Position numbers and translations under genes: made by a program. The notes beneath the pieces were generated by a model that did no database searches, had not been told where the DNA came from, and saw nothing but the letters and a program-made list of their open reading frames with translations. From Candidatus Acidiferrales bacterium (GTDB lineage Bacteria > Acidobacteriota > Terriglobia > Acidiferrales > UBA7541), in assembly GCA_035934015.1 (NCBI GenBank), contig DASYYH010000006.1, positions 186,001 through 250,000 of the forward strand: DNA of 64,000 bases, given 5' to 3'. Below, piece by piece: positions 1 to 64,000 of this stretch. Position 1 is the first letter of the stretch; each line of letters starts with the position of its first letter.

Positions 1-104
1 TCACAAACAAGACAACTTACAATGGCTGGGATCGGCCGGCTGGACGATGACCGATGTGAGGCCTAAAGAGAGTCGCGCCATCGCTGCTCTAGAAAAATCT
101 GGCA

Positions 105-110
105 TATAAT
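105..110 (+). promoter_or_regulatory. putative -10 box upstream of dacB
   Basis: A perfect TATAAT lies at 105-110, 20 bp before the first ATG of the carboxypeptidase gene. No convincing -35 hexamer is visible 16-18 bp upstream, and the implied leader is very short. The call rests on the -10 alone. Confidence 0.35.
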
Positions 111-130
111 CGCGACTCTGTAATTCTATC

Positions 131-1834
131 ATGATGCGGCTCCTTATGCGAAAACCTTGGCTTTCGTCATGCGGCGCAAAATTCACGAGAAGCATCGGCG
201 CAACTGTGCTTTTGTTTTCAGGTTGCCTGGTGCCCTGGGCACTGGCCAAACCGCCGGCTAATAAAGCAGCGGCGCTCCGCGAAAGCGCCGGCGTCGCAAG
301 GTTTCGCCGCAGTGTAGAATCCGCGCTTGCTCAGCCAAACGCGCAGAAACTGTTCGCCGGTATCCTGATTGCTGACGCTGATTCCGGCAAAACGCTTTAC
401 GAATTGAATTCCGGCCGCTACTTCACACCTGCTTCCAACACGAAACTTTTTACGACCGTGCTGGCTCTGACAGATCTCGGGCCCAATTATCGTTTCCACA
501 CGACAATCGAGACTACAGGAACGGTTGATGCATCTGGACGCCTGAGCGGCGATCTCATTTTCGTCGGAGGCGGCGATCCGGATTTTTCCAATCGCACCAT
601 TCCCTATGACGCGAAAAATCCCGTGACCGGCGACTCGGACGCGCCGCTTGCCGCGCTGGCGGATGCGATCGTCGCCAAAGGCGTCAAGGAAATCGATGGC
701 GACATCGTTGCGGACGACAGTTATTTTCCCTACGAACCTTTTCCGGGCGGCTGGGCAATGGGCGATTTGCCATTCGATTATGGCGCTGCAGTCAGTGCGA
801 TTTGCTTCGACGACAACGGACTGGATGTCAAGGTAATGCCCGGCGATCGCGTCGGCGAGCAAGCTACCGTCACTGTCGAGCCGTGGCCCGGCTACGACGT
901 TTACGATTATGCGATCACAACTGGCGCGGATGATTCGCCGGTGGCCATTGATACGGTGGAGGAATCCGGTGCGAAACCTTTCCTTGTGCGTGGTTCAGTG
1001 CCTCTCGGACACGCGCCGGTGGACTTGGCGATGGCAATGCCCGATCCTGCAAAATACACGGCAAACGTGCTCGAGCAACTGCTTCTTGCGCGCGGTGTTC
1101 GCATTCGGGGTGATGTTCGCGTTCGCCATGCACCACCGCCGCCAGAGATTGTTAGCGCGGGCCCAAGCTCCATCGATTGCTGCAGGATGATGCAGTCGGG
1201 AAAAACAGGAAATGGGTCAACGAGTCAGGCGATGAATACCGCGCCGGATTCCACGGTGCTCGCCGAACGCGATTCGCCGCCACTTATCGAAATTATCCGC
1301 GTGTTGAACAAGGTCAGCGAAAATCTGCACGCCGAAATCCTGCTGCGCGCCATAGCGCGAGAGAAAACGGGCGTGGGCTCACGCGCAGCAGGCCTTCAGG
1401 CCGAACGAAATTTCCTCACGTCGATTGGCATAACGCCGAGTGACGTTCTTGTGAATGACGGCTCCGGTTTGTCGCGCGAAAATCTTGTCACGCCACAGGC
1501 GGTTGTCGCGCTCCTCGAATATGCGCGTCGCCAGCCGTGGGGCGATTCGTTCGCAAGCACTTTGCCGGTCGCCGGAGTTGACGGTACGCTTGACAATCGC
1601 ATGAAGGGCACGCCGGCCGAAGGGCGCGTGGAAGCGAAGACCGGTTCGGTGGAGCACACGCAAGCGTTATCCGGTTTTGCGACGACCGTGAACGGCGAGC
1701 ACCTCGGGTTTTCCATTTTTGTGAATCACAACGGCACGACGGGCCGCGATGCGGCGAATCTGATTGACACAATCTGCGAAGCGATGGTCGAGAATCTCGG
1801 AACGCCCGCGAAAAAAGCCAAGAAGCATCGATGA
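131..1834 (+). CDS. dacB: D-alanyl-D-alanine carboxypeptidase/endopeptidase (PBP4, peptidase S13)
   Basis: A 567-residue periplasmic penicillin-binding protein of the S13 family, which cleaves the terminal D-Ala or the cross-links of peptidoglycan. The N-terminus reads as a signal peptide ending near residue 39 (hydrophobic stretch 23-38). All three active-site motifs are visible: SxxK as S102-N-T-K105, SxN as S396-E-N398, and KTG at 503-505. The long stretch between SxxK and SxN fits the extra domains typical of PBP4. Starts at 131, 134 or 146 are all possible; none has a good Shine-Dalgarno. The stop overlaps the next gene by 4 bp (ATGA), so translation of the LOG-family gene is probably coupled. 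Family assignment is firm; the precise carboxy- versus endopeptidase balance is not. Confidence 0.93.
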   Translation: MMRLLMRKPWLSSCGAKFTRSIGATVLLFSGCLVPWALAKPPANKAAALRESAGVARFRRSVESALAQPNAQKLFAGILIADADSGKTLYELNSGRYFTPASNTKLFTTVLALTDLGPNYRFHTTIETTGTVDASGRLSGDLIFVGGGDPDFSNRTIPYDAKNPVTGDSDAPLAALADAIVAKGVKEIDGDIVADDSYFPYEPFPGGWAMGDLPFDYGAAVSAICFDDNGLDVKVMPGDRVGEQATVTVEPWPGYDVYDYAITTGADDSPVAIDTVEESGAKPFLVRGSVPLGHAPVDLAMAMPDPAKYTANVLEQLLLARGVRIRGDVRVRHAPPPPEIVSAGPSSIDCCRMMQSGKTGNGSTSQAMNTAPDSTVLAERDSPPLIEIIRVLNKVSENLHAEILLRAIAREKTGVGSRAAGLQAERNFLTSIGITPSDVLVNDGSGLSRENLVTPQAVVALLEYARRQPWGDSFASTLPVAGVDGTLDNRMKGTPAEGRVEAKTGSVEHTQALSGFATTVNGEHLGFSIFVNHNGTTGRDAANLIDTICEAMVENLGTPAKKAKKHR

Positions 1835-2421
1835 ACAAATCTGCGTCTGCAAAGAACATCGAAAGGATCGTTACAGTCTTTGGCAGTTCGCGCCCGCGCG
1901 AAGGCGATAGACATTACACTCTGGCGCGTGAACTGGGCGCGACGCTTGCTTCGCGTGGCTTCGTCGTTTGCAACGGCGGTTACGGCGGAGTGATGGAAGC
2001 TGCGTCGCGAGGCGCCAAGGATGTGGGAGGCCGCACGCTCGCCGTCACGGCGGAATTTTTTCGAGCCCGTACCAATCGCTGGATTGATGAAGAAGTACGC
2101 GTGAAGACCTGGCAAGAACGCTTGTTCGAACTCGTGCGGCGCGGTTCGGGCTACGTGGCTTGCCCCGGCGGCACGGGGACGCTTGTCGAACTAGCCGTCG
2201 TGTGGGAGATGCTGAACAAGCGCGTCATGATTGCGAAGCCCTTTGCGATTGTCGGCGATTTCTGGCAGCCGATTATCGAACGCGTACGCGAGGTTGAAAC
2301 CAGCCATGCAGCCACGTGGGGCGAAGCCTCGTCTCGCATCATTCACTACGCCGAGGGTCCCCATGACGCCGCGGAATACCTGGCTCGCATGCTTTCCGCG
2401 AACGCAAGATCGCATGTCTGA
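1831..2421 (+). CDS. LOG-family protein (TIGR00725/00730-like Rossmann-fold phosphoribohydrolase candidate)
   Basis: A 196-residue protein with the N-terminal FGSS motif, a GGYGGVMEA loop and the PGGTGTLVEL motif of the LOG/lysine-decarboxylase-like family. Members of this family release free bases from nucleoside 5'-monophosphates (cytokinin activation in plants) and many bacterial homologues are of unknown use. The E in the PGGxGTxxE motif is present. The start ATG sits inside the stop of the upstream carboxypeptidase gene. The substrate cannot be told from the sequence. Confidence 0.8.
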   Translation: MNKSASAKNIERIVTVFGSSRPREGDRHYTLARELGATLASRGFVVCNGGYGGVMEAASRGAKDVGGRTLAVTAEFFRARTNRWIDEEVRVKTWQERLFELVRRGSGYVACPGGTGTLVELAVVWEMLNKRVMIAKPFAIVGDFWQPIIERVREVETSHAATWGEASSRIIHYAEGPHDAAEYLARMLSANARSHV

Positions 2422-2498
2422 GCATTTATGAGCGGCCGGGGCGTGCGAAAAGATTTCCGCAGCTTGACACTGCGCCGCTATTCCACCATTTTGGGCGT

Positions 2499-4907
2499 GT
2501 GAGTCGCACCGCCGAAGAACTCCTCGAATTTGGCCGTCTGCGTGAAATCGTCGCGCGCTATTCGACGTGTGCGCCCGGTCATCGAGCTACGGAACAGCTC
2601 TCGCCTCGACTTGCCGCCGAAGCGCTGCGCGCGGAATTCGCGCTCGTTCGCGAAGCCATCTCCTACCTTCGCACTGGCGCCGAGCTCGGATTTGGCTCGC
2701 TCGCCGACCCGGCCGACTGGCTGGCGCGGCTTGCCGTGCCCGCGTCAGTGCTCGCCGCCGCCGACATTCTCGATGCCGCTTCGCTCATGGACGTTTCGGC
2801 TGGTCTCCGGCAATCCCTTCGCGGCGAGGAAACGAAATATCCCCGTCTGACGGAACGCGCTGCGTCACTCGCTGACTTTCGGTCGCTCTCCGCGCAGATC
2901 CGCCGCGCGATTCTGCCCAATGGAGAGATCAGCGACGGCGCTTCGCCTGCGCTGAAGCGTATTCGCGGAAATATCGCGCAGTCGCGCAGCAGGATTCAGC
3001 AATCGCTCGAAAAGATTCTCTGCGCCCACGCGGAAGGCTCGCGCGAGGATTACGTCACGCTTCGCAATGACCGCTTTGTGATTCCCGTTCGCTCGTCCGA
3101 ACGCCGCGCGATTCCCGGCGTCGTACACGGCGCGAGCGCGACGGGACAAACGCTCTTCGTCGAGCCGCTCGAGACGATTGAGCTCAATAACCGCCTCGTG
3201 CAGCTGGCAGAAGAGGAAGCGGCTGAAATCGCGCGCATTCTTGCCGAGTTCACAGAGCATTTGCGCGTGGAGCGCGGTCCGCTGGAACACGCGGCGGCAA
3301 CAATCGCTCATCTCGATTCCGTTTTCGCACGCGGCCGTTACGCGCGGGAATTCGATGCCGCCATTCCCGAATTTTCCGATGATAATCATTTGCGTCTCGA
3401 GGCCGCGCGCAATCCTGTGCTTGAAGACAATCTTCGCCAAGCGGGCCGCAAGGTTGTGCCAGTGTCGCTCGAACTTGGCGGCAGTGAAACCGTGATGGTT
3501 ATCAGCGGCCCGAACACCGGCGGCAAGACCGTTGCGCTGAAGACCGTCGGCATTTCCGCGCTTGCCGGGCAATCCGGAATTCCTGTGGCGGCGCAAACGG
3601 CTGAGCTGCCACTTTTCGATTGCGTTCTCGCGGATATCGGCGACGAGCAATCCATCAGCGCCGATCTTTCAACGTTTTCTGCGCACGTGCTGAACCTGAA
3701 GTCCATGCTCGAACGCGCCACCGATCGCACGCTTGTGCTGGTCGATGAAATGGGCACCGGAACAGCGCCCGAGGAAGGTGCGGCGCTCGCGGTTGCTCTG
3801 CTCGAGGAGTTTCGCACTCGCCGCTGCTTGACGCTTGCGACCACACACCATGATCGCCTGAAATCCTATGCATCGACCACTCCCAGCATCGTCAATGCCG
3901 CGGTCGAATTCGACGAAGAGAACCTGCGCCCTACGTATCGTTTGCTCACCGGTGTGCCGGGCGTTTCCAGCGGAATCGAAATTGCAAGCCGGCTTGGGCT
4001 TCCGGCGCGCGTTGTCGAGCGCGCCCGGGCGGGTCTTTCGCCCGAGACGCGCGAGGCTCGTGAGCTGATCGCCTATTTGCATCGCAGCCGCGACGAGATG
4101 GATCAGCTTCAGCACCAAACCAAGGAAGAATTGCGCCAGCTTGAATTGGAACGCCGCGCCCTCCAAACGGATTGGGTCGAACGCCAGAGGCGCCGTATCA
4201 GCGAACTTGAAAAGCAATTCGCAGCCACGACAAAACGGCTGGAAGCTGAGGTCGGACGACTCACAGCGGAAATTAAAGACCGCAAGTTCCGCGCGCAAGC
4301 CGAAAAGCTTGGTGTGCGCCGCATGGCCAAAATCGAATCCGACGCGCGCGGAGAGACGGATGCTGCCGTGCTCGAAACTTTGTCTGCGTCGCAGGCAGAT
4401 CTCGGCGCGATGATCGAAGTGCCCAAGCCGGTCGAACCACAGCAGCTTGTTGACGGCATGCGCGTGCGCATCCGCAGCATGAAAGAACCGGTTGTGCTGC
4501 TGCGCCGCGACGGAAAATCCGCAGAGATTCAGGCTGGGCCCATGCGCATGAAGATTCCGATGGCAGATATCCTCGGTATCGAAACACATGAAGCCGTTCG
4601 CGCAGCAACTGCAACACCACAGCGCACGATTACCGTTCATTCGACACCGGCCGAAGAGCCTTCCGCGAATGAGATCAACGTCATTGGCAACACGGTTGAA
4701 GAAGCGTCGCGCCGCGTCGACAAGTTCATCGACGCCGCCGTTCTGAATGGATTGCCGCGCGTGCGCATCATTCACGGACATGGCACGGGCGCGCTTCGCC
4801 GGGGGCTGGCAGAATTTCTGGCGACGCATCCTCTCGTCTCCGGCTTTCACTTTGAAGCGGAAGATCGCGGCGGCGCAGCCATCACCATTGCCGATTTGAA
4901 AGGTTAG
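2499..4907 (+). CDS. mutS2: Endonuclease MutS2
   Basis: An 802-residue MutS2, a MutS-like ATPase lacking the mismatch-recognition domains and carrying a C-terminal Smr nuclease domain. It is known to act on recombination intermediates and, in some bacteria, on collided ribosomes. Walker A GPNTGGKT is at 337-344, Walker B (LVLVDEMGTGTAPEEG) follows near 412, a charged coiled-coil runs over about 505-640, and the Smr motif HGHGTG is at 759-764. The start is GTG 2499: the family N-terminus aligns well from there and no upstream ATG is in frame. A TTGACA hexamer at 2464-2469 has no good -10 partner. The GNAT gene follows after 11 bp. Confidence 0.95.
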   Translation: MSRTAEELLEFGRLREIVARYSTCAPGHRATEQLSPRLAAEALRAEFALVREAISYLRTGAELGFGSLADPADWLARLAVPASVLAAADILDAASLMDVSAGLRQSLRGEETKYPRLTERAASLADFRSLSAQIRRAILPNGEISDGASPALKRIRGNIAQSRSRIQQSLEKILCAHAEGSREDYVTLRNDRFVIPVRSSERRAIPGVVHGASATGQTLFVEPLETIELNNRLVQLAEEEAAEIARILAEFTEHLRVERGPLEHAAATIAHLDSVFARGRYAREFDAAIPEFSDDNHLRLEAARNPVLEDNLRQAGRKVVPVSLELGGSETVMVISGPNTGGKTVALKTVGISALAGQSGIPVAAQTAELPLFDCVLADIGDEQSISADLSTFSAHVLNLKSMLERATDRTLVLVDEMGTGTAPEEGAALAVALLEEFRTRRCLTLATTHHDRLKSYASTTPSIVNAAVEFDEENLRPTYRLLTGVPGVSSGIEIASRLGLPARVVERARAGLSPETREARELIAYLHRSRDEMDQLQHQTKEELRQLELERRALQTDWVERQRRRISELEKQFAATTKRLEAEVGRLTAEIKDRKFRAQAEKLGVRRMAKIESDARGETDAAVLETLSASQADLGAMIEVPKPVEPQQLVDGMRVRIRSMKEPVVLLRRDGKSAEIQAGPMRMKIPMADILGIETHEAVRAATATPQRTITVHSTPAEEPSANEINVIGNTVEEASRRVDKFIDAAVLNGLPRVRIIHGHGTGALRRGLAEFLATHPLVSGFHFEAEDRGGAAITIADLKG

Positions 4908-4918
4908 GCGAGCTGCGA

Positions 4919-5455
4919 ATGAAACCCTATCTCGAAACGGAACGCCTTTGGCTTTGCGGCTGGGAACTTGACGACGTCACGGCGGCGCGGCCGCTTTTCA
5001 CGGACCCTGAAATCCTGCGTTACATCAACGGCGGCGTCTCGCGCTCCGACGATCAGATTCGCGAATCCATTACGCGCCAGCAAAATTATCTCCGCGAGCG
5101 CGGTTATTGTTTCTGGAAGTTGCTTCTGAAGCCGGAAGGTCGCCTCATAGGCGATTGTGGTTTACAGCCTCTGGAACTCGATGGCGCTTCGGAAATCGAA
5201 ATCGGCTGGCGCCTCGCGAAAGATCAATGGGGCCGCGGACTCGCCACAGAAGCCGCGCACGTTGCATTGCGGCACGCGGTGGAATACGCTCATCTGGAGC
5301 GCGTCATCGCCATCGCCATGCCGGAAAATCGTGTCTCCTTGCGCATCATGGAAAAACTGGGTATGACTTTTGAGCGCATGTCTTCGAAGGATGGATTTGA
5401 AATCGCCGTTTACGCCCGCCACTTCGCTTCTTCCGGGCAGCGCGGGGGGCTTTAG
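4919..5455 (+). CDS. GNAT N-acetyltransferase (RimJ/RimL type)
   Basis: A 178-residue acetyltransferase of the GNAT fold (Acetyltransf_3 type), which transfers acetyl from acetyl-CoA to an amine. The N-terminus (ETERLWLCGWELDD) is typical of RimJ/RimL-like enzymes. The acetyl-CoA loop appears as DQWGRGLATEA, followed by the EN-RVSLRIMEKLGM segment. It lies 11 bp after mutS2 and 6 bp before dnaG, so it is probably co-transcribed. The substrate (a ribosomal protein N-terminus or a small amine) cannot be assigned. Confidence 0.85.
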   Translation: MKPYLETERLWLCGWELDDVTAARPLFTDPEILRYINGGVSRSDDQIRESITRQQNYLRERGYCFWKLLLKPEGRLIGDCGLQPLELDGASEIEIGWRLAKDQWGRGLATEAAHVALRHAVEYAHLERVIAIAMPENRVSLRIMEKLGMTFERMSSKDGFEIAVYARHFASSGQRGGL

Positions 5456-5461
5456 AACACC

Positions 5462-7261
5462 TTGGCCGAAGCAGGTTCATTTGCCGAGCGCGTGAAGCAG
5501 CAGGCGGACATCGTCCGCGTCATCGGCGAATACGTCCGGCTGAGAAAAAGCGGCCAGAATTTCGCCGGCTTGTGCCCGTTCCATCAGGAAAAGACGCCGT
5601 CATTCGCCGTCCATCCTACGAAGCAGATCTATCACTGCTTCGGCTGCGGTGTGGGCGGTGACGTTTTCAAATTCGTAATGGAAATGGACAAGATTTCGTT
5701 TCCCGAAGCGGTGCGCAGCGTTGCGGAGAAGTGTGGCATTCCGGTTCCGAAGCCGCGCGAGCATTCGCCAGAAGAGCGCCGCGAGAATCAACAGCGCGGC
5801 GCGCTCGTGGAAATTCATCGCGAGGCTACAGCATTTTTCACTCGCACGCTGAACTCCTCTGCTGAAGGCAAAGTCGCGCAGGCCTATCTCGAAGACCGCG
5901 GTCTCGATGCGGATGCAATTGTACGCTTCGGTCTCGGCTACGCACCTTCGTCGGGCGATGCATTGGTTCGGCATCTGAAGGGGAAGTATGCGGAAAAACT
6001 GCTCGAGTCCTCCGGACTTTTTTCGCGCGATGCGAGCGGCCGGCTCTTCGATCGCTTCCGCCGCCGCATCATTTTTCCCATCGCCAACGAATCTGGAAAA
6101 GTGATTGCCTTTGGCGGGCGCGCGCTCGGCGACGACAATCCCAAGTATTTGAACTCGCCTGAGACGCCGATCTACACGAAGAGCAGCGTCCTCTATCATC
6201 TCGACCGCGCGAAAGAAACCATTCGCAAGAGTGATTTTGCCGTCCTTGTCGAAGGCTATATGGATACCATCGCTGTTGCACGCACGGGAGTTGCAAATGT
6301 TGTCGCCAGTTGCGGGACGAGCCTCGCCGAGGGCCAGATCAAGCTTCTCGGGCGTTTTTCGCGCCGCATCGTCGTGAATTACGATCCGGACACGGCTGGT
6401 CAAGCTGCGACGGAGCGGTCGCTCGCTCTCTTGCTCGAAAAGGAATTTGACGTGCGCGTCCTGGCTCTTCCCGGCGGCGCGGATCCCGACAAATACATCA
6501 AGGAAAATGGTGCGGATAGCTATGCGGCCCGTCTCCGCGAAGCGCCAGCCTATTTCGATTACTTGATCGCTCGCGCACGGCGTATGGATCGCACGACGGC
6601 AGAGGGCAAACTTGCAGCAGTGAATTTTCTGATGCCCTACGCGCAGCGCGTTCCGAGTCGCCTGCTGCGCTCCGAACTCGCCACCAAGATCGCCTCGGAA
6701 TTGCGCATCGAGGAACCTGTGCTTCGTGAGGCCCTTCGCCGTGCGGTTGCCGAACGACGAAGCGAGGTGAAGCAAAAGCCGGAGTTAATGGCCTCTGCGG
6801 TCCGCCCCGCCGAGCGCCGCCTGATGCAAATGCTTGTGGAAGCAGAAGGCTTCCGCGAAAATCTCGCGCAGCGAATCGCCGATGCTGCTTTTCACAAAGG
6901 TCTCGAAACCGAGCGAATCTTCGAAGTCCTTGTGGAGTCCGCGCGTTCGGGCGCGCGCCCCGACCCGGCGGCTTTGGCTGAGTCACTTCCCGAACGCGAT
7001 CGGCGTCTCCTGTTCGAGATTCTCTTCGAAGCTGCGCCTGAGTCGAAGTGGGAGGAGGCAGAGTCGTGTCTCGTCGAACTGGAATGCCGCAAAATGGAGG
7101 AAAAACTCACAGAGATTGGCCGTCAGATCGCTGCGCTTGCACCCGGTCAAAAAGGATTGGAGCTGCAGGGCGAGTTCATGCAGCTAAAGAAAGAGCTGGC
7201 AAGACTGAAAGGCCATCAATCCTTGGCCGCGAATGCAGATGGCCCGAGTTTGAAGCCTTAG
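5462..7261 (+). CDS. dnaG: DNA primase DnaG
   Basis: A 599-residue replicative primase that makes RNA primers for Okazaki fragments. The N-terminal zinc ribbon is complete (C38, H41, C59, C62, with the CPFHQEKTPSF motif). The TOPRIM catalytic core carries VEGYMD at 263-268 with E264 and D268. The C-terminal helicase-interaction region is diverged, as is usual. The start is TTG 5462, 6 bp after the GNAT stop; the family N-terminus (FAERVKQQADIVRVIG) fits this start. dnaG followed by rpoD is the classic macromolecular-synthesis order, although here a 629-bp spacer separates them. Confidence 0.96.
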   Translation: MAEAGSFAERVKQQADIVRVIGEYVRLRKSGQNFAGLCPFHQEKTPSFAVHPTKQIYHCFGCGVGGDVFKFVMEMDKISFPEAVRSVAEKCGIPVPKPREHSPEERRENQQRGALVEIHREATAFFTRTLNSSAEGKVAQAYLEDRGLDADAIVRFGLGYAPSSGDALVRHLKGKYAEKLLESSGLFSRDASGRLFDRFRRRIIFPIANESGKVIAFGGRALGDDNPKYLNSPETPIYTKSSVLYHLDRAKETIRKSDFAVLVEGYMDTIAVARTGVANVVASCGTSLAEGQIKLLGRFSRRIVVNYDPDTAGQAATERSLALLLEKEFDVRVLALPGGADPDKYIKENGADSYAARLREAPAYFDYLIARARRMDRTTAEGKLAAVNFLMPYAQRVPSRLLRSELATKIASELRIEEPVLREALRRAVAERRSEVKQKPELMASAVRPAERRLMQMLVEAEGFRENLAQRIADAAFHKGLETERIFEVLVESARSGARPDPAALAESLPERDRRLLFEILFEAAPESKWEEAESCLVELECRKMEEKLTEIGRQIAALAPGQKGLELQGEFMQLKKELARLKGHQSLAANADGPSLKP

Positions 7262-7890
7262 CACAAAGGAAAGCTTTCAGACGTCTGCCGCCTCCGCAGC
7301 GATTTGCTGGTATCCCCCCGCGCGAATAGACGTTGAAAAGCTCAGCATAGAAATCAAGAGCTTCGTCGTTCCCGGCTTTACTGTCTCCTTGAAGAGCGAT
7401 GCGTTTTGGCTGGGGGCGCGTCATTCCCACCATGGACATCCGTAACCCTCACAAACCAATAGCATGTAGTAGTTAAGGACGACTAATTTGCCGCGGAGCC
7501 TCCTCACATCCATGAATTCTCCCTTTCGTCCATCCTCGGGCAACCGAACATGGCCGCCTTTGGAGCCTCTTCCGGACGCGAGCCAGAATTTAAGAACCAA
7601 ATTGACGCAATGGCAGGTTCAAGGCTATGCTAGTAGGGTTTTGGACGAAACGGAGTGGCCACTTGCTGCATCTGATACAATGATAGCAAGTTGCGCGGTA
7701 GGGGCTTGGGGAAATCGGGCGCGGGAGTGGGAAGTCTAGATCGTCTTCGCGGTGCGAATCATCAGTTTCATCCGTCATATCGGTTTGCTATGAATCCCGC
7801 TCGCTGGGGTGTCTTCTCTCCGGCTGAGCTCAGCGCATTGAGAAGCGTTCCGCCCGCTGGCGAACGCCCGCCCCGCTTGGGGGAGGAAAC
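7262..7890 (+). other. 629-bp non-coding spacer between dnaG and rpoD
   Basis: No convincing gene is present. Short open frames, the longest of 83 codons at 7488-7739, lack a ribosome-binding site and recognisable sequence. The region contains one good promoter candidate (7602-7631) and a strong ribosome-binding site, GGGAGGAA at 7881-7888, for the TTG start of rpoD. It most likely serves as the promoter region and leader of rpoD. Confidence 0.6.
7602..7631 (+). promoter_or_regulatory. candidate sigma-70 promoter for rpoD
   Basis: TTGACG at 7602-7607 and TATGCT at 7626-7631 are separated by 18 bp, matching housekeeping promoter geometry. It would give an mRNA leader of about 250 nt before the rpoD start. 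Confidence 0.45.
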
Positions 7891-9624
7891 TTGACTGTAG
7901 CAATTGAAGAAAAGTATGACCAGGTACGCCAGCTCATCAATATGGGCAAGGAGCGCGGCTATCTGCTCTATGATGAAGTGAACGATATCCTTCCGGCAGA
8001 GGTCCACTCTTCCGAGGAAATCGATGATCTGCTCTCGACATTCGAGCGCTATGGCATCGATGTGTATGAAGACCTCTCCAGCGCGAAAGCTGCGCTTGCT
8101 GCGGGAGAAGCTGGCGAATCGGCCGAACCCGCCCGGGAAGAATCGGCGTCTTCTTCATCTGATAACGAAGTCGATCTCGATCTGACTCCGGGGGCACTCG
8201 AAAAAACGAACGACCCGGTGCGCATGTACCTGCGCGAAATGGGCACGGTGCCGCTGCTGACGCGTGAAGGCGAAGTCGCCATCGCCAAGCGGATCGAGCG
8301 CGGCCAGGTTCTTGTTCTGAAGACGATTACGCGCTCTCCCCTGGTTCTGAAGGAAGTCATGGCCATCGGGGATGACTTGCGCCGCGGCGCGCGCTCCATC
8401 AAGGAAATCGTTCAGTTTGACGATGAAGAGCTCACCGAAGAAAAAATCGAGAACAAGACCAAGCAAACGCTGAAGCAACTGGATCGCATTGCCAAGCTTT
8501 ATCTTCAGGCGCTGAAGCAGGCCCAGAAACTCGAACGCACGCCGAAATCCAAGAAGCGCTCCTATCTTCACGCCCGTTATGCTCTGTCGCGCACGCGCAT
8601 CGAAATGTCGAATCGCGTCCGCGAGTTCGATTTCAATCCGTTTGAACGCAAACGTCTCATCGACAAACTTCGCCAGACCGTTGAGCGCGTCTACGCTCTC
8701 GAACGAGAAATCACCAAGCTCGAGCGGCGCGTGGATGCCTCCAAAGGCGATGTTCTCGCCGAAGCCCGGCGTGAACTTCGAGATCGCCGCACTGAACTGC
8801 GCGAAATCGAAATTTCCGCCGAAGTCAGCACGCCGGAACTCAAGCGCGCCCTGCAAATCATCGTTCGCGGAGAAATCGAAGCCGAGCAGGCCAAAAAGGA
8901 ACTGATCGAAGCGAACCTTCGCCTTGTCGTCTCCATAGCGAAAAAATATACGAACCGCGGCCTGCAGTTCCTCGACCTTATTCAGGAAGGCAACATTGGC
9001 CTGATGAAGGCCGTCGACAAATTCGAATGGCGGCGCGGTTACAAGTTCTCGACCTATGCCACATGGTGGATTCGTCAGGCCATCACGCGCGCCATCGCCG
9101 ACCAGGCTCGCACGATCCGCATTCCCGTGCACATGATCGAGACGATCAACAAGCTCGTTCGCACCAGCCGCCAGCTCGTGCAGGAACTGGGTCGCGAACC
9201 CACGTCGGAAGAAATCGCCAAGCGCATGGATATTCCTGTCGCGAAAGTGCGCAAGATTTTGAAAATCGCGCAGGAGCCTATCTCGCTCGAAACTCCGATT
9301 GGCGAAGAAGAAGATTCGCATCTCGGTGATTTCATCGAAGACAAGGCCGTCGTTTCGCCGTCCGATGCGGTCATCAATCTCAGCCTGAAAGAGCAAACTT
9401 CGTCCGTGCTGAAAACGCTTACGCCGCGCGAAGAGAAAGTCATCAAGATGCGTTTCGGTCTTGATGATGGCAGCGAGCACACGCTCGAAGAAGTCGGCCA
9501 ATCCTTCGCCGTCACGCGCGAGCGCATTCGGCAGATTGAAGCGAAGGCGCTGCGCAAGCTGCGCCATCCTTCGCGCTCGCGCAAGCTCCGCGCATTTCTC
9601 GAAGGCAGCGCCAACGAATTCTAA
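7891..9624 (+). CDS. rpoD: RNA polymerase primary sigma factor RpoD
   Basis: A 577-residue sigma-70 that directs RNA polymerase to housekeeping promoters. Region 1.1 occupies about residues 1-85, and region 1.2 begins near 108 ([11 protein letters not shown]). A long charged non-conserved segment follows. Regions 2-3 start near 341 with [16 protein letters not shown], then the -10-recognising [17 protein letters not shown]. Region 4 ([14 protein letters not shown] to the helix-turn-helix [18 protein letters not shown]) closes the protein. The start is TTG 7891, preceded by GGGAGGAA, and the reading begins [16 protein letters not shown] as expected for region 1.1. Confidence 0.97.
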
Positions 9625-9731
9625 TTTGTGCGGAACGCAGAAGATCTTCCTGAGCGATTCATCGTGCGTCTGGCCGCGGTTTCTTACGCTGCACTGAGTG
9701 CCGTTCCGATGCGCAGCTGTGAAGTGAGGAA

Positions 9732-10154
9732 ATGAATCGAAAATCTAAGAAACCGAGGCCATCGGAGAAGTCTTACTCGCATGTGCCGTTGCTCGACAAG
9801 CTCGGCGTCAAACCGGAAAGCCGCGCCGCGGTCCTAAAAATCTCAGATGCCGCTTTCCTTGACCAGCTTCGGAAACGCGCAAACGACATCTCCCTGTTTC
9901 GCCCGCTGGGAAATTCCGATCTGATTTTCCTGGGTGTTGAAAGCAAGAGCGATCTGAAGAAGTTATCTTCGCTTCGTTCGCGTCTGAAATCGAACGGAGC
10001 GATCTGGGTGGTTTATCCGAAGGGTGTTGAGCACATTCGCGAAACTGATGTTCGCGCTGCAGCCCTTGTCTCTGGTCTGGTTGACGTCAAAATCGTCAGT
10101 TTTTCCGGGACGCACACGGCACTCAAGCTCGTCATTCCTCTCGCCCAGCGTTGA
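9732..10154 (+). CDS. DUF3052-like protein of unknown function
   Basis: A 140-residue soluble protein. After a basic N-terminus it has an LGVKPESRAAVLKIS opening, a middle LIFLGVESKSDL strand, and GAIWVVYPKG, a layout reminiscent of the DUF3052 family, in which a small Rossmann-like fold is predicted. It has no signal peptide or membrane segment. GAGGA lies just before the ATG. It follows rpoD by 107 bp on the same strand. The function is not known and the family call is from memory of its pattern. Confidence 0.6.
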   Translation: MNRKSKKPRPSEKSYSHVPLLDKLGVKPESRAAVLKISDAAFLDQLRKRANDISLFRPLGNSDLIFLGVESKSDLKKLSSLRSRLKSNGAIWVVYPKGVEHIRETDVRAAALVSGLVDVKIVSFSGTHTALKLVIPLAQR

Positions 10155-10183
10155 TCGGATTTCGTTAACTGAGCCTCAGCGCA

Positions 10184-11050
10184 TCATTCTCCGGCCGGGT
10201 TCACGATTTCCAGTAAAGAAGCGCACGTGGCGAGATTGCTCTCCGGATGTTGCGGATCATAAAAAATAGCTACGCTCATTCCTTCCTCTAGAGTACGAGT
10301 AAAATCGTTTCCTGAACCCGAGTGTGACTTGCCACTTGCATCCTGGAATTCGTACGTAATCGTCGAATTGTTCTTGAAGTAGCGTTGTTTGATGACGCGG
10401 CCTTTCGCCACCGCACCGTTCTCCAACAGATTCCAATCGCGCCGGGCCCATCGCCGCATGAAATACGGAATGATCGCAATCAGCAGCGCGATACAAGCGA
10501 AAAAAAATTCTTGTCCACGAAATTCGGCGAACGAATGAGATCGTTCCCACACGCCATAAAGATTTGAAAGCAACAGCATCTCAATGATGAGCACCATCAG
10601 CAGCATCACACTGAACGTCAGCTTTCCGCGTCGCGTCAATTGCACAGGCCGCGGTGGAGAGAGCGAAAGCAGGAAATCGTATTGTTCAGCTTTTCCTCCG
10701 CGGATCGCATGATCTTCGGTTGTACTTACCGGCGCATCGTTGCCCTCGCCAGTTCCTTGGCTCGCATCGCGCAGTTGCCGCAAGCCCTGCGTGGCGCCCG
10801 CAAAAATCACGCCGAGCAGCAGCGTCGGCAGCGTGGCAAACAAAATCGCGCCGACCCAGTTATGTTGTTCGATGCCAAGGGCAATTACTCCCATCAGATC
10901 GAATATTGCAATCAACGCCGGTATGATCCATCGCACGCGGGTAAGTCGCCGTTCGGCGGCGTCGCGATTCCACCCACACCTCTTGCAATAGGACCGGCCC
11001 ATCGCCGGGATTGTCGCCGCGCCGCATTTTGGGCATTTCGTTTGCACCAT
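10184..11050 (-). CDS. zinc-ribbon membrane protein with DUF3592-like region
   Basis: A 288-residue protein starting with a zinc ribbon (CPKCGAATIPAMG then CKRCGW, two CxxC pairs). Hydrophobic segments follow at about 39-59, 65-85, 145-165 and 180-198. The C-terminal part (VAKGRVIKQRYFKNNSTITYEF, a dotted beta-strand region, then VAIFYDPQHPESNL) resembles DUF3592, a small beta domain of membrane proteins. It is transcribed divergently from the oligopeptide ABC gene, with only 23-59 bp between the starts. The function is unknown. Confidence 0.7.
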   Translation of the reverse strand: MVQTKCPKCGAATIPAMGRSYCKRCGWNRDAAERRLTRVRWIIPALIAIFDLMGVIALGIEQHNWVGAILFATLPTLLLGVIFAGATQGLRQLRDASQGTGEGNDAPVSTTEDHAIRGGKAEQYDFLLSLSPPRPVQLTRRGKLTFSVMLLMVLIIEMLLLSNLYGVWERSHSFAEFRGQEFFFACIALLIAIIPYFMRRWARRDWNLLENGAVAKGRVIKQRYFKNNSTITYEFQDASGKSHSGSGNDFTRTLEEGMSVAIFYDPQHPESNLATCASLLEIVNPAGE

Positions 11051-11073
11051 AGAAAATTCGTGAGCCGAAACTC

Positions 11074-12090
11074 GTGCCGAGCCCGGAACATACGATTATC
11101 ATAAGTCTCGTGTCCACGTTGCTCGAACTCGAAAATTTCACCGTCGAACTGCCCACGCCGCAGGGCTGGGTCCGCCCTGTAAATGAAGTCTCCCTGCGCC
11201 TTGAGGAGGGCGAAGCTCTCGGCCTCGTCGGCGAATCCGGTTGCGGCAAGACGATGCTTTCTCTGGGGCTGATGGGCCTCGACCCGCATGGCGCTCGCCA
11301 CAATGGCTGCGCCTGGTTCGAAGTGAGTCGCGACGGCATGACTGCACGGGTCAACCTTGCGGTCCTTCCTCCGGAAGGAATGTGCATTCTCCGCGGCCGG
11401 CAAATCGCCATGATTTTTCAGGAGCCGATGACGGCGCTGGATCCCGTGATGCGCATCGGCGCGCAAATCGAAGAAGCCATCCGCGCCCACGAGCCCTCGC
11501 TCACCGCCGCGGAAATTCGCCGCCGCTCGATCGAAGCGCTCGAACGCGCTGCTGTTCCCGAGCCGGAACGGCGCGCCAGGCAGTTTCCGCATCAGCTCTC
11601 CGGCGGGCTGCGCCAGCGATCCATGATCGCCATGGCGCTTTCGATGCGTCCGCGGTTGCTTATTGCCGATGAGCCGACGACGGCGCTCGATGTCACTGTA
11701 CAAAAGCAGATTCTCGAGCTGCTTCAACAACTACGCCAGGAGTTGCATCTCACGTTGCTTTTCATCACGCATGACCTCGGCGTGGTTAGCCAAATCGCCG
11801 ACCGTATTGCCGTGATGTACGCAGGCCGCATCGTCGAAAGCGGGCCTGCGAATGATGTTCTGACCGCCCCGCGGCATCCCTACACCAAAGGCCTTCTTCG
11901 CGCCGCGCCGCGTCTCGAAGGGCGCAAAGTTGTAGCCATTCCCGGCACTGTTCCGCGCCTCGATGCACTTCCTCCCGGCTGCGCCTTTGCGCCCCGCTGC
12001 GAATATCATCGAACGGAATGCGATGCCGCTGTGCCTGATTTGCGAGAGGCTTTGCCGAACCACTGCGCGCGTTGTATCCTCGTCCAATGA
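11074..12090 (+). CDS. ABC transporter ATP-binding protein, OppD/DppD type
   Basis: An ATPase of the peptide/nickel importer class, up to 338 residues. Walker A GESGCGKT is at 53-60, the signature LSGGLRQR begins at 175 (slightly non-canonical; usually LSGGMRQR), and Walker [13 protein letters not shown] follows. The C-terminal oligopeptide domain with its cysteine-containing GCAFAPRC motif is present. GTG 11074 gives the longest frame; GTG 11110 (residue 13) is an alternative closer to the family N-terminus. The stop overlaps the methyltransferase start by 3 bp within an ATGA. No permease or substrate-binding protein is encoded nearby, so the transported substrate is unknown. Confidence 0.88.
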
Positions 12091-12950
12091 CCACGCATCG
12101 CGGTCCCGGTCAGCAGAATTCGTCGCAGCTCGACGAACAAAAGCAAATGGACCTCGTGCGCGACCGCTTCACGCGCACCGCGGGCGTCTTCGCCGATTTT
12201 GCGCTTGCCGAGCGCGGCGCTGAAGCCGAACATCTGCTTCGCCTCATCGATCCTGCCGGGAGCGAACGCGCACTCGACGTTGCCTGCGGCCCGGGAACGC
12301 TCGCGCGCATTTTTGCGCGGCAGGTTCGCTGGATCGGCGGACTCGATCTCACGCCCGCCATGCTCGCTCGCGCGCGCGACGATGCCTCCGCGAACCACAT
12401 CGGAAATTTTTCGGCCGCGCGCGGCAACGCTCTGCAAATGCCGTTTCACGAGGAAACATTCGACATCGTGATCACCAGTTACAGCATTCATCATCTCCCC
12501 GATCCTTTCGCTGCTGTTCGCGAAATCGCGCGCGTCCTGAAGCGCGGTGGAAAATTTGGCCTGCTTGATATGGTCGTTTCTGAGAATACTGTGCACGCAA
12601 AAGCGTGCAACGACATCGAAATCGCACGCGACGCCTCGCATACGCGCGCCTTGCCCGTCAGTGAGTTCAAGAGTCTCTTGACCTCCTGCGGCTTTGCCGT
12701 AGCAGCGTGCGAAATCGAAGACCATCCACGCTCGTTTGACCAATGGATGCACACAGCGGGCTGGAAGCGCGGCGATGAGGCTTTCGAGCAAACTCGCCGT
12801 TTGCTCGAAGCTTCGATTTCCGGCGACACGGCCGGTCTCCACGCAAAATTCCTGCTCGGCTCACCTACACATCCATCCGCGGCTGGCGATTCGCGTCCGG
12901 ACATCGAGCTGCACCATACAGCCGCGTTCATCGTTGGCCGGAGACAGTGA
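12087..12950 (+). CDS. class I SAM-dependent methyltransferase
   Basis: A 287-residue methyltransferase (Methyltransf_11/UbiE-like). Motif I is ALDVACGPGTLARIF, the acidic loop reads IGGLDLTPAMLARA, and the post-motif II segment is MPFHEETFDIVITSYSIHHLPDP. The ATG at 12087 overlaps the oppD-like stop (ATGA), and its own stop overlaps the next ATPase start (GTGA), so three genes are translationally coupled. A further upstream in-frame TTG at 12072 is less likely. The C-terminus ([15 protein letters not shown]) ends like UbiE-type enzymes. The substrate is unknown, and the position between two halves of a peptide transporter is odd. Confidence 0.82.
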   Translation: MTTHRGPGQQNSSQLDEQKQMDLVRDRFTRTAGVFADFALAERGAEAEHLLRLIDPAGSERALDVACGPGTLARIFARQVRWIGGLDLTPAMLARARDDASANHIGNFSAARGNALQMPFHEETFDIVITSYSIHHLPDPFAAVREIARVLKRGGKFGLLDMVVSENTVHAKACNDIEIARDASHTRALPVSEFKSLLTSCGFAVAACEIEDHPRSFDQWMHTAGWKRGDEAFEQTRRLLEASISGDTAGLHAKFLLGSPTHPSAAGDSRPDIELHHTAAFIVGRRQ

Positions 12951-13780
12951 GCTCAGGCGCCGAGGCTTCATCTGTGACGCCCAATGGCGCGCCGCTCCTC
13001 GAAGCACGCCATCTGCGGAAAGCATTCCCCTTATCTGGCGTCGCCTGGCAAGATTCTCATCACGGCACACATGCGGTCGAGGATGTCAGCCTTGCTATTA
13101 CGCGCGGCGAGACATTCGGCATTGTCGGTGAGTCCGGCTGCGGCAAGACGACACTCGCCCGCATGCTTCTTCGCCTCATCGAGCCAGACTCCGGCGAAAT
13201 TCGTTTTGCCGGCGAAAATTGGCTCGCAGCGAGCGGCGTCCAAATGCGCAAAATACGCCGCCGCATGCAAATCGTGTTTCAGGATCCCATGGCTTCACTC
13301 GACCCGCGGATGCGCGTGGAGGCCACTGTTGGCGAACCGCTCGAAATTCACGAGCCGCAACTTTCGCGTGAAGAACGTCGCATGAAAATCATCGAGGCGC
13401 TTGGAACCGTAGGCCTTGGAGTGGATGTTCTACCGCGTTATCCGCATGAATTTTCCGGCGGGCAGCGCCAGCGCATTGGCATTGCCCGCGCGCTCATCTT
13501 AAGGCCCGATCTGGTCGTCGCCGACGAACCTGTCTCGTCTCTTGACGTTTCCATCGGTGCGCAAATCCTGGAGCTGCTCGAACGTCTCCAGCGCGAATTT
13601 TCTCTCACTCTTCTGCTCATTTCCCACAATCTGCCCGTTGTTGCGCTGCTAGCCTCGCGCGTCGCCGTCATGCAAGCGGGACGATTCGTCGAAACCGGTC
13701 CTGCGGCTCGTGTCCTCGGTTCCCCGGAGCACGCCTACACGAAAACACTGCTCGCCGCCGTCCCTCGCCTGCCCTCTTGA
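12947..13780 (+). CDS. ABC transporter ATP-binding protein, OppF/DppF type (short)
   Basis: A 277-residue ATPase pairing with the OppD-type protein upstream. Walker A GESGCGKT is at 61-68, signature [15 protein letters not shown] and Walker [13 protein letters not shown] follow. It ends right after [15 protein letters not shown] and so lacks the C-terminal oligopeptide extension that most OppF/DppF proteins carry; the usual length is about 320. GTG 12947 overlaps the methyltransferase stop by 4 bp. Without permease genes here, the membrane partners must lie elsewhere. Confidence 0.87.
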
Positions 13781-13903
13781 ATTGTCTATTCGTCAAGAAG
13801 ATTCTGCGCTAGACTCCGCCGCAAGAAACTTTTGTCCCGGATGAACGTAGAAACCGTAGAGGAAAACGCAAGCGGGCGGTAAAACTCCGCCGTGGAGGAT
13901 TCA

Positions 13904-14662
13904 ATGCCAGCGACGACAGCGGCTGTGCCGGATGCCCCGAAGCCAATCAGTGCCATCGGAAGAATCATCGGCGCGATCGTGAACCCTCGCCCAACGTTCG
14001 AAGACATTGCCCGCAAACCTAGCTGGCTCGCGCCACTGCTCGTCGTAATCATCTTCGCGCTGGCGACGACGTACGTGATTGGCCAGAGAGTCGGGTGGGG
14101 CAACGTGATTCAAAAGCAGATTTCACAAAGTAGTTCAGCGCAGCGGCGTATGGAGCAACTGCCTCCCGACCAGCGGGCTGACATCATTAATCGACAGGCA
14201 AAGGTTACTCCGATCTTTGCTTACGCGGCCAACATAATCATTTTCCCGATCGCCTGCCTTGTCATCGCTGGAATTTTGATGGGCGCCTTTAATGCGACGG
14301 GCGGTGCCGGGGTCGACTTCAAAACCTCCTTTGGTATCGTTACTCACGCCTATATGCCGTCGGTTATCGTTTTTCTCCTAGGCATTCTGATCATGTATTT
14401 GAAATCCCCCGATCAGATCGACGTACAGAATCTTGTGGCCTCAAATCTTGGCGCGGTATTGTCGAATGACGCGCCGAGGTGGTTAGTATCTCTGGGCGGT
14501 TCGATTGATCTTTTCAGCTTCTGGATGATGGCCTTGATGGCGCTTGGTTTTTCCGTCGCCCGGCCCAGAAAGATATCAATGAGCAAAGGACTGACCTGGA
14601 TTGTGATGCTCTGGCTCATTTACGTCGTTATCAAGGTTGGTCTGGCGGCCGCGTTCTCCTGA
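13904..14662 (+). CDS. Yip1-domain membrane protein
   Basis: A 252-residue polytopic membrane protein. The N-terminal segment IGRIIGAIVNPRPTFEDIARKPSWLAPLL is the usual lead-in of bacterial Yip1-domain (PF04893) proteins, and about five hydrophobic helices follow. ATG 13904 is chosen because GGAGG sits at 13894-13898; an upstream in-frame GTG at 13892 would include that site. The role of this family in bacteria is not established. Confidence 0.72.
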   Translation: MPATTAAVPDAPKPISAIGRIIGAIVNPRPTFEDIARKPSWLAPLLVVIIFALATTYVIGQRVGWGNVIQKQISQSSSAQRRMEQLPPDQRADIINRQAKVTPIFAYAANIIIFPIACLVIAGILMGAFNATGGAGVDFKTSFGIVTHAYMPSVIVFLLGILIMYLKSPDQIDVQNLVASNLGAVLSNDAPRWLVSLGGSIDLFSFWMMALMALGFSVARPRKISMSKGLTWIVMLWLIYVVIKVGLAAAFS

Positions 14663-14675
14663 TACACTCGTCTGC

Positions 14676-15815
14676 ATGTCTTTTCGTTTTGAAGTTCTGC
14701 AGACGGACCCGACCGGCGCGCGCCTGGGCCGTCTGGAAACGCCGCACGGCGTGATTGAAACGCCGGCCTTCATGCCGGTCGGCACGCTCGGGACGGTCAA
14801 GGGCCTAACACAGGAGTCGCTCGAAGCGCTCGGCGCGCAGATCATTCTCGCCAATACCTACCATCTCTATCTTCGTCCCGGCGCCGAACTCATCCGCGAA
14901 ATGGGCGGCCTGCATGAATTCATGTCCTGGCCGCATCCGATTCTCACCGATTCCGGCGGCTATCAGGTCTTCAGCCTCTCCGCCCTGCGAAAAGTCACCG
15001 ACGACGGCGTCACGTTCCGCTCGCACATCGATGGGTCCGAACATTTCTTGTCGCCCGAACGCGCCATCGAGATCCAATCAGCGCTCGGTTCGGACATCAT
15101 TATGGTTCTTGACGAGTGCATCGAATCCTCATCGGACGAAACCCGGACGGCTGCCGCTGCCGAGCGCACGCTCGCATGGGCCCGGCGGTCCATCGATTCC
15201 TTCGCCCAGCATGGCGATCCGCGGCGTCAAATGATGTTCGGCATCGTGCAGGGCGGGGCGTTCGAACATCTTCGCCGTTCTTGCGCCGATACAATGGTCG
15301 CACTTGATTTTCCCGGCTACGCCATCGGTGGCCTCGCGGTCGGCGAAGCGCACGAAATCACGTGTGAAATGTCCGCCGCAGTCGCCGCGTGCCTTCCCGT
15401 CGCCAAGCCGCGCTACCTGATGGGCGTTGGCCGCCCCGAGCAAATCGCCGACTATGTCGCTCGCGGTATCGACATGATGGATTGCGTTCTCCCCACGCGC
15501 AGCGCTCGCCACGGCTGCCTCTTCACATGGCAAGGACGCCTGCTCATCAAAAACGCCCGTTACGCAAAGGATCCTCGTCCGATCGACTCCGATTGCAAAT
15601 GCCCCACGTGCCGCCGCTATTCGCGCGCCTATTTGCGCCATCTCTGCCTCTCGAATGAGATTCTCGGCGCTACGCTGAGCACCCTCCACAACGTGTACTT
15701 TTACCTTGACATCATGGCTGAAATCCGCAAGTCTATCCGTTTTGGGAACCTCCGAGGATTCTGTTCTGACCTTCAGGCACGCCTCGAACACACTGTGTCC
15801 GAATCGGGAGCGTAA
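14676..15815 (+). CDS. tgt: Queuine tRNA-ribosyltransferase (tRNA-guanine transglycosylase)
   Basis: A 379-residue Tgt, which exchanges guanine-34 for preQ1 in tRNAs of the GUN anticodon group. Visible are the TPAFMPVGTLGTVK opening, the catalytic-loop LTDSGGYQVFSL with the first catalytic Asp, GLAVGE, the second catalytic region DCVLPTRSARHG, and the zinc site CKCPTCRRYSRAYLRHL with a later HN. ATG 14676 is chosen over an upstream in-frame start at 14637 because it matches the family start (MSFRFEVLQTDP) and avoids overlap with the Yip1 gene. It begins the tgt-yajC-secD-secF run conserved in many bacteria. Confidence 0.96.
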   Translation: MSFRFEVLQTDPTGARLGRLETPHGVIETPAFMPVGTLGTVKGLTQESLEALGAQIILANTYHLYLRPGAELIREMGGLHEFMSWPHPILTDSGGYQVFSLSALRKVTDDGVTFRSHIDGSEHFLSPERAIEIQSALGSDIIMVLDECIESSSDETRTAAAAERTLAWARRSIDSFAQHGDPRRQMMFGIVQGGAFEHLRRSCADTMVALDFPGYAIGGLAVGEAHEITCEMSAAVAACLPVAKPRYLMGVGRPEQIADYVARGIDMMDCVLPTRSARHGCLFTWQGRLLIKNARYAKDPRPIDSDCKCPTCRRYSRAYLRHLCLSNEILGATLSTLHNVYFYLDIMAEIRKSIRFGNLRGFCSDLQARLEHTVSESGA

Positions 15816-15959
15816 GCGGGCGGTTTATCGCCAGTCAGAAGGAGCAGAGTTCTGCGGATAATTTATCTGTAAATTCGCCTGCTGGAGATTCGCTGGGAAT
15901 CCAGCTTCCAGCCGGTGGTGGTTTTTTCGCTGTTCATCAGCGCCAGGAGCAAGGAATAG

Positions 15960-16280
15960 ATGTTGCACGGCCCCACGGTCGATTTGTCGCTTGTCGCGCA
16001 GCAGTCCGCCAACGGACTCATCGCCTTCCTGCCATTCATTCTGATCCTCGTCATACTGTATGTCCTGATGATTATGCCTGCGCAGCGCCGCCAGAAGAAG
16101 CTCGCGGCTATGATTGCGGCGCTCAAGAATGGCGACAAGGTCATCACCAATGGCGGCATTTACGGAACCGTTGTCGGCCTCGACAACGAATCGGTGCAGC
16201 TGCGCATCGCAGAGCAGGTGAAGATTCGCGTCGCTCGCAACGCGATTGCCGGGCTCCAGCCCGAAGCTAAGGAGAATTAG
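15960..16280 (+). CDS. yajC: Preprotein translocase subunit YajC
   Basis: A 106-residue single-pass inner-membrane protein of the SecDF-YajC accessory complex. One hydrophobic helix covers about residues 17-37, followed by the diagnostic PAQRRQKKLAAMIAALKNGDKV and the KDxVITxGGIYGTV-like segment. It sits 9 bp before secD in the standard order. Confidence 0.93.
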   Translation: MLHGPTVDLSLVAQQSANGLIAFLPFILILVILYVLMIMPAQRRQKKLAAMIAALKNGDKVITNGGIYGTVVGLDNESVQLRIAEQVKIRVARNAIAGLQPEAKEN

Positions 16281-16289
16281 CGGCCCGCA

Positions 16290-17909
16290 ATGAATCAGAA
16301 CCTCAAATGGAAGGCAATTTTCATTCTGATCGTTGTCTTGATCTGTTTTTATGGCCTTTTCGGCCTGCCCTCGTTTCCGACCTCTTGGAGCCAGCTTGTT
16401 GACAATTTTTCCAGCCGCATGCAGCTCGGCCTCGACCTTCGCGGCGGCAGCCACCTTGTCTTACAGGTGCAAGTTCAGGAAGCCATCGGCACGCATTGCG
16501 ATCAGACCCACGACGAACTGATCGATCAGCTCCATAAGCAAAACATCACCGTTGGTGAAGTCGACCGCCTGAGCAACACGCAGATTCTGGTCAAAAACGT
16601 AACTCCCTCTCAGACCGGCGCATTTCAGTCTCTCGTGCAAGATCAGTTTCCCGATTTCGGCGTCGGCCCTGCTCCCGGCGAGCAAAGCGGCTTCCTCCTG
16701 ACCATGAAACCAACAGTTGTCTCTGACATTGAGCAGCGGACCATGGATCAATCGCTCGACACGATTCGCCGCCGCATCACCGGGCTCGGCTTGAAGGAAC
16801 CCAACGTCGCTCCCACCGGCCGTGGCCAGGACGAAATTCTCGTCGAACTGCCCGGCGAAGGAGATCCCACTCGCGCCAAGCAGGTTATTCAGGCTGGCGG
16901 TCAATTGAAGTTTCAGCTCGTTCTCGATGACAATGCGTATCCTTCCGAGGCGGCTGCTTTGGCCGCACATAGCGGTGTTTTGCCTCAGGACAGCCAGTTG
17001 CTTCCGGGGACGTCGGCAACTGGAGATCAGTCTGGAGGGCAAGTCTGGTGGTTGTTGAGTCGTGCTCCGATTATCACCGGCGCGGATCTGCGCGACGCCA
17101 ACCCTGGTCCGAATCCGCAACAGCCTGGTTTCTACGAAGTCCATTTTTCGGTTTCTACCGCGGCTGCGAAGCGTTTTGGCCCATTCACTGGCTCAAACAT
17201 AGGCCATCGCATGGCTGTCGTTCTGGACAATCAAGTTCAGAGCGCGCCCGTGATTAATGGCCGCATTGATGACCAGGGCGAGATTGAAGGCAATTTCACG
17301 CAAGATTCCGCCAAGGACCTGAGCCTGATTCTCAATGCCGGTGCACTGCCTGCCTCAATCAAATACATCGAAGAGCGCACGATCGGCCCTTCGCTTGGCG
17401 CCGACTCCATTCGCGAAGGCGTCCAGGCTTCCATTGCCAGCCTTATCGCCGTTTGGATCTTTCTAATGGTTTATTACCGGCTGAGCGGCATCAATGCGGT
17501 GGTGGCCCTGTTGCTCAACCTCATTATTCTGATTGCGTTCATGGCTATTTCCGGTGCAACGCTTACTCTGCCTGGCATTGCCGGCGTGGTTTTGACAATT
17601 GGCATGGGCGTCGATTCCAACGTGCTCGTTTTCGAGCGTATTCGCGAAGAATTGCGCAATGGCAAAGCCAATCCGTCTGCCGTGGACATTGGTTTCGACA
17701 AGGCCTTTTTGACCATCATTGATACGCACATCACCACGCTGGTCTCGGCCGCCTTTCTCTTCTTGTTTGGGACGGGCCCAGTGAAAGGGTTTGCCATCAC
17801 GCTGACTATCGGTCTTTTGGCCAATCTTTTCACGTCGGTGTATGTGTCGCGGGTCATTTTTGATTGGCATTTGTCCCGCATGGGTCGCGAAGCCGAGCTC
17901 AGCATTTAG
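16290..17909 (+). CDS. secD: Protein translocase subunit SecD
   Basis: A 539-residue RND-type subunit that uses the proton gradient to pull secreted proteins across the membrane. The first TM is at about 8-25, followed by LGLDLRGGSHLVLQV, a motif diagnostic of SecD. The large periplasmic domain P1 runs to about residue 360. The C-terminal five-TM bundle contains IGMGVDSNVLVFERIREELRNG. It lies 9 bp after yajC. Its partner secF comes after an unusual 173-bp gap. Confidence 0.96.
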   Translation: MNQNLKWKAIFILIVVLICFYGLFGLPSFPTSWSQLVDNFSSRMQLGLDLRGGSHLVLQVQVQEAIGTHCDQTHDELIDQLHKQNITVGEVDRLSNTQILVKNVTPSQTGAFQSLVQDQFPDFGVGPAPGEQSGFLLTMKPTVVSDIEQRTMDQSLDTIRRRITGLGLKEPNVAPTGRGQDEILVELPGEGDPTRAKQVIQAGGQLKFQLVLDDNAYPSEAAALAAHSGVLPQDSQLLPGTSATGDQSGGQVWWLLSRAPIITGADLRDANPGPNPQQPGFYEVHFSVSTAAAKRFGPFTGSNIGHRMAVVLDNQVQSAPVINGRIDDQGEIEGNFTQDSAKDLSLILNAGALPASIKYIEERTIGPSLGADSIREGVQASIASLIAVWIFLMVYYRLSGINAVVALLLNLIILIAFMAISGATLTLPGIAGVVLTIGMGVDSNVLVFERIREELRNGKANPSAVDIGFDKAFLTIIDTHITTLVSAAFLFLFGTGPVKGFAITLTIGLLANLFTSVYVSRVIFDWHLSRMGREAELSI

Positions 17910-18082
17910 CTACGGATAAGCGTATATGTGTAATGGTAGGCAGCAACGACAGTAGGTTTTGGTACTCGGTCCTAGAATTTTTGGGCGTTCCTTAGATTTC
18001 GGAAACTGCCGGGGTGGCGATTCCGTTTCGGGAACATTCAACTCTTGGGTGGTGTCTAACTCAGTAAGGATAAGACTAGACG

Positions 18083-19321
18083 ATGGAATTTTTTCACGCA
18101 CCGAATATTGACTGGATGGGGAAGGCCAAGTATTTCGCTACCCTTTCCGCGTGCCTGTTGATCATTGGCGGCGTCGCCGCTTTCATGCACAACGGCCTGC
18201 ATTATGGGATCGATTTCAAGGGCGGTGCGATGGTGATCGTACGTTTTTCCTCGGCTCCTCCCATAAGCCAGATTCGCGCTGCGCTCGATGCCGCTGGGCT
18301 GAAGAACAATGAAGTCACCAGCAGCAGCGACATTTCCAATGCGAATTCCAAGAACGACGTGATGATTCGCGTCGAGCAGGGAAGCGAAGGCGAGGACGCT
18401 CTCAATGCTGCAAAGGCGACCATCGTCTCGGCTCTGGAAAAGAATTTTGGCGCGCCTTCGAGTTCCAATCCGGATTTCAATTCCGTTGTGACTACGGATC
18501 TCGCGAACTACCTCACGCGGCGCGATCCTTTGGTTCTCGGAACCGCGGCGGGCGATCGTTATACGCAAGTGGCCCAGGCCTTGATTGATGCGCGCGATAA
18601 GAATCATGGTGGCATCGTCGCCGATTTTTCTGAATTGAGTAACGTCTCGGGCGTCACGCCTGCTGTGATCGATGCCCTGAAGTCTGGCTATTCGTTGAAC
18701 CGCTTCAGCATCACGGAATCGCAAGTCGTTGGTCCCACGGTTGGCGCGCAGTTGCGGCGACAGGCCATTCTGGCGACGCTCTATGCTCTCGCCGGCATGT
18801 TGATTTATGTGGCTATCCGCTTCGAGTGGATTTATGGCGCGGCGGCGGTCATCGCCGTTTTCCACGACGTCCTCATCACGCTCGGCTTCTTTTGTCTCTT
18901 CTACAACAAATTTGAAATTTCCCTGACGGTTATCGCCGCGCTGCTGACGCTGGTTGGCTATTCCATGAACGACACGATCGTCATCTTTGACCGCGTTCGC
19001 GAGAATTTGCGTTTGATGCGGCGCGAGAAGCTGTCCGTAATCATCAACCGTTCCATTAATCAGACTCTTTCGCGTACGATTCTCACTAGCGGCCTCACTT
19101 TCCTCACTGTTTTTCTCCTCTTCGTCTTTGGCGGCCAGGTTCTCCGCAGTTTCTCTTTTGCCATGGTTGTCGGAGTTGTGGTAGGTACGTATTCCAGTTT
19201 TGGCATTGCGGCTCCCATAGTTGTGATTTGGAATAAATGGCGTGGCCAGGGCGTCACGGCTCCGGTCGCTTCTTCGGCGGACAAACGTGCGGAGAGGCGT
19301 CTGGCTGAGGCAAGGAGATAA
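18083..19321 (+). CDS. secF: Protein translocase subunit SecF
   Basis: A 412-residue partner of SecD, somewhat longer than the usual 300-330 residues because of a larger periplasmic domain (about 130-230). The N-terminus has one TM and HYGIDFKGGAMVIVRF, the SecF motif. The TM bundle includes LVGYSMNDTIVIFDRVREN. Unlike most genomes secF is not immediately after secD: 173 bp with no gene separate them, with AAGGAT upstream of the ATG. tonB starts 2 bp after the stop, its ribosome-binding site lying inside secF. Confidence 0.95.
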   Translation: MEFFHAPNIDWMGKAKYFATLSACLLIIGGVAAFMHNGLHYGIDFKGGAMVIVRFSSAPPISQIRAALDAAGLKNNEVTSSSDISNANSKNDVMIRVEQGSEGEDALNAAKATIVSALEKNFGAPSSSNPDFNSVVTTDLANYLTRRDPLVLGTAAGDRYTQVAQALIDARDKNHGGIVADFSELSNVSGVTPAVIDALKSGYSLNRFSITESQVVGPTVGAQLRRQAILATLYALAGMLIYVAIRFEWIYGAAAVIAVFHDVLITLGFFCLFYNKFEISLTVIAALLTLVGYSMNDTIVIFDRVRENLRLMRREKLSVIINRSINQTLSRTILTSGLTFLTVFLLFVFGGQVLRSFSFAMVVGVVVGTYSSFGIAAPIVVIWNKWRGQGVTAPVASSADKRAERRLAEARR

Positions 19322-19323
19322 TC

Positions 19324-20046
19324 ATGTTCGATGAACTCGTCGAATCGACGAACAAGAAAAAAACCAACAAGGTCTGGAGCGTGTGGCTCTCCGCGGGAGT
19401 CCAGGCGCTGATTCTCGGCGTTCTGATTTTGATCCCGCTGATCTACACAAGCGCGCTGCCCAAGGCGTTGATGTCAACGTTCCTGGTTGCGCCTCCTCCG
19501 CCCCCCCCTCCTCCTCCTCCCGCCGTTAAGGTCGTCGTGAAGCAAATGCCCAAGCTCATTCAAAATGGCAGGCTGCAGGCTCCGACCGTCATTCCGAAAA
19601 AAATTCAAATGGTAAAAGAGCAGCCCCAGCCTGATGTTAGCGGCGTGACTGGAGGCGTTCTCGGCGGCGTTCCGGGCGGCTCTGCGGGTGGAGTTCTGGG
19701 AGGAATTATTGGTGGCGCGCCGGGCGCATTGCCGCCGCCGCCGAAACCACCCAGCATCATTAAAGTTGGCGGAGACGTGCAACAGGCCAACCTTCTTCGC
19801 CAGATTATGCCGGCTTACCCACAAATCGCGAAAATGGCCCATGTTCAAGGCAACGTTGTTCTGCACGCCATCATCTCGAAAGACGGCACTGTGGAGCAGC
19901 TGACGCCCCTGTCCGGCTCGCCGCTGTTGATTCCGGCTGCGGTGGCTGCGGTGAAGCAGTGGCGCTACCGGCCCACGATGTTGAACGGACAGGCGGTTGC
20001 TGTCGATACGGAGATTACGGTTATTTTCAATTTGGATCAGCAATAG
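19324..20046 (+). CDS. TonB-family energy-transducing protein
   Basis: A 240-residue TonB-like protein. A cytoplasmic N-terminus is followed by a single TM at about 19-42. A run of ten prolines begins near 57, followed by a flexible Gly-rich linker (GGVLGGVPGG repeats at about 115-140) and the C-terminal TonB domain (about 155-240) with YPQIAKMAHVQGNVVLHAIISKDG, the standard pattern. It would couple ExbB/ExbD proton flow to outer-membrane transporters. The AAGGAGATAATC before the ATG is inside the secF end, so it may be expressed with secDF. The linker lacks the usual Lys-Pro/Glu-Pro repeats and uses Gly instead. Confidence 0.9.
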   Translation: MFDELVESTNKKKTNKVWSVWLSAGVQALILGVLILIPLIYTSALPKALMSTFLVAPPPPPPPPPPAVKVVVKQMPKLIQNGRLQAPTVIPKKIQMVKEQPQPDVSGVTGGVLGGVPGGSAGGVLGGIIGGAPGALPPPPKPPSIIKVGGDVQQANLLRQIMPAYPQIAKMAHVQGNVVLHAIISKDGTVEQLTPLSGSPLLIPAAVAAVKQWRYRPTMLNGQAVAVDTEITVIFNLDQQ

Positions 20047-20064
20047 GTTGGGGATAGTCCGGGG

Positions 20065-20077
20065 CCGGCTTTGCCGG
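20065..20077 (+). other. small GC-rich hairpin between tonB and exbB
   Basis: CCGGC-TTT-GCCGG forms a 5-bp stem in the 132-bp tonB-exbB gap, flanked by CCGGGG on both sides. No T-run follows, so it is not an intrinsic terminator. It could protect a processed mRNA end, but this is a guess. Confidence 0.3.
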
Positions 20078-20178
20078 AGCAGTTCCGGGGAATTCGAATG
20101 TAATTTTGGGGGCTCAAAGGCAGTCCTACTCACTGCCGAAAAAAACGCTGTTTCGATTATCGAGGAGGAATCAACGTC

Positions 20179-20907
20179 ATGCTTTCGAATCTATTGTGCG
20201 CTGCTTTGCTCTTGTTCCAGGAAAGCAGCGGGGCGGTGGGCTGGGATCTTCGCAGCATGTGGCACACCATGGGTTTGCCGGCGAAGGCTGTGGTCTGCAT
20301 TCTGTTCATCATGTCTGCCTGGTCGGTCGGCATTATGATTGACCGCTGGTTGATGTATAGCGCGGCGCGCAAGCAGTCTCGCGTTTTTGTGCAGCAGGTT
20401 GCCGGCGCTCTCAAGGATAATAAGCTCGACGAAGCCATCTCCATTGCCGAGCGCAACAAGAAGAGCCACATCGCCAAGGTTGTGGCTACGGGTCTTTCTG
20501 AGTTCCAGGCCGCTTCGGCGCAGGTCGCTGACGAAGAAGTCATCGAAGCAGCCAAGCGCGGCCTCGAACGCTCCGTTGCCATCGTTCACGCGGAAATGAA
20601 GCGCGGCCTTTCCGGCCTTGCCACCATCGGCGCAACCGCTCCTTTCGTCGGCTTATTTGGCACCGTCATGGGCATCATCAACGCGTTCAAGGGCATTTCG
20701 GCTGCGCACGCCAGCGGTTTGTCGGCCGTCGCCGGTGGTATCGCGGAAGCCTTGGTCACCACCGCTCTCGGCTTGCTCGTCGCCGTGCCTGCCGTGTGGA
20801 TGTACAATTATTTCACCAACAAAGTCGAAGCCTTCGACGTCGAGATGGACAACTCCTCGATGGAATTGGTCAACTACTTCATCACTCGCCGAGGCGGAAA
20901 GAAGTAA
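20179..20907 (+). CDS. exbB: MotA/TolQ/ExbB proton channel family protein
   Basis: A 242-residue ExbB/TolQ homologue, the pentameric part of the proton channel that energises TonB. Three hydrophobic segments are at about 30-50, 147-172 and 190-212. The family block GLATIGATAPFVGLFGTVMGIINAF is present, together with AEALVTTALGLLVAVPAVW. The ribosome-binding site AGGAGG is at 20163-20168. It is followed by two exbD genes with spacings of 3 and 12 bp. Confidence 0.93.
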   Translation: MLSNLLCAALLLFQESSGAVGWDLRSMWHTMGLPAKAVVCILFIMSAWSVGIMIDRWLMYSAARKQSRVFVQQVAGALKDNKLDEAISIAERNKKSHIAKVVATGLSEFQAASAQVADEEVIEAAKRGLERSVAIVHAEMKRGLSGLATIGATAPFVGLFGTVMGIINAFKGISAAHASGLSAVAGGIAEALVTTALGLLVAVPAVWMYNYFTNKVEAFDVEMDNSSMELVNYFITRRGGKK

Positions 20908-20910
20908 GTC

Positions 20911-21381
20911 ATGGCGTATAAACCCAAGGTCGGCGCGACGATGGCGGCGCCAAACGTCATCCCCATGGCCGACATCATGCTTGTTCTGCTCATCATCATG
21001 ATGGTCGTGACGCCTATGTTGCAGAAGGGCGTCACCGTCGACATGGCCCATTCTCGCAACTGGGAGAATATGCCGGCGGCAGACCGCGATGACGCAGTAC
21101 TCATCGCCGTGACGCGCGACGGCCATCTGTACATGGGCAACCAGGAAATCAGCGGCGATCAGATCACGGATCAGGTCAAGGACAAGATCGCCGACAAGCT
21201 CGACAAGACTGTTTTCATTCGTGCCGACGCGAGCGCCAAGTACGGCGACGTCAAGAAAGTTGTCGATGACGTTCGCGACGCCGGCGTCGACAACATCGGC
21301 TTGCTCACATTGAAGGACGAAAGTGCTGGACCGCCACCTCCTCCCCTCGGAGAGCAGACGACGAATCCAGGCACTCCGTAG
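20911..21381 (+). CDS. exbD: ExbD/TolR biopolymer transport protein, first copy
   Basis: A 156-residue ExbD/TolR protein with one N-terminal TM (about 18-38). The channel-lining Asp is in NVIPMADIMLVLLIIMMVVTP. The periplasmic domain continues to about 140 (YGDVKKVVDDVRDAGVDNIGLLT), with a Pro-rich tail. It starts 3 bp after exbB. Confidence 0.92.
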   Translation: MAYKPKVGATMAAPNVIPMADIMLVLLIIMMVVTPMLQKGVTVDMAHSRNWENMPAADRDDAVLIAVTRDGHLYMGNQEISGDQITDQVKDKIADKLDKTVFIRADASAKYGDVKKVVDDVRDAGVDNIGLLTLKDESAGPPPPPLGEQTTNPGTP

Positions 21382-21393
21382 GAGGATTTTTCC

Positions 21394-21822
21394 ATGGGTA
21401 TTTCAGTTGGAGGAGAAAAAGGCGGCTCGATGTCCGAGCCCAATATCGTTCCGCTGATTGACGTCTTGCTCGTGCTGATCATTATTTTCATGGCCATCAC
21501 GCCCACCACGCCGACCGGCATGAACGCGCTCGTTCCGCAGCCTCCGCCGAAAAATCAAAAGCCCCAGCCCCCGGACCCTAGGACGGTCGTCGTGCTGATC
21601 AGCGCCACCGGCGAAATCAAAATCAATCAGGACCCCGCGACCTGGTCGGATCTGGGCCCCAGGCTGAACGATATTTTCAAGATTCGCGCCGAAAAGGTTG
21701 CCTTTATCAAAGGCGATGACGATACATCCTTCAATGACGTGGCTCGCGCCATCGATATCATGAAGGGCGCGGGCATTACAGATGTTGGTTTGATCACCGC
21801 AAAGATGGAGGCGGGCCAGTAG
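21394..21822 (+). CDS. exbD: ExbD/TolR biopolymer transport protein, second copy
   Basis: A 142-residue paralogue of the preceding ExbD. The TM carries the essential Asp in NIVPLIDVLLVLIIIFMAITP, and the periplasmic part ends AIDIMKGAGITDVGLITAKME. AGGAGG lies at 21380-21385. ExbB with two ExbD paralogues suggests a hetero-dimeric D subunit, as proposed for several such clusters. Confidence 0.92.
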   Translation: MGISVGGEKGGSMSEPNIVPLIDVLLVLIIIFMAITPTTPTGMNALVPQPPPKNQKPQPPDPRTVVVLISATGEIKINQDPATWSDLGPRLNDIFKIRAEKVAFIKGDDDTSFNDVARAIDIMKGAGITDVGLITAKMEAGQ

Positions 21823-21889
21823 CTTTCTCTGCAGACTGGTTTCGCCATTTTCTTGCGCTCAAACGCAGAGTTCAACTTCCGGCCCGGCG

Positions 21890-21904
21890 CCTGATTCAAT
21901 CAGG
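21890..21904 (+). repeat. 15-bp perfect palindrome before the TPR lipoprotein gene
   Basis: CCTGATT-C-AATCAGG at 21890-21904, within GC-rich flanks, 25 bp before the TPR gene start and 67 bp after the second exbD. There is no T-run. It could be an operator or an mRNA hairpin. Confidence 0.4.
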
Positions 21905-21928
21905 CCCGGGATATTCAAGGAGACGGGG

Positions 21929-22765
21929 ATGGAACGCAAATCCGCGCGCGGCGCGGCCCTTTTGGTGCTCAGTTCGGCTCTCGTGCTGGGGACATCCGGG
22001 TGCGCCAAGCTGAAAGCTCGCGACGATCTCAATAAGGGCGTTGAAGCTTACAAGAACGCACAGTTCGATCAGGCGGTGGAAGACTTCAAGGAATCGACCG
22101 AACTTGATCCCACGCTCTTAAACGCCAAATTGTATCTCGCTCAGGCCTATGCCCAGCAGTACATACCCGGCGCTCCTTCTGCGGAAAATAAACGCAATGG
22201 TCAGCAGGCCATTGCCGTTTGGAAAGAAGTTCTCGACAACAATCCTGACAATACGACGGCCCTTGCCGGCATTGGCTCCATGTACTACAACATGGGCAGC
22301 ACGCCATTCAATCGGGACATGATGGAGCAGGCCAAGTCCTATCAGCAGAAGGTCATGCAAATCAATCCCAATGATTCAACGCCCTATTATTGGGTCGGCG
22401 TCCTGGATTATTGGATCGTGTTCCGCGCCAATGCTCAGTTGCGTTCCGATTACAACTTGAAGGCCAAGAAGCCGATTAAGGAAATCGATCCCTTGCCTCC
22501 GGCCGTCCGCGACCAGCTCGTCCAACAGGAAGGCCAGACGGTCACCGAAGGCATTGACAGCCTCAACAAAGCCATGCAGCTCAAGTCTGATTATTCTGAC
22601 GCCATGGCCTACCTGAATCTTCTTCTGCGTCAAAAAGCAGACATGGAAACAACTCAGGATGCCCGCGAGGCTGACGAAAAACAGGCGGATGACCTCTTGG
22701 AAAAGGTCAAGGAGATCAATCAACGGAAGATGACCGCTCCTTCCAGCGATCAGTCATCTCAGTAG
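21929..22765 (+). CDS. TPR-repeat lipoprotein
   Basis: A 278-residue predicted lipoprotein: a basic N-terminus, a hydrophobic stretch and a lipobox ending at C25 (GTSGC). At least three TPR-like helical pairs follow (AYKNAQFDQAVEDFKESTELDP, AIAVWKEVLDNNPDN, AKSYQQKVMQINPND). It has AAGGAG at 21917-21922. The position directly after tonB-exbB-exbD-exbD suggests a periplasmic scaffold working with that complex, which is an inference from neighbourhood only. Confidence 0.83.
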   Translation: MERKSARGAALLVLSSALVLGTSGCAKLKARDDLNKGVEAYKNAQFDQAVEDFKESTELDPTLLNAKLYLAQAYAQQYIPGAPSAENKRNGQQAIAVWKEVLDNNPDNTTALAGIGSMYYNMGSTPFNRDMMEQAKSYQQKVMQINPNDSTPYYWVGVLDYWIVFRANAQLRSDYNLKAKKPIKEIDPLPPAVRDQLVQQEGQTVTEGIDSLNKAMQLKSDYSDAMAYLNLLLRQKADMETTQDAREADEKQADDLLEKVKEINQRKMTAPSSDQSSQ

Positions 22766-22917
22766 CGCTGCTGCATTCCTCTTGAAATCCAGACCGGCTG
22801 GCGAGCTTCTCGTCAGCCGATTTTTTCCTTTCATGACCCTTGTGTTCTTGGCGGCCGATGCTTTCTTGTGGCACAGCCCATGAAACAATCGTTATTCGAG
22901 CGTACAATGGAAATTGC

Positions 22918-25152
22918 ATGAGTCCGGATACCAAGCCTTCGCCCAATCCCTCCGCTCAGCGCGTTTTGGACCTCCGCTTTGTTGAGCTGATGGATAAGGT
23001 CCGCCGCAACCGTTCAGGCGACGACCTCGATCTCCTTCGCCGCGCCTACGATTTCGCTGCTGAGCAGCATCGCCTCCAGCGCCGCGAATCTGGCGAGCTC
23101 TATCTTTCTCATCCCCTCGCCGTCGCCAACATTCTGGCGGATATGAAGCTCGACGTCACCACGCTGTGCGCCGCTCTTCTCCACGACATCGTCGAAGACA
23201 CCAAAATCCCCATCGAGCAAATCACGGAAATGTTTGGTGCGGAGGTCGGCCGCGTCGTCGAAGGGGCCACTAAAATCAGCCGTATCGACCTTCTGGGGCC
23301 GGAGGCGCGCCAGGCCGAAAACGTCCGCAAAATGCTCCTGGCGATGGTCAACGACGTTCGCGTGATTCTTGTCAAGCTCGCCGATCGCCTTCACAACATG
23401 CGCACGCTTGAATATCTCGCTCCCGAACGGCAGGAGCGCATCGCTCGCGAAACGCTCGACATTTACGCGCCTGTCGCCAATCGCCTAGGCATGGGTTTGA
23501 TGCGCGGAGAATTGGAAGATCTCGCCTTCCGCTACCTCGAGCCCACCGCGTATTTCGAGCTGCAGAAGAAAGTCGCTACCAAAAGCAAAATCCAGGAAAA
23601 ATTTCTCCAAGAAGTTCAGGATGCCATTCGCAAAAAAATGGTGGAGAGCGGCATCCCTGCCGAGGTCGAAGGCCGCACCAAAGGCCTCCATTCGTTGCAT
23701 CAGAAAATTCAGCGCCAGCAGCGCTCCATCGATCAGATCTACGACCTCATGGCTGTCCGCGTCATCACGGATACGGTAAAGAATTGCTACGCCGCGCTTG
23801 GCGTCGTGCATCAGATTTGGCGTCCCGTTCCCGGCCGTTTCAAGGATTACATTGCCATGCCGCGGCCCAATCTCTATCAGTCGCTTCACACAACAGTGAT
23901 TCACGCCGGCCAGCCATTCGAAATCCAAATCCGCACGCAGGAAATGCACCGCATCGCTGAACAGGGCGTCGCCGCGCATTGGAAATACAAGGACGGCCAC
24001 GCCGCCTCCGGCGCCGATTCGCGGGAAGGCCACAAGGAAGGTCAGCGCGACGACCAGCGTATCGTCTGGATGCGCCAGTTGATCGAATGGGTTCAGGAGA
24101 TGGAGGAGCCCAGCGAATTCCTCGCTACTCTGAAGGTCGATCTATATCCCGAGGAAGTTTACACCTTTTCTCCGAAGGGTCGGGTGGTCGTCCTCAGCCG
24201 CGGCTCAACTCCCGTCGATTTCGCCTATTCGATTCACACGGAAGTCGGCGATCAATGCGTCGGTGCCAAAGTGAACAGTCAAATCGTTCCCTTGCGCCAC
24301 GTGCTTGCCAATGGTGATGTCGTCGAAATTCTGACGCAGAAGGGCCACGGCCCCAGCCGCGACTGGCTGAAATTCGTCCAGACCTCCCGCGCCCGCAGTA
24401 AGATTCGCCACTGGATCAATCTCCACGAACGCGACGAGGCCACTTCCGTCGGCCGTCGCCTGCTCGAACGGGAAGCACGCAACAGCGGCCTCAGCCTGAA
24501 AAAAATCTCCGACGCCGATTGGCAGCGTGTGGCCACGGAATACGGCTGCGGTCAGATCGAAGATCTTTACGCCGATCTGGGTTATGGCAAATGGTCGGCG
24601 CGTCAGGTTCTTGCCAAGGCTGCCGGACAGACGCTCGCCGAGCCTGCTGCCGAGGAAAAGCCACCGAAACTCGTCTCTACGGTCAAGCGCATGCTCGGCA
24701 TGCAAAACGCGCCGATTCAAGTGCGCGGCCATGACGATTTGATGGTCTATCGCGCCAAGTGCTGCAATCCGATTCCCGGCGATGATATCGTCGGCTACGT
24801 TACGCGCGGCCGCGGCGTCGCTGTTCATTCCACTTCTTGCCCCAACGTCAAAAATCTGCTCTACGAAACCGAGCGTCGCATCGCAGCAGAATGGGCCGGC
24901 CCCACGGAATCGACTTTTCCTGTTCGTTTGCGTATTCTGACCGAAGATCGTCCCGGCATGCTCGCCGAAATCACGGCGGCGATCAGCGTCGCGGACGCCA
25001 ATATTCGCACCCTCGAAAGTGTCGGAGAGCATTTGCACGCGCGCATCGAAATTGCTCTCGATGTGCGCGACCGCAAACAACTTGAAAAAATCCTTTTGCA
25101 AATCAAGAAAACTCCGGGCATTTTCGATATCGAGCGTGTTTATAACGTCTGA
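22918..25152 (+). CDS. rel: bifunctional (p)ppGpp synthetase/hydrolase (Rel/SpoT)
   Basis: A 744-residue RSH enzyme that makes and degrades the stringent-response alarmone (p)ppGpp. The HD hydrolase domain is intact (H65, H89-D90, E93-D94 in LLHDIVEDT). The synthetase domain carries RFKDYIAMPRPNLYQSLHTT; the RFKD form is characteristic of bifunctional enzymes rather than EFDD-type RelA. TGS (about 410-470) and the C-terminal ACT domain (about 665-744) are present. ATG 22918 is preferred over an upstream TTG at 22840, because the upstream extension is not family-like. Confidence 0.95.
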   Translation: MSPDTKPSPNPSAQRVLDLRFVELMDKVRRNRSGDDLDLLRRAYDFAAEQHRLQRRESGELYLSHPLAVANILADMKLDVTTLCAALLHDIVEDTKIPIEQITEMFGAEVGRVVEGATKISRIDLLGPEARQAENVRKMLLAMVNDVRVILVKLADRLHNMRTLEYLAPERQERIARETLDIYAPVANRLGMGLMRGELEDLAFRYLEPTAYFELQKKVATKSKIQEKFLQEVQDAIRKKMVESGIPAEVEGRTKGLHSLHQKIQRQQRSIDQIYDLMAVRVITDTVKNCYAALGVVHQIWRPVPGRFKDYIAMPRPNLYQSLHTTVIHAGQPFEIQIRTQEMHRIAEQGVAAHWKYKDGHAASGADSREGHKEGQRDDQRIVWMRQLIEWVQEMEEPSEFLATLKVDLYPEEVYTFSPKGRVVVLSRGSTPVDFAYSIHTEVGDQCVGAKVNSQIVPLRHVLANGDVVEILTQKGHGPSRDWLKFVQTSRARSKIRHWINLHERDEATSVGRRLLEREARNSGLSLKKISDADWQRVATEYGCGQIEDLYADLGYGKWSARQVLAKAAGQTLAEPAAEEKPPKLVSTVKRMLGMQNAPIQVRGHDDLMVYRAKCCNPIPGDDIVGYVTRGRGVAVHSTSCPNVKNLLYETERRIAAEWAGPTESTFPVRLRILTEDRPGMLAEITAAISVADANIRTLESVGEHLHARIEIALDVRDRKQLEKILLQIKKTPGIFDIERVYNV

Positions 25153-25222
25153 AGCCCTACCCGTAACCCTTCCGACATTCGCTGCGCCCTTTTGCGTTTC
25201 TCGGTCTACAATTTCCTTGTCG

Positions 25223-25876
25223 ATGCTTCAGCCCTTTTCATTGCCGTGGAGGAGTCGCGGCATTTCTCGTCCGCATGCCGCATTTGTCGGCGCATTCGTT
25301 CTTGCCGGTCTTGTGCTGTTCGGCTGCAAACATCAGATCATGCCCACGAATACGATCCCGCTCGACAATGCGGGCATGAATTACACGGCTGTCGCAACAT
25401 TGAAAGGCCTGGACATTTCAGACCCGGAAGTCGCTGAACTTGTGAAAGTGAAACAGGCCGGCCTCTCCGACGATGCCTGCATTTCCCTTATTCGTTTGGC
25501 GCGGAACGATAAAGAGCGATTCCACAATGGCGACGATGTCGCGGAGCTAGTCCAGGCTGGAATTCCGGAGCCTACGATTCTCGATCTCGCGCAGATCCAT
25601 TCGCTCAATGCTTGGGGCGGTGAAGCCGTCGCTATGCACTTGGCTGGCCTTTCCGACCAGATCATTCTCGAAGATATTCGTCGCACCGCCGCCGGGCAGC
25701 CGGTTCTTTCCGGTGCGTCGCTTGCGGACTTCAAAAATGCGGGCATGAGCCAGTCGACTCTCCTGCAACTCGTTCGCATCGGTGTTCCGGATGGCGAAGC
25801 GAACAAAATCCTAAATTTTCGCCGTCGTGGTTGGTCCGACGCTGCGATTTTGCGCCATTACATCGAGGGGAAGTAA
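25223..25876 (+). CDS. hypothetical lipoprotein
   Basis: A 217-residue predicted lipoprotein with basic N-terminus, hydrophobic segment and C35 in LVLFGC. The rest is helical with repeats of a short motif around ADISDPEVAELVKVKQAGLSDDACISLIR, VAELVQAGIPEPTILDLAQ and DFKNAGMSQSTLLQLVRIG: three similar helix-turn units that each read 'xxLxxAGxxxxxxLxLxx'. ATG 25223 is chosen; longer in-frame starts run back into rel and do not encode a signal peptide. The function is unknown. Confidence 0.7.
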   Translation: MLQPFSLPWRSRGISRPHAAFVGAFVLAGLVLFGCKHQIMPTNTIPLDNAGMNYTAVATLKGLDISDPEVAELVKVKQAGLSDDACISLIRLARNDKERFHNGDDVAELVQAGIPEPTILDLAQIHSLNAWGGEAVAMHLAGLSDQIILEDIRRTAAGQPVLSGASLADFKNAGMSQSTLLQLVRIGVPDGEANKILNFRRRGWSDAAILRHYIEGK

Positions 25877-26046
25877 CGCTCGCCTGGTTCTCGTCTAGCA
25901 GTCCAGCCGCTCGTCCGCATAATGCCTCAGTGTTCTTCCTTCTTCGCATGACAGGGCGCGTAGTACGTTCCCCAACCTCTCGCCTTAGTCTTCCGACTGC
26001 GGGTTCGCTAGACCTCCGCCGATTCGCTCGGTAGAATCTTCGTGCT

Positions 26047-27510
26047 TTGAAAACTCTCGCTTCCCATCGCTTTGTTGACGCTCTCCTCGCGGCCCTTGCC
26101 ATATGCATCGCTATTTTTGTCGCCGGATGCGGCGTTCCACTCGCTCCCGGCTATAAAATCCAAAAGGAGTCGCTTGCTGTGCGCTTCGTTCCGGGTAACC
26201 CTCCTCACCTCGCCATCCGCGCAGAATATCGCCTTACCAACATGGGCAATTCTCCGCTTAATTTCATCGCGGTCGGCCTGCCTGACGAAAAAGGCTTTGG
26301 CCGCTCGAATCTCCGCGCCGAAGTTGGTGGTAAGGGGATCGTTTTGCAACATGAACCCACGGAACCCGCTGGCGACTGGCGCATTCCATTTCCTGTTTCG
26401 TGGCATCAGAAAGAAAAAATAGACCTTTCTCTCTCCTATGATCTAGCCGCGCAGCCCGTAAGCGATCCGCGAATTTTCGTCACCGCAAACACCTTCTACT
26501 TGAACGACTCTGGCTGGTTTCCAACTCTCATGGGATTCAAGGCATTTCTTTCGCCCGCCGTCGGGCGCCCTGATCCAGCTACCCTCAGCGTAACGATTCC
26601 CGCGAATTTTCGCGTCACCGCGAGCGGTCGCCCGCGCGGCAACAAGAAACAAAACGGCGAAGTCACTCACCAATTCCTCATCCGCAAAGCCGACTTCGAT
26701 CCCTACGTCCTCGCTGGCCAATACAACGAGCAGCGCATCAACTCCACGAATGCCAGCATTGTGTTCTGGACACGTAAACCGTTTCCCGTAGCTGATGCGC
26801 AAATCGCAGCATCGCGTGTCTCGTCTGCGTACCGATTTTATGCCACGTCATTCGGATCACTTTCTCGACCGTCGATTTTCGTCATCGAGAGCGGCGATCT
26901 TAGAGATTCCGAAAATAAACTCTCGAACGTCGTTTCTTCTCCTCCCCCTCGGACCGTATTTAGCCCCATTCCCGTGTTCATTGAACCTGGCGCTGATGAA
27001 CCTTTTCCCTCGTTCGGGATTAGGAGGGCGTTGGCTTGGACATGGTTTGGCCATGAAATTAAGCCACGACCGGAAGCCTGGGTTCTCGCTGGCGGATTGG
27101 CTGATACGGCCGCCCGGGCATCCGAAAGCGCGCGTGAGAGCCGTCGTAGAGATGACATTGGTTTAGTATTAGATTCGTATGGCCGGGGAACTGCCGTCGA
27201 AAAGCCAATCATCAATCTTTCCGTCGACGATCCTTATGAGCAAATTAGATTGGGAAGAGGCAAGATGATTTTGTTTTACTTCGCCCTCGAAGACAAATGC
27301 GGCCAGCAAAATGTCACCCACGCCATCGCCCACATGGTTTATGCTCTTCGCGGGCAGCAATACGGTTATTCCGATTTTCGCGCCGCCCTCGAGCAGGAAT
27401 GCCACCAGAACCTGTCTGATTTTTTCGACGTGTGGCTGCAACAGAAGGGAATTCCGGCCGATTTTCGCGCTCGTTACGAAAATGCGGTAAGCAATAGCGC
27501 TAAGCCGTAG
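26047..27510 (+). CDS. lipoprotein resembling an M1 metallopeptidase without zinc ligands
   Basis: A 487-residue predicted lipoprotein (C28 in VAGC; TTG start). Residues about 45-240 look like the beta-rich N-terminal domain of M1 peptidases. Residues 326-352 read like the M1 catalytic signature with the essential residues replaced: where M1 enzymes have HExxHxW-FG this has R327-A-L-A-W331-T-W-F-G, and where WLNEGFA is expected it has VLAGGLA. The C-terminus (FFDVWLQQKGIP) matches the M1 pattern DxxxFFDxWL. It is therefore probably a non-catalytic relative. What it binds is unknown; it precedes ridA by 51 bp. Confidence 0.6.
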   Translation: MKTLASHRFVDALLAALAICIAIFVAGCGVPLAPGYKIQKESLAVRFVPGNPPHLAIRAEYRLTNMGNSPLNFIAVGLPDEKGFGRSNLRAEVGGKGIVLQHEPTEPAGDWRIPFPVSWHQKEKIDLSLSYDLAAQPVSDPRIFVTANTFYLNDSGWFPTLMGFKAFLSPAVGRPDPATLSVTIPANFRVTASGRPRGNKKQNGEVTHQFLIRKADFDPYVLAGQYNEQRINSTNASIVFWTRKPFPVADAQIAASRVSSAYRFYATSFGSLSRPSIFVIESGDLRDSENKLSNVVSSPPPRTVFSPIPVFIEPGADEPFPSFGIRRALAWTWFGHEIKPRPEAWVLAGGLADTAARASESARESRRRDDIGLVLDSYGRGTAVEKPIINLSVDDPYEQIRLGRGKMILFYFALEDKCGQQNVTHAIAHMVYALRGQQYGYSDFRAALEQECHQNLSDFFDVWLQQKGIPADFRARYENAVSNSAKP

Positions 27511-27561
27511 AGATTTGGATGGCGGGTTAGTTTGAATTTTCTTGCATTCATAGGAGGAATC

Positions 27562-27939
27562 GTGAAGGAAGTTATTTCCACGCAGCACGGCCCCAAGGCC
27601 ATCGGCCCCTATTCGCAAGCGATTCGCGCCAACGGTTTCATTTTTATTTCCGGTCAAGTTGCGTTTGATCCCGCGACCGGCCAGCTCATCGAAGGTGACG
27701 TCGCCGCGCAGACCGAGCGCGTCCTGCAAAATTTGAAGGGTATCGTCGAAGCCGCTGGCTCAATGCTCGATAAAACCGTGAAGACCACCGTGTTTCTCAA
27801 GGACATGAACGATTTTTCAAAAATGAACGAAGTCTATTCCCGGTTTTTCCCGGCGAATCCGCCTGCTCGCTCCACTGTCGAAGTCGCGCGCCTTCCTCGC
27901 GACGTTCGCGTGGAAATCGATCTCATTGCGCTCGCGTAA
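27562..27939 (+). CDS. ridA: RidA family enamine/imine deaminase
   Basis: A 125-residue RidA (YjgF/YER057c/UK114) protein, which hydrolyses reactive 2-aminoacrylate made by PLP enzymes. Typical segments are [22 protein letters not shown], the [11 protein letters not shown] helix and [19 protein letters not shown], with the catalytic Arg in RSTVEV. GTG 27562 is chosen because AGGAGG lies at 27552-27557. It stands immediately before biotin genes, two of which encode PLP enzymes, but no functional link is proven. Confidence 0.93.
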
Positions 27940-27955
27940 GAAGAAGGAATCCCGA

Positions 27956-28918
27956 ATGCAAATTCACCACAATTGGACGCGGGAAGAGATTCGCAAGATA
28001 TTCCGCCTGCCTCTGCCGGACCTGATTTTCCAGGCTCAGTCGATTCATCGCGAATTTCATCGATCTGAGGAAGTCCAGCTTTGCCGTTTGCTCTCGATTA
28101 AAACCGGCGCGTGCCCGGAAGACTGTGCCTATTGCTCCCAGAGCGCGCATTACAAAACGGGCGTCGCGCGCCAGAAATTGATGGATCCATGCGATGTTCT
28201 CGAATCCGCGCGCCGCGCCAAGGCCGATGGTGCCACGCGTTTCTGCATGGGCGCTGCCTGGCGCGATGTTCCCGAGGGGAAAGAATTCGACGCCGTCCTC
28301 GAAATGGTTCGCGGTGTTGCCGCACTCGATCTCGAGGTCTGCTGCACGCTCGGCATGCTTACGGAAAATCAAGCTGCGCAGCTCAAGCGAGCCGGCCTCA
28401 CCGCCTACAACCATAATCTTGACACCTCGCCTGAATTTTACGGCCACATCATCACCACGCGCATTTATGAAGATCGCCTGCGCACCATCGCGCACGTCCG
28501 TCAAGCGGGAATCACGGTTTGCTGCGGCGGAATTCTCGGAATCGGGGAATCCGAAGAGGATCGCATCGGCTTGCTGCATCAGCTTGCGAATCTTGATCCG
28601 CATCCCGAAAGCGTGCCCATCAACGTTCTCGCTCACGTCGAAGGCACTCCGCTCGCTCATGTGCCGGACCTCGATCCACTCGTTTTCGTCCGCACCATCG
28701 CCGCCGCGCGCATTCTCATGCCTGCTTCGCGTGTCCGACTTTCCGGCGGACGCCACACCCTGTCGCGCGAAGCTGTCGCTCTCTGTTTTCTCGCCGGCGC
28801 GAATTCCATTTTCACTGGCGAAAAGCTTCTGACCACGCCGAATCCGCCCGTCGATCAGGATCTGGCTCTCCTCGACGATCTCGGCATGCGGCCCATGCAA
28901 CGTGCCTCAAATGCTTAG
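27956..28918 (+). CDS. bioB: Biotin synthase BioB
   Basis: A 320-residue radical SAM enzyme that inserts sulfur into dethiobiotin. The 4Fe-4S motif CPEDCAYC is present (CxxxCxxC), followed by [10 protein letters not shown], and the NHNLDTSP-like block appears as [15 protein letters not shown] 27956 is preferred (AAGAAGGAAT upstream) over a TTG at 27926 that overlaps ridA. First gene of the bioB-F-D-A operon; its stop overlaps bioF by 8 bp. Confidence 0.96.
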
Positions 28919-30083
28919 CAAAGAAATCCGCAGCCGCATCTCCTCCGAACTCGAACATCTGCGCAAGGAATCGCAGTTCCGCACTCTCGAAATTCCGCGC
29001 GGCATCAATCTCTGCTCGAATGATTATCTTGCTCTTTCCGATGATCCTCGTTTGAAGTGTGCTGTCATCGAAGCCGTCTCCGCCGGCGAAAGCGTTGGTT
29101 CGACCGGCCCGCGTCTGCTCTCCGGCCATTCGCTCGAATGGGAAAAATTGGAATCTGATTTCGCTGCTTTCGCTGGCGCTGAGTCGGCGCTTTACTTCAA
29201 TTCGGGTTATGCCGCCAATGTTGGTTTGCTCAGTTCGGTCTTGCGGCCTGGCGACGTCGTTTTCTCCGATGCGCTCAACCATGCCAGCCTCATCGATGGC
29301 ATTCGTCTTTCCGGCGCTCGCAAAGTCATCTATCCACACTGCGATTTGAAATTTCTCGAGAATGCTTTGCGCGAAAATTCCGCCTCCGATGGCGTAAAAG
29401 TGATCGTCACCGAGAGCGTTTTCAGCATGGAAGGCGACGTCGCTCCTCTCGCCGGCCTGCTCCATCTCGCGAAAACTTACGGTGCGGAATTGATTCTCGA
29501 TGAAGCTCATGCCACTGGCGTCTGCGGCCCGCAAGGGCGCGGAATAGCGGTCGACTTGCACTGTGAACACGGAATCCTCGCCGTCGTCCACACGTGTGGC
29601 AAGGCCTTAGCCAGCCTCGGCGCATTTGTATGTTGCCATCTCGCGCTCAAGGATTTTCTCATTAATCGCGCGCGCACTTTCATTTTCAGCACCGCCGCGC
29701 CGCCGTACATGGCGCGCCAAATCAGCGCTGCGCTTTCCTTGGCAACCGCCGAAGATAACCGTCGCGCACATCTCCGCGAAGTCTCGGCCTTGCTGCGCGC
29801 CGGTCTCGCTGCCGCCGGTTTTTCCTGCGGCTCGAGCAGCACGCACATCATCCCCGTGATTCTCGGCTCCAATGAAAATGCTCTTCGCGTCGCCACGCAT
29901 TTGCAGGCGAGCGGCTTCGCTGTCAAAGCGATTCGTCCGCCGACCGTCCCGCCGGGCACTGCGCGCATTCGTTTTTCGCTCACCAGCCGCGTCACGCGCG
30001 AGGACGTCGATCGCCTGGTTCGCGCCATGCATTCTGCAAACCAACTGCCGCAGCACGCTTCTTCCATAGCCGCCAATGCCTAG
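28911..30083 (+). CDS. bioF: 8-amino-7-oxononanoate synthase BioF
   Basis: A 390-residue PLP enzyme that condenses pimeloyl thioester with L-alanine in biotin synthesis. Typical motifs are [23 protein letters not shown], the [15 protein letters not shown] block, and the PLP-Lys region [13 protein letters not shown] (family GTFGKALGxxGA). ATG 28911 overlaps the bioB end by 8 bp; a GTG at 28902 is also in frame. Its own stop overlaps bioD by 8 bp. All four biotin genes are thus closely coupled. Confidence 0.94.
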
Positions 30084-30711
30084 CCGCTTTTTCATCACTG
30101 GTACGGACACCGGCATTGGCAAGACAACGGTCTCCGCGCTTCTCTGTGCCGCGCTCGATGCCATCTATTGGAAGCCGATCCAAACCGGCTCACGCGAAGG
30201 CACCGATCGTGTCACCGTCATCCGTCTCGCTGCGCTTCCGCGCAATCGTTCTCTCCCGGAGGCGTATTGTTTCGCGCCGCCCGTGTCGCCACATCTCGCC
30301 GCGCGTCGTGCTGGAGTTCGCATCGAACTGCGCAAAATCAAATTGCCGCCGCTTCCTCCTCAGGAAAATTTAATCGCGGAAGGAGCCGGCGGCGCGCTCG
30401 TTCCGATCAATGACACGCAGTTGATGACCGATCTCATGCGCCATCTCAAGCTCCCGGCTCTTCTCGTCGCGCGAACTTCTCTCGGCACGATCAACCACAC
30501 TTTGCTTTCCATTGCCGCCTTGCGTGCCGCGCGCCTCGACCTTCGCGGCGTCATCATGGTTGGCCGTCCGAACCGCGAGAATCGCAGCGCCATCGAGCAT
30601 TACGGCAAAATCGAAGTCCTCGGCGCCATGCCATTCTTAAAAGAGCTGAATCGCGCTATTCTTTTGGACGTGTTTCGGCGTAATTTTGACCGCAAGGCCT
30701 TTGCCTCATGA
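30076..30711 (+). CDS. bioD: Dethiobiotin synthetase BioD
   Basis: A 211-residue ATP-dependent carboxylase closing the ureido ring of dethiobiotin. The P-loop FITGTDTGIGKTT is at about 6-18, with the substrate Lys in YWKPIQTG and the EGAGGALVPIN block. It is slightly short for the family (about 220-230) but has all main motifs. Overlaps bioF by 8 bp and bioA by 4 bp (ATGA). Confidence 0.94.
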   Translation: MPSRFFITGTDTGIGKTTVSALLCAALDAIYWKPIQTGSREGTDRVTVIRLAALPRNRSLPEAYCFAPPVSPHLAARRAGVRIELRKIKLPPLPPQENLIAEGAGGALVPINDTQLMTDLMRHLKLPALLVARTSLGTINHTLLSIAALRAARLDLRGVIMVGRPNRENRSAIEHYGKIEVLGAMPFLKELNRAILLDVFRRNFDRKAFAS

Positions 30712-32042
30712 CTTCGCCGCTGCGCATTTGGCATCCCTTCACGCAGGAGGCGCTCGATCCGCCGTCGCTGCGCATCACAAAAGCCGAGGGAGTTTATCTA
30801 TACACCGCCGATGGCCGGCGCTTCCTCGACGGCATCTCTTCATGGTGGGTCAATATTCACGGTCATTGCCATCCGGCCATTATGTCTGCCATCGCCGCGC
30901 AAACGGCCAAGCTCGACCACGTTCTACTCGCCGGCTTCACGCACGATGCCGTCGAAGATCTCACGCTTGCGCTTCGTGAAGTCTTGCCGCAGGGTCTCGC
31001 ACACATTTTTTTCTCTGACGATGGCTCAACCGCCGTCGAAGTCGCGCTCAAAATTGCCGTACAGTATTGGCAAAATCTCGGCCACCCCGAGAAGCATTCC
31101 ATCGTCGCCCTTGAGCATGCCTATCACGGCGATACCGCCGGCGCGATGTCCGTCAGCGACGATTCGCTTTTCACCGATCCTTTCCGCAGCCTGCGTTTTC
31201 CCGTGCATCGCGTGCATTCCGCTTATTGTTATCGTTGTCCCGTCGGCAAAACGCGCGCCACCTGCGACGTCGATTGCCTCACGCAGCTCGCGAACCTCCT
31301 CGAAGAAAAGCATCGCGAAATCGCAGCCGTCATCGTCGAGCCGCTTCTGCAGGGCGCTGGCGGCATGATCGTTCATCCCCAGGAATTCTTGCAGCGCGTG
31401 CGTCTGCTCTGCAGCGAGTTTGGAGTGCTGCTCATCGCCGACGAAGTTCTCACAGGCTTTGGCCGCTGCGGCAAAATGTTTGCCTGCGAACTTGCCGGCG
31501 TCGTTCCCGATCTCATGTGTCTCTCAAAGGGAATCACGGGCGGCGTTCTTCCGCTCGCGGCCACGGTTTGCACGGAGGAAATTCATCGCGCCTTTGTCAG
31601 TGACGATCGCGGCCGTACGTTTTATCACGGCCATTCCTATACGGGAAATTCCATCGCCGCCGCCGCTGCGGTCGCTAGCCTGAGAATTTTCCAGGACGAG
31701 CCGATCTTCGAGCGCATCAATGCCATCAACGGCATTCATCAGGATCGCCTCGCTGCCATTCAGAATCATCCTGCCGTCGGCGACGTTCGTTCCATTGGCA
31801 CAATCGCCGCGGTGGAATTGCGCGCCGATGATCCCGGCTATTCTTCGCGCCTTCGCCCCAAGCTCTATCAGTTTTTTCTGGACGCTGGCATTTTGCTTCG
31901 TCCTCTCGGCAACGTCATTTACATTCTCCCGCCGTACGTCATCACTTCCGTGGAACTCAACTTCATCCACGATCGCATCGCCCAATCCCTCGACCGCGCC
32001 GCCGAATGGTCCGTTCCGCCGCGAGCGCAAGCCGCACCGTAA
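30708..32042 (+). CDS. bioA: Adenosylmethionine-8-amino-7-oxononanoate aminotransferase BioA
   Basis: A 444-residue class III aminotransferase that converts KAPA to DAPA using SAM as amino donor. Motifs visible are IWHPFTQ at the N-terminus, the DGISSWWVNIHGH block, VALEHAYHGDT, IADEVLTGFGRCGKMF and the PLP-Lys in CLSKGITGGVLPLA. It ends the bioBFDA operon; no bioC or bioH is in the window. Confidence 0.95.
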   Translation: MTSPLRIWHPFTQEALDPPSLRITKAEGVYLYTADGRRFLDGISSWWVNIHGHCHPAIMSAIAAQTAKLDHVLLAGFTHDAVEDLTLALREVLPQGLAHIFFSDDGSTAVEVALKIAVQYWQNLGHPEKHSIVALEHAYHGDTAGAMSVSDDSLFTDPFRSLRFPVHRVHSAYCYRCPVGKTRATCDVDCLTQLANLLEEKHREIAAVIVEPLLQGAGGMIVHPQEFLQRVRLLCSEFGVLLIADEVLTGFGRCGKMFACELAGVVPDLMCLSKGITGGVLPLAATVCTEEIHRAFVSDDRGRTFYHGHSYTGNSIAAAAAVASLRIFQDEPIFERINAINGIHQDRLAAIQNHPAVGDVRSIGTIAAVELRADDPGYSSRLRPKLYQFFLDAGILLRPLGNVIYILPPYVITSVELNFIHDRIAQSLDRAAEWSVPPRAQAAP

Positions 32043-32242
32043 ACCTCGGCTCGCCTTAGGGCTGGGTACAATTGGCAGGCATTGGGATAAATTGGAATAA
32101 AGGCCTGGGTCGAAGCGTGAGCATTTGGATCGCCGCAGCAGATTATTTTCGCGTGCGTGGAAAATTCAGTTTACCGTGCAGGATTGGTGGGCCCTGGTTG
32201 ACGATCTTAGAACTTGCGCTCACCCAATTCAGGACTGGGAAT

Positions 32243-33385
32243 TCAATTTAGGCGCTTGATCGTCCCTGCACAGCTGGATGTTTGTGACTCCTTGTCCGAG
32301 GCCAAGAACCGGTACGGCTCCCAATCTTGTGTTCCAGAAAGCCTGCGAAACCCGTGGACCTCATACCCGAATTTGGATGAGCTCCCTTCGTCCACTTGGT
32401 CATGCTTATATTCGAAGCGCTCAATGTAAGCTTTTTCGCTGGGGTAGAAGTAGGACTTCTCGATTAGATGAACGATTTCGTCGGCCTTCATAGCGCGAAG
32501 TTCAGTAAGGGTTAGGTCTGAACCCCGCTGAAAGGCCCACTGCTCCATCTCCTCTTGCGTAGGTTTACGGTGCCCGGCGGCGGATGTCTCACTCACATCT
32601 TTAGCTCCGTGTAAAGCGGCGCTTCTCTGAAGGATAGTGAAAATCGTGGTGCGTACGAATAACCCGCTGTTCTCTTCCTCCCGAAGTCGTCTTGCGATTT
32701 CCGATGCGTCGAAATGCCCTGACAAAAGCTCTTGAACGCAGCCGTCAATAGCCGTCAGGTTTCGCCGCCAGCGATTAACATCCTCCTCCAATCGATCTGT
32801 CTTTGCCGCCCGGTGGTAAATCAGCCATCCGAAGTAGGCGGCCAAAAGCCAGCCGACCCACCGAAAGGACGTACCAAATGCGACGTAGAGCGCGATGACA
32901 CCTGCCGCTAAGTAAAGCAAGCTAATAAAACTGCGCACCAGAACCACAAGACCCGGTCTAAGGAGGCTGCCGAGTATCGGTCCTTCGGCATCGAATACGG
33001 GGTGGGCGAACGAGTACAACACTCCTTCCAAATCAACGGCAACTTCGAGCCAGTAATCCACTGTGCTTGCCGTCCTGGTCATCCATCTTTCGTTGAATTC
33101 ATTAAGCGCCATTTCGGAGAGGTCGTCCCGGAGCTGCCTGAGTGACCGAATTGTTTCTTCGCGGTCAAGTTTCGTGATGTGCCAAATGTCCTTGGACGCA
33201 CTTTTGACTTCCTCATCGACTGACAGGAGTTCGGAGAGAAACCTGTCCAGCGCCTCGCCCTGTTCAGGATCTTCCTCCTCGTCGCGCCACAGGCGGTAGC
33301 GTAGATTCCCTAAGTCCGCCTTTCTACTCAGAAGACGCTCGAGCTTCTCGTTCCTCGGCGGCCCCTTCACCATAACCCCTCCCAA
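32243..33385 (-). CDS. unrecognised two-TM membrane protein
   Basis: A 380-residue protein I do not recognise (ATG at 33385 or 33373). The N-terminal 125 residues are charged and helical, probably coiled-coil (RKADLGNL, EEVKSASKDIW, LRQLRDDLSEM). Two hydrophobic helices at about 145-165 and 172-192 follow, then a charged helical region and a C-terminal part with FGYEVHGFRRL. It frequently uses AGG/AGA, TTA and CTA codons, unlike its neighbours. It lies next to tRNA-Ile, between the biotin operon and housekeeping-type genes, with 200 bp and 290 bp empty flanks. Recent acquisition is possible. No function can be given. Confidence 0.65.
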   Translation of the reverse strand: MGGVMVKGPPRNEKLERLLSRKADLGNLRYRLWRDEEEDPEQGEALDRFLSELLSVDEEVKSASKDIWHITKLDREETIRSLRQLRDDLSEMALNEFNERWMTRTASTVDYWLEVAVDLEGVLYSFAHPVFDAEGPILGSLLRPGLVVLVRSFISLLYLAAGVIALYVAFGTSFRWVGWLLAAYFGWLIYHRAAKTDRLEEDVNRWRRNLTAIDGCVQELLSGHFDASEIARRLREEENSGLFVRTTIFTILQRSAALHGAKDVSETSAAGHRKPTQEEMEQWAFQRGSDLTLTELRAMKADEIVHLIEKSYFYPSEKAYIERFEYKHDQVDEGSSSKFGYEVHGFRRLSGTQDWEPYRFLASDKESQTSSCAGTIKRLN

Positions 33386-33675
33386 AGCGTGGCCAGTTTA
33401 GCGCTGATTCTACTCTAGTGCGCCCTCAGCAGGGTTGGTGATTTCACAACATAGACGCATGCGGGGCGTGACGCTCGAAGATAGGAGCTAGCCAAAGCAG
33501 AACACGGAAACACAGGCACGGTTTTCGTCGAAGGATGCCCTTCGCGTTCTGCGGCATGTCAGAATTCTCCGTATGGCTAACGCAAAAGCTGCCGGTTTAG
33601 ACGCTGCGAGGAATGCAGGTGTGAAACGACGTATGCTGTACCCGTTCGGTCATGCTAAAATTGCTCGCTCCCAAC

Positions 33676-33752
33676 GGGCCTGTAGCTCAGGTGGCTAGAG
33701 CGCGCCCCTGATAAGGGCGAGGTCGACTGTTCAAGTCAGTCCAGGCCCACCA
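33676..33752 (+). tRNA. tRNA-Ile (anticodon GAT)
   Basis: A complete 77-nt cloverleaf. The acceptor stem is GGGCCTG/CAGGCCC with discriminator A and encoded CCA at 33750-33752. The D-stem is GCTC/GAGC, the anticodon stem CGCCC/GGGCG with loop CTGATAA, anticodon GAT at 33710-33712, and the T-stem GACTG/CAGTC with loop TTCAAGT. TAAAAT at 33656-33661 may be its -10. It is a lone tRNA, not in an rRNA operon here. Confidence 0.96.
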
Positions 33753-34023
33753 ATGTTTTTCTTTTGCTTTCATTGCTCTGAAATCTGCTTTGGTGCATGC
33801 ACACGTGAGCCCAATCCACTTCATCATTCACATTTGATCGCGACATTTTAGAATTCGAGCGGCATAGACACGCGCCGCCTTCCAGCGTATCTTTGCACTG
33901 CGGATGAACGATTCTGTTCGTCCAAAGAATCGGTTCTGATGCGAAAGGCTCCCTCTGACTATTTGTTTCTCGGCCCGAGTGCAACATGATTTCGAGTGCA
34001 ACCGCAGCTAAAGGAGGCTTGCG

Positions 34024-34266
34024 ATGATGTATTTGATCTGGGTCGTCGTAATCGGCATCCTCGCGGGATGGATCGCGGGCAAAATCATGAAGGGCCACGG
34101 ATTCGGTGTGCTTGGTGATTTGATTGTCGGTATCGTCGGCGCTCTGCTTGGCAGTTTTGTATTCGGGCTGCTTGGCATCGGTGCGTACGGCTTGATTGGC
34201 CGGCTGGTGATTTCCGTCATCGGCGCGCTGATCCTGCTTTGGCTCATCCGGCTCATCAAAAAATAG
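34024..34266 (+). CDS. GlsB/YeaQ/YmgE family stress-response membrane protein
   Basis: An 80-residue, three-helix, Gly-rich membrane protein of the transglycosylase-associated family (PF04226). It has the typical order: WVVVIGILAGWIAGKIMKG, then DLIVGIVGALLGSFVFGLLGIG, then the last helix. AAAGGAGG is at 34010-34017, 6 bp before the ATG. The family is often stress induced; its biochemical role is unknown. Confidence 0.9.
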   Translation: MMYLIWVVVIGILAGWIAGKIMKGHGFGVLGDLIVGIVGALLGSFVFGLLGIGAYGLIGRLVISVIGALILLWLIRLIKK

Positions 34267-34318
34267 TTCACTGCGCGTTTTTGGCGTGGGGCAAATGAGC
34301 GGCGGCGTGAACCAGAGA

Positions 34319-35254
34319 ATGAAAAGGAAGCGAATCGCGGTGCTCGTTTCGCTTCTGTGTTCTGTTGCGGCCGGAAAAATCTACGCGCAGAATCCGGCGA
34401 ACACGCCGTCCGCTTCCACGCAGCGCATCAGCCTCGCGAACGGAGTATCGATCGAACTTCCTTACGACTGGGCTCCACGTACTGACTCGCATCTCGCGAC
34501 ATCCGGGCAGATGGCCGCATCCGCGCCGCCGTTGGTTTTCTCGGAACTTCATTTTTGGGATGACTCGGCGGACTCTTCCGTGCTCGCTTTCGGCCTTTCG
34601 AACAATCCTTTCCTCGGCGGAGACAAGAACTCTCTCATCGCGCAAATTCTCGGTGGTGCGAACGCGAAGCCCGCTTTGCTCGATTACCTTTTCTATTTTT
34701 TCTTTCCACCTCCCCCATCCTGCCTCGACGGCGCAGCCGCCGCCTTCCAGGCGAAGGCGCGCGAAAGCGCCGCTGGAAAATCCGCTTCCAGCGACGCAGC
34801 GACGCCATCCGATTTCACTTTGCTGTACGACTGCACGTATTCACCGTCGCTTGCCGATTTTTATTCCTACGAATTAAGTCCGCGGCTTCAAATTCGCCGC
34901 GCGAGTGGCGCCGAACGCTGGCAGCCACAGACCACGAATTTTTACTTTCCTGCAATGGAAGAAGTTCAGTCGAACCGGCTGACGTTTTTCGTTTTTGAAG
35001 CGCAGGGCGAGGGCGCGGTCACGCGCGAGACCGTCGAAGATTTCAATGTGCCGGAGAAACTGAATGCCACGATGACCGATTATTTTTGGGCCGTCGGCGC
35101 GCCGACGCCCTTTCCCTTCGCGCGCGTTTCGCTGGAAAAAAGTGAGCCGCTGATTCAGGTTGCTTTTGCTTCCGCGGGATACGGCCCGAATAAGCGACCG
35201 GACTTTCTGCAGATTCTGCGCCGGATTTCCAGCACATGGGCGACGCCCTACTGA
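34319..35254 (+). CDS. hypothetical secreted protein
   Basis: A 311-residue protein with a clean signal peptide (MKRKRIAVLVSLLCSVAAGKIYAQ, cleaved near AQ-N). The mature part has no known motif. It alternates strand-like segments, contains CLDGAAAAFQ and LLYDCTYS cysteine regions, and looks like a single alpha/beta domain. ATG 34319 is chosen because it puts the basic residues at the start; ATG 34295 and GTG 34286 are in frame. The function is unknown. Confidence 0.62.
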   Translation: MKRKRIAVLVSLLCSVAAGKIYAQNPANTPSASTQRISLANGVSIELPYDWAPRTDSHLATSGQMAASAPPLVFSELHFWDDSADSSVLAFGLSNNPFLGGDKNSLIAQILGGANAKPALLDYLFYFFFPPPPSCLDGAAAAFQAKARESAAGKSASSDAATPSDFTLLYDCTYSPSLADFYSYELSPRLQIRRASGAERWQPQTTNFYFPAMEEVQSNRLTFFVFEAQGEGAVTRETVEDFNVPEKLNATMTDYFWAVGAPTPFPFARVSLEKSEPLIQVAFASAGYGPNKRPDFLQILRRISSTWATPY

Positions 35255-35312
35255 GACGCAGCAATCCCTCCTTCGAGAAGAGATTCGCAGTACTTTTATT
35301 TTTTTCTCAGCT

Positions 35313-36338
35313 TCAGGCGATTTCGAGCATGCGGTCAATGGCGCGGCGCGCGCGGTGGGCAATTTCCGGCGGGACACATATCTGCGGTTCAAGAATTTCC
35401 AGCGAACGCAAAATGCGATCGAGCGTAATCGTTTTCATGAATTCACAAACAGCTTCCGGATTCACTGGTCGAAACAGTTTTTCCGGAGCGGCTTTGCGCA
35501 GGCGATGCAGCATGCCTACTTCCGTGCCGATAGCGACTTCGTCCGCAGTGGATTCGGAGATGTGGCGCATCATGCCCTCGGTGGAAAGGAAAAACGTGCG
35601 CTCGCGTGGCAGCGTGCCATCCGCGACGCGGGCCATGCACGAACTGACGCATCCGCATTCCGGATGAATCAGCAGTTCGATGTCCGGATTTTCTTCCATC
35701 AAGGAAAGCACCTGCGCGGGACGAATCGTGCGGTGCACGTGGCAATATCCGGGATAGGCGATGATGTTTGCGCGGCCGGTTTCACGCGCAACGACCGTAG
35801 CAAGAAATTTGTCAGGAATAAAAAGAATGGAGCGATCGGCAGGAATCGCACGAACGACTTTCGCAGCGTTCGCCGATGTGCAGCAGTAGTCGCTTTCGGC
35901 TTTCACTTCAGCCGAAGTATTGACATATGCGACGACGACAGCGTCCGGATAGCGCTTCTTCCAGGCGCGAAGTTCGTCGGCGGAAATCGTCGCCGCGAGC
36001 GAGCAGCCGGCGCGCAAATCGGGCAGCAGGACCGTTTTCTCCGGACAAAGAATCGCAGCGGTCTCCGCCATGAAATGAACGCCGCAGAAAACGATCACGT
36101 CAGCGGGCGTTGCGGCAGCCTGCTGTGAAAGGCCCAGAGAATCGCCGACGTAATCGGCGATCTCCTGCACTTCGTCGCGCTGATAATTGTGGGCAAGGAT
36201 CACAGCATTGCGTTCTTCTTTCAGGCGCGCGATGCACTGCTGCTTGCAGAAAATTTCAGCGGGCGAATCGCCGATGGCCTCGACCGGCGGCACGGAATAT
36301 CGAGTGTCGAAAGAGATCAAATTGGCCGATTCGCTCAA
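35313..36338 (-). CDS. nadA: Quinolinate synthase NadA
   Basis: A 341-residue 4Fe-4S enzyme that condenses iminoaspartate with dihydroxyacetone phosphate to quinolinate. The cluster cysteines expected for the family sit at C85 (FCGVHFMAETA), C199 (PGYCHVH) and C298 (VCEFMKT). NYQRDEVQ and HPECGC are also visible. The start is TTG 36338, with GAGGTGA placed 7 bp upstream inside the nadC end. It is the second gene of nadC-nadA; nadB is absent from the window. Confidence 0.95.
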   Translation of the reverse strand: MSESANLISFDTRYSVPPVEAIGDSPAEIFCKQQCIARLKEERNAVILAHNYQRDEVQEIADYVGDSLGLSQQAAATPADVIVFCGVHFMAETAAILCPEKTVLLPDLRAGCSLAATISADELRAWKKRYPDAVVVAYVNTSAEVKAESDYCCTSANAAKVVRAIPADRSILFIPDKFLATVVARETGRANIIAYPGYCHVHRTIRPAQVLSLMEENPDIELLIHPECGCVSSCMARVADGTLPRERTFFLSTEGMMRHISESTADEVAIGTEVGMLHRLRKAAPEKLFRPVNPEAVCEFMKTITLDRILRSLEILEPQICVPPEIAHRARRAIDRMLEIA

Positions 36339-36345
36339 GGAAAAA

Positions 36346-37350
36346 TCACCTCGTCCCAGGGATAAGTGTCGCGCTCAGATCAAGTGCGCGCGCGGAATGC
36401 GTCAGCGCGCCGATGGAAATTGCGTCCACGCCCGCAGCAGCAAAGGCCGCTACAAACGCTTCGGAAACGTTGCCGCTCGCTTCGATGAGCACGGAATCAT
36501 AAAAGCCTGCGTCACGCAGCGCTGTAGCTGCACGGGCAGCATCGGCTGGCGAAAAATTATCGAGCATCAAAACGCATGGGCATGCCTGCGGCGATGCCGA
36601 TTGCAATGCAGAGAGCGCGCGCGCGACAGGAAGAGCTTCCTCGATGCTTGTGACTTCGACTTCAAAAAATGCTGTGTTTTTTCGGCGTTCCCAGGCACGG
36701 CTCAGAATGTCATGAAATGCTGCAGGAGAATTTCCGGACGCGAGGCGCAGGTGGTTCGTCTTGATCAAAATCGCATCGCTCAGGCTCAAGCGGTGCGTTC
36801 CACCGCCGCCATGATGGATGGCGCGCTTGTCGAGCAAACCGCAAGGCGTCTTGCGCGTGCCGATGACGTGAGCATTCGGCGAGGCATCGCGCGCAACCGC
36901 AACGAGCTTGTGCGTTGCCGTGGCGATGCCGCCCATACGCTGCATGAGATTTACGATCACGCGCTCGAGCGGCAGAAGTTCACGCGCGTTTCCGATAACG
37001 CGCAAGAGCACGTCGCCGCGAACGACGGCCGCGCCATCTTCGGCGACAGGAGTTGCATTTAGCCCGGCGTTTCCGTAAATCCACGCTGCCTCTTCGATGC
37101 CTGCGGCGATACCTGTTTCCTTGGCACGAATCTCGACGGTGCAGCCGGGTGCGTCAATTTCCATGGCATCAACGGTCAGGTCGCCGGCCGCGGAATCCTG
37201 GCGAAGGAGTTCGTCCGTAAAGGCGCGGAGAGCGCGCAGATATTCCGGATTCTCGAGCGTCAGAGAAGCGCCATGGTAAAACGCAGCGCGAATGTGATCT
37301 TCGCGGCTCATGCGATGCACATGTGCGGCAATTCCGACTTTTGGAGTCAT
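36346..37350 (-). CDS. nadC: Quinolinate phosphoribosyltransferase NadC (carboxylating)
   Basis: A 334-residue enzyme making nicotinate mononucleotide from quinolinate and PRPP. The core motif is GTRKTPCGLLDKRAIHHGGG followed by HRLSLSDAILIKTNH. Residues after MSREDHIRAAFYHG align to the family N-terminal domain; ATG 37350 or 37311 may start it. The frame stays open in phase for another 657 bp upstream (to 38007), but that stretch is the repeat leader, not protein. nadA begins 7 bp after the stop. Confidence 0.93.
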   Translation of the reverse strand: MTPKVGIAAHVHRMSREDHIRAAFYHGASLTLENPEYLRALRAFTDELLRQDSAAGDLTVDAMEIDAPGCTVEIRAKETGIAAGIEEAAWIYGNAGLNATPVAEDGAAVVRGDVLLRVIGNARELLPLERVIVNLMQRMGGIATATHKLVAVARDASPNAHVIGTRKTPCGLLDKRAIHHGGGGTHRLSLSDAILIKTNHLRLASGNSPAAFHDILSRAWERRKNTAFFEVEVTSIEEALPVARALSALQSASPQACPCVLMLDNFSPADAARAATALRDAGFYDSVLIEASGNVSEAFVAAFAAAGVDAISIGALTHSARALDLSATLIPGTR

Positions 37351-37642
37351 GGCAATTGGATTCTCTCGCGTGGCTGATGGTCGCGGCGCAATTTGAAGTG
37401 CACACGCCCTCTGCGGCTCACGCTGCCTGAGCGGCGAAACTCCATTTTCCTGTGGCGCGCGCAGAGAAGTCAACCTCGATTGAAGCACGGCGAGATTGCA
37501 GATTTCGCGCCGAGACGGACCGCCCGGCGAAGTCGCGAAAGACGCTTGTGCATATCGCTTCGAGCGGGATGCGAGTTTCCGAGAACGGACAGAAGGCGAG
37601 AAATTATGGCGAAAAAACTCGATTAGAATCGCCTTCGATTCC

Positions 37643-37662
37643 TTGTTTTGTGTGAGTTGCAT
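37643..37662 (-). repeat. copy 2 of a 20-bp block in the nadC leader
   Basis: On the minus strand ATGCAACTCACACAAAAC plus AA. It is identical, but for one base, to 37988-38007 and displaced from it by exactly 345 bp. The CTAATCG copies on either side (37688 and 37620) are also displaced by exactly 345 bp from 38033 and 37965. Confidence 0.75.
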
Positions 37663-37913
37663 GAAGTTCTTATTTCCCATAGAAACTCGATTAGGTTCTG
37701 GAGGCTGGACGGTTTGCGCAGAGGGCGCGCAAAAAGGAAGGGATGAAAACTTGTCCCGATTAGAAAAAGGCAAGTGATTGATTTTGCGAGTGGTTAGCGG
37801 AAACTCACTGAGCTTTGCTGTCCCGATTAGAAAATTGTGCTGACCGGTTCGGAGCGAACCTTGGGCTGCGAGCGGATCGGCCAGCGTCGCGCGGAACGAA
37901 GAGAGGCGCGGAT

Positions 37914-37971
37914 GGAGACGAGTCTCCCTAATCGCTGAATTTTTCCAAAAACCGCGAGAATCAGCGATTAG
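37914..37971 (-). other. double hairpin inside the nadC leader
   Basis: An 11-bp perfect inverted repeat (CTAATCGCTGA at 37928-37938, TCAGCGATTAG at 37961-37971) uses two oppositely oriented copies of the array motif as its stem. Directly beside it, GGAGAC-GA-GTCTCC at 37914-37927 forms a second 6-bp hairpin. This suggests that the leader RNA is structured. Confidence 0.6.
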
Positions 37972-37987
37972 AACGACCTCCCGTTGT

Positions 37988-38007
37988 TTGTTTTGTGTTA
38001 GTTGCAT
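37988..38007 (-). repeat. copy 1 of a 20-bp block in the nadC leader
   Basis: On the minus strand ATGCAACTAACACAAAAC plus AA. It pairs with 37643-37662 (one mismatch). Confidence 0.75.
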
Positions 38008-38055
38008 CGAGTTTTAATTCTTCATATATTTGCGATTAGAATCCCTCCGAGCGCA

Positions 38056-38085
38056 TAAAAAGCGAAAGGCCGCGTCGCCGCGGCC
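38056..38085 (-). terminator. intrinsic terminator/attenuator in the nadCA leader
   Basis: Read on the minus strand: a 7-bp all-GC stem GGCCGCG/CGCGGCC (38068-38074 with 38079-38085, loop GCGA), followed by TTTCGCTTTTT. No gene ends here on this strand, so it lies between the promoter at 38144-38172 and nadC. It would end an approximately 80-nt transcript unless antiterminated. Confidence 0.7.
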
Positions 38086-38117
38086 CACCTTGTCTCCTTA
38101 GTCCCGAATTCTCCACA

Positions 38118-38133
38118 AGCCGCATTTGCGGCT
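38118..38133 (-). other. hairpin near the 5' end of the nadCA leader
   Basis: AGCCGC-AAAT-GCGGCT on the minus strand gives a perfect 6-bp stem with a 4-nt loop, only a few nt downstream of the predicted transcription start. Confidence 0.6.
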
Positions 38134-38138
38134 CACGG

Positions 38139-38172
38139 CTACATACTTATCATGTAGTAATGTGGTTGTCAA
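38139..38172 (-). promoter_or_regulatory. promoter with inverted-repeat operator for the nadCA leader
   Basis: On the minus strand a perfect TTGACA (38172-38167) is followed after 17 bp by TAAGTA (38149-38144), a weak -10. The half-sites CTACAT and ATGTAG, 7 bp apart (plus 38139-38144 and 38152-38157), straddle that -10. The TACA/TGTA character recalls BlaI/MecI-type operators. No such regulator gene is in the window. Confidence 0.5.
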
Positions 38173-38496
38173 GGAAAGAATCAAAGAAAAGCAGAAGAGA
38201 CGCAGAAGCGCCGGACGGGATAATCCAGAAATGGAGGTGGATCATTGGCCGCGTGGCGGCTGGCACATTCAAAATTTTGACACGCCGGCGAGAGGGGCGC
38301 GCAGAGATGCGAAGACAGGGCCTTCGCGCTCTAAACGCGCGCCAGAGGAAGAGAATTCACGTTACGGCACTGAGGCGTAAGAGCTTCCGTTCGATGGCTT
38401 CGACGTAAGCTTTCGCAAACAGGCCGCGTGCGCGAATAAGAGCGCTATAATCGCGCCGGCCGGTCGACTCTGACGCTGTATGGACCATAGCGAGGC
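38173..38496. other. non-coding stretch between the nadCA promoter and the VOC gene
   Basis: About 320 bp holding short open frames with no ribosome-binding site or recognisable protein. TATAAT at 38446-38451, 45 bp before the VOC gene, is a plausible -10 for it, though without a visible -35. Nothing else can be supported. Confidence 0.5.
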
Positions 38497-38865
38497 ATGA
38501 TGAAGTATCACCACCTGGGAATCCCGACTGAGGTCGCACAGACAGGTGAGATTTACCTGTCCCGCTACAAGCTGTACTGCACAGACCACCAACGCAATCC
38601 GTTCGGTATCCAATGGATGCGATACGAGAGCGATTGCCCATTGCCGGAGCTGGTAAAGACCAAAGCGCATGTTGCCTTCGAGGTCGATGACCTCACCGAG
38701 GCGCTGAAGGGCCACGAAATCCTGATCGAACCCAACAGCCCCTCCGAAGGGATTCTGGTGGCTTTCGTGGTGTGCGATGGTGCACCCATCGAGTTCATCC
38801 AGTATCTGGACCGAGGCGTCAGGACTGATCGGAGCGGCGGAACAACTCCCGTACCACAAGAATAG
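38497..38865 (+). CDS. VOC superfamily (glyoxalase/bleomycin-resistance fold) protein
   Basis: A 122-residue single-module VOC protein. It opens with the typical MKYHHLGIPT strand carrying the metal-binding-like His, has HVAFEVDDLTEAL in the middle, and ends with GAPIEFIQYLD where the family has a metal-binding Glu (E near 113). The start is ATG 38497 or 38500. The enzyme activity and substrate are unknown. Confidence 0.75.
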   Translation: MMKYHHLGIPTEVAQTGEIYLSRYKLYCTDHQRNPFGIQWMRYESDCPLPELVKTKAHVAFEVDDLTEALKGHEILIEPNSPSEGILVAFVVCDGAPIEFIQYLDRGVRTDRSGGTTPVPQE

Positions 38866-38971
38866 CCGCCATTCATCGGATTAGGACGCTAACCCCGACG
38901 GCGACAGTAGCGGAAAACCCGCGAGGAAGTGTTAGAATCCGAGTCAGATGCAGGCCCCGGAGTCAGGCTTC

Positions 38972-40465
38972 ATGAAGCAATTTCTCCACGCAGGACAGTG
39001 GCAAAGGAAGGCTTCGGGAATAGCTGCGTCAGCGTTTGCTGCTGCATTTTTATTTGCCTGCGCGAGCGCGGCATTCGGGCAAGGGCCGCCACCGCCACAG
39101 AGCGCCAAGCCAGCGACTCCGGATGTGATCCTTGAGAAGCGGGCGCCGATACCAGTGGTTGACCCTCTGATTTCTTTGGAAGCCAAGCAATCCATGCCTC
39201 CTCTCGAGGTGGACTTGGTTGTTCCCGAGGGGATACCGCTGCGCGTGATGCTGAAGAAGACAATCCCCGTCAAGGAGCCCGGACAGGCGGTGATTGCGTA
39301 CGTCACAGAGGCGGTATATGCGTTTGACCGCATCGTGATTCCGAAGGGAAGCGAAGTGGATGGCCACATCACGCAGCTCGTCTCTCCATCGGGGTTCAAG
39401 AGAACGGGCAATTATTTGAATGCGGATTTTTCTTCGCACCGGCGCGTGGAAGTCACATTCGATACGCTCGTGCTTGCAGACGGGACGCGGATGAGCTTGC
39501 TGACTCGAGTGGTGCCCGACGCGGGACCCGTGGTGAAGCTGGAAGCAAACCCACAAAAAAGCAGCGAAGTGAAACGCGCCCGGGGAATGATCAGCAGACA
39601 GGTGCATGGGACGCTTGCAGCCCTGAAGCCCTCGACATTGTGGCGGCACGCAAAGTCTTTCCTGTGGGGTGAATTGCCCTACCACAAACAGAAGCTTGTC
39701 GAGGGGACGGTCTTCGACGCGGAACTGGTGCGGCCGCTGGATTTTGGCCTTGCGCTGATTCCTCCGGAAGAAATGGGCGCAATGGGGCAGATACCGGCGG
39801 AAAGCAGCGAGGCATATGCACGGCTGGACAAGACGCTGAGCTCGGCGACAGCGCAGGTAGGATGGTCGGTCGAGGCGATTCTGACGCGCCCTGTTTTTTC
39901 GAAAAATGAGAAGCTCTTGCTGCCGGCGGGAAGCCAATTGCAGGGCAGCGTCGTGAAAGTAAGGCCAGCGCGGTGGTTCCACAGGAATGGGCAGCTCCAT
40001 TTCAATCTGATCCGTGTCGTGTTGCCGTCGGGCACGCCCCAGCCTGTCGAAATGGCACTGGAAGGAATCGAAGTCGCCAAGTCATCGAATATCCAGATGG
40101 ATTCAGAAGGCAGCACGAGAGTCGCGAGCAACAGCAAGTCGCGCGTGCTCAACACGGCACTTTCCATCGCCATCGCGAATTCCACGCTTGATGCCGATAG
40201 CGGCCACGCCGGTGCGACGGCGACCAGCGAAAACCGGCCGCTTGGAGGCGTCTTGGGCTTCAAGCTGGTAGGACTGGCTGTGAGCCTCGCGGCGCGGTAT
40301 CCGCCGCTTTCGCAGGCGATGGGCTTCGCGGGCGCGGGACGCTCGGTTTATTCGAACTTTTTCAGCCGCGGAAAAGATTTAGTACTGCCCAAGGATACGC
40401 CGATTGAAGTGAGTTTCGGCGAGCATCGCAAACCCATGACTGCGGCAGACCCGAAACGCAAGTGA
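38972..40465 (+). CDS. secreted protein with VirB10/TrbI-like modules
   Basis: A 497-residue protein with a signal peptide ending near AFGQ, then a Pro-rich stretch. Two similar beta-modules are visible. One is around VIPKGSEVDGHITQL with a later LADGTRMSL, and the other around LLPAGSQLQGSVVKV with RVVLPSGTPQPVEM. The pattern 'iPaGS.l.G.v ... r.g.l.f....lpsG' and the preceding GTVFDAELVRPLDFG resemble the VirB10/TrbI barrel. No conjugation or type IV secretion genes are nearby, so a transport role is not implied. ATG 38948 is an alternative start. Confidence 0.55.
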   Translation: MKQFLHAGQWQRKASGIAASAFAAAFLFACASAAFGQGPPPPQSAKPATPDVILEKRAPIPVVDPLISLEAKQSMPPLEVDLVVPEGIPLRVMLKKTIPVKEPGQAVIAYVTEAVYAFDRIVIPKGSEVDGHITQLVSPSGFKRTGNYLNADFSSHRRVEVTFDTLVLADGTRMSLLTRVVPDAGPVVKLEANPQKSSEVKRARGMISRQVHGTLAALKPSTLWRHAKSFLWGELPYHKQKLVEGTVFDAELVRPLDFGLALIPPEEMGAMGQIPAESSEAYARLDKTLSSATAQVGWSVEAILTRPVFSKNEKLLLPAGSQLQGSVVKVRPARWFHRNGQLHFNLIRVVLPSGTPQPVEMALEGIEVAKSSNIQMDSEGSTRVASNSKSRVLNTALSIAIANSTLDADSGHAGATATSENRPLGGVLGFKLVGLAVSLAARYPPLSQAMGFAGAGRSVYSNFFSRGKDLVLPKDTPIEVSFGEHRKPMTAADPKRK

Positions 40466-40667
40466 CCCCCGCATCCTGCCTCGCGGCTTGAGTTCCGGAT
40501 CTGTTTTCGTCAATGGCGACAGATTCGACCGCGCGAGGCGAAGTTTTCATGCGGCGGCGAATCCAATCGGAAGGTAACGTACGGCTGGAACGGGAACATG
40601 CCTTTAGGCATCTTAGCTACGGCGAATGAGTTCCCATTCATCCTGAACAGAATTGAGGGAGCGATTT

Positions 40668-42404
40668 TTGCGAAGAATCATCGGATCGGCGATGGCCGCG
40701 GGGATGGGAGCTTTGCTGGCGATGTTCGCTGGATGCGGAAATCCGCGATCCATTGCCGACGATGCGAAGACCATGAATTTCCATCCGGTGAATTCCGGCG
40801 GCGAACCGCCTGTATTCGCGGCAGAAGCGCCACGGCGCGACGTCAACGTGCTTACCTATCACGACGACGAAGCGCGCACAGGCGAAGACTTGAATGAGAC
40901 TGTACTGACGCTGCGAACGGTGAATGCGAAGGATTTTGGGAAGATCGGGTTTTTGCCTACGCAGGGCCTTGTAGATGCGGAGCCGCTCTACGTGGCGAAT
41001 TTGATGATCAAGGGAGCGAAGCACAACGTCGTCTTTGTTGCCACGGAGCACGATATGGTTTACGCGTTCGATGCCGGCACGGACGCGACGCTCTGGCAGG
41101 TTTCGCTTCTCGGGCCGGACGAAAGGCCGAGCGACGACCGCGGCTGCGGACAGGTGAAGCCAGAAATCGGAATCACGTCGACGCCGGTGATCGACCTGAA
41201 GCGAGGCGCGCACGGAACGATGTACGCCGTGGCCATGTCGAAAGACAGTTCAGGGCGATATTTTCAACGGCTGCACGCGCTGGACATCACGACGGGCGCG
41301 GAATTAGAAGGCAGTCCGGAAGAGATTCGCGCCACTTTTCGTGGCACGGCAGTCCCGAACTCGAATGGGCACGTGGATTTCGATCCGAAGCAATATAAGG
41401 AGCGCACGAGCCTGCTGCTGTTCAATGGCGTCGTGTATACAAGCTGGGCGTCGCATTGCGATTTCGATCCATACACCGGATGGGTGATGGCCAACGACGC
41501 GGCGACGCTGAAACAAATCAGCGTGCTCAACGTCACGCCGAATGGAAGCGAAGGCGCGTTCTGGATGGCTGGCGCCGGGCCGGCAGCGGACCCGCAGGGG
41601 AGAATTTTCTTGCTCGCGGGCAATGGGACGTTTGACACGACACTGAACGCACAGGGGTTTCCCGAGAAAGGGGACTATGGGAATGCATTTCTTGAACTTT
41701 CGGCGACGGATGGAAGACTTGGCGTCGCGGATTATTTCGATATGCACGATACAGGCGCGGAATCTGACCGGGATCTCGACCTGGGCTCTGGCGGAGCGGT
41801 CGTGCTGCCGGACCAGCGGGACGATTCAGGAAAAATCTGGCATTTGGCCATGGGCGCAGGAAAAGACAACGTCATTTATTTGGTGAATCGCGAATCGATG
41901 GGGAAGTTCAATCCGCAAAACGACAACGCGATTTACCAGGAAATTCCGAGTACGGGCGAAGAGAATTCGCAGGGATTGGGCGGCAGCGGCGGAGTTTATT
42001 CCATGCCTGCGTATTTCAACGGAACGATTTATTACGGCTCCGTGGACGATTCGATTCGTGCATTCAAGATTGAAAATGCGCACATCGTGAGCCCGGCACA
42101 ATCGAAGACAGCGATCACGTTCGGGTACCCCGGCGCCACACCGAGCATTTCGGCGAATGGAGACAAGGATGGAATCGTCTGGGCTGTCGAGAATAATACG
42201 CCCGCCGTGCTCCATGCTTATGACGCAAGCGATCTGGCGCACGAACTCTACAACAGCAATCGGGAACGGGCGCGGGACCAGATCACGGGGAACAAATTCA
42301 TCACGCCGATGATCGCCAATGGGAAGGTTTTCGTGGGGACGCCGAGCGGCGTGGCAGTGTTTGGCCTGCTTGCGAGGCAGCCAGCCGGGAATCCTCGCCC
42401 GTAA
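40668..42404 (+). CDS. PQQ-like beta-propeller lipoprotein
   Basis: A 578-residue predicted lipoprotein (FAGC). The body consists of beta-propeller blades of the pyrrolo-quinoline-quinone repeat type, for example VVFVATEHDMVYAFDAGTDATLWQVSL, TMYAVAMSK..LHALDITTG and GTIYYGSVDDSIRAFKI. Such propellers often act as binding scaffolds, and the sequence shows no quinoprotein dehydrogenase signature strong enough to claim an enzyme. TTG 40668 is chosen since GAGGGAG lies 6 bp upstream; TTG 40653 is the longest frame. Confidence 0.75.
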   Translation: MRRIIGSAMAAGMGALLAMFAGCGNPRSIADDAKTMNFHPVNSGGEPPVFAAEAPRRDVNVLTYHDDEARTGEDLNETVLTLRTVNAKDFGKIGFLPTQGLVDAEPLYVANLMIKGAKHNVVFVATEHDMVYAFDAGTDATLWQVSLLGPDERPSDDRGCGQVKPEIGITSTPVIDLKRGAHGTMYAVAMSKDSSGRYFQRLHALDITTGAELEGSPEEIRATFRGTAVPNSNGHVDFDPKQYKERTSLLLFNGVVYTSWASHCDFDPYTGWVMANDAATLKQISVLNVTPNGSEGAFWMAGAGPAADPQGRIFLLAGNGTFDTTLNAQGFPEKGDYGNAFLELSATDGRLGVADYFDMHDTGAESDRDLDLGSGGAVVLPDQRDDSGKIWHLAMGAGKDNVIYLVNRESMGKFNPQNDNAIYQEIPSTGEENSQGLGGSGGVYSMPAYFNGTIYYGSVDDSIRAFKIENAHIVSPAQSKTAITFGYPGATPSISANGDKDGIVWAVENNTPAVLHAYDASDLAHELYNSNRERARDQITGNKFITPMIANGKVFVGTPSGVAVFGLLARQPAGNPRP

Positions 42405-42457
42405 AACAAGAACATTCAGATTACGCCAACGCTTCGCGGAACCTCTGTCCGCAAACG

Positions 42458-43909
42458 CTAAGCCGAAACTGGCGGATGGCGCTGCACCCACGGGCGCGCC
42501 TGCTCGAGCTGCGCGGCAAGACGGAATAACGAGGCTTCATCGCCGAAACGGGCGGCGAAATGAACGCCGACCGGCAAACCTTCGGCGTTCCAGAATAGCG
42601 GCACGGACATTGCCGGCTGGCCTGTTGCGTTAGCGAATGGCGTGAAGGCCACGAAGTCGGTGGCGCGCGACAATGCCAGGAGCGGGACTTCCGGCGGCGC
42701 ATCAAAATGGCCGAGCGGTAATGGCGGTTGGGAGACCGTCGGCGTCAGCCACATATCGTAGGTCTCGAAAAATTGCGCGATGCGGCGGCACATGCCTTGC
42801 AGTGACGTCCAAGCGAGCATGTAGTCGGCGGCGGAAATCTTGCGGCCCATTTCCACGAGCGCCCAGGTGAGCGGCTCGAAATCCTCCGGTCGGGCTTTGC
42901 GGCGCATCAGGTGTTCGGCGATGACGATGTTCCAGGCGACGCTGGCGGCCCAGATGCTGACAAAAGTGTCGCGGAAGACGGGGCCGTCGATTGCGGGAGA
43001 AGCTTCCTCGATGGTGTGGCTTAGCTCCGCGCACAGTTTTGCAGCGTCTTCGACGGCCTGCACACAATCGCCGTGAACAGGAGCGCCGGCGGGAGCTTTG
43101 GCAGAAAAACCGATGCGCAAACGGCCCGGCGAGGCGCCGACTTCTGCGAGAAATGGACGCGCGATAGCAGGCGCAGCATAAGGATCGCCTAGCTCAGGGC
43201 CTGCTACGGCATCGAGGAGAGCTGCGGAGTCGCGCACGGAGCGCGTTACGGCGTGCTCAGCGACAAGCCCACCGAGGAGGTCGCCGAAATCGGGACCCAG
43301 CGGAACGCGGGCACGCGTGGGCTTGAGTCCGAAAAGCCCGCAGCACGAAGCGGGAATGCGGATCGAGCCGCCGCCATCGTTGGCGTGCGCTGCAGGAACG
43401 AAGCCTGCGGCAACGGCCGACGATGAGCCTCCGCTTGAGCCGCCGGTCGAACGGTTCGAGTTCCAGGGATTGCGGGACGCGCCAAACAGACGCGGCTCTG
43501 CGGTTGGCAGAATGCCGAGTTCGGACGTGTTGGTCTTGCCCACGATGATGAGGCCGGCGCGTTTCCACCGACGCACGAGTTCGCTGTCCCGAGCGGCGAC
43601 TAAATCGCGTGTGAACGCGCAGCCGGACGCCTGCCGCACGCCAGCATAGGAAGCCACTAAATCCTTGATGAGGAAGGGAACGCCGCGAAAAGGGCCGTCC
43701 GGGAGAGCTTCGGATTGTGCCGCCGCGCGCGCCTGGTCGTAAAGCGGGAGGATGACTGCGTTCAACTGCGGATTCAGGCGCTCGATGCAGGCGATTGTGG
43801 CATCCACGAGCTCGAATGGCTGCACTTCCTTGCGGCGTACAAGCTCGGCTTGCGCAGTCGCGTCGAGCCACGCGAGTTCTTTGATTTGGGCCTTGCTCAT
43901 AGTTGCCAT
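42458..43909 (-). CDS. Amidase (amidase-signature family)
   Basis: A 483-residue amidohydrolase of the AS family, with a Lys-cisSer-Ser triad: K82 in FLIKDL, the cis-Ser in the GGSSGGSS stretch 156-163 and nucleophile S182 in [10 protein letters not shown]. The sequence from residue 120 to 200 matches the signature very well. ATG 43909 or 43900 could start it. The gene follows the TIGR00027 methyltransferase by 18 bp on the same strand, so they may be co-transcribed. The amide substrate is unknown. GatA is unlikely since no gatB/C lie nearby. Confidence 0.88.
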
Positions 43910-43927
43910 TGTGGCGTTTCTGCTGGC

Positions 43928-44803
43928 TCAAGCACGCCGGAAAAGCACTGTACCGGTCCGCCAAAGCTTCATCATCTTTGCCGTGCGGCGAGGCATGAGC
44001 TTGGCCCAGAGGCGAATCATCCAGTCGCGGGGCATCGGGCGATTCAGCTCGCGCGAAGCCTGAAAAAAACCGCGAAATTCGGCCGGTTCCCATCCGTGCG
44101 GACGGAAGAACTCTTCGCCCGCCTCGGGGGCAAATTTCATGGGCGCGTTGGCCGCGCGGAGCTGCTTGCCCCAGTAACGGTTCATTACCTGGCGGACTTT
44201 GGGCGAGGCGAGATCCGTGAGCCAAAACTGGAAATGGCCGCAGGCATGCAGATCGCGGGTGAGGCCGGCGACCTGCTCGTCGTCGAGGTACGAGAGCAAT
44301 CCTTCGGTGATGACGAAAGCGCAGCGGCAATTTCCGTCCAAGCGGGCGAAAAGCTCGCGCCTCTTTGCTTCATCAGATAAATCGAGAGAAACGCGCTCCA
44401 GACGACATCGCGGCGTCTCCTGCGCCAGCATTTCGGATTTGTAACCGATCATTTCGGGAAGGTCCACTTCGACCCACTGGAGAGCAGCGGGAAGCGGGAG
44501 GCGGTATGGCCGCGTATCGAGTCCAGCGGCAAGGTTGAGGACCAGATCGACGCCTTCGGAGGAGAGAGTGCGCTGGAGCATTTCATCAATGAGAGCTGTG
44601 CGCACAATCATCGACCACGACATGCGCAGGCCGCCGCGGAGAGAGCGGACAATCTGCTCGCCGCGCTCGCCGGCGAGCTTGCGCGCATAGGGGTCGCGGA
44701 AGAGAGCGTCCGGGCGGTCCGTTTCCAGGGCGCGGTAATAGGCGACCCAGCGAGCCGTGTCCGAGATATCGCGTATCACTGGCCCCTTTGCCGATTCGCT
44801 CAC
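43928..44803 (-). CDS. SAM-dependent methyltransferase, TIGR00027/LCMT-like family
   Basis: A 291-residue member of the leucine-carboxyl-methyltransferase-like family of putative SAM methyltransferases. The N-terminus DTARWVAYYRALETDRPDALFRDPYA is diagnostic. The SAM site appears as VLNLAAGLDTRPYRL and the DLPEMIGYK acidic region. It probably modifies a small molecule; the substrate is not known. An acceptor SEGVDLV precedes the SAM loop. Confidence 0.87.
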   Translation of the reverse strand: MSESAKGPVIRDISDTARWVAYYRALETDRPDALFRDPYARKLAGERGEQIVRSLRGGLRMSWSMIVRTALIDEMLQRTLSSEGVDLVLNLAAGLDTRPYRLPLPAALQWVEVDLPEMIGYKSEMLAQETPRCRLERVSLDLSDEAKRRELFARLDGNCRCAFVITEGLLSYLDDEQVAGLTRDLHACGHFQFWLTDLASPKVRQVMNRYWGKQLRAANAPMKFAPEAGEEFFRPHGWEPAEFRGFFQASRELNRPMPRDWMIRLWAKLMPRRTAKMMKLWRTGTVLFRRA

Positions 44804-45057
44804 CCCGATGCCTCCCAGGGAATGCTCCTCGCTATTTTAGTCGGTTGGCACGCGGAATGATACGACGGCGGGCAAGTTTGAGGTAGGGTTCGAGGCCGGT
44901 CCGGGCAGGATGCAGCGGGCCAGTTTGCATTTCGACTCTTTGTGCTACGGTCCAGAAAATTCGAACTAACCCACGATTCGGCAAAATATTTGTTGGGCAG
45001 AAGCGCCCGGAATGATTTATCCTCGGATGTTTTTCGCCCACTGTGAGGAGCGCAAAC

Positions 45058-48000
45058 ATGATAGGAATTCGCCGTACCGTTTTCATCGCTCTATTTTTTG
45101 GGATACTCGGTTCGCTGGCACCCGCAGCCAGCGCGCAACAATACCCGATGAATCTTTACCAGGACATGCGCTGGCGGATGATTGGTCCGTTCCGCGGCGG
45201 GCGAACGAAGGCTATTTCCGGCGTGGCGAGCGAGCCAAACGTCTTCTATATCGCGCAGGTGAATGGCGGCGTTTGGAAGACGACGGACTACGGCGAGACG
45301 TGGAAGCCAATTTTCGACGCGGAGCCGACGCAATCGATCGGCGCGCTGGAAGTGGCGCCCTCAGACCCGAACGTGATTTACGCCGGCAGCGGCGAAGGCT
45401 TGCAGCGCCCTGACCTTTCGGTAGGGAACGGCGTCTACAAGTCCACGGATGCGGGAAAGACGTGGACACACATGGGCCTCGATGACGCGCAGCAAATCGC
45501 GGAGCTGGCAATCGACCCGCGCGATCCCAATAAAGTGCTGGTTGCTGTCGTTGGCCATCCCTACGGCCCGAGCGAGCAGCGCGGCATTTTCCGCACGACG
45601 GATGGCGGACAAACCTGGCAGAAAGTGCTCTCCAAAGACGACGGTTATACCGGCGGCGGAAGCGTTGAGATTGATCCTTCCAATCCGGATGTCGCCTACG
45701 CTTCGCTGTGGGACAGCGTTTCTGGCCCGTGGGAAGACGGCAATGAATACAACGGCCCCAATAGCGGGCTATACAAATCGACCGACGGCGGCGCGACCTG
45801 GACGCAGTTAAGCAATGGACTCCCCGACGGGATTATCCAGATTCATACGGCGATTGCGCCAAGCAATACTAGCCGCATTTTCGCCGCTATCGCCGTGGGC
45901 CGCGGCATCGATATCTATCGCTCCGATGATGCCGGAGCGAGCTGGACAAAAATCACCGACGATCGACGCCCAGAGGGCCGCATCGGCGGCGGCGATTTGG
46001 CGGTTCTGCGCGTCGACCCGAAGAATCCGGATGTCGTCTACTCAACGAGCACCGTAACGTGGAAGTCGACCGACGGCGGCAAGACATGGAACGCGTTGAA
46101 GGGCGCGCCGGGCGGGGACGATTACCAGAACATGTGGATCAACCCGAACAATCCAAACATTATTTTGCTGACGAGCGACCAGGGCGCGGTGGTGAGCGTG
46201 AATGGCGGAAAAACGTGGAGCAATTCGTGGTATGCGGAGCCGACCGCGCAGTTCTATCACGTGATTACGGACAATCAGCATCCCTATCGCGTCTATGGAG
46301 GCCAGCAAGAGAGCGGTTCAGTGGGCATTGCCAGCCGCGGCAACGACGGAGAAATCACATTTCGTGACTGGCACCCCGTCGGCGTGATCGAGTATGGCTA
46401 CGTTGCGCCCGACCCGCTGAACCCGGACATCGTTTATGGCGCGGGACGAACGGAAGTTTCGAAATACAATTGGGTGACCGGACAAGTGCAGAAAGTGACG
46501 CCGGTGGGCGCGGGTGCGGGCAAGTATCGCGCGGACCGCACCGAGCCGATCATATTCTCTCCGATCGATCCGCACGTACTGTACTACGCGACGAATTATC
46601 TTTTCAAAACGACCAATGGCGGCGATTCGTGGACGACGATCAGTCCGGATCTGTCACGCAAGGCTCCCGGGATACCGGAGAGCCTCGGCGGCATGGACAA
46701 AAACGATCCGAGTGCAGATCAGCCGCGCGGAGCGATTTATGCGCTCGGACCGTCGCCAGTCGATATCAAAACCATTTGGGCTGGCACGGATGACGGATAT
46801 ATCTGGGTGACGCGAGACGGCGGGAAGAAATGGAACAATGTGACGCCACCGAAAATGACCGCGTGGAGCAAGGTGACGCAAATCGTTGGCTCGCATTACG
46901 ACGTCAATGGGGCGTTCGCTTCGGTCAGCCGCTTCCGCATCAACGACATGAAGCCTTACATTTACCGCACGGACGACGGCGGCAAGCACTGGCAGCTGAT
47001 CGTCGACGGGCTGCCGGACAATGAGCCGGTGAATACCGTGCGCGAAGACCCCGTGCGGAAGAATTTGCTTTTCGCAGGCACGGAAAATGCGGTTTGGGTG
47101 TCGTTCGATGCCGGCGATCACTGGCAATCCTTGCAGTTGAATCTGCCGCATTCGTCGATGCGCGACCTTTGGATTCACGATAGCGATTTGATCGTGGCCA
47201 CGCACGGACGCTCCTTCTGGATTCTTGACGACATCACGCCGCTGCGGCAATTGAGCGACGGCATGGCGAAATCCAATGCCTATCTTTTCGCGCCGGCGCC
47301 GGCGTATCGTTATCGGCGGGATACGAACACGGACACGCCCTTGCCGCCGGAAGTCCCCGCCGGACAGAATCCTCCCGACGGAGCGATCATTGACTATTAC
47401 CTCGGCAGCGCCGCGACGGATAAAGTCGCCATTGGAATTTACGACCACGCGAACAAACTCGTGCGCTTCTATTCGAGCGCCGAAAAGATGCCGTTCACCG
47501 AAGACGAGCTGAAGAAAACGCTCGGCGTGCCGACTTACTGGGTCCGCTGGCCGCGAATTCTTTCGAGCGCCGCAGGCATGCACAGGTGGGTGTGGGATTT
47601 GCATTACACGCCGCCGAAATCGCTCGCGCACAACTATCCGATTTCCGCGGTGCCGCATGACACGCCGAGCTATCCGCTCGGGCCTCGCGTGGCGCCGGGG
47701 ACGTACACCATGATGCTTACGGTGGGCACGCAAACCTACACGCAAACGATCGAAGTGCGGGAAGATCCGCGCGTGCACGCGACGCAAGAGGCGCTCGAGG
47801 CGCAATCGCAGATGGAGCAACGGCTCGCGGCGAACATGGATAAGGCGTACGACGCGATGCAAGAGATCCAGAAGTTCCGCGAAGGATTGAAGCAGCAATC
47901 CGGCAATCAGATTGCTGCACTCGACAAGCAAGCAGCAGAGCTCGCCGGCGCGGGAGGCGGGAGAGGCGGTTTCTTCGGCGCGCGCGGAGGAAGCGATAGC

Positions 48001-48162
48001 TTCGCGCGGCTCAGTGCGGAATTCGGGCAGCTCTATACGCAGATTGATGGCGCCGATGCCGCGCCGACAACGACGCAAGAAGCCGCGGCAAGCGCATTAG
48101 AGCCCCGGCTCACAGCGCTGCTGACGAAGTGGAAAGAGCTCCAGACCTCGGCGAAAAAATAG
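45058..48162 (+). CDS. large secreted sortilin/VPS10-like BNR-repeat beta-propeller protein (copy 1)
   Basis: A 1034-residue exported protein. After a signal peptide (to about residue 28, ASAQQ), the N-terminal two thirds hold many Asp-box (SxDxGxxW) repeats such as STDAGKTW, TTDGGQTW, STDGGATW, SDDAGASW and STDGGKTW, which mark a VPS10/sialidase-type propeller. The last 350 residues are a different domain with a coiled segment (MQEIQKFREGLKQQS). GAGGAG is 7 bp before ATG 45058. Such proteins are frequent in acidobacteria; their ligand is unknown, and no glycosidase activity can be claimed. Its paralogue is encoded opposite at 51715-54900. Confidence 0.82.
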   Translation: MIGIRRTVFIALFFGILGSLAPAASAQQYPMNLYQDMRWRMIGPFRGGRTKAISGVASEPNVFYIAQVNGGVWKTTDYGETWKPIFDAEPTQSIGALEVAPSDPNVIYAGSGEGLQRPDLSVGNGVYKSTDAGKTWTHMGLDDAQQIAELAIDPRDPNKVLVAVVGHPYGPSEQRGIFRTTDGGQTWQKVLSKDDGYTGGGSVEIDPSNPDVAYASLWDSVSGPWEDGNEYNGPNSGLYKSTDGGATWTQLSNGLPDGIIQIHTAIAPSNTSRIFAAIAVGRGIDIYRSDDAGASWTKITDDRRPEGRIGGGDLAVLRVDPKNPDVVYSTSTVTWKSTDGGKTWNALKGAPGGDDYQNMWINPNNPNIILLTSDQGAVVSVNGGKTWSNSWYAEPTAQFYHVITDNQHPYRVYGGQQESGSVGIASRGNDGEITFRDWHPVGVIEYGYVAPDPLNPDIVYGAGRTEVSKYNWVTGQVQKVTPVGAGAGKYRADRTEPIIFSPIDPHVLYYATNYLFKTTNGGDSWTTISPDLSRKAPGIPESLGGMDKNDPSADQPRGAIYALGPSPVDIKTIWAGTDDGYIWVTRDGGKKWNNVTPPKMTAWSKVTQIVGSHYDVNGAFASVSRFRINDMKPYIYRTDDGGKHWQLIVDGLPDNEPVNTVREDPVRKNLLFAGTENAVWVSFDAGDHWQSLQLNLPHSSMRDLWIHDSDLIVATHGRSFWILDDITPLRQLSDGMAKSNAYLFAPAPAYRYRRDTNTDTPLPPEVPAGQNPPDGAIIDYYLGSAATDKVAIGIYDHANKLVRFYSSAEKMPFTEDELKKTLGVPTYWVRWPRILSSAAGMHRWVWDLHYTPPKSLAHNYPISAVPHDTPSYPLGPRVAPGTYTMMLTVGTQTYTQTIEVREDPRVHATQEALEAQSQMEQRLAANMDKAYDAMQEIQKFREGLKQQSGNQIAALDKQAAELAGAGGGRGGFFGARGGSDSFARLSAEFGQLYTQIDGADAAPTTTQEAAASALEPRLTALLTKWKELQTSAKK

Positions 48163-48240
48163 CGCGGATGGATTCGGGCCGCGTGCCGTTTTTGGCGTGC
48201 GGCCTGCATCCGCAATACTGTTCGCCGGCTGCGCAATCGC

Positions 48241-48930
48241 ATGACTCTCGCAAAAGCCCGCAAGGCGCTTCGCCGCTGCGCTGACTCGAAAAGAGCGCGC
48301 ACATTTCGCGGTTTTTTCAAAGACACGACCGATATTTTCTTGGGCGTCACAACACCACAAATGCGGAAGGTCGCTCGCGAATTTCAGGGATTGCCGCTGC
48401 GCGACGTGCGCGATTTGATGAAGTCGAAAATTCACGAGGAGCGTTCGCTGGCGCACGCGATTCTCGTTCTGAAATTTCGCGGCGCAGACGAACGGAAGAA
48501 GGGCGCGATTTTCCATTTCTACATGCGCAACCGGAAGTACATTCACGAATGGGACGGCGTAGACGATAGTGCTCCCTACATCGCCGGCCCTTATCTTTTG
48601 CGTCGTGACAAGAAGCCGATCTATGAGCTGGCGCGGTCAAAGAGTCTCTGGGACCGGCGCATTGCCATGGTTTCGACGTGGTGGTTCATCCGCCAAGGGC
48701 AAGTGCACGACGCGCTGAAGATTGCGCGGCTGCTTTTGAAGGATGAAGAGGATCTGATCCACAAAGCATCGGGGTGGATGCTGCGCGAGGCGGGCAAGCG
48801 CAATTTACAGGCGCTCGAAAAATTCCTCAAAAAGCATCATCGCGAAATGCCGCGCACGATGCTGCGCTATGCGATCGAACGTTTCCCGCAGGAAAAAAGA
48901 CGCGCTTACCTCGCAGGAAAAATCAACTGA
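48241..48930 (+). CDS. DNA alkylation repair enzyme, AlkD family
   Basis: A 229-residue HEAT-repeat DNA glycosylase of the AlkD family, which removes N3/N7-alkylated bases. The helical repeats and the block around SLWDRRIAMVSTWWFIRQGQ, which carries the W/D/R residues used in catalysis and DNA binding, are visible; DLIHKASGWMLREAGK follows as in the family. It is encoded 78 bp downstream of the VPS10 gene, convergent with the molybdenum hydroxylase. Confidence 0.9.
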   Translation: MTLAKARKALRRCADSKRARTFRGFFKDTTDIFLGVTTPQMRKVAREFQGLPLRDVRDLMKSKIHEERSLAHAILVLKFRGADERKKGAIFHFYMRNRKYIHEWDGVDDSAPYIAGPYLLRRDKKPIYELARSKSLWDRRIAMVSTWWFIRQGQVHDALKIARLLLKDEEDLIHKASGWMLREAGKRNLQALEKFLKKHHREMPRTMLRYAIERFPQEKRRAYLAGKIN

Positions 48931-48948
48931 AGACTTCTCACGGCGTTT

Positions 48949-51117
48949 CTAGCCTCGCTTCGGCAGCTTTCCGTCTTGCAACATGGGCATCGAGCGGATG
49001 CGCAGGCCGGTTGCGTCGAAAATTGCATTGGCGACAGCAGGGGCAAGGCCCACGATTGGCGTTTCGCCAGCGCCGAAGGACGGCTGATCCGTGCGGTCGA
49101 TGAGCACGACTTCGATCCTGGGTTCGTCCTTGAATCGCGCCACGCGATACTGCGCAAAATGCGGATTCAATATGCGGCCATTATCGAATTCGATGGCTTC
49201 GTAAAGCGCGCCGCCGATTCCCATGGTGACTGCGCCGGAGATGGTGTTTTTCAGTCCGTCCGGATTCACGATGGCGCCGCAGTCCCATCCTTCCACAACG
49301 CGCTCAATGTGGACTTCATCCGTCGCGAGATTGATCGAGATTTCCGCGAACGCCGCAACGTGGCCGCCTTTATCGATGCCGCCGGAGATTCCGAAGCCGC
49401 GCCCCGGCGCTTTCTTGCGTCCTTGCCAGCCGAATTTCTCCGCGGCGGCCTGGTAGACAGCGCGCAATCTATCGTCTTGAAGATTATTCATGCGAAATTC
49501 GAGCGGATCGACGCCGGCGGCATGGGCCAGTTCGTCCATGTGAGATTCGCGTGCAAAATGATTCGCACAAGCGGCGAGCGAACGATACGAACCCTGGCGC
49601 AGCGGCGCCTTCACGGGATGAAATTCGATGATTTGATTGGGGACTTCGTACATCGTGGCGATGGCGGCCGCGCCGGAATTGTAGTTGTGAAACTCCCAAG
49701 CCGTGAGCTTGCCATTGGCACCGACGCCGCTCTTGATTTCGATGACGCCCGCGGGCCGGAAGTACGCCCACGTGAATTCCTCTTCGCGCGTCCAGAGCAG
49801 ATGAACGGGCTTGCCCGCAGCCTGTGCGAGGCGGGCAGCCTCGACCGCGCATTCGCCGGTGTGCTTTCCCCCATAGGCAGCGCCTGTGTCAGGGACAATG
49901 ACACGCGCAGTGTCGTTCGAAATGTGCAACGCCTGAGCCACTTCGTCGCGAACAGCAAACGGCCGCTGCGTGCCGGTCCAGACCGTCACTTTGCCATCTT
50001 TCCAGTCGGCGAGAGCGGCGCGGGGTTCGAGCGGACAGTGCGCGATGTAGGCGATGGTGTATGTCGCTTCGAGGCGGTGCGCTGCCGCGGCTAGGCCATC
50101 GCTCATCGAGCCTTTCGTCTGGCGATAGCGATTCTCTTCGGCGGGATTTTCTTCCGCGTTTTTCTTCAAGTAGTCGAAAAGCTCTTTGCTTGATGATTGC
50201 GGAGTCGTGTTCCATTCGGCTTTGATCGCCGCGAGCGCACGCTCAGCCGTCAATTCATCCGGCGCGGCAACACCGACAAAATCCCCATCGCGCACGGCGA
50301 TAACGCCGGGCATCGCCTTTGCCGCGCTCAGATCCACAGAAGTGAGAGTCGCACCAAACGCACTGGGCCGCAGGACTTTGCCATAGAGCATTCCCGGCAA
50401 CTTCAAATCCGGAGTGTATTTGTGCCGGCCAGTGACGAAATCGCGCGCGCCGATTTTGTGAATCGGCTGGCCGGCGATTTTCCATTCGGTGGCGGGAGTC
50501 ACGGGGTCTTCGGTGGGCATCACTTGCGCGAGAGCCTGGCCCTGCGCAAGCTCGCCGTACGTAATCGAGCGTCCACCGGAACGGTCGGAGACAGCGCCGT
50601 TTTCAGCAACCAGCTGACCCGCATCGACGGTCCACTTTTTCGCCGCGAGGCCCACCAGCACACTTCGCGCAGCCCACGCAACGGAACGAAGCTGCGTGCC
50701 CATCTGCGGCGTGGTGCGGCTGCCGAACGTGCCCATGTCGAATGGCGTCAGTTGCGTGTCGCCCATCACCATTTGAATTGACGCGAGTGACACATGCAAT
50801 TCGTCCGCGACGGTCTGCGCCAGCGACGTGCGAATGTTCTGGCCGATTTCCACTTTGCCGGTGTAAACGGTGACGCCGCCATCCGGCGCGATATGCAGCC
50901 ATGCGCTGATTTCGCGCGGCATCTTTTCTTCCATGCCGATGCGGCGGCCGGATTCCTGCAGAGCCAGGGCATCCTTGGCAACCGCCAGGATGGCGATGCC
51001 GCCGCCAATCGCCTTCATGAAGCTGCGGCGGTCCATCGAGAAGAAGTGCACGGGAAGCCCGCGCAGTTCGTAGCGTTCAGGCTCAATCGGCACGGCGGTC
51101 TTCTGGTCCGGAGCCAT
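48949..51117 (-). CDS. molybdopterin-binding subunit of an IorB-type xanthine-dehydrogenase-family oxidoreductase
   Basis: A 722-residue large subunit, Tat-exported as judged by DRRSFMKAIGGGIAILAVAKDALA at about residues 34-58. It has the aldehyde-oxidase/xanthine-dehydrogenase fold with GTFGSRTTPQMG, PDTGAAYGGKHTGE, TREEEFTWAYFRPAG, the APLRQGSYRSLAACANHF block and the C-terminal GAGETPIVGLAPAVANAI, whose Glu is the expected catalytic base. The start at 51117 overlaps the Fe-S gene stop by one base (TAATG). No FAD subunit is encoded, so the electron acceptor is probably a cytochrome, as in isoquinoline oxidoreductases. The substrate is unknown. Confidence 0.87.
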   Translation of the reverse strand: MAPDQKTAVPIEPERYELRGLPVHFFSMDRRSFMKAIGGGIAILAVAKDALALQESGRRIGMEEKMPREISAWLHIAPDGGVTVYTGKVEIGQNIRTSLAQTVADELHVSLASIQMVMGDTQLTPFDMGTFGSRTTPQMGTQLRSVAWAARSVLVGLAAKKWTVDAGQLVAENGAVSDRSGGRSITYGELAQGQALAQVMPTEDPVTPATEWKIAGQPIHKIGARDFVTGRHKYTPDLKLPGMLYGKVLRPSAFGATLTSVDLSAAKAMPGVIAVRDGDFVGVAAPDELTAERALAAIKAEWNTTPQSSSKELFDYLKKNAEENPAEENRYRQTKGSMSDGLAAAAHRLEATYTIAYIAHCPLEPRAALADWKDGKVTVWTGTQRPFAVRDEVAQALHISNDTARVIVPDTGAAYGGKHTGECAVEAARLAQAAGKPVHLLWTREEEFTWAYFRPAGVIEIKSGVGANGKLTAWEFHNYNSGAAAIATMYEVPNQIIEFHPVKAPLRQGSYRSLAACANHFARESHMDELAHAAGVDPLEFRMNNLQDDRLRAVYQAAAEKFGWQGRKKAPGRGFGISGGIDKGGHVAAFAEISINLATDEVHIERVVEGWDCGAIVNPDGLKNTISGAVTMGIGGALYEAIEFDNGRILNPHFAQYRVARFKDEPRIEVVLIDRTDQPSFGAGETPIVGLAPAVANAIFDATGLRIRSMPMLQDGKLPKRG

Positions 51118-51593
51118 TATGCGTTCCCCTTCATGCGCGAGGCGGCGAGCTGAATCGCTTCCGTAATCCGCTGATAAACGCCGCACCGGCAAATGTGGCC
51201 GTTCATGTAATTGGCGATTTGCGCTTCGGTAGGATTGGGCTGGACTTTCAGCATGGCCACGGCGCCCAAAATCATGCCCGACGTGCAGTAAGCGCATTGC
51301 ATGGCGTCCGCATCGATGAACGCCTGCTGCACCGGGTGCAGCACGCCGTTTTTTTCGAGGCCCTCGATTGTGGTGATGTGATGCTTGCCGACGGCGCCGA
51401 CGCGTATCTGGCAGGAATGGCGCGGATTTCCGTCGATCAGCACCGTGCATGCGGCGCACTGGCCTTCGCCGCAGCCGTATTTCGTGCCGGTGAGGTCAAG
51501 CTGGTCGCGCAGAACACTGAGGAGCGTGGCGTCGGCGTCAACGTCGAGCGCGTGGGGCGTTCCATTGACGTTCAGTTCCGTAACTCTGGCCAT
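51117..51593 (-). CDS. 2Fe-2S subunit of IorAB-type oxidoreductase
   Basis: A 158-residue small subunit with an N-terminal plant-type [2Fe-2S] (CGEGQCAACTVLIDGNPRHSC) and the C-terminal CAYCTSGM and CRCGVYQRI cluster motifs. It pairs with the molybdopterin subunit one base downstream. It has no signal peptide; it would hitchhike on the Tat signal of the large subunit. Confidence 0.93.
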   Translation of the reverse strand: MARVTELNVNGTPHALDVDADATLLSVLRDQLDLTGTKYGCGEGQCAACTVLIDGNPRHSCQIRVGAVGKHHITTIEGLEKNGVLHPVQQAFIDADAMQCAYCTSGMILGAVAMLKVQPNPTEAQIANYMNGHICRCGVYQRITEAIQLAASRMKGNA

Positions 51594-51714
51594 GCGGTTC
51601 CTCCGCGGGAAGTACCCGCCCGCCGTACCGCAGAAACGCTATTTTAGTTCCCTGAACTTCTTCGCGTCAAACAAAAGAGCGCGTCGGGCGAGCCTCGTCA
51701 AATTGCTTTCGAGA

Positions 51715-54700
51715 TCAATCCTCCCTGCGCGGGCGCGACATCTCAAGTTCAATCGGTTCGATGTGCGCGCGGTGCAGGTCTTTGTTCAGATCCGGCAGTT
51801 TCGTGGAAACGATCGCTTGCCATTTTTCAAGCGCCGCGACTGCGATCTGATCGTCCTGCGCGAAGGCGGCGAAAGCGTCGGACGAAGGTGCTGCGTCATC
51901 GCTTTCGACGGCGCGCTGCACTTGTCCGAGCGCGCCGGAAACGTAGCGAAGCGTCGTTCGGTCCGTCGGCACAGGCATGCCCGCAGCCAATTCTCCAGCG
52001 GGCGGTCTGCCCAAAACGGAAGCGACTTCCGCGCTCAATTCATCGACGCTGCTGGCCAATTCCTTGCGCGAGGCGGCCTGCGGGCCGAGCGCCTTCAGCT
52101 TTTCCTGCAGCTCTGCCGCGAGCCTCGCGGCTGCGTTCACTTCCGCCGACTTTGCCGAAATTTGCTGCGCGAGTTCCAATTGTTTTAGCAGATCCTCCTG
52201 CGAGACGTTCGCGCGAGGATCCATTTTTACTGTGAGAGGTTGGGTGTAGCTCTGGCCATTCATGGTGAGCCGCACGGTGTAATCACCCGGCAGCGCCCAC
52301 GGCCCGCCGCCGAATCCAAACATCGCGGCCATCATTCCGCCGCGACCTCCTCCCGTACCGGGATAGTGCAAATCCCAAACGAAGCGATGCATGCCGGCTT
52401 CGGCGGAAGGAGGTTCGGCCGGATGCACCCATGCCGCGGGAATGTCCAGCGTTTTCGGGTTGATCGGCGGCACTCTATCGGCGCTTGAGTAGCGACGCAC
52501 GAGCCGGTTGTTGCTGTCGAAAATCTCGAGGGTTATGGGGCTTGTGGACGCGGATTTCAGGTAATAGTCAATCATTGCGCCATTGGGAGGATTTTCACCG
52601 GCGGAAATTTCCGCCGGCAAAGGTGTTCCTTCATCTGAGCCGGGATGCATGCGCCAGGCAACCTCGGGTTTGAAGAGGTACGCATCCGAACTCGCGATCT
52701 GCCCGGAAGCCTGCCGCAACGGGGTGATGTCGTCGAGGATCCAGAATGAACGACCGTGCGTGGCAACAACGAGGTCGGCGTCGTGAAATGCGATATCACG
52801 AATCGGCACCGTGGGCAGATCCAATTTCAGGGGCTGCCATTGCGCGCCGTCGTTGAACGAAACATAGACGCCCGTTTCCGTACCGGCGAAGAGCAGGCCG
52901 CGGCGCACAGGATCTTCGCGCACCACGTTGACGTAACTGCCTTCGGGAATCCCACTGGCGATGAGCTGCCATGTTTTTCCGCTGTCGTGCGTCACGTAGA
53001 TGTAGGGTTTGATGTCGTCGAGACGATGGCGGTCAATGGCTGCGAATGCTTCGTTTGCATCGAAGTGCGACGCATCAATGAACGTCACTTTGCTCCACGC
53101 CGTGAGCTGCGCGGGCGTGACGTTCTGCCAGGTTGCGCCGCCGTCGGAAGTGACTTGAATGTTGCCATCGTCCGTACCGGTCCAAATCAAGTCTTTATTA
53201 ATTGGCGAAGGGGAAATCGTGTAGATCAGGCCGTGATAGCCGTTGCCATCAACATCTTTCACCGTGACGGGATCGAGATTCGAAGGAATTCCCGGCGCGG
53301 AACGAGTCAAATCCGGGCTGATGATTTGCCAGCTCTGGCCGCCGTCGGTCGTCTTGAACAAAACCTGCGTGCCAAAATAGAGAGCGTGTGGGTCAGCCGG
53401 CGAGAAAACAAGCGGCTGCGTCCACGTGTGCCGGTAATCGCCGGGATGGGCGAGCTCAGGGGCGACGTCCTGCGCTGTGCCCGTGAAAACATTCTCCTTG
53501 GTCACCGTGCCTCCGAAAAGAATGCCGGGATGGAGCGGATCCGGCGCGATGTAGCCATTCTCGCCGCCGACGCCGAGAGGCAACCAGTCGCGCGCACTGA
53601 TTCCGCGATGGCGGCTGCGGCTTGTCGTGCCCGAAGCGCCGCTATCCTGCTGCGCGCCATAAACCCAATACGGAAACCGATTGTCCACAGCAACGTGATA
53701 AAACTGCGCGGTCGGCTGGTTGTACCACGAGCTCCACGACTGCGCATCGTCGACGCTTACGATGACACCCTGATCGCAGCCAAGAATCATGCGATTCGGA
53801 TCATCGGGCTCGATCCAAAGCGTGTGATAGTCATCGCCGCCGGGCGCGCCTTTGATGGCTGTGAAACTTTGGCCGCCATCGGTCGAGCGATAGGTCGAGG
53901 TGTTCATAACGTAGAGGACATTTTCGTTTTTCGGATCGACGGTGACGCCGCCGAAATACCATCCGCGGCCCCAGATGCGCGGCTCATTGTCCGCGAGCTT
54001 CCATGTTTGGCCCGCATCATCGGAACGGTAGAGGCCGCCGTCCTTGGCGTCAACAATGGCGTAAACGCGATTCGAATCCGACGGCGCCACGGCAACTCCA
54101 ATGCGGCCGAGCCCATCGGTGGGCAGTCCGTTCGTCAGTTGCGTCCAGTTGTCGCCGCCATCGGTGGATTTATAAAGACCGCTGCCGGGGCCATTCGACG
54201 GCGGATAAACATTCCAGGGCGGACGGCGCGTCTGCCACAATGCCGCGTAAATCGTCTTCGGGCTCTCCGGATCGAGCGAGAGGTCGATCGCGCCGGTGTT
54301 TTCATCCTTGAAGAGAATTTTCTTCCACGTTGCACCGCCATCGGTCGAGCGGAAAACACCGCGATCCCCATTCGGCCCGTAAGAGTGTCCCATCGCGGCC
54401 ACGTAGACGAGATTTGCGTCATGCGGGTCGACAACGATGTCGCCGATTTGCCGCGTATCTTCCAGGCCGATGTGCGTCCACGTCTTGCCGCCATCCGTGG
54501 ATTTGTACATTCCATTGCCATAGGAAATATCGGAGCGCATGTCCGGTTCACCGGAGCCGACGTAAATCACGTTCGTATCCGACGGTGCGACGGCAATCGC
54601 GCCAATCGAAGCGATGTGCTCGGAGTCAAAAATCGGATTCCACACAAGCCCCGCGTTGCTCGACTTCCACACGCCGCCGCCCACAGCGCCGAAATAAAAG

Positions 54701-54900
54701 ACGTCTGGCTTGCCAGGCACGCCAGTGACCGCCACGGCGCGTCCGCCTCGGAATGGGCCGATCAGCCGCCAGTGCATTCCGCTGAATAAATTCGGGTTCA
54801 TCTCTTGCGCGGCAAGCGGCCGCGGCGCGGCCAATAGAAGGACGGCAAGCGACGCAATAAATGCAGAAAGAAAATAAAAATCGCGGCGGTTATGGCTCAC
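51715..54900 (-). CDS. large secreted sortilin/VPS10-like BNR-repeat beta-propeller protein (copy 2)
   Basis: A 1061-residue paralogue of the protein at 45058-48162, with the same order: signal peptide (ending LAAQ), MHWRLIGPFRGGRAVAVTG lead-in, Asp-box repeats (SNAGLVW, STDGGKTW, STDGGATW, STDGGDNW, SDDAGQTW) and the RSFWILDDITPLRQ segment shared with copy 1. A helical C-terminal part closes it. GTG 54900 is chosen because GAGGAGA lies at 54909-54915. It is transcribed toward copy 1, with alkD and the molybdenum hydroxylase between them. Confidence 0.82.
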   Translation of the reverse strand: MSHNRRDFYFLSAFIASLAVLLLAAPRPLAAQEMNPNLFSGMHWRLIGPFRGGRAVAVTGVPGKPDVFYFGAVGGGVWKSSNAGLVWNPIFDSEHIASIGAIAVAPSDTNVIYVGSGEPDMRSDISYGNGMYKSTDGGKTWTHIGLEDTRQIGDIVVDPHDANLVYVAAMGHSYGPNGDRGVFRSTDGGATWKKILFKDENTGAIDLSLDPESPKTIYAALWQTRRPPWNVYPPSNGPGSGLYKSTDGGDNWTQLTNGLPTDGLGRIGVAVAPSDSNRVYAIVDAKDGGLYRSDDAGQTWKLADNEPRIWGRGWYFGGVTVDPKNENVLYVMNTSTYRSTDGGQSFTAIKGAPGGDDYHTLWIEPDDPNRMILGCDQGVIVSVDDAQSWSSWYNQPTAQFYHVAVDNRFPYWVYGAQQDSGASGTTSRSRHRGISARDWLPLGVGGENGYIAPDPLHPGILFGGTVTKENVFTGTAQDVAPELAHPGDYRHTWTQPLVFSPADPHALYFGTQVLFKTTDGGQSWQIISPDLTRSAPGIPSNLDPVTVKDVDGNGYHGLIYTISPSPINKDLIWTGTDDGNIQVTSDGGATWQNVTPAQLTAWSKVTFIDASHFDANEAFAAIDRHRLDDIKPYIYVTHDSGKTWQLIASGIPEGSYVNVVREDPVRRGLLFAGTETGVYVSFNDGAQWQPLKLDLPTVPIRDIAFHDADLVVATHGRSFWILDDITPLRQASGQIASSDAYLFKPEVAWRMHPGSDEGTPLPAEISAGENPPNGAMIDYYLKSASTSPITLEIFDSNNRLVRRYSSADRVPPINPKTLDIPAAWVHPAEPPSAEAGMHRFVWDLHYPGTGGGRGGMMAAMFGFGGGPWALPGDYTVRLTMNGQSYTQPLTVKMDPRANVSQEDLLKQLELAQQISAKSAEVNAAARLAAELQEKLKALGPQAASRKELASSVDELSAEVASVLGRPPAGELAAGMPVPTDRTTLRYVSGALGQVQRAVESDDAAPSSDAFAAFAQDDQIAVAALEKWQAIVSTKLPDLNKDLHRAHIEPIELEMSRPRRED

Positions 54901-55063
54901 TGTAGATTTCTCCTCAAAAAACGAACAGTATCGAACACGCGAGTATATAACACGCACAGATATGCTCCTATGAGAAGACGTCAAACGTCGGGGTTGCGTT
55001 TCCGCCTGAGGTTTCAGCCATGCGCGCGAGATCGGCTGGGAAGATCGTGAAGCGCGGGATCAA

Positions 55064-56170
55064 TCAGATCGCGCCTTTGCCGAAGGTGACGCGAATTCCC
55101 GTCGTCAAGACGAAGTCGTTGGTCTTGATGCCGGGAATCGGGTTGCTGACGTAACGGTCGTTGAGAGAAACCTGCCAGTCGAGCCAGCCTTTAATCTTCG
55201 TGGCCGCCGAGCCGTTGAAGGTCATTCGGTATTGGCCGCCATAAGACAGATTGGGCCAAAAGTCGAGCTGCTCGGCAAACGACGTCCGGGTGGAAGCCTT
55301 GTAGGTGATAATCTCGCCTACGTTCACTTCGCCGCTTTTCTGCGTGATGTTCTGTCCTAATGTGGCTGCGAGCGTCGAGGTGTAATAGGCCTGGTCAAAG
55401 GCGCCGCCGCCGTAGACGTCAAAAACTGTGCTGGCTGTCTTACGGACGTGAAATCCGCCTCCTCCGCCGAGCACGTTGCGCAGGTTCAAATCTTCCAGCT
55501 CGTCGTACTGAAATTGCGTTTGTGCAAACGCGAAGGCCCTTGGGCTGAGGTTGAAATCCCCGCGAAGGTCGCCCGTGATGGCGTGGGCCGTTGTCGTTGT
55601 GACGCCGGGAACGATGTTCGCGCTCTTGGTCAGGATTGAATTGAAATCAACAGTGATTTTATCCGCCGCCGTCGTGCGAATCGCTGTGCCGTCGAATGTC
55701 AGACTCGTCGTATCCGAATTGCCGCGCGTCGCGCTCAGTCCAGCGTCGAGAAAACCGGCCCAGAAATCGGTCAGGCGCGGATGCTGAAGCCGGTAAATCA
55801 CGGCGAGCGCCGCGGCCTGCTCTGCGTCATTGCGAATATACTGCACGGAGTTCTTATCTGACGCCACCGTGCCTTCATTCTTCGTTTCAATCTGAATTTT
55901 TCCGTCGCTCATAGACACGGTTCCAGAGACAACTTGATTGTTGCTCAGTCCTACGTAAAGTTCCTGGCTGGACTGAATCCCAGCGACATCAAGCCAATTC
56001 ACATTGACGTCCCCTGCGTAATCCGTCTTGATGAGCAGAGTTTTTGTGTCTGATTTGACGATCGTTCCTGTCACGTGGTCGCCGTTCTTGAGTGTGATCT
56101 GATCTGCAAACGCGGGAATGGAAAACAGCAGCGCCACTAGAATCACGGCCGTCCTCACCAAATTACGCAT
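55064..56170 (-). CDS. DUF481 family outer-membrane protein
   Basis: A 368-residue exported protein with a signal peptide to about residue 22 (PAFA-D). The N-terminal part contains two short beta repeats (TLKNGDHVTGTIVKSD, VVSGTVSMSDGKI), seen in many acidobacterial DUF481 proteins. The C-terminal part is a beta-barrel (alternating strands, ending in TTGIRVTFGKGAI) of the YdiY/DUF481 type. It probably sits in the outer membrane; its role is unknown. Confidence 0.78.
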   Translation of the reverse strand: MRNLVRTAVILVALLFSIPAFADQITLKNGDHVTGTIVKSDTKTLLIKTDYAGDVNVNWLDVAGIQSSQELYVGLSNNQVVSGTVSMSDGKIQIETKNEGTVASDKNSVQYIRNDAEQAAALAVIYRLQHPRLTDFWAGFLDAGLSATRGNSDTTSLTFDGTAIRTTAADKITVDFNSILTKSANIVPGVTTTTAHAITGDLRGDFNLSPRAFAFAQTQFQYDELEDLNLRNVLGGGGGFHVRKTASTVFDVYGGGAFDQAYYTSTLAATLGQNITQKSGEVNVGEIITYKASTRTSFAEQLDFWPNLSYGGQYRMTFNGSAATKIKGWLDWQVSLNDRYVSNPIPGIKTNDFVLTTGIRVTFGKGAI

Positions 56171-56385
56171 TGTGCTTCATCCTTTCAATTTAGGGGAATC
56201 TACCCCTCACGAGGCGGGCCAGCCATCATGCGTCGCAGTGCCGAAAAGTATAGCGTGATTTTTCACCACTCCAAACGATGTTTTGCGAGTTAACAGGCTT
56301 TGCCGGCCTTTCTAGCAGGCGCCCGAGCGGGACCGCCCCAAGGCAGTGGACGTAATTATGTAGAGCGGGTCTACCCAAGCAAATT

Positions 56386-57543
56386 TCAAGTGATTTCAGC
56401 GGCTCCGCTGGAGGCGTGGCACATATAAACGTCCGGGAGAATTCCGCTGCGGTCTTTATACGATTTCGCGAGCGCGTTGGCGAAATCCGCAGCTGCGTTT
56501 GTCTGGACGAGGTTGACCGTACATCCGCCGAACCCCGCGCCAGTCATGCGCCCGCCGAGAAAACCGGGAAGTTCGCCCGCAAGCTTTACCATGAGGTTCA
56601 ATTCTGCAGACGATACTTCGTAATCTTCATCAAGGCTCTTGTGGGATTGCGTGATGAGCCGGCCCAATGCGGCGAAATCGCGTTTCCGCAGCGCCTGTGC
56701 AGCTACACGCACGCGTTCAATTTCCGTTGTGACGTGCCGCGCCCTTCGGCGGATACTCTGTGGCCATTCGCGAGCCATTCGTTCGATATCTTCCCAATAG
56801 ACATCGCGCAGCGCCCTCACATCCGGCCGTTCGGCGCGAATTCGCTCAACAGCCTCATCGCATTCCTTGCGCCGGCGGTTGTATTCCGACGATGCTGCGA
56901 GCGCGTGCCTCCCCATCGTATTAGCTACCACCACAGAGACTTCCGATTCGTCGAGAGGCTCCATGTCTATTTCGCGCGTGCGGCAGTCGATCAGCATGGC
57001 ATGGCCGCGCCGGCCGCAACATGCCGCGAGCTGATCCATGATTCCACAGTGCATTCCGACGAATTCGTCTTCCGCGCGCTGGCACGCCTGTGCCAGCGCA
57101 ACAGGCTCCATCTCGGCGTTAGCAATTCCTAGAAATGCGAGGCCGCATGAGACCTCGAGCGCCGCAGAAGAACTGATCCCAGCGCCCATCGCGACGTCAT
57201 TCGAAATCAGCAAGTCCGCGCCGCCGATATCTCGCCCGGTTTCTGCGAGAGCCCATGCCACGCCGCGAACGTAGTTGCTCCAGTGATGCTGGCCGGGCCG
57301 AGGGTCATCGAGACCGCACTCGATTGTCTCCCTCATCTGCTCGGAATGGATTCGCAGCCGGCGGTCGCTCCGCGGCCTCGCGCATACAAAGCAATCGCGG
57401 TCAATGGCGATGGGCAATACCAGGCCTTCGTTATAATCGACGTGTTCGCCGATCAGATTTACGCGGCCGGGTGCGCGAAAGATGCGCGGGTCGCCGGCAA
57501 ACATTTCCGTGAATTTCTTTGGCAATCCATCGAGGGAAGTCAT
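56386..57543 (-). CDS. galK: Galactokinase GalK
   Basis: A 385-residue GHMP-family kinase that phosphorylates alpha-D-galactose at C1. It has PGRVNLIGEHVDYNEG (25-40; catalytic Arg R27), the ATP loop GAGISSSAA (120-128), GIMDQ with catalytic D170, and the C-terminal GAGFGGC. ATG 57543 overlaps the stop of the small upstream gene (ATGA); longer in-frame starts up to 57654 overlap that gene. It is the last gene of the lac/gal operon. Confidence 0.95.
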   Translation of the reverse strand: MTSLDGLPKKFTEMFAGDPRIFRAPGRVNLIGEHVDYNEGLVLPIAIDRDCFVCARPRSDRRLRIHSEQMRETIECGLDDPRPGQHHWSNYVRGVAWALAETGRDIGGADLLISNDVAMGAGISSSAALEVSCGLAFLGIANAEMEPVALAQACQRAEDEFVGMHCGIMDQLAACCGRRGHAMLIDCRTREIDMEPLDESEVSVVVANTMGRHALAASSEYNRRRKECDEAVERIRAERPDVRALRDVYWEDIERMAREWPQSIRRRARHVTTEIERVRVAAQALRKRDFAALGRLITQSHKSLDEDYEVSSAELNLMVKLAGELPGFLGGRMTGAGFGGCTVNLVQTNAAADFANALAKSYKDRSGILPDVYMCHASSGAAEIT

Positions 57544-57767
57544 CGCTGATTTCGCGTTCGCCGTCCGGCTCGAATGGCGCGCCATATCATGGCCAGACCA
57601 AATGCCAGCATCGCCGCGCCCCACCAGAGATTTATATTGACCGCGTGCGTCCATAGCTCGGAACGCGCGCTCGAAAAAATGCCGTAAATTCCTACAGCTG
57701 CACCGATTGCCGCGAAGAGCAATCCGATGGGCCAGCGAATGTCGAGCTCGGGTCCGGATTCCTTCAT
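57540..57767 (-). CDS. small two-TM membrane protein in the galactose operon
   Basis: A 75-residue hydrophobic protein (MKESGPELDIRWPIGLLF start) with two predicted helices at about 12-31 and 43-61 and a basic C-terminus. It is squeezed between the SSS symporter and galK with ATGA overlaps on both sides. That argues it is translated, and perhaps assists the symporter. I do not recognise its family. Confidence 0.6.
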   Translation of the reverse strand: MKESGPELDIRWPIGLLFAAIGAAVGIYGIFSSARSELWTHAVNINLWWGAAMLAFGLAMIWRAIRAGRRTRNQR

Positions 57768-59377
57768 CGAAAGATCCAATTCAGCGCGACGACAATGATA
57801 CCTACCGTCACCGCCAGCGTGGCAGGCCTGCGTATCCATCCGAGGTGTTCGTAGCTCTGTTTCTTCGTCAGCGAATAAACAAGCCCGCCGAGTTCGGCTT
57901 CGGGACGCGGTTTTGTGAATAGGCTGATTCCAATCGTCACAAAGAAGCACACCACCCACGCGTAAATCGCGCGGTCAAAATTCGCAGCCATCTCGCTGCG
58001 ATAAATAAACCAACCGTGCAGCGTCGCGAAGTAATGCAATGCCGCCGCGGCGGTTCCGCTCGCCAAGCCATAGAACGCGCCATTGGGCGTCGTGCGCTTC
58101 CAAAACATGCCCAGCAGAAATGTCGCGAACAGCGGCGCGTTTACAAACGAAAAAATGAGCTGCAAATAGTCCATGATGTTGTGAAAACTCAGCGCCACAT
58201 ACGCCGCGGCGACGCTGAGCAAGACTCCGCCCACGGTCGCGATCTTCCCCATCCGCAGATAATGCGCGTCGCTGGCGTCGCGCCGGATATAGGAATGGTA
58301 GATGTCGTATGTCCATACCGTATTGAACGCGGTCACGTTGCCCGCCATTCCGGACATGAAGCTCGCCAGCAGCGCCGTGATTCCTACGCCCAGCATTCCC
58401 GGCGGGTAGTAGTGCGAGAGCAAAAGCGGCAGCGCCATGTTGTAATCGATTTTTCCCTGAACCAGGAATGCCGCTCTTGGCAGCAGAACCCACGCCGCCA
58501 TTCCCGGCACGATTACGAGAAACGGAATAAACATCTTTGGCAGCGCCGCAATCAGCGGCGTTTTCTGCGCCGCAGTCATGTCGCGCGCCGCCAAAGCGCG
58601 CTGCACAACCAGAAAATCCGTGCACCAGTATCCGAATGACAGCACGAATCCGAGGCCGGCGACGAGTTGAAACCAATCAACACCCATCGGATTGGCCGTC
58701 GCCTGCCCGAGGTTTGACCACATGTGCGTGAAGCCCGGCGGCATGCGCGCTTCGAGGCCGCTCCAGCCGCCAGCTTTCGTTACCGTCAGCACAGCCAGCG
58801 GCAAGATGCCGAAGACAATCAGAAAAAATTGCAATACTTCGTTGTAAATCGAGGAAGTTAAGCCGCCGAGGAACGTGTAGATGAGGACGACGATTGCGGA
58901 AAGAAAAATCGTGGCATGAATCGACCATCCGAGCATCAGCTTGAAGACCAGCGCCATGGCGTACAAATTGATGCCGCTGGCTAGGATGGTCATCACGGCA
59001 AACGTCAGTGCGTTGAACGCGCGCGTTTTTTCGTCGAAGCGGAGGCGCAAATACTCCGGCACGGATCGCGCACGGCTGCCGTAATAAAAGGGCATCATGC
59101 ACAGCCCGACAAAAATCATCGCCGGAATTGCGCCAAGCCAGTAGAAGTGGCTCGTCAGCATCCCATACTCGGCTCCGCTTGCGGCCATGCCCATGACTTC
59201 AAGCGCGCCGAGGTTTGCGGAAATGAAGGCAAGTCCCGTGATCCACGCGGGAATTCGCCGGCCGGAGAGAAAAAAATCCAGACTCGTGCGCATGGATTTC
59301 TTGAGTGTGAATCCGACGCCGAGCACAAATGCGCAATAAATCGCGATGACAGCGTAATCAATCCATTCAAGATGCAT
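57764..59377 (-). CDS. sodium:solute symporter (SSS/SGLT family), probable galactose transporter
   Basis: A 537-residue polytopic protein with about 14 TM helices. The N-terminal half has the SSS motifs (LSGRRIPAWITGLAFISANLGALEVMGMAASGAEYG, SRARSVPEYLRLRFDEK, ASGINLYAMALV). This resembles vSGLT-like sugar transporters. It lies 46 bp after the GH35 beta-galactosidase and overlaps the small membrane gene, so galactose is the expected substrate from context. The substrate cannot be proven from the sequence. Confidence 0.88.
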   Translation of the reverse strand: MHLEWIDYAVIAIYCAFVLGVGFTLKKSMRTSLDFFLSGRRIPAWITGLAFISANLGALEVMGMAASGAEYGMLTSHFYWLGAIPAMIFVGLCMMPFYYGSRARSVPEYLRLRFDEKTRAFNALTFAVMTILASGINLYAMALVFKLMLGWSIHATIFLSAIVVLIYTFLGGLTSSIYNEVLQFFLIVFGILPLAVLTVTKAGGWSGLEARMPPGFTHMWSNLGQATANPMGVDWFQLVAGLGFVLSFGYWCTDFLVVQRALAARDMTAAQKTPLIAALPKMFIPFLVIVPGMAAWVLLPRAAFLVQGKIDYNMALPLLLSHYYPPGMLGVGITALLASFMSGMAGNVTAFNTVWTYDIYHSYIRRDASDAHYLRMGKIATVGGVLLSVAAAYVALSFHNIMDYLQLIFSFVNAPLFATFLLGMFWKRTTPNGAFYGLASGTAAAALHYFATLHGWFIYRSEMAANFDRAIYAWVVCFFVTIGISLFTKPRPEAELGGLVYSLTKKQSYEHLGWIRRPATLAVTVGIIVVALNWIFR

Positions 59378-59423
59378 GGACGGAAAGACGAATCCTCTTA
59401 TGCATTGTGATTTGCCTTATTGT

Positions 59424-61259
59424 TCATTCTTGTGACTCGGGTTGCACCTTGTTGAGAATCGGTTTCTTGCGTCCGGCCAGCCAAGCTCGTGAATCATCCT
59501 TCAGATCAAACACAATCACTTCATTTCTGCCCTTCATGAGCCACACGCCAGGAACATACAGCGTTTGCTGCGGCCCGATGTTCCAGAAGCGGCCCAGATT
59601 ATGCCCGTTGATCCACACCACGCCCATGCCCAAGTTGCGCACGTCGAGAAACGTATCGCCGGTGCGGGCAAGCTCAAATGTGCCTTGGTAAAACGCTGGC
59701 GCATGCACGGAGCTTTTCGAGAATCGCAAGGACGTTAGATCCGTCATCGGCAACGGGTAAATCTCCCATCCGGTCAGTTCGCGTCCATCGAACGTAACGG
59801 ACTCAGTTATGCCTTTTCGATCGTCGCGCAAATGTGGCCCGAAATTGATCCTGCCGAGATTCTCCACCAGGATGTCGAGCGTGTTGTTTGCGGCCGGAAG
59901 CTCGACCGGAATGCGGTCCTGTCCCAATCGCCGATCCAGAGACCCTGCGCGTTGCCCATTTACAAAAACCTCAGCATAGTCGTGAACTTCCGTGATCTTC
60001 AATTCACCACGGCGGGAGCCCCTGATATGTGTGCGGTAAAGAATATAGCCGTATGCCTGCCCGACGGCTTCCATTGTCTCCGGTCGTTCGCTTTGGATCG
60101 GCTGGCTGAGATTCGCCCAGAGCGAAGAGGAATCGTTGAGCTTGAATTTCGGGATTTCGATAATGGGAGTCGGCGCGGGCAGAGGCGGTAAGCTTGCTCC
60201 GCGAAGATAATGGCGAACGACATTTCGAAACGCAAAAAACTTTGGCGTCGGCCGGCCAGCTTCGTCCAATGGTGCGTCATAATCGTAGCTCGTGGTATCG
60301 GGCTCGTAAGTTTTTTCGAAATTCGCTCCGGCCATAAAGCCAAACGAAGTTCCGCCTTCAAACATATACAGGTTTACGGAATAGCCGCGCGACAGCATCC
60401 ATTGCAGTTCTTGCGTTTGCCGCCGGGCATTCGTCACGTTGTGTGCCGCGCCCCAGTGGTCGAACCATCCGTCCCAATATTCGCCGCTCATCATTGGTGT
60501 TCCCGGGCGGAACGCGCTCAGCGCCGCAAACGCCGATTCGGCCTCGCCTGGGCCGAAATTCACAACTGCCGGCAAACCGGCGAGCGTTCCATGCGGCAGT
60601 TCGGGGGAGCCATCTGCCGTGTAGAGGAGCGCGCCATCAAACCCCGCCTTGAAGATCAAATCGCGAATGTGGCTCATATAGGCAGAATCGGCGCCGAATG
60701 AGCCGTATTCATTTTCAACCTGCACGGCAATGATTGGCCCACCGCGCGTGATCTGCAGCGGCGCGAGCTCCTGGCCCAGCCGTGCCAGCCATTCGCTGGC
60801 AGGCCGCAGAAAATTTTCCTGTTGGCCTCGCAATTCCATCTTTGGATCCGCGAGCAGCCACGACGGCAGGCCGCCTAAATCCCACTCCGAGCAGATGTAT
60901 GGTCCCACACGCAAAATCACGTAGAGCCCTTCTTCCTGTGCCTCGCGGACGAACTCCGCCACGTCGAGTTGCCCGCTGAAATCGTAAATACCTGGCTTCC
61001 GCTCATGCAGATCCCAGAAAACGTAAGTCGAAATCGTATTCAATCCCATCGCCCGCGCTTTTTGGAGACGATCGCGCCAGTAAGCGCGCGGAATGCGTGC
61101 ATAATGCATTTCGCCGGAGATCACCTGAAACGGCCGCCCGTCGAGCACAAATCGGCCGCCTTCGACGCGAAAGGAGTGTGCTTGCTGAGGCCCTGCCGGA
61201 AGCGACAGAGGAAGAACCATCACCCCAAAAGCGGCAGCAATCAAAGAGAGGAACCTCAC
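59424..61259 (-). CDS. GH35 beta-galactosidase, exported
   Basis: A 611-residue glycoside hydrolase family 35 enzyme releasing terminal beta-galactose. Acid/base E184 lies in VENEYG and nucleophile E260 in GEYWDGWFDHWG. The conserved FWDLHERKPGIYDFSG is present, and a beta-sandwich C-terminal part follows. GTG 61259 is chosen: GAGGAAA is 7 bp upstream and a signal peptide (MRFLSLIAAAFGVMVLPLSL) results. Alternatives are 61277 and 61313. First gene of the minus-strand operon with the symporter, small membrane protein and galK. Confidence 0.92.
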   Translation of the reverse strand: MRFLSLIAAAFGVMVLPLSLPAGPQQAHSFRVEGGRFVLDGRPFQVISGEMHYARIPRAYWRDRLQKARAMGLNTISTYVFWDLHERKPGIYDFSGQLDVAEFVREAQEEGLYVILRVGPYICSEWDLGGLPSWLLADPKMELRGQQENFLRPASEWLARLGQELAPLQITRGGPIIAVQVENEYGSFGADSAYMSHIRDLIFKAGFDGALLYTADGSPELPHGTLAGLPAVVNFGPGEAESAFAALSAFRPGTPMMSGEYWDGWFDHWGAAHNVTNARRQTQELQWMLSRGYSVNLYMFEGGTSFGFMAGANFEKTYEPDTTSYDYDAPLDEAGRPTPKFFAFRNVVRHYLRGASLPPLPAPTPIIEIPKFKLNDSSSLWANLSQPIQSERPETMEAVGQAYGYILYRTHIRGSRRGELKITEVHDYAEVFVNGQRAGSLDRRLGQDRIPVELPAANNTLDILVENLGRINFGPHLRDDRKGITESVTFDGRELTGWEIYPLPMTDLTSLRFSKSSVHAPAFYQGTFELARTGDTFLDVRNLGMGVVWINGHNLGRFWNIGPQQTLYVPGVWLMKGRNEVIVFDLKDDSRAWLAGRKKPILNKVQPESQE

Positions 61260-61455
61260 GTGCTCGTTTCCTCGCATTCCTCGCGAAATCGCTTCCGGGA
61301 GTGCATTGTCCACCTTTATTCGCGTCGAGCATCGCAGGTTTTGCGCTCAATGAAGAAACGCCGGCGATGTGGGCTGGCTGTAGGATAATGACGCTCGCCT
61401 CTTGCAGCAAGGAGCCATTTTCGCTGGAGAACCGAATGAGCCTGGTCACGCCATC

Positions 61456-62283
61456 GTGAACACTGCGCCGAATGAAATTACGAAGGCTGTGATTCTCGCT
61501 CGCGGTTTGGGCAAGCGAATGCGCTCCCCCGATTCCTCCGCGGATCTCGCCGACGAGCAAGCTCGTGCCGCTGACGCAGGAATGAAAGCGATGATTCCGA
61601 TTGGGCGTCCGTTTCTCGATTTCGTCCTTGCTGCGCTTGCCGATGCGGGCTTCACTGAAGTGTGCCTCGTGGTCGGGCCGGAACACACCGCCATTCGCGA
61701 ATATTACGCTTCAATTCCTGCGCGCCGCGTCCGCATCTGTTTTGCGATTCAAGAGAACCCGATGGGCACGGCAAATGCTCTTCTTGCTGCGGAGTCGTTC
61801 ACGGCCGGCGAGTCGTTTCTTGTTCTCAATTCCGATAATTATTATCCCGTCGAAGTTTTCCAGGCGTTGCGTGCCCTCGGCGAGCCGGGCCTTCCTGCTT
61901 TCGAGCGCGAAGGGCTGCTCCGAGAAAGCAATATTCCTTCCGATAGAATTCGCGGCTATGCGCTGCTGGAAATTAGCGCGAAGGGTTATCTCAAGCGAAT
62001 TATCGAGAAACCCGATGAGATGCCCCAAGCCGTCGCCAGCAGGGAAATCTTCATCAGCATGAACTGCTGGCGATTCAGTCCCGCGATTTTTCGCGCCTGC
62101 CGCGAAGTCCCTCGCTCAGCGCGAGGCGAATTCGAGCTGCCGGAAGCTGTGCAATACGGCCTCGCGTCGCTCGGCCTTCGTTTCAAGACGATTCCGTTTC
62201 GCGCGGGCGTTCTCGATCTTTCCTATCGTGGCGACATCGCCGAAGTCGCGAAGCGCCTTGCTGATGTTCGAGTCGAGCTATGA
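61456..62283 (+). CDS. sugar-1-phosphate nucleotidyltransferase
   Basis: A 275-residue enzyme of the NTP_transferase family. Visible are KAVILARGLGKRMRS (a variant of the nucleotide-binding AxGxGxR), the metal-binding region NSDNYYP and the ENPMGTANALLAAE block. It probably makes an NDP-sugar from a hexose-1-phosphate, possibly UDP- or dTDP-galactose given the two kinases around it; this is inferred from context. GTG 61456 is a good start; an upstream in-frame one at 61402 exists. Divergent from the GH35 operon, with a 196-bp shared upstream region. The stop overlaps the next gene (ATGA). Confidence 0.8.
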   Translation: MNTAPNEITKAVILARGLGKRMRSPDSSADLADEQARAADAGMKAMIPIGRPFLDFVLAALADAGFTEVCLVVGPEHTAIREYYASIPARRVRICFAIQENPMGTANALLAAESFTAGESFLVLNSDNYYPVEVFQALRALGEPGLPAFEREGLLRESNIPSDRIRGYALLEISAKGYLKRIIEKPDEMPQAVASREIFISMNCWRFSPAIFRACREVPRSARGEFELPEAVQYGLASLGLRFKTIPFRAGVLDLSYRGDIAEVAKRLADVRVEL

Positions 62284-63626
62284 GCGCATTTGACGATCGG
62301 CTGCGCGGCTCTGGCATGAGCGCCGTCGAATCTTCTGCAAAATCTGCGCTCTTCGCGAGGTTGCTGCGGGAATTGCAAGGGATGCGCGAAGGAGGCGCCA
62401 GTTTCCATTACGCTTTTTTCATTCCCGGCCGCCTCGAATTTCTCGGAAAGCACACAGACTATGCAGGTGGTCGCAGTCTTCTGTGTGCCATCGAACACGG
62501 CATCTGCATCGTGGCCGCGCCACGCGATGACGCGCAGATATGCATCTTCGACGCTGGCCGCGCCTCCTCCGTCGATTTCGAATTCACCGCATCCATCGAA
62601 CCAACCGCGGGGCACTGGTCGAATTTCCCGATGACCGTGGCGCGACGGCTGGCGCGCGACTTTCCAGGCAAGCGCGTGGGCGCGGACATTGTCTTCGCCA
62701 GTGATCTTCCTCGCGCCTCGGGCATGAGCAGTTCCAGCGCTTTCATGGTCGCGATCTTCTTCGTTCTCGCACAGGCAAATGAACTGTGGCAGACGCAATC
62801 TTACCTGCGCGCCATTTCCTCCCGAGAAGACCTTGCCGGCTATCTCGCTGCCATCGAAAGCGGCGCGAGCTACAAGGCCTTCCTCGGCACTCGCGGCGTG
62901 GGCACGCATGGAGGAAGCGAAGACCACGTTGCCATCCTGTGTTCGCGCGCGGGATTTTTGCGTCAGTATTCTTTTTGCCCGATACATTTCGAGCGGGAAA
63001 TTTCTCTGCCGGAGCGGCATCGCTTCGTCATCGGAGTCAGCGGCGTGAAAGCTGACAAGACCGGCGACGCGCGCGATGCCTACAATCGCGCTTCAGAAGC
63101 CGCGGAAAGAATTATGGACCTTTGGCGCCGCACCACCGGTCGCAGCGATTCCTCGCTTGCTGCGGTCTTATCTTCGTATCCCGAGGCGAGCGATCAGCTT
63201 CGTCAAATATTGAGCGGATCGAAGGACGCCGACTACCCCGCTAGCGCGCTTCTGGATCGCGTCACTCAGTTTGCCGAAGAGAGCAACGGAATCATTCCTT
63301 CCGCCGGAGATGCTCTCGCTCGTGGGGATTTTGCGCGCCTTGGCGTGCTTGTCGATCGTTCTCAGTTTCTCGCTGAAACGCTCCTTAAGAACCAGGTTCC
63401 CGAAACGATCGAACTGGCTCGTTCCGCCCGTTCTTTTGGTGCTGCGGCGGCCTCAGCTTTCGGTGCGGGTTTCGGAGGCAGCGTCTGGGCGCTCGTCGAT
63501 TCCGGTCGCGAAGAAGAGTTTTGCAATGCATGGGCGGCGCATTATCATCAGCGCTTTCCGGAGCGGGCCGATGACAGCCGTTTTTTCGTCAGCGGTCCCG
63601 GCCCGGGTTTAGTTCAGTTCGATTAA
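62280..63626 (+). CDS. galactokinase-like GHMP kinase with altered sugar-binding motif
   Basis: A 448-residue GHMP-superfamily kinase related to GalK but longer. Sugar-binding segment is PGRLEFLGKHTDYAGG (49-64), where GalK has GEHxDY: the Glu that contacts galactose is Lys here (K57). The ATP loop is ASGMSSSSAF (147-156); D215 in GSEDH is the likely catalytic Asp; AFGAGFGGS closes it. It could phosphorylate a different sugar (for example L-arabinose, glucuronate or a galactose derivative). It is coupled by ATGA to the nucleotidyltransferase. Confidence 0.8.
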   Translation: MSAFDDRLRGSGMSAVESSAKSALFARLLRELQGMREGGASFHYAFFIPGRLEFLGKHTDYAGGRSLLCAIEHGICIVAAPRDDAQICIFDAGRASSVDFEFTASIEPTAGHWSNFPMTVARRLARDFPGKRVGADIVFASDLPRASGMSSSSAFMVAIFFVLAQANELWQTQSYLRAISSREDLAGYLAAIESGASYKAFLGTRGVGTHGGSEDHVAILCSRAGFLRQYSFCPIHFEREISLPERHRFVIGVSGVKADKTGDARDAYNRASEAAERIMDLWRRTTGRSDSSLAAVLSSYPEASDQLRQILSGSKDADYPASALLDRVTQFAEESNGIIPSAGDALARGDFARLGVLVDRSQFLAETLLKNQVPETIELARSARSFGAAAASAFGAGFGGSVWALVDSGREEEFCNAWAAHYHQRFPERADDSRFFVSGPGPGLVQFD

Positions 63627-63648
63627 CGCTAGTTTGTTGAGGAGATTC

Positions 63649-64000
63649 GTGCGTCGCGCGAAAAAAGTCCCGGATCCAACGCAGCAAGATTTATTGCGTG
63701 CCATGACTCGCCGCGAATTTGTTGGCCGCGGCGCTTTGTTGCTGGCAAGCCTTCCGGCAGCTTCCTTTCTCGGCCATTCGCCTTTCGGTGCGATCCTCCA
63801 AGACTCATCCGATCAACAAGACGCTCTACGGGCGCAGATCGATGGCGGCAAGATTTCGCTCACCAATCGCCTGCTCACGGCACAATGGCAAATCTTGCCG
63901 GACGGCTTACAACTCGTCCAGATGAAAGACGAGCGAAACGGACAGACGATTGCAGGCCCGAAGTCCGCCTTTTCGCTGGCCCTTGCCGATGGCTCGCAGA
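63649..64000 (+). CDS. Tat-exported protein, N-terminal fragment (runs off the window)
   Basis: The first 117 codons of a gene continuing beyond the right edge. It begins at GTG 63649 with GGAGATTC upstream. The Tat signal TRREFVGRGALLLASLPAA is clear. After it, IDGGKISLTNRLLTAQWQI followed by L-V-QMKDERNGQTI resembles the N-terminal beta-sandwich opening of alpha-galactosidase-type (GH36/GH97) enzymes. A glycoside hydrolase releasing alpha-galactose would suit the locus, but this is a guess from a short fragment. Confidence 0.65.
   Translation, partial: MRRAKKVPDPTQQDLLRAMTRREFVGRGALLLASLPAASFLGHSPFGAILQDSSDQQDALRAQIDGGKISLTNRLLTAQWQILPDGLQLVQMKDERNGQTIAGPKSAFSLALADGSQ

Follow-up and report, generated by a model that had tools for sequence, protein, structure and literature searches.

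Upstream of the nadC and nadA genes of a Candidatus Acidiferrales bacterium lies a compact arrangement of promoter, hairpin and intrinsic terminator. Its position raises the question of whether it controls the nad operon in response to NAD, as the initial annotation proposed, or whether it is an element in its own right that happens to stand before nadC. We analysed the window (the whole 64,000-nt stretch of DNA containing the locus), together with related sequences from the same genome and from other genomes of the order.

The promoter-hairpin-terminator unit and its copies

The unit upstream of nadC, termed module A, consists of the following parts.

38172-38144, minus strand: module A promoter TTGACA-N17-TAAGTA, with the -35 TTGACA at 38172-38167, a 17-nt spacer and the -10 TAAGTA at 38149-38144 (sequence, and conservation across 65 copies)
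38173-38179, minus strand: T-rich stretch ahead of the promoter
38139-38157, minus strand: operator-like inverted repeat CTACAT (38157-38152)-N7-ATGTAG (38144-38139), lying over the -10 (sequence)
38114-38137, minus strand: 5' hairpin CGTGAGCCGC-AAAT-GCGGCTTGTG, at the predicted transcript start (fold and covariation)
38087-38113, minus strand: purine-rich single-stranded linker AAGGAGACAAGG, whose length differs from copy to copy (sequence comparison)
38056-38086, minus strand: intrinsic terminator GGGCCGCG-GCGA-CGCGGCCT followed by TTTCGCTTTTT (fold, terminator scan and covariation)

The promoter, inverted repeat, hairpin and terminator had all been placed correctly, in coordinates and strand, by the initial annotation. 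The 5' hairpin had been described as 6 bp long; it is present, but folding of 38137-38114 gave 10-11 bp once G-U pairs were counted. The terminator stem (38086-38067) has 8 pairs and a GCGA tetraloop, and TTTCGCTTTTT follows at 38066-38056. Read from 38172 to 38056 on the minus strand, the sequence comprises an extended promoter, a 5' hairpin and a terminator, and would give an RNA of about 80 nt. Taken singly, the unit at nadC was only moderately unusual, with a fold z of -2.7 and 2 of 200 shuffles equally good. About 3 terminator-like sites per 2 kb were expected by chance in a generic scan, and the module A promoter at nadC was absent from the list of a generic promoter scan. The doubt raised by these modest single-sequence scores was removed by the conservation of the arrangement across copies.

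Searching the own genome with the 1-kb region turned up 28 matching places. A covariance model of module A (R1), built from 9 own-genome copies, identified 17 copies in this genome and 2, 11, 19 and 18 copies in the other four congeneric species, so that module A was present in 5/5 sampled species with 2-19 copies each. The promoter-hairpin-terminator arrangement was found at 65 places in the five species, with a recognisable -35/-10 pair. Across these 65 copies conservation set in sharply 7 nt before the -35, with none further upstream, and the conserved promoter parts were the -35, a TG extended -10 and TAnAnA. The CTACAT/ATGTAG repeat over the -10, although present at nadC as had been noted, is no family feature; its conservation, as ACTACATGATAAGTATGTA, was limited to 6 copies that form a sub-family (the window, L011, L012, L099, L102 and L103). 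One additional module A copy, L142, was missed by R1.

Covariation was scored in 62 copies on an alignment fitted to the structure, so the following figures lean upward. Standard pairs occupied 94% of pair cells, and 156 cells carried two-sided compensatory changes, compared with 46 +/- 7 in shuffles, none of the 500 shuffles being as high. When the partner was slid by 1-3 columns, the compensatory signal collapsed to 14-26 cells. Changes on both sides were observed for 10 of the 10 pairs of the 5' hairpin and for 5 of the 7 pairs of the terminator. With 99.5% of its cells paired, the terminator was conserved best of all parts, in agreement with the expectation that it would be conserved in relatives. 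The mean z in alignment-free folding of the 65 copies was -1.74 (5' part) and -2.98 (whole RNA), in agreement with the covariation result. The structure of module A is under selection. The prediction of a self-contained unit that would give an RNA of about 80 nt is supported.

From these comparisons, module A is a putative two-hairpin RNA family that was previously undescribed: neither in the literature on Acidiferrales nor under general terms was such an element described. A phage or plasmid origin was rejected, as neither collection contained a DNA match. Reading the unit as a peptide (ATG CCA GGC..., running into the terminator) was rejected, as an extra T breaks the frame in other copies. 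Module A was not found by R1 in other genera, g3 and g8 among them, a weak form of evidence for its absence there since the model was built on a single genus.

Module B and the companion gene

Module A is followed by a second conserved sequence, module B, usually about 10 nt past the U-run. Its layout is TTCTAATCG (box1), 14-16 nt, ATTAGAA, AACTnACACAAAACAAA, and a second TTCTAATCG (box2) 67-69 nt after the first. The boxes stood after module A in all but a few of the 65 copies, often at 8-11 nt, which shows that modules A and B are joined. In the window the following features were identified between module A and nadC.

37965-38041, minus strand: module B unit 1, with box1 TTCTAATCG at 38041-38033, a half-antibox ATTAAAA at 38018-38012, an A-rich CAACTnACACAAAACAAAC and box2 TTCTAATCG at 37973-37965 (sequence; R2 copies)
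37928-37938, plus strand: inverted box pairing with box2 of unit 1, forming an 11-bp perfect inverted repeat with 37961-37971 (repeat search)
37757-37832, minus strand: module B unit 2, of the CTAATCGGGACA type, 89% identical to G000:C26:164991-165072
37620-37696, minus strand: module B unit 3, of the CTAATCGAGTTT type (repeat search; R2 match at G000:C6:223612-223696)

A sequence model of module B (R2) detected about 50 copies in the own genome. Within the family, B occurred only in genera g1, g3 and g8, in 25 of 89 genomes, with copies counted up to a limit of 49 per genome. In 116 distinct elements, box1 and box2 agreed at the five bases after CTAATCG with frequencies of 0.87, 0.89, 0.78, 0.70 and 0.64, respectively, whereas the shuffled control gave 0.26-0.41. 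Because this agreement within an element lies far beyond the shuffles, the two boxes are element-specific copies of one site. It is compatible with two candidate binding sites of one protein, and homogenisation or duplication at insertion would fit it equally well.

Other accounts of module B were rejected. A conserved peptide (MQLTQNK..., ...SNR) was excluded in general because conservation is at the nucleotide level, the 68-nt spacing breaking one frame and the starts not being kept; gene-bearing copies nonetheless read into B. No tandem repeat was reported by TRF, and a CRISPR-like array was rejected on the ground that the interior between the boxes is conserved and not variable. In L009, L015, L093, L096 and L103, the U-run region separating A from B contains insertions of other short repeats of the GCGCCGTAGCCGCAYTCTGGCGAAGG type. 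In L143, L144, L025 and L026, a second kind of promoter-leader, with a TTAAC-like promoter spacer and later GGTGGAGTYTCCTCTCCGCCTAGCCCTCCCGA, replaced module A about 150 nt upstream of B.

A gene for a protein of 196-450 aa was found after the A copies L181, L182, L184 and L189, and the core of the protein is RHxRKCxxC...W...YRHAxxxGL...RRxN. In L181, L182 and L184 the order is A, protein gene and B boxes near the 3' end of the gene, and in L189/L113 module A precedes the protein gene. Many gene copies end in frame inside module B, as they also do in genera g3 and g8 (...VTPTKQ...SNR), and B forms the 3' end of the companion gene in g1, g3 and g8. Each of the 5 species of the genus carries it; among 34 genomes outside the genus, it was confined to g3, g8 and g12 and to a single genome from another family, all other genera being without it. 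B was detected by R2 in g3 and g8 and not in g12. The gene and B largely co-occur across genera. Six protein-gene copies of G015, a member of g12 (L231, L235, L240, L244, L245 and L247), lack module B and have a different C-terminus (GIPWPW...).

All eight relatives of the protein in named collections were from metagenome-assembled genomes of Candidatus Acidiferrales or Acidobacteria, and one distant relative of the core was found in IMG/VR. There was no sequence match in Pfam, NCBIfam or PDB, and the best PHROG match had an E of 0.05. The AlphaFold model of the core was helical, with block pLDDT values mostly of 84-95 over the first 80 residues. Fold searches of the core returned Foldseek E values of 3 or higher and VIA Z scores of about 3-4, at most 3.9 (FapR HTH, Sf6 small terminase and DegU). 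The modelled protein is HTH-like at best, and the matches are too weak for a fold name to be assigned.

Between promoter and gene, L181, L184, L190, L192 and L197 contain a leader in which hairpins and a U-run terminator occur, in unrelated sequences. The gene copies L188, L191 and L193 have no U-run terminator, and still other gene copies have unrelated leaders. Since R1 matched nothing in g3 and g8, the order A-gene-B is restricted to this genus and, there, to some gene copies.

We propose, with moderate confidence, that the order Ca. Acidiferrales harbours a dispersed element family to which the unit upstream of nadC belongs, and that this copy is the gene-less form of an A-gene-B element, combining an RNA gene with candidate protein-binding boxes. 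RNA polymerase would start at the conserved module A promoter, and the resulting RNA of about 80 nt would fold into the 5' hairpin and stop at the built-in terminator. Downstream, module B is a half-site cluster composed of box1, an inverted half-box and box2. In gene-bearing copies the terminator of A would restrict expression of the gene to read-through, and the Cys/helix-turn-helix-like protein would bind the B boxes. Copies of the nadC type have no gene but retain the RNA unit and the boxes, so that they look like gene-less relatives of the A-gene-B element, from which they presumably derive. The dispersal of the copies suggests that the element moves as a unit.

Type III toxin-antitoxin systems of the ToxIN type consist of a promoter, a small RNA, an intrinsic terminator and a protein gene, with read-through setting the protein level. 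The gene-bearing copies share this order of promoter, small RNA, terminator and protein gene; in contrast to ToxIN, they have no tandem RNA repeats, most copies of the element have no gene, and the protein, which has no family match and gave weak HTH-like fold matches, may be a small HTH protein and not a ToxN nuclease. REP/REPIN sequences with their RAYTs (PMC3116915) are likewise short, dispersed, box-ended repeats present in tens of copies and accompanied by a low-copy gene that has the repeat on its flanks, and the companion gene here does adjoin B, the genome-dispersed repeat. However, the companion protein has no match to Y1/HUH transposases (no Pfam match) and conserves the residues RHxRKCxxC...YRHA...GL, the boxes are mainly direct and not inverted, and a promoter-hairpin-terminator RNA unit is attached. 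As with MITEs (e.g., MITEAba12, PMC6382973), gene-less copies appear related to a longer gene-bearing element. Unlike in MITEs, terminal inverted repeats are absent, and conservation begins at the promoter as the left edge and fades after box2. No target-site duplication was found at the sites compared, among which there was no clean empty site.

Genomic setting and alternative explanations

The foremost alternative to a gene-less A-gene-B element, which we nevertheless consider doubtful, is that the module A copies are small RNA genes that act in trans and have their own function, through base pairing or protein binding; B would then be a regulatory site attached to them, and their connection with the protein gene would be secondary. 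All the parts of an intrinsic-terminator small RNA gene, i.e., an own promoter, a structured RNA and a U-run terminator, are present here, the covariation is strong, up to four species retain copies at the same gene, and a purine-rich, SD-like linker is present in many copies. Against such a role, no conserved single-stranded seed was seen, and hairpin and linker have diverged even between orthologous A copies (mean identity of 60%, compared with 80% for the terminator). The linker has almost vanished in L028, L130 and L137, and the tight coupling to B would be left unexplained. In orthologous units, promoter and 5' hairpin often differ, and terminator and module B are more alike.

The arrangement of neighbouring genes bears on a further explanation, by which A-B would act in cis as a regulatory leader (attenuator) for the downstream gene, the same device having been recruited by different genes. 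By simple ORF calls, the next downstream gene was co-directional in 47 of 63 copies, in favour of a leader, and convergent in the other 16, which speaks against one. Several A-B units stand beside the same gene in 2-4 species, which fits both a kept regulatory role and an old insertion. When A-B units at orthologous places in G000 and G003 were compared, the downstream side proved collinear at near-equal distance and the upstream side variable, which also favours a leader. However, conserved promoters lie between B and the start codon of nadC, of a ggt-like gene (TTGACG-N17-TAGATT/TAAATT, 38-39 nt before the ATG, kept in three species) and of an HACD gene (conserved in two species), and an antiterminator pairing was not established. 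We therefore regard a cis-acting leader as unlikely.

Still more speculative, and distinctly improbable in our judgement, is the idea that A-B units serve a cassette system as fixed docking or boundary sites, where cargo would be swapped just upstream of A, the RNA unit and boxes would act as a recombination landmark and the Cys/HTH protein would be the recognition factor. Its basis is that, in two species, A is separated from the conserved gene upstream by non-homologous DNA of 0.1 to 6.3 kb. In G000 and G003, respectively, the gene-to-A lengths were 1394 vs 5279, 115 vs 1368, 140 vs 1177, 1611 vs 2758, 454 vs 1403, 3642 vs 1701 and 6275 vs 2323 nt. The DNA in this slot was mixed and included, with names assigned by eye, hypothetical genes, a VOC-like gene, an IS110-like and a Y1-like transposase and a DUF433/PIN-like pair. 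At the nadC locus, part of the near upstream side is collinear. Indels of kilobase size are present in other places too, about 5.6 kb of the window (27939-33651) being missing from the collinear G003 contig, so that the enrichment of length turnover upstream of A is suggestive and not proven. Empty-site searches with two B-only loci gave no clean junction, and neither a target-site duplication of the unit nor a clean empty site was obtained. A small VOC/glyoxalase-like gene (38497-38865) is located just upstream of module A in the window, and a relative stands upstream of another A copy in G003 (locus L270).

A selfish or decaying repeat without function for the cell has a low probability. The family is dispersed, multi-copy and lineage-restricted, and L009, L015 and L093 are interrupted by another repeat. 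On the other side stand the compensatory changes in every pair of the 5' hairpin and the retention of promoter and terminator at orthologous sites despite unalignable upstream flanks, which show selection on the unit, though possibly for the element's own spread.

The nadC promoter and NAD control

For the nadC locus itself, the coding context and promoter are as follows.

36346-37350, minus strand: nadC (ORF and translation; context, outside the element)
35313-36338, minus strand: nadA (ORF; context)
37444-37473, minus strand: own promoter of nadC, TTGACT-N18-GAAAAT (generic scan and five-species alignment)

The start of nadC is likely at 37350. A 553-aa ORF (36346-38007, minus strand; MQLTQNK...) that runs through the B array into nadC was rejected as an open-frame artefact. 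Some 95 nt separate the nadC promoter from the ATG, and modules A and B are both located upstream of this promoter; the form that it shares among five species is TTGACTTC...GGCAC(A)GGAAAATGG. A unit stands before nadC at the orthologous place in G003; in G001, G002 and G004 neither module A nor B is present at nadC, and the proximal promoter is kept. Since a separate nadC promoter is kept in all five species, including the three without the unit, the unit at nadC, judging from the alignment, is not the nadC leader, and the placement of this unit in a nadCA leader has to be given up. A role as nadC attenuator is not supported either: unrelated genes, in some cases convergent ones, follow other copies.

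The nadA motif (NAD+-I) consists of tandem bulged stem-loops with a ACANCCCC bulge (PMC7297122). The unit resembles it in standing upstream of a nad operon in an acidobacterium, but differs in having no covariance-model match and no ACANCCCC bulge, and in lying outside the nadC transcript as judged from the promoters. No Rfam family was found at the gathering threshold on the window, and none at E<=5 on 11 loci, among them L001, in which this region lies; the nadA motif, Acido-1 and Acido-Lenti-1 models, named beforehand as a check, were thus without a match in both sets. On the coding strand from the unit to nadC, ACANCCCC and CCCC were both absent. A location in the 5'-UTR, as for NAD+-I, was not found either, the nadC promoter being downstream of the unit and other copies being followed by unrelated genes. 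An NAD-responsive riboswitch or attenuator specific to nadCA, for which nothing speaks except the position upstream of nadC here and in G003, is accordingly very improbable.

A promoter and terminator before nadC are naturally misread as an NAD attenuator. Correcting this reading replaces it with a new putative RNA and repeat family in a little-studied soil lineage, in which a two-hairpin RNA, its covariation very strong, is coupled both with a dispersed box repeat and with a protein family that tracks the repeat across genera. Both the pairing of protein and boxes and the ends of the RNA are directly testable with cloned DNA. In the relatives, the spacer of the nadC promoter contains a partial GTGCC/GGCAC-like palindrome, which is a candidate operator of an NAD regulator.
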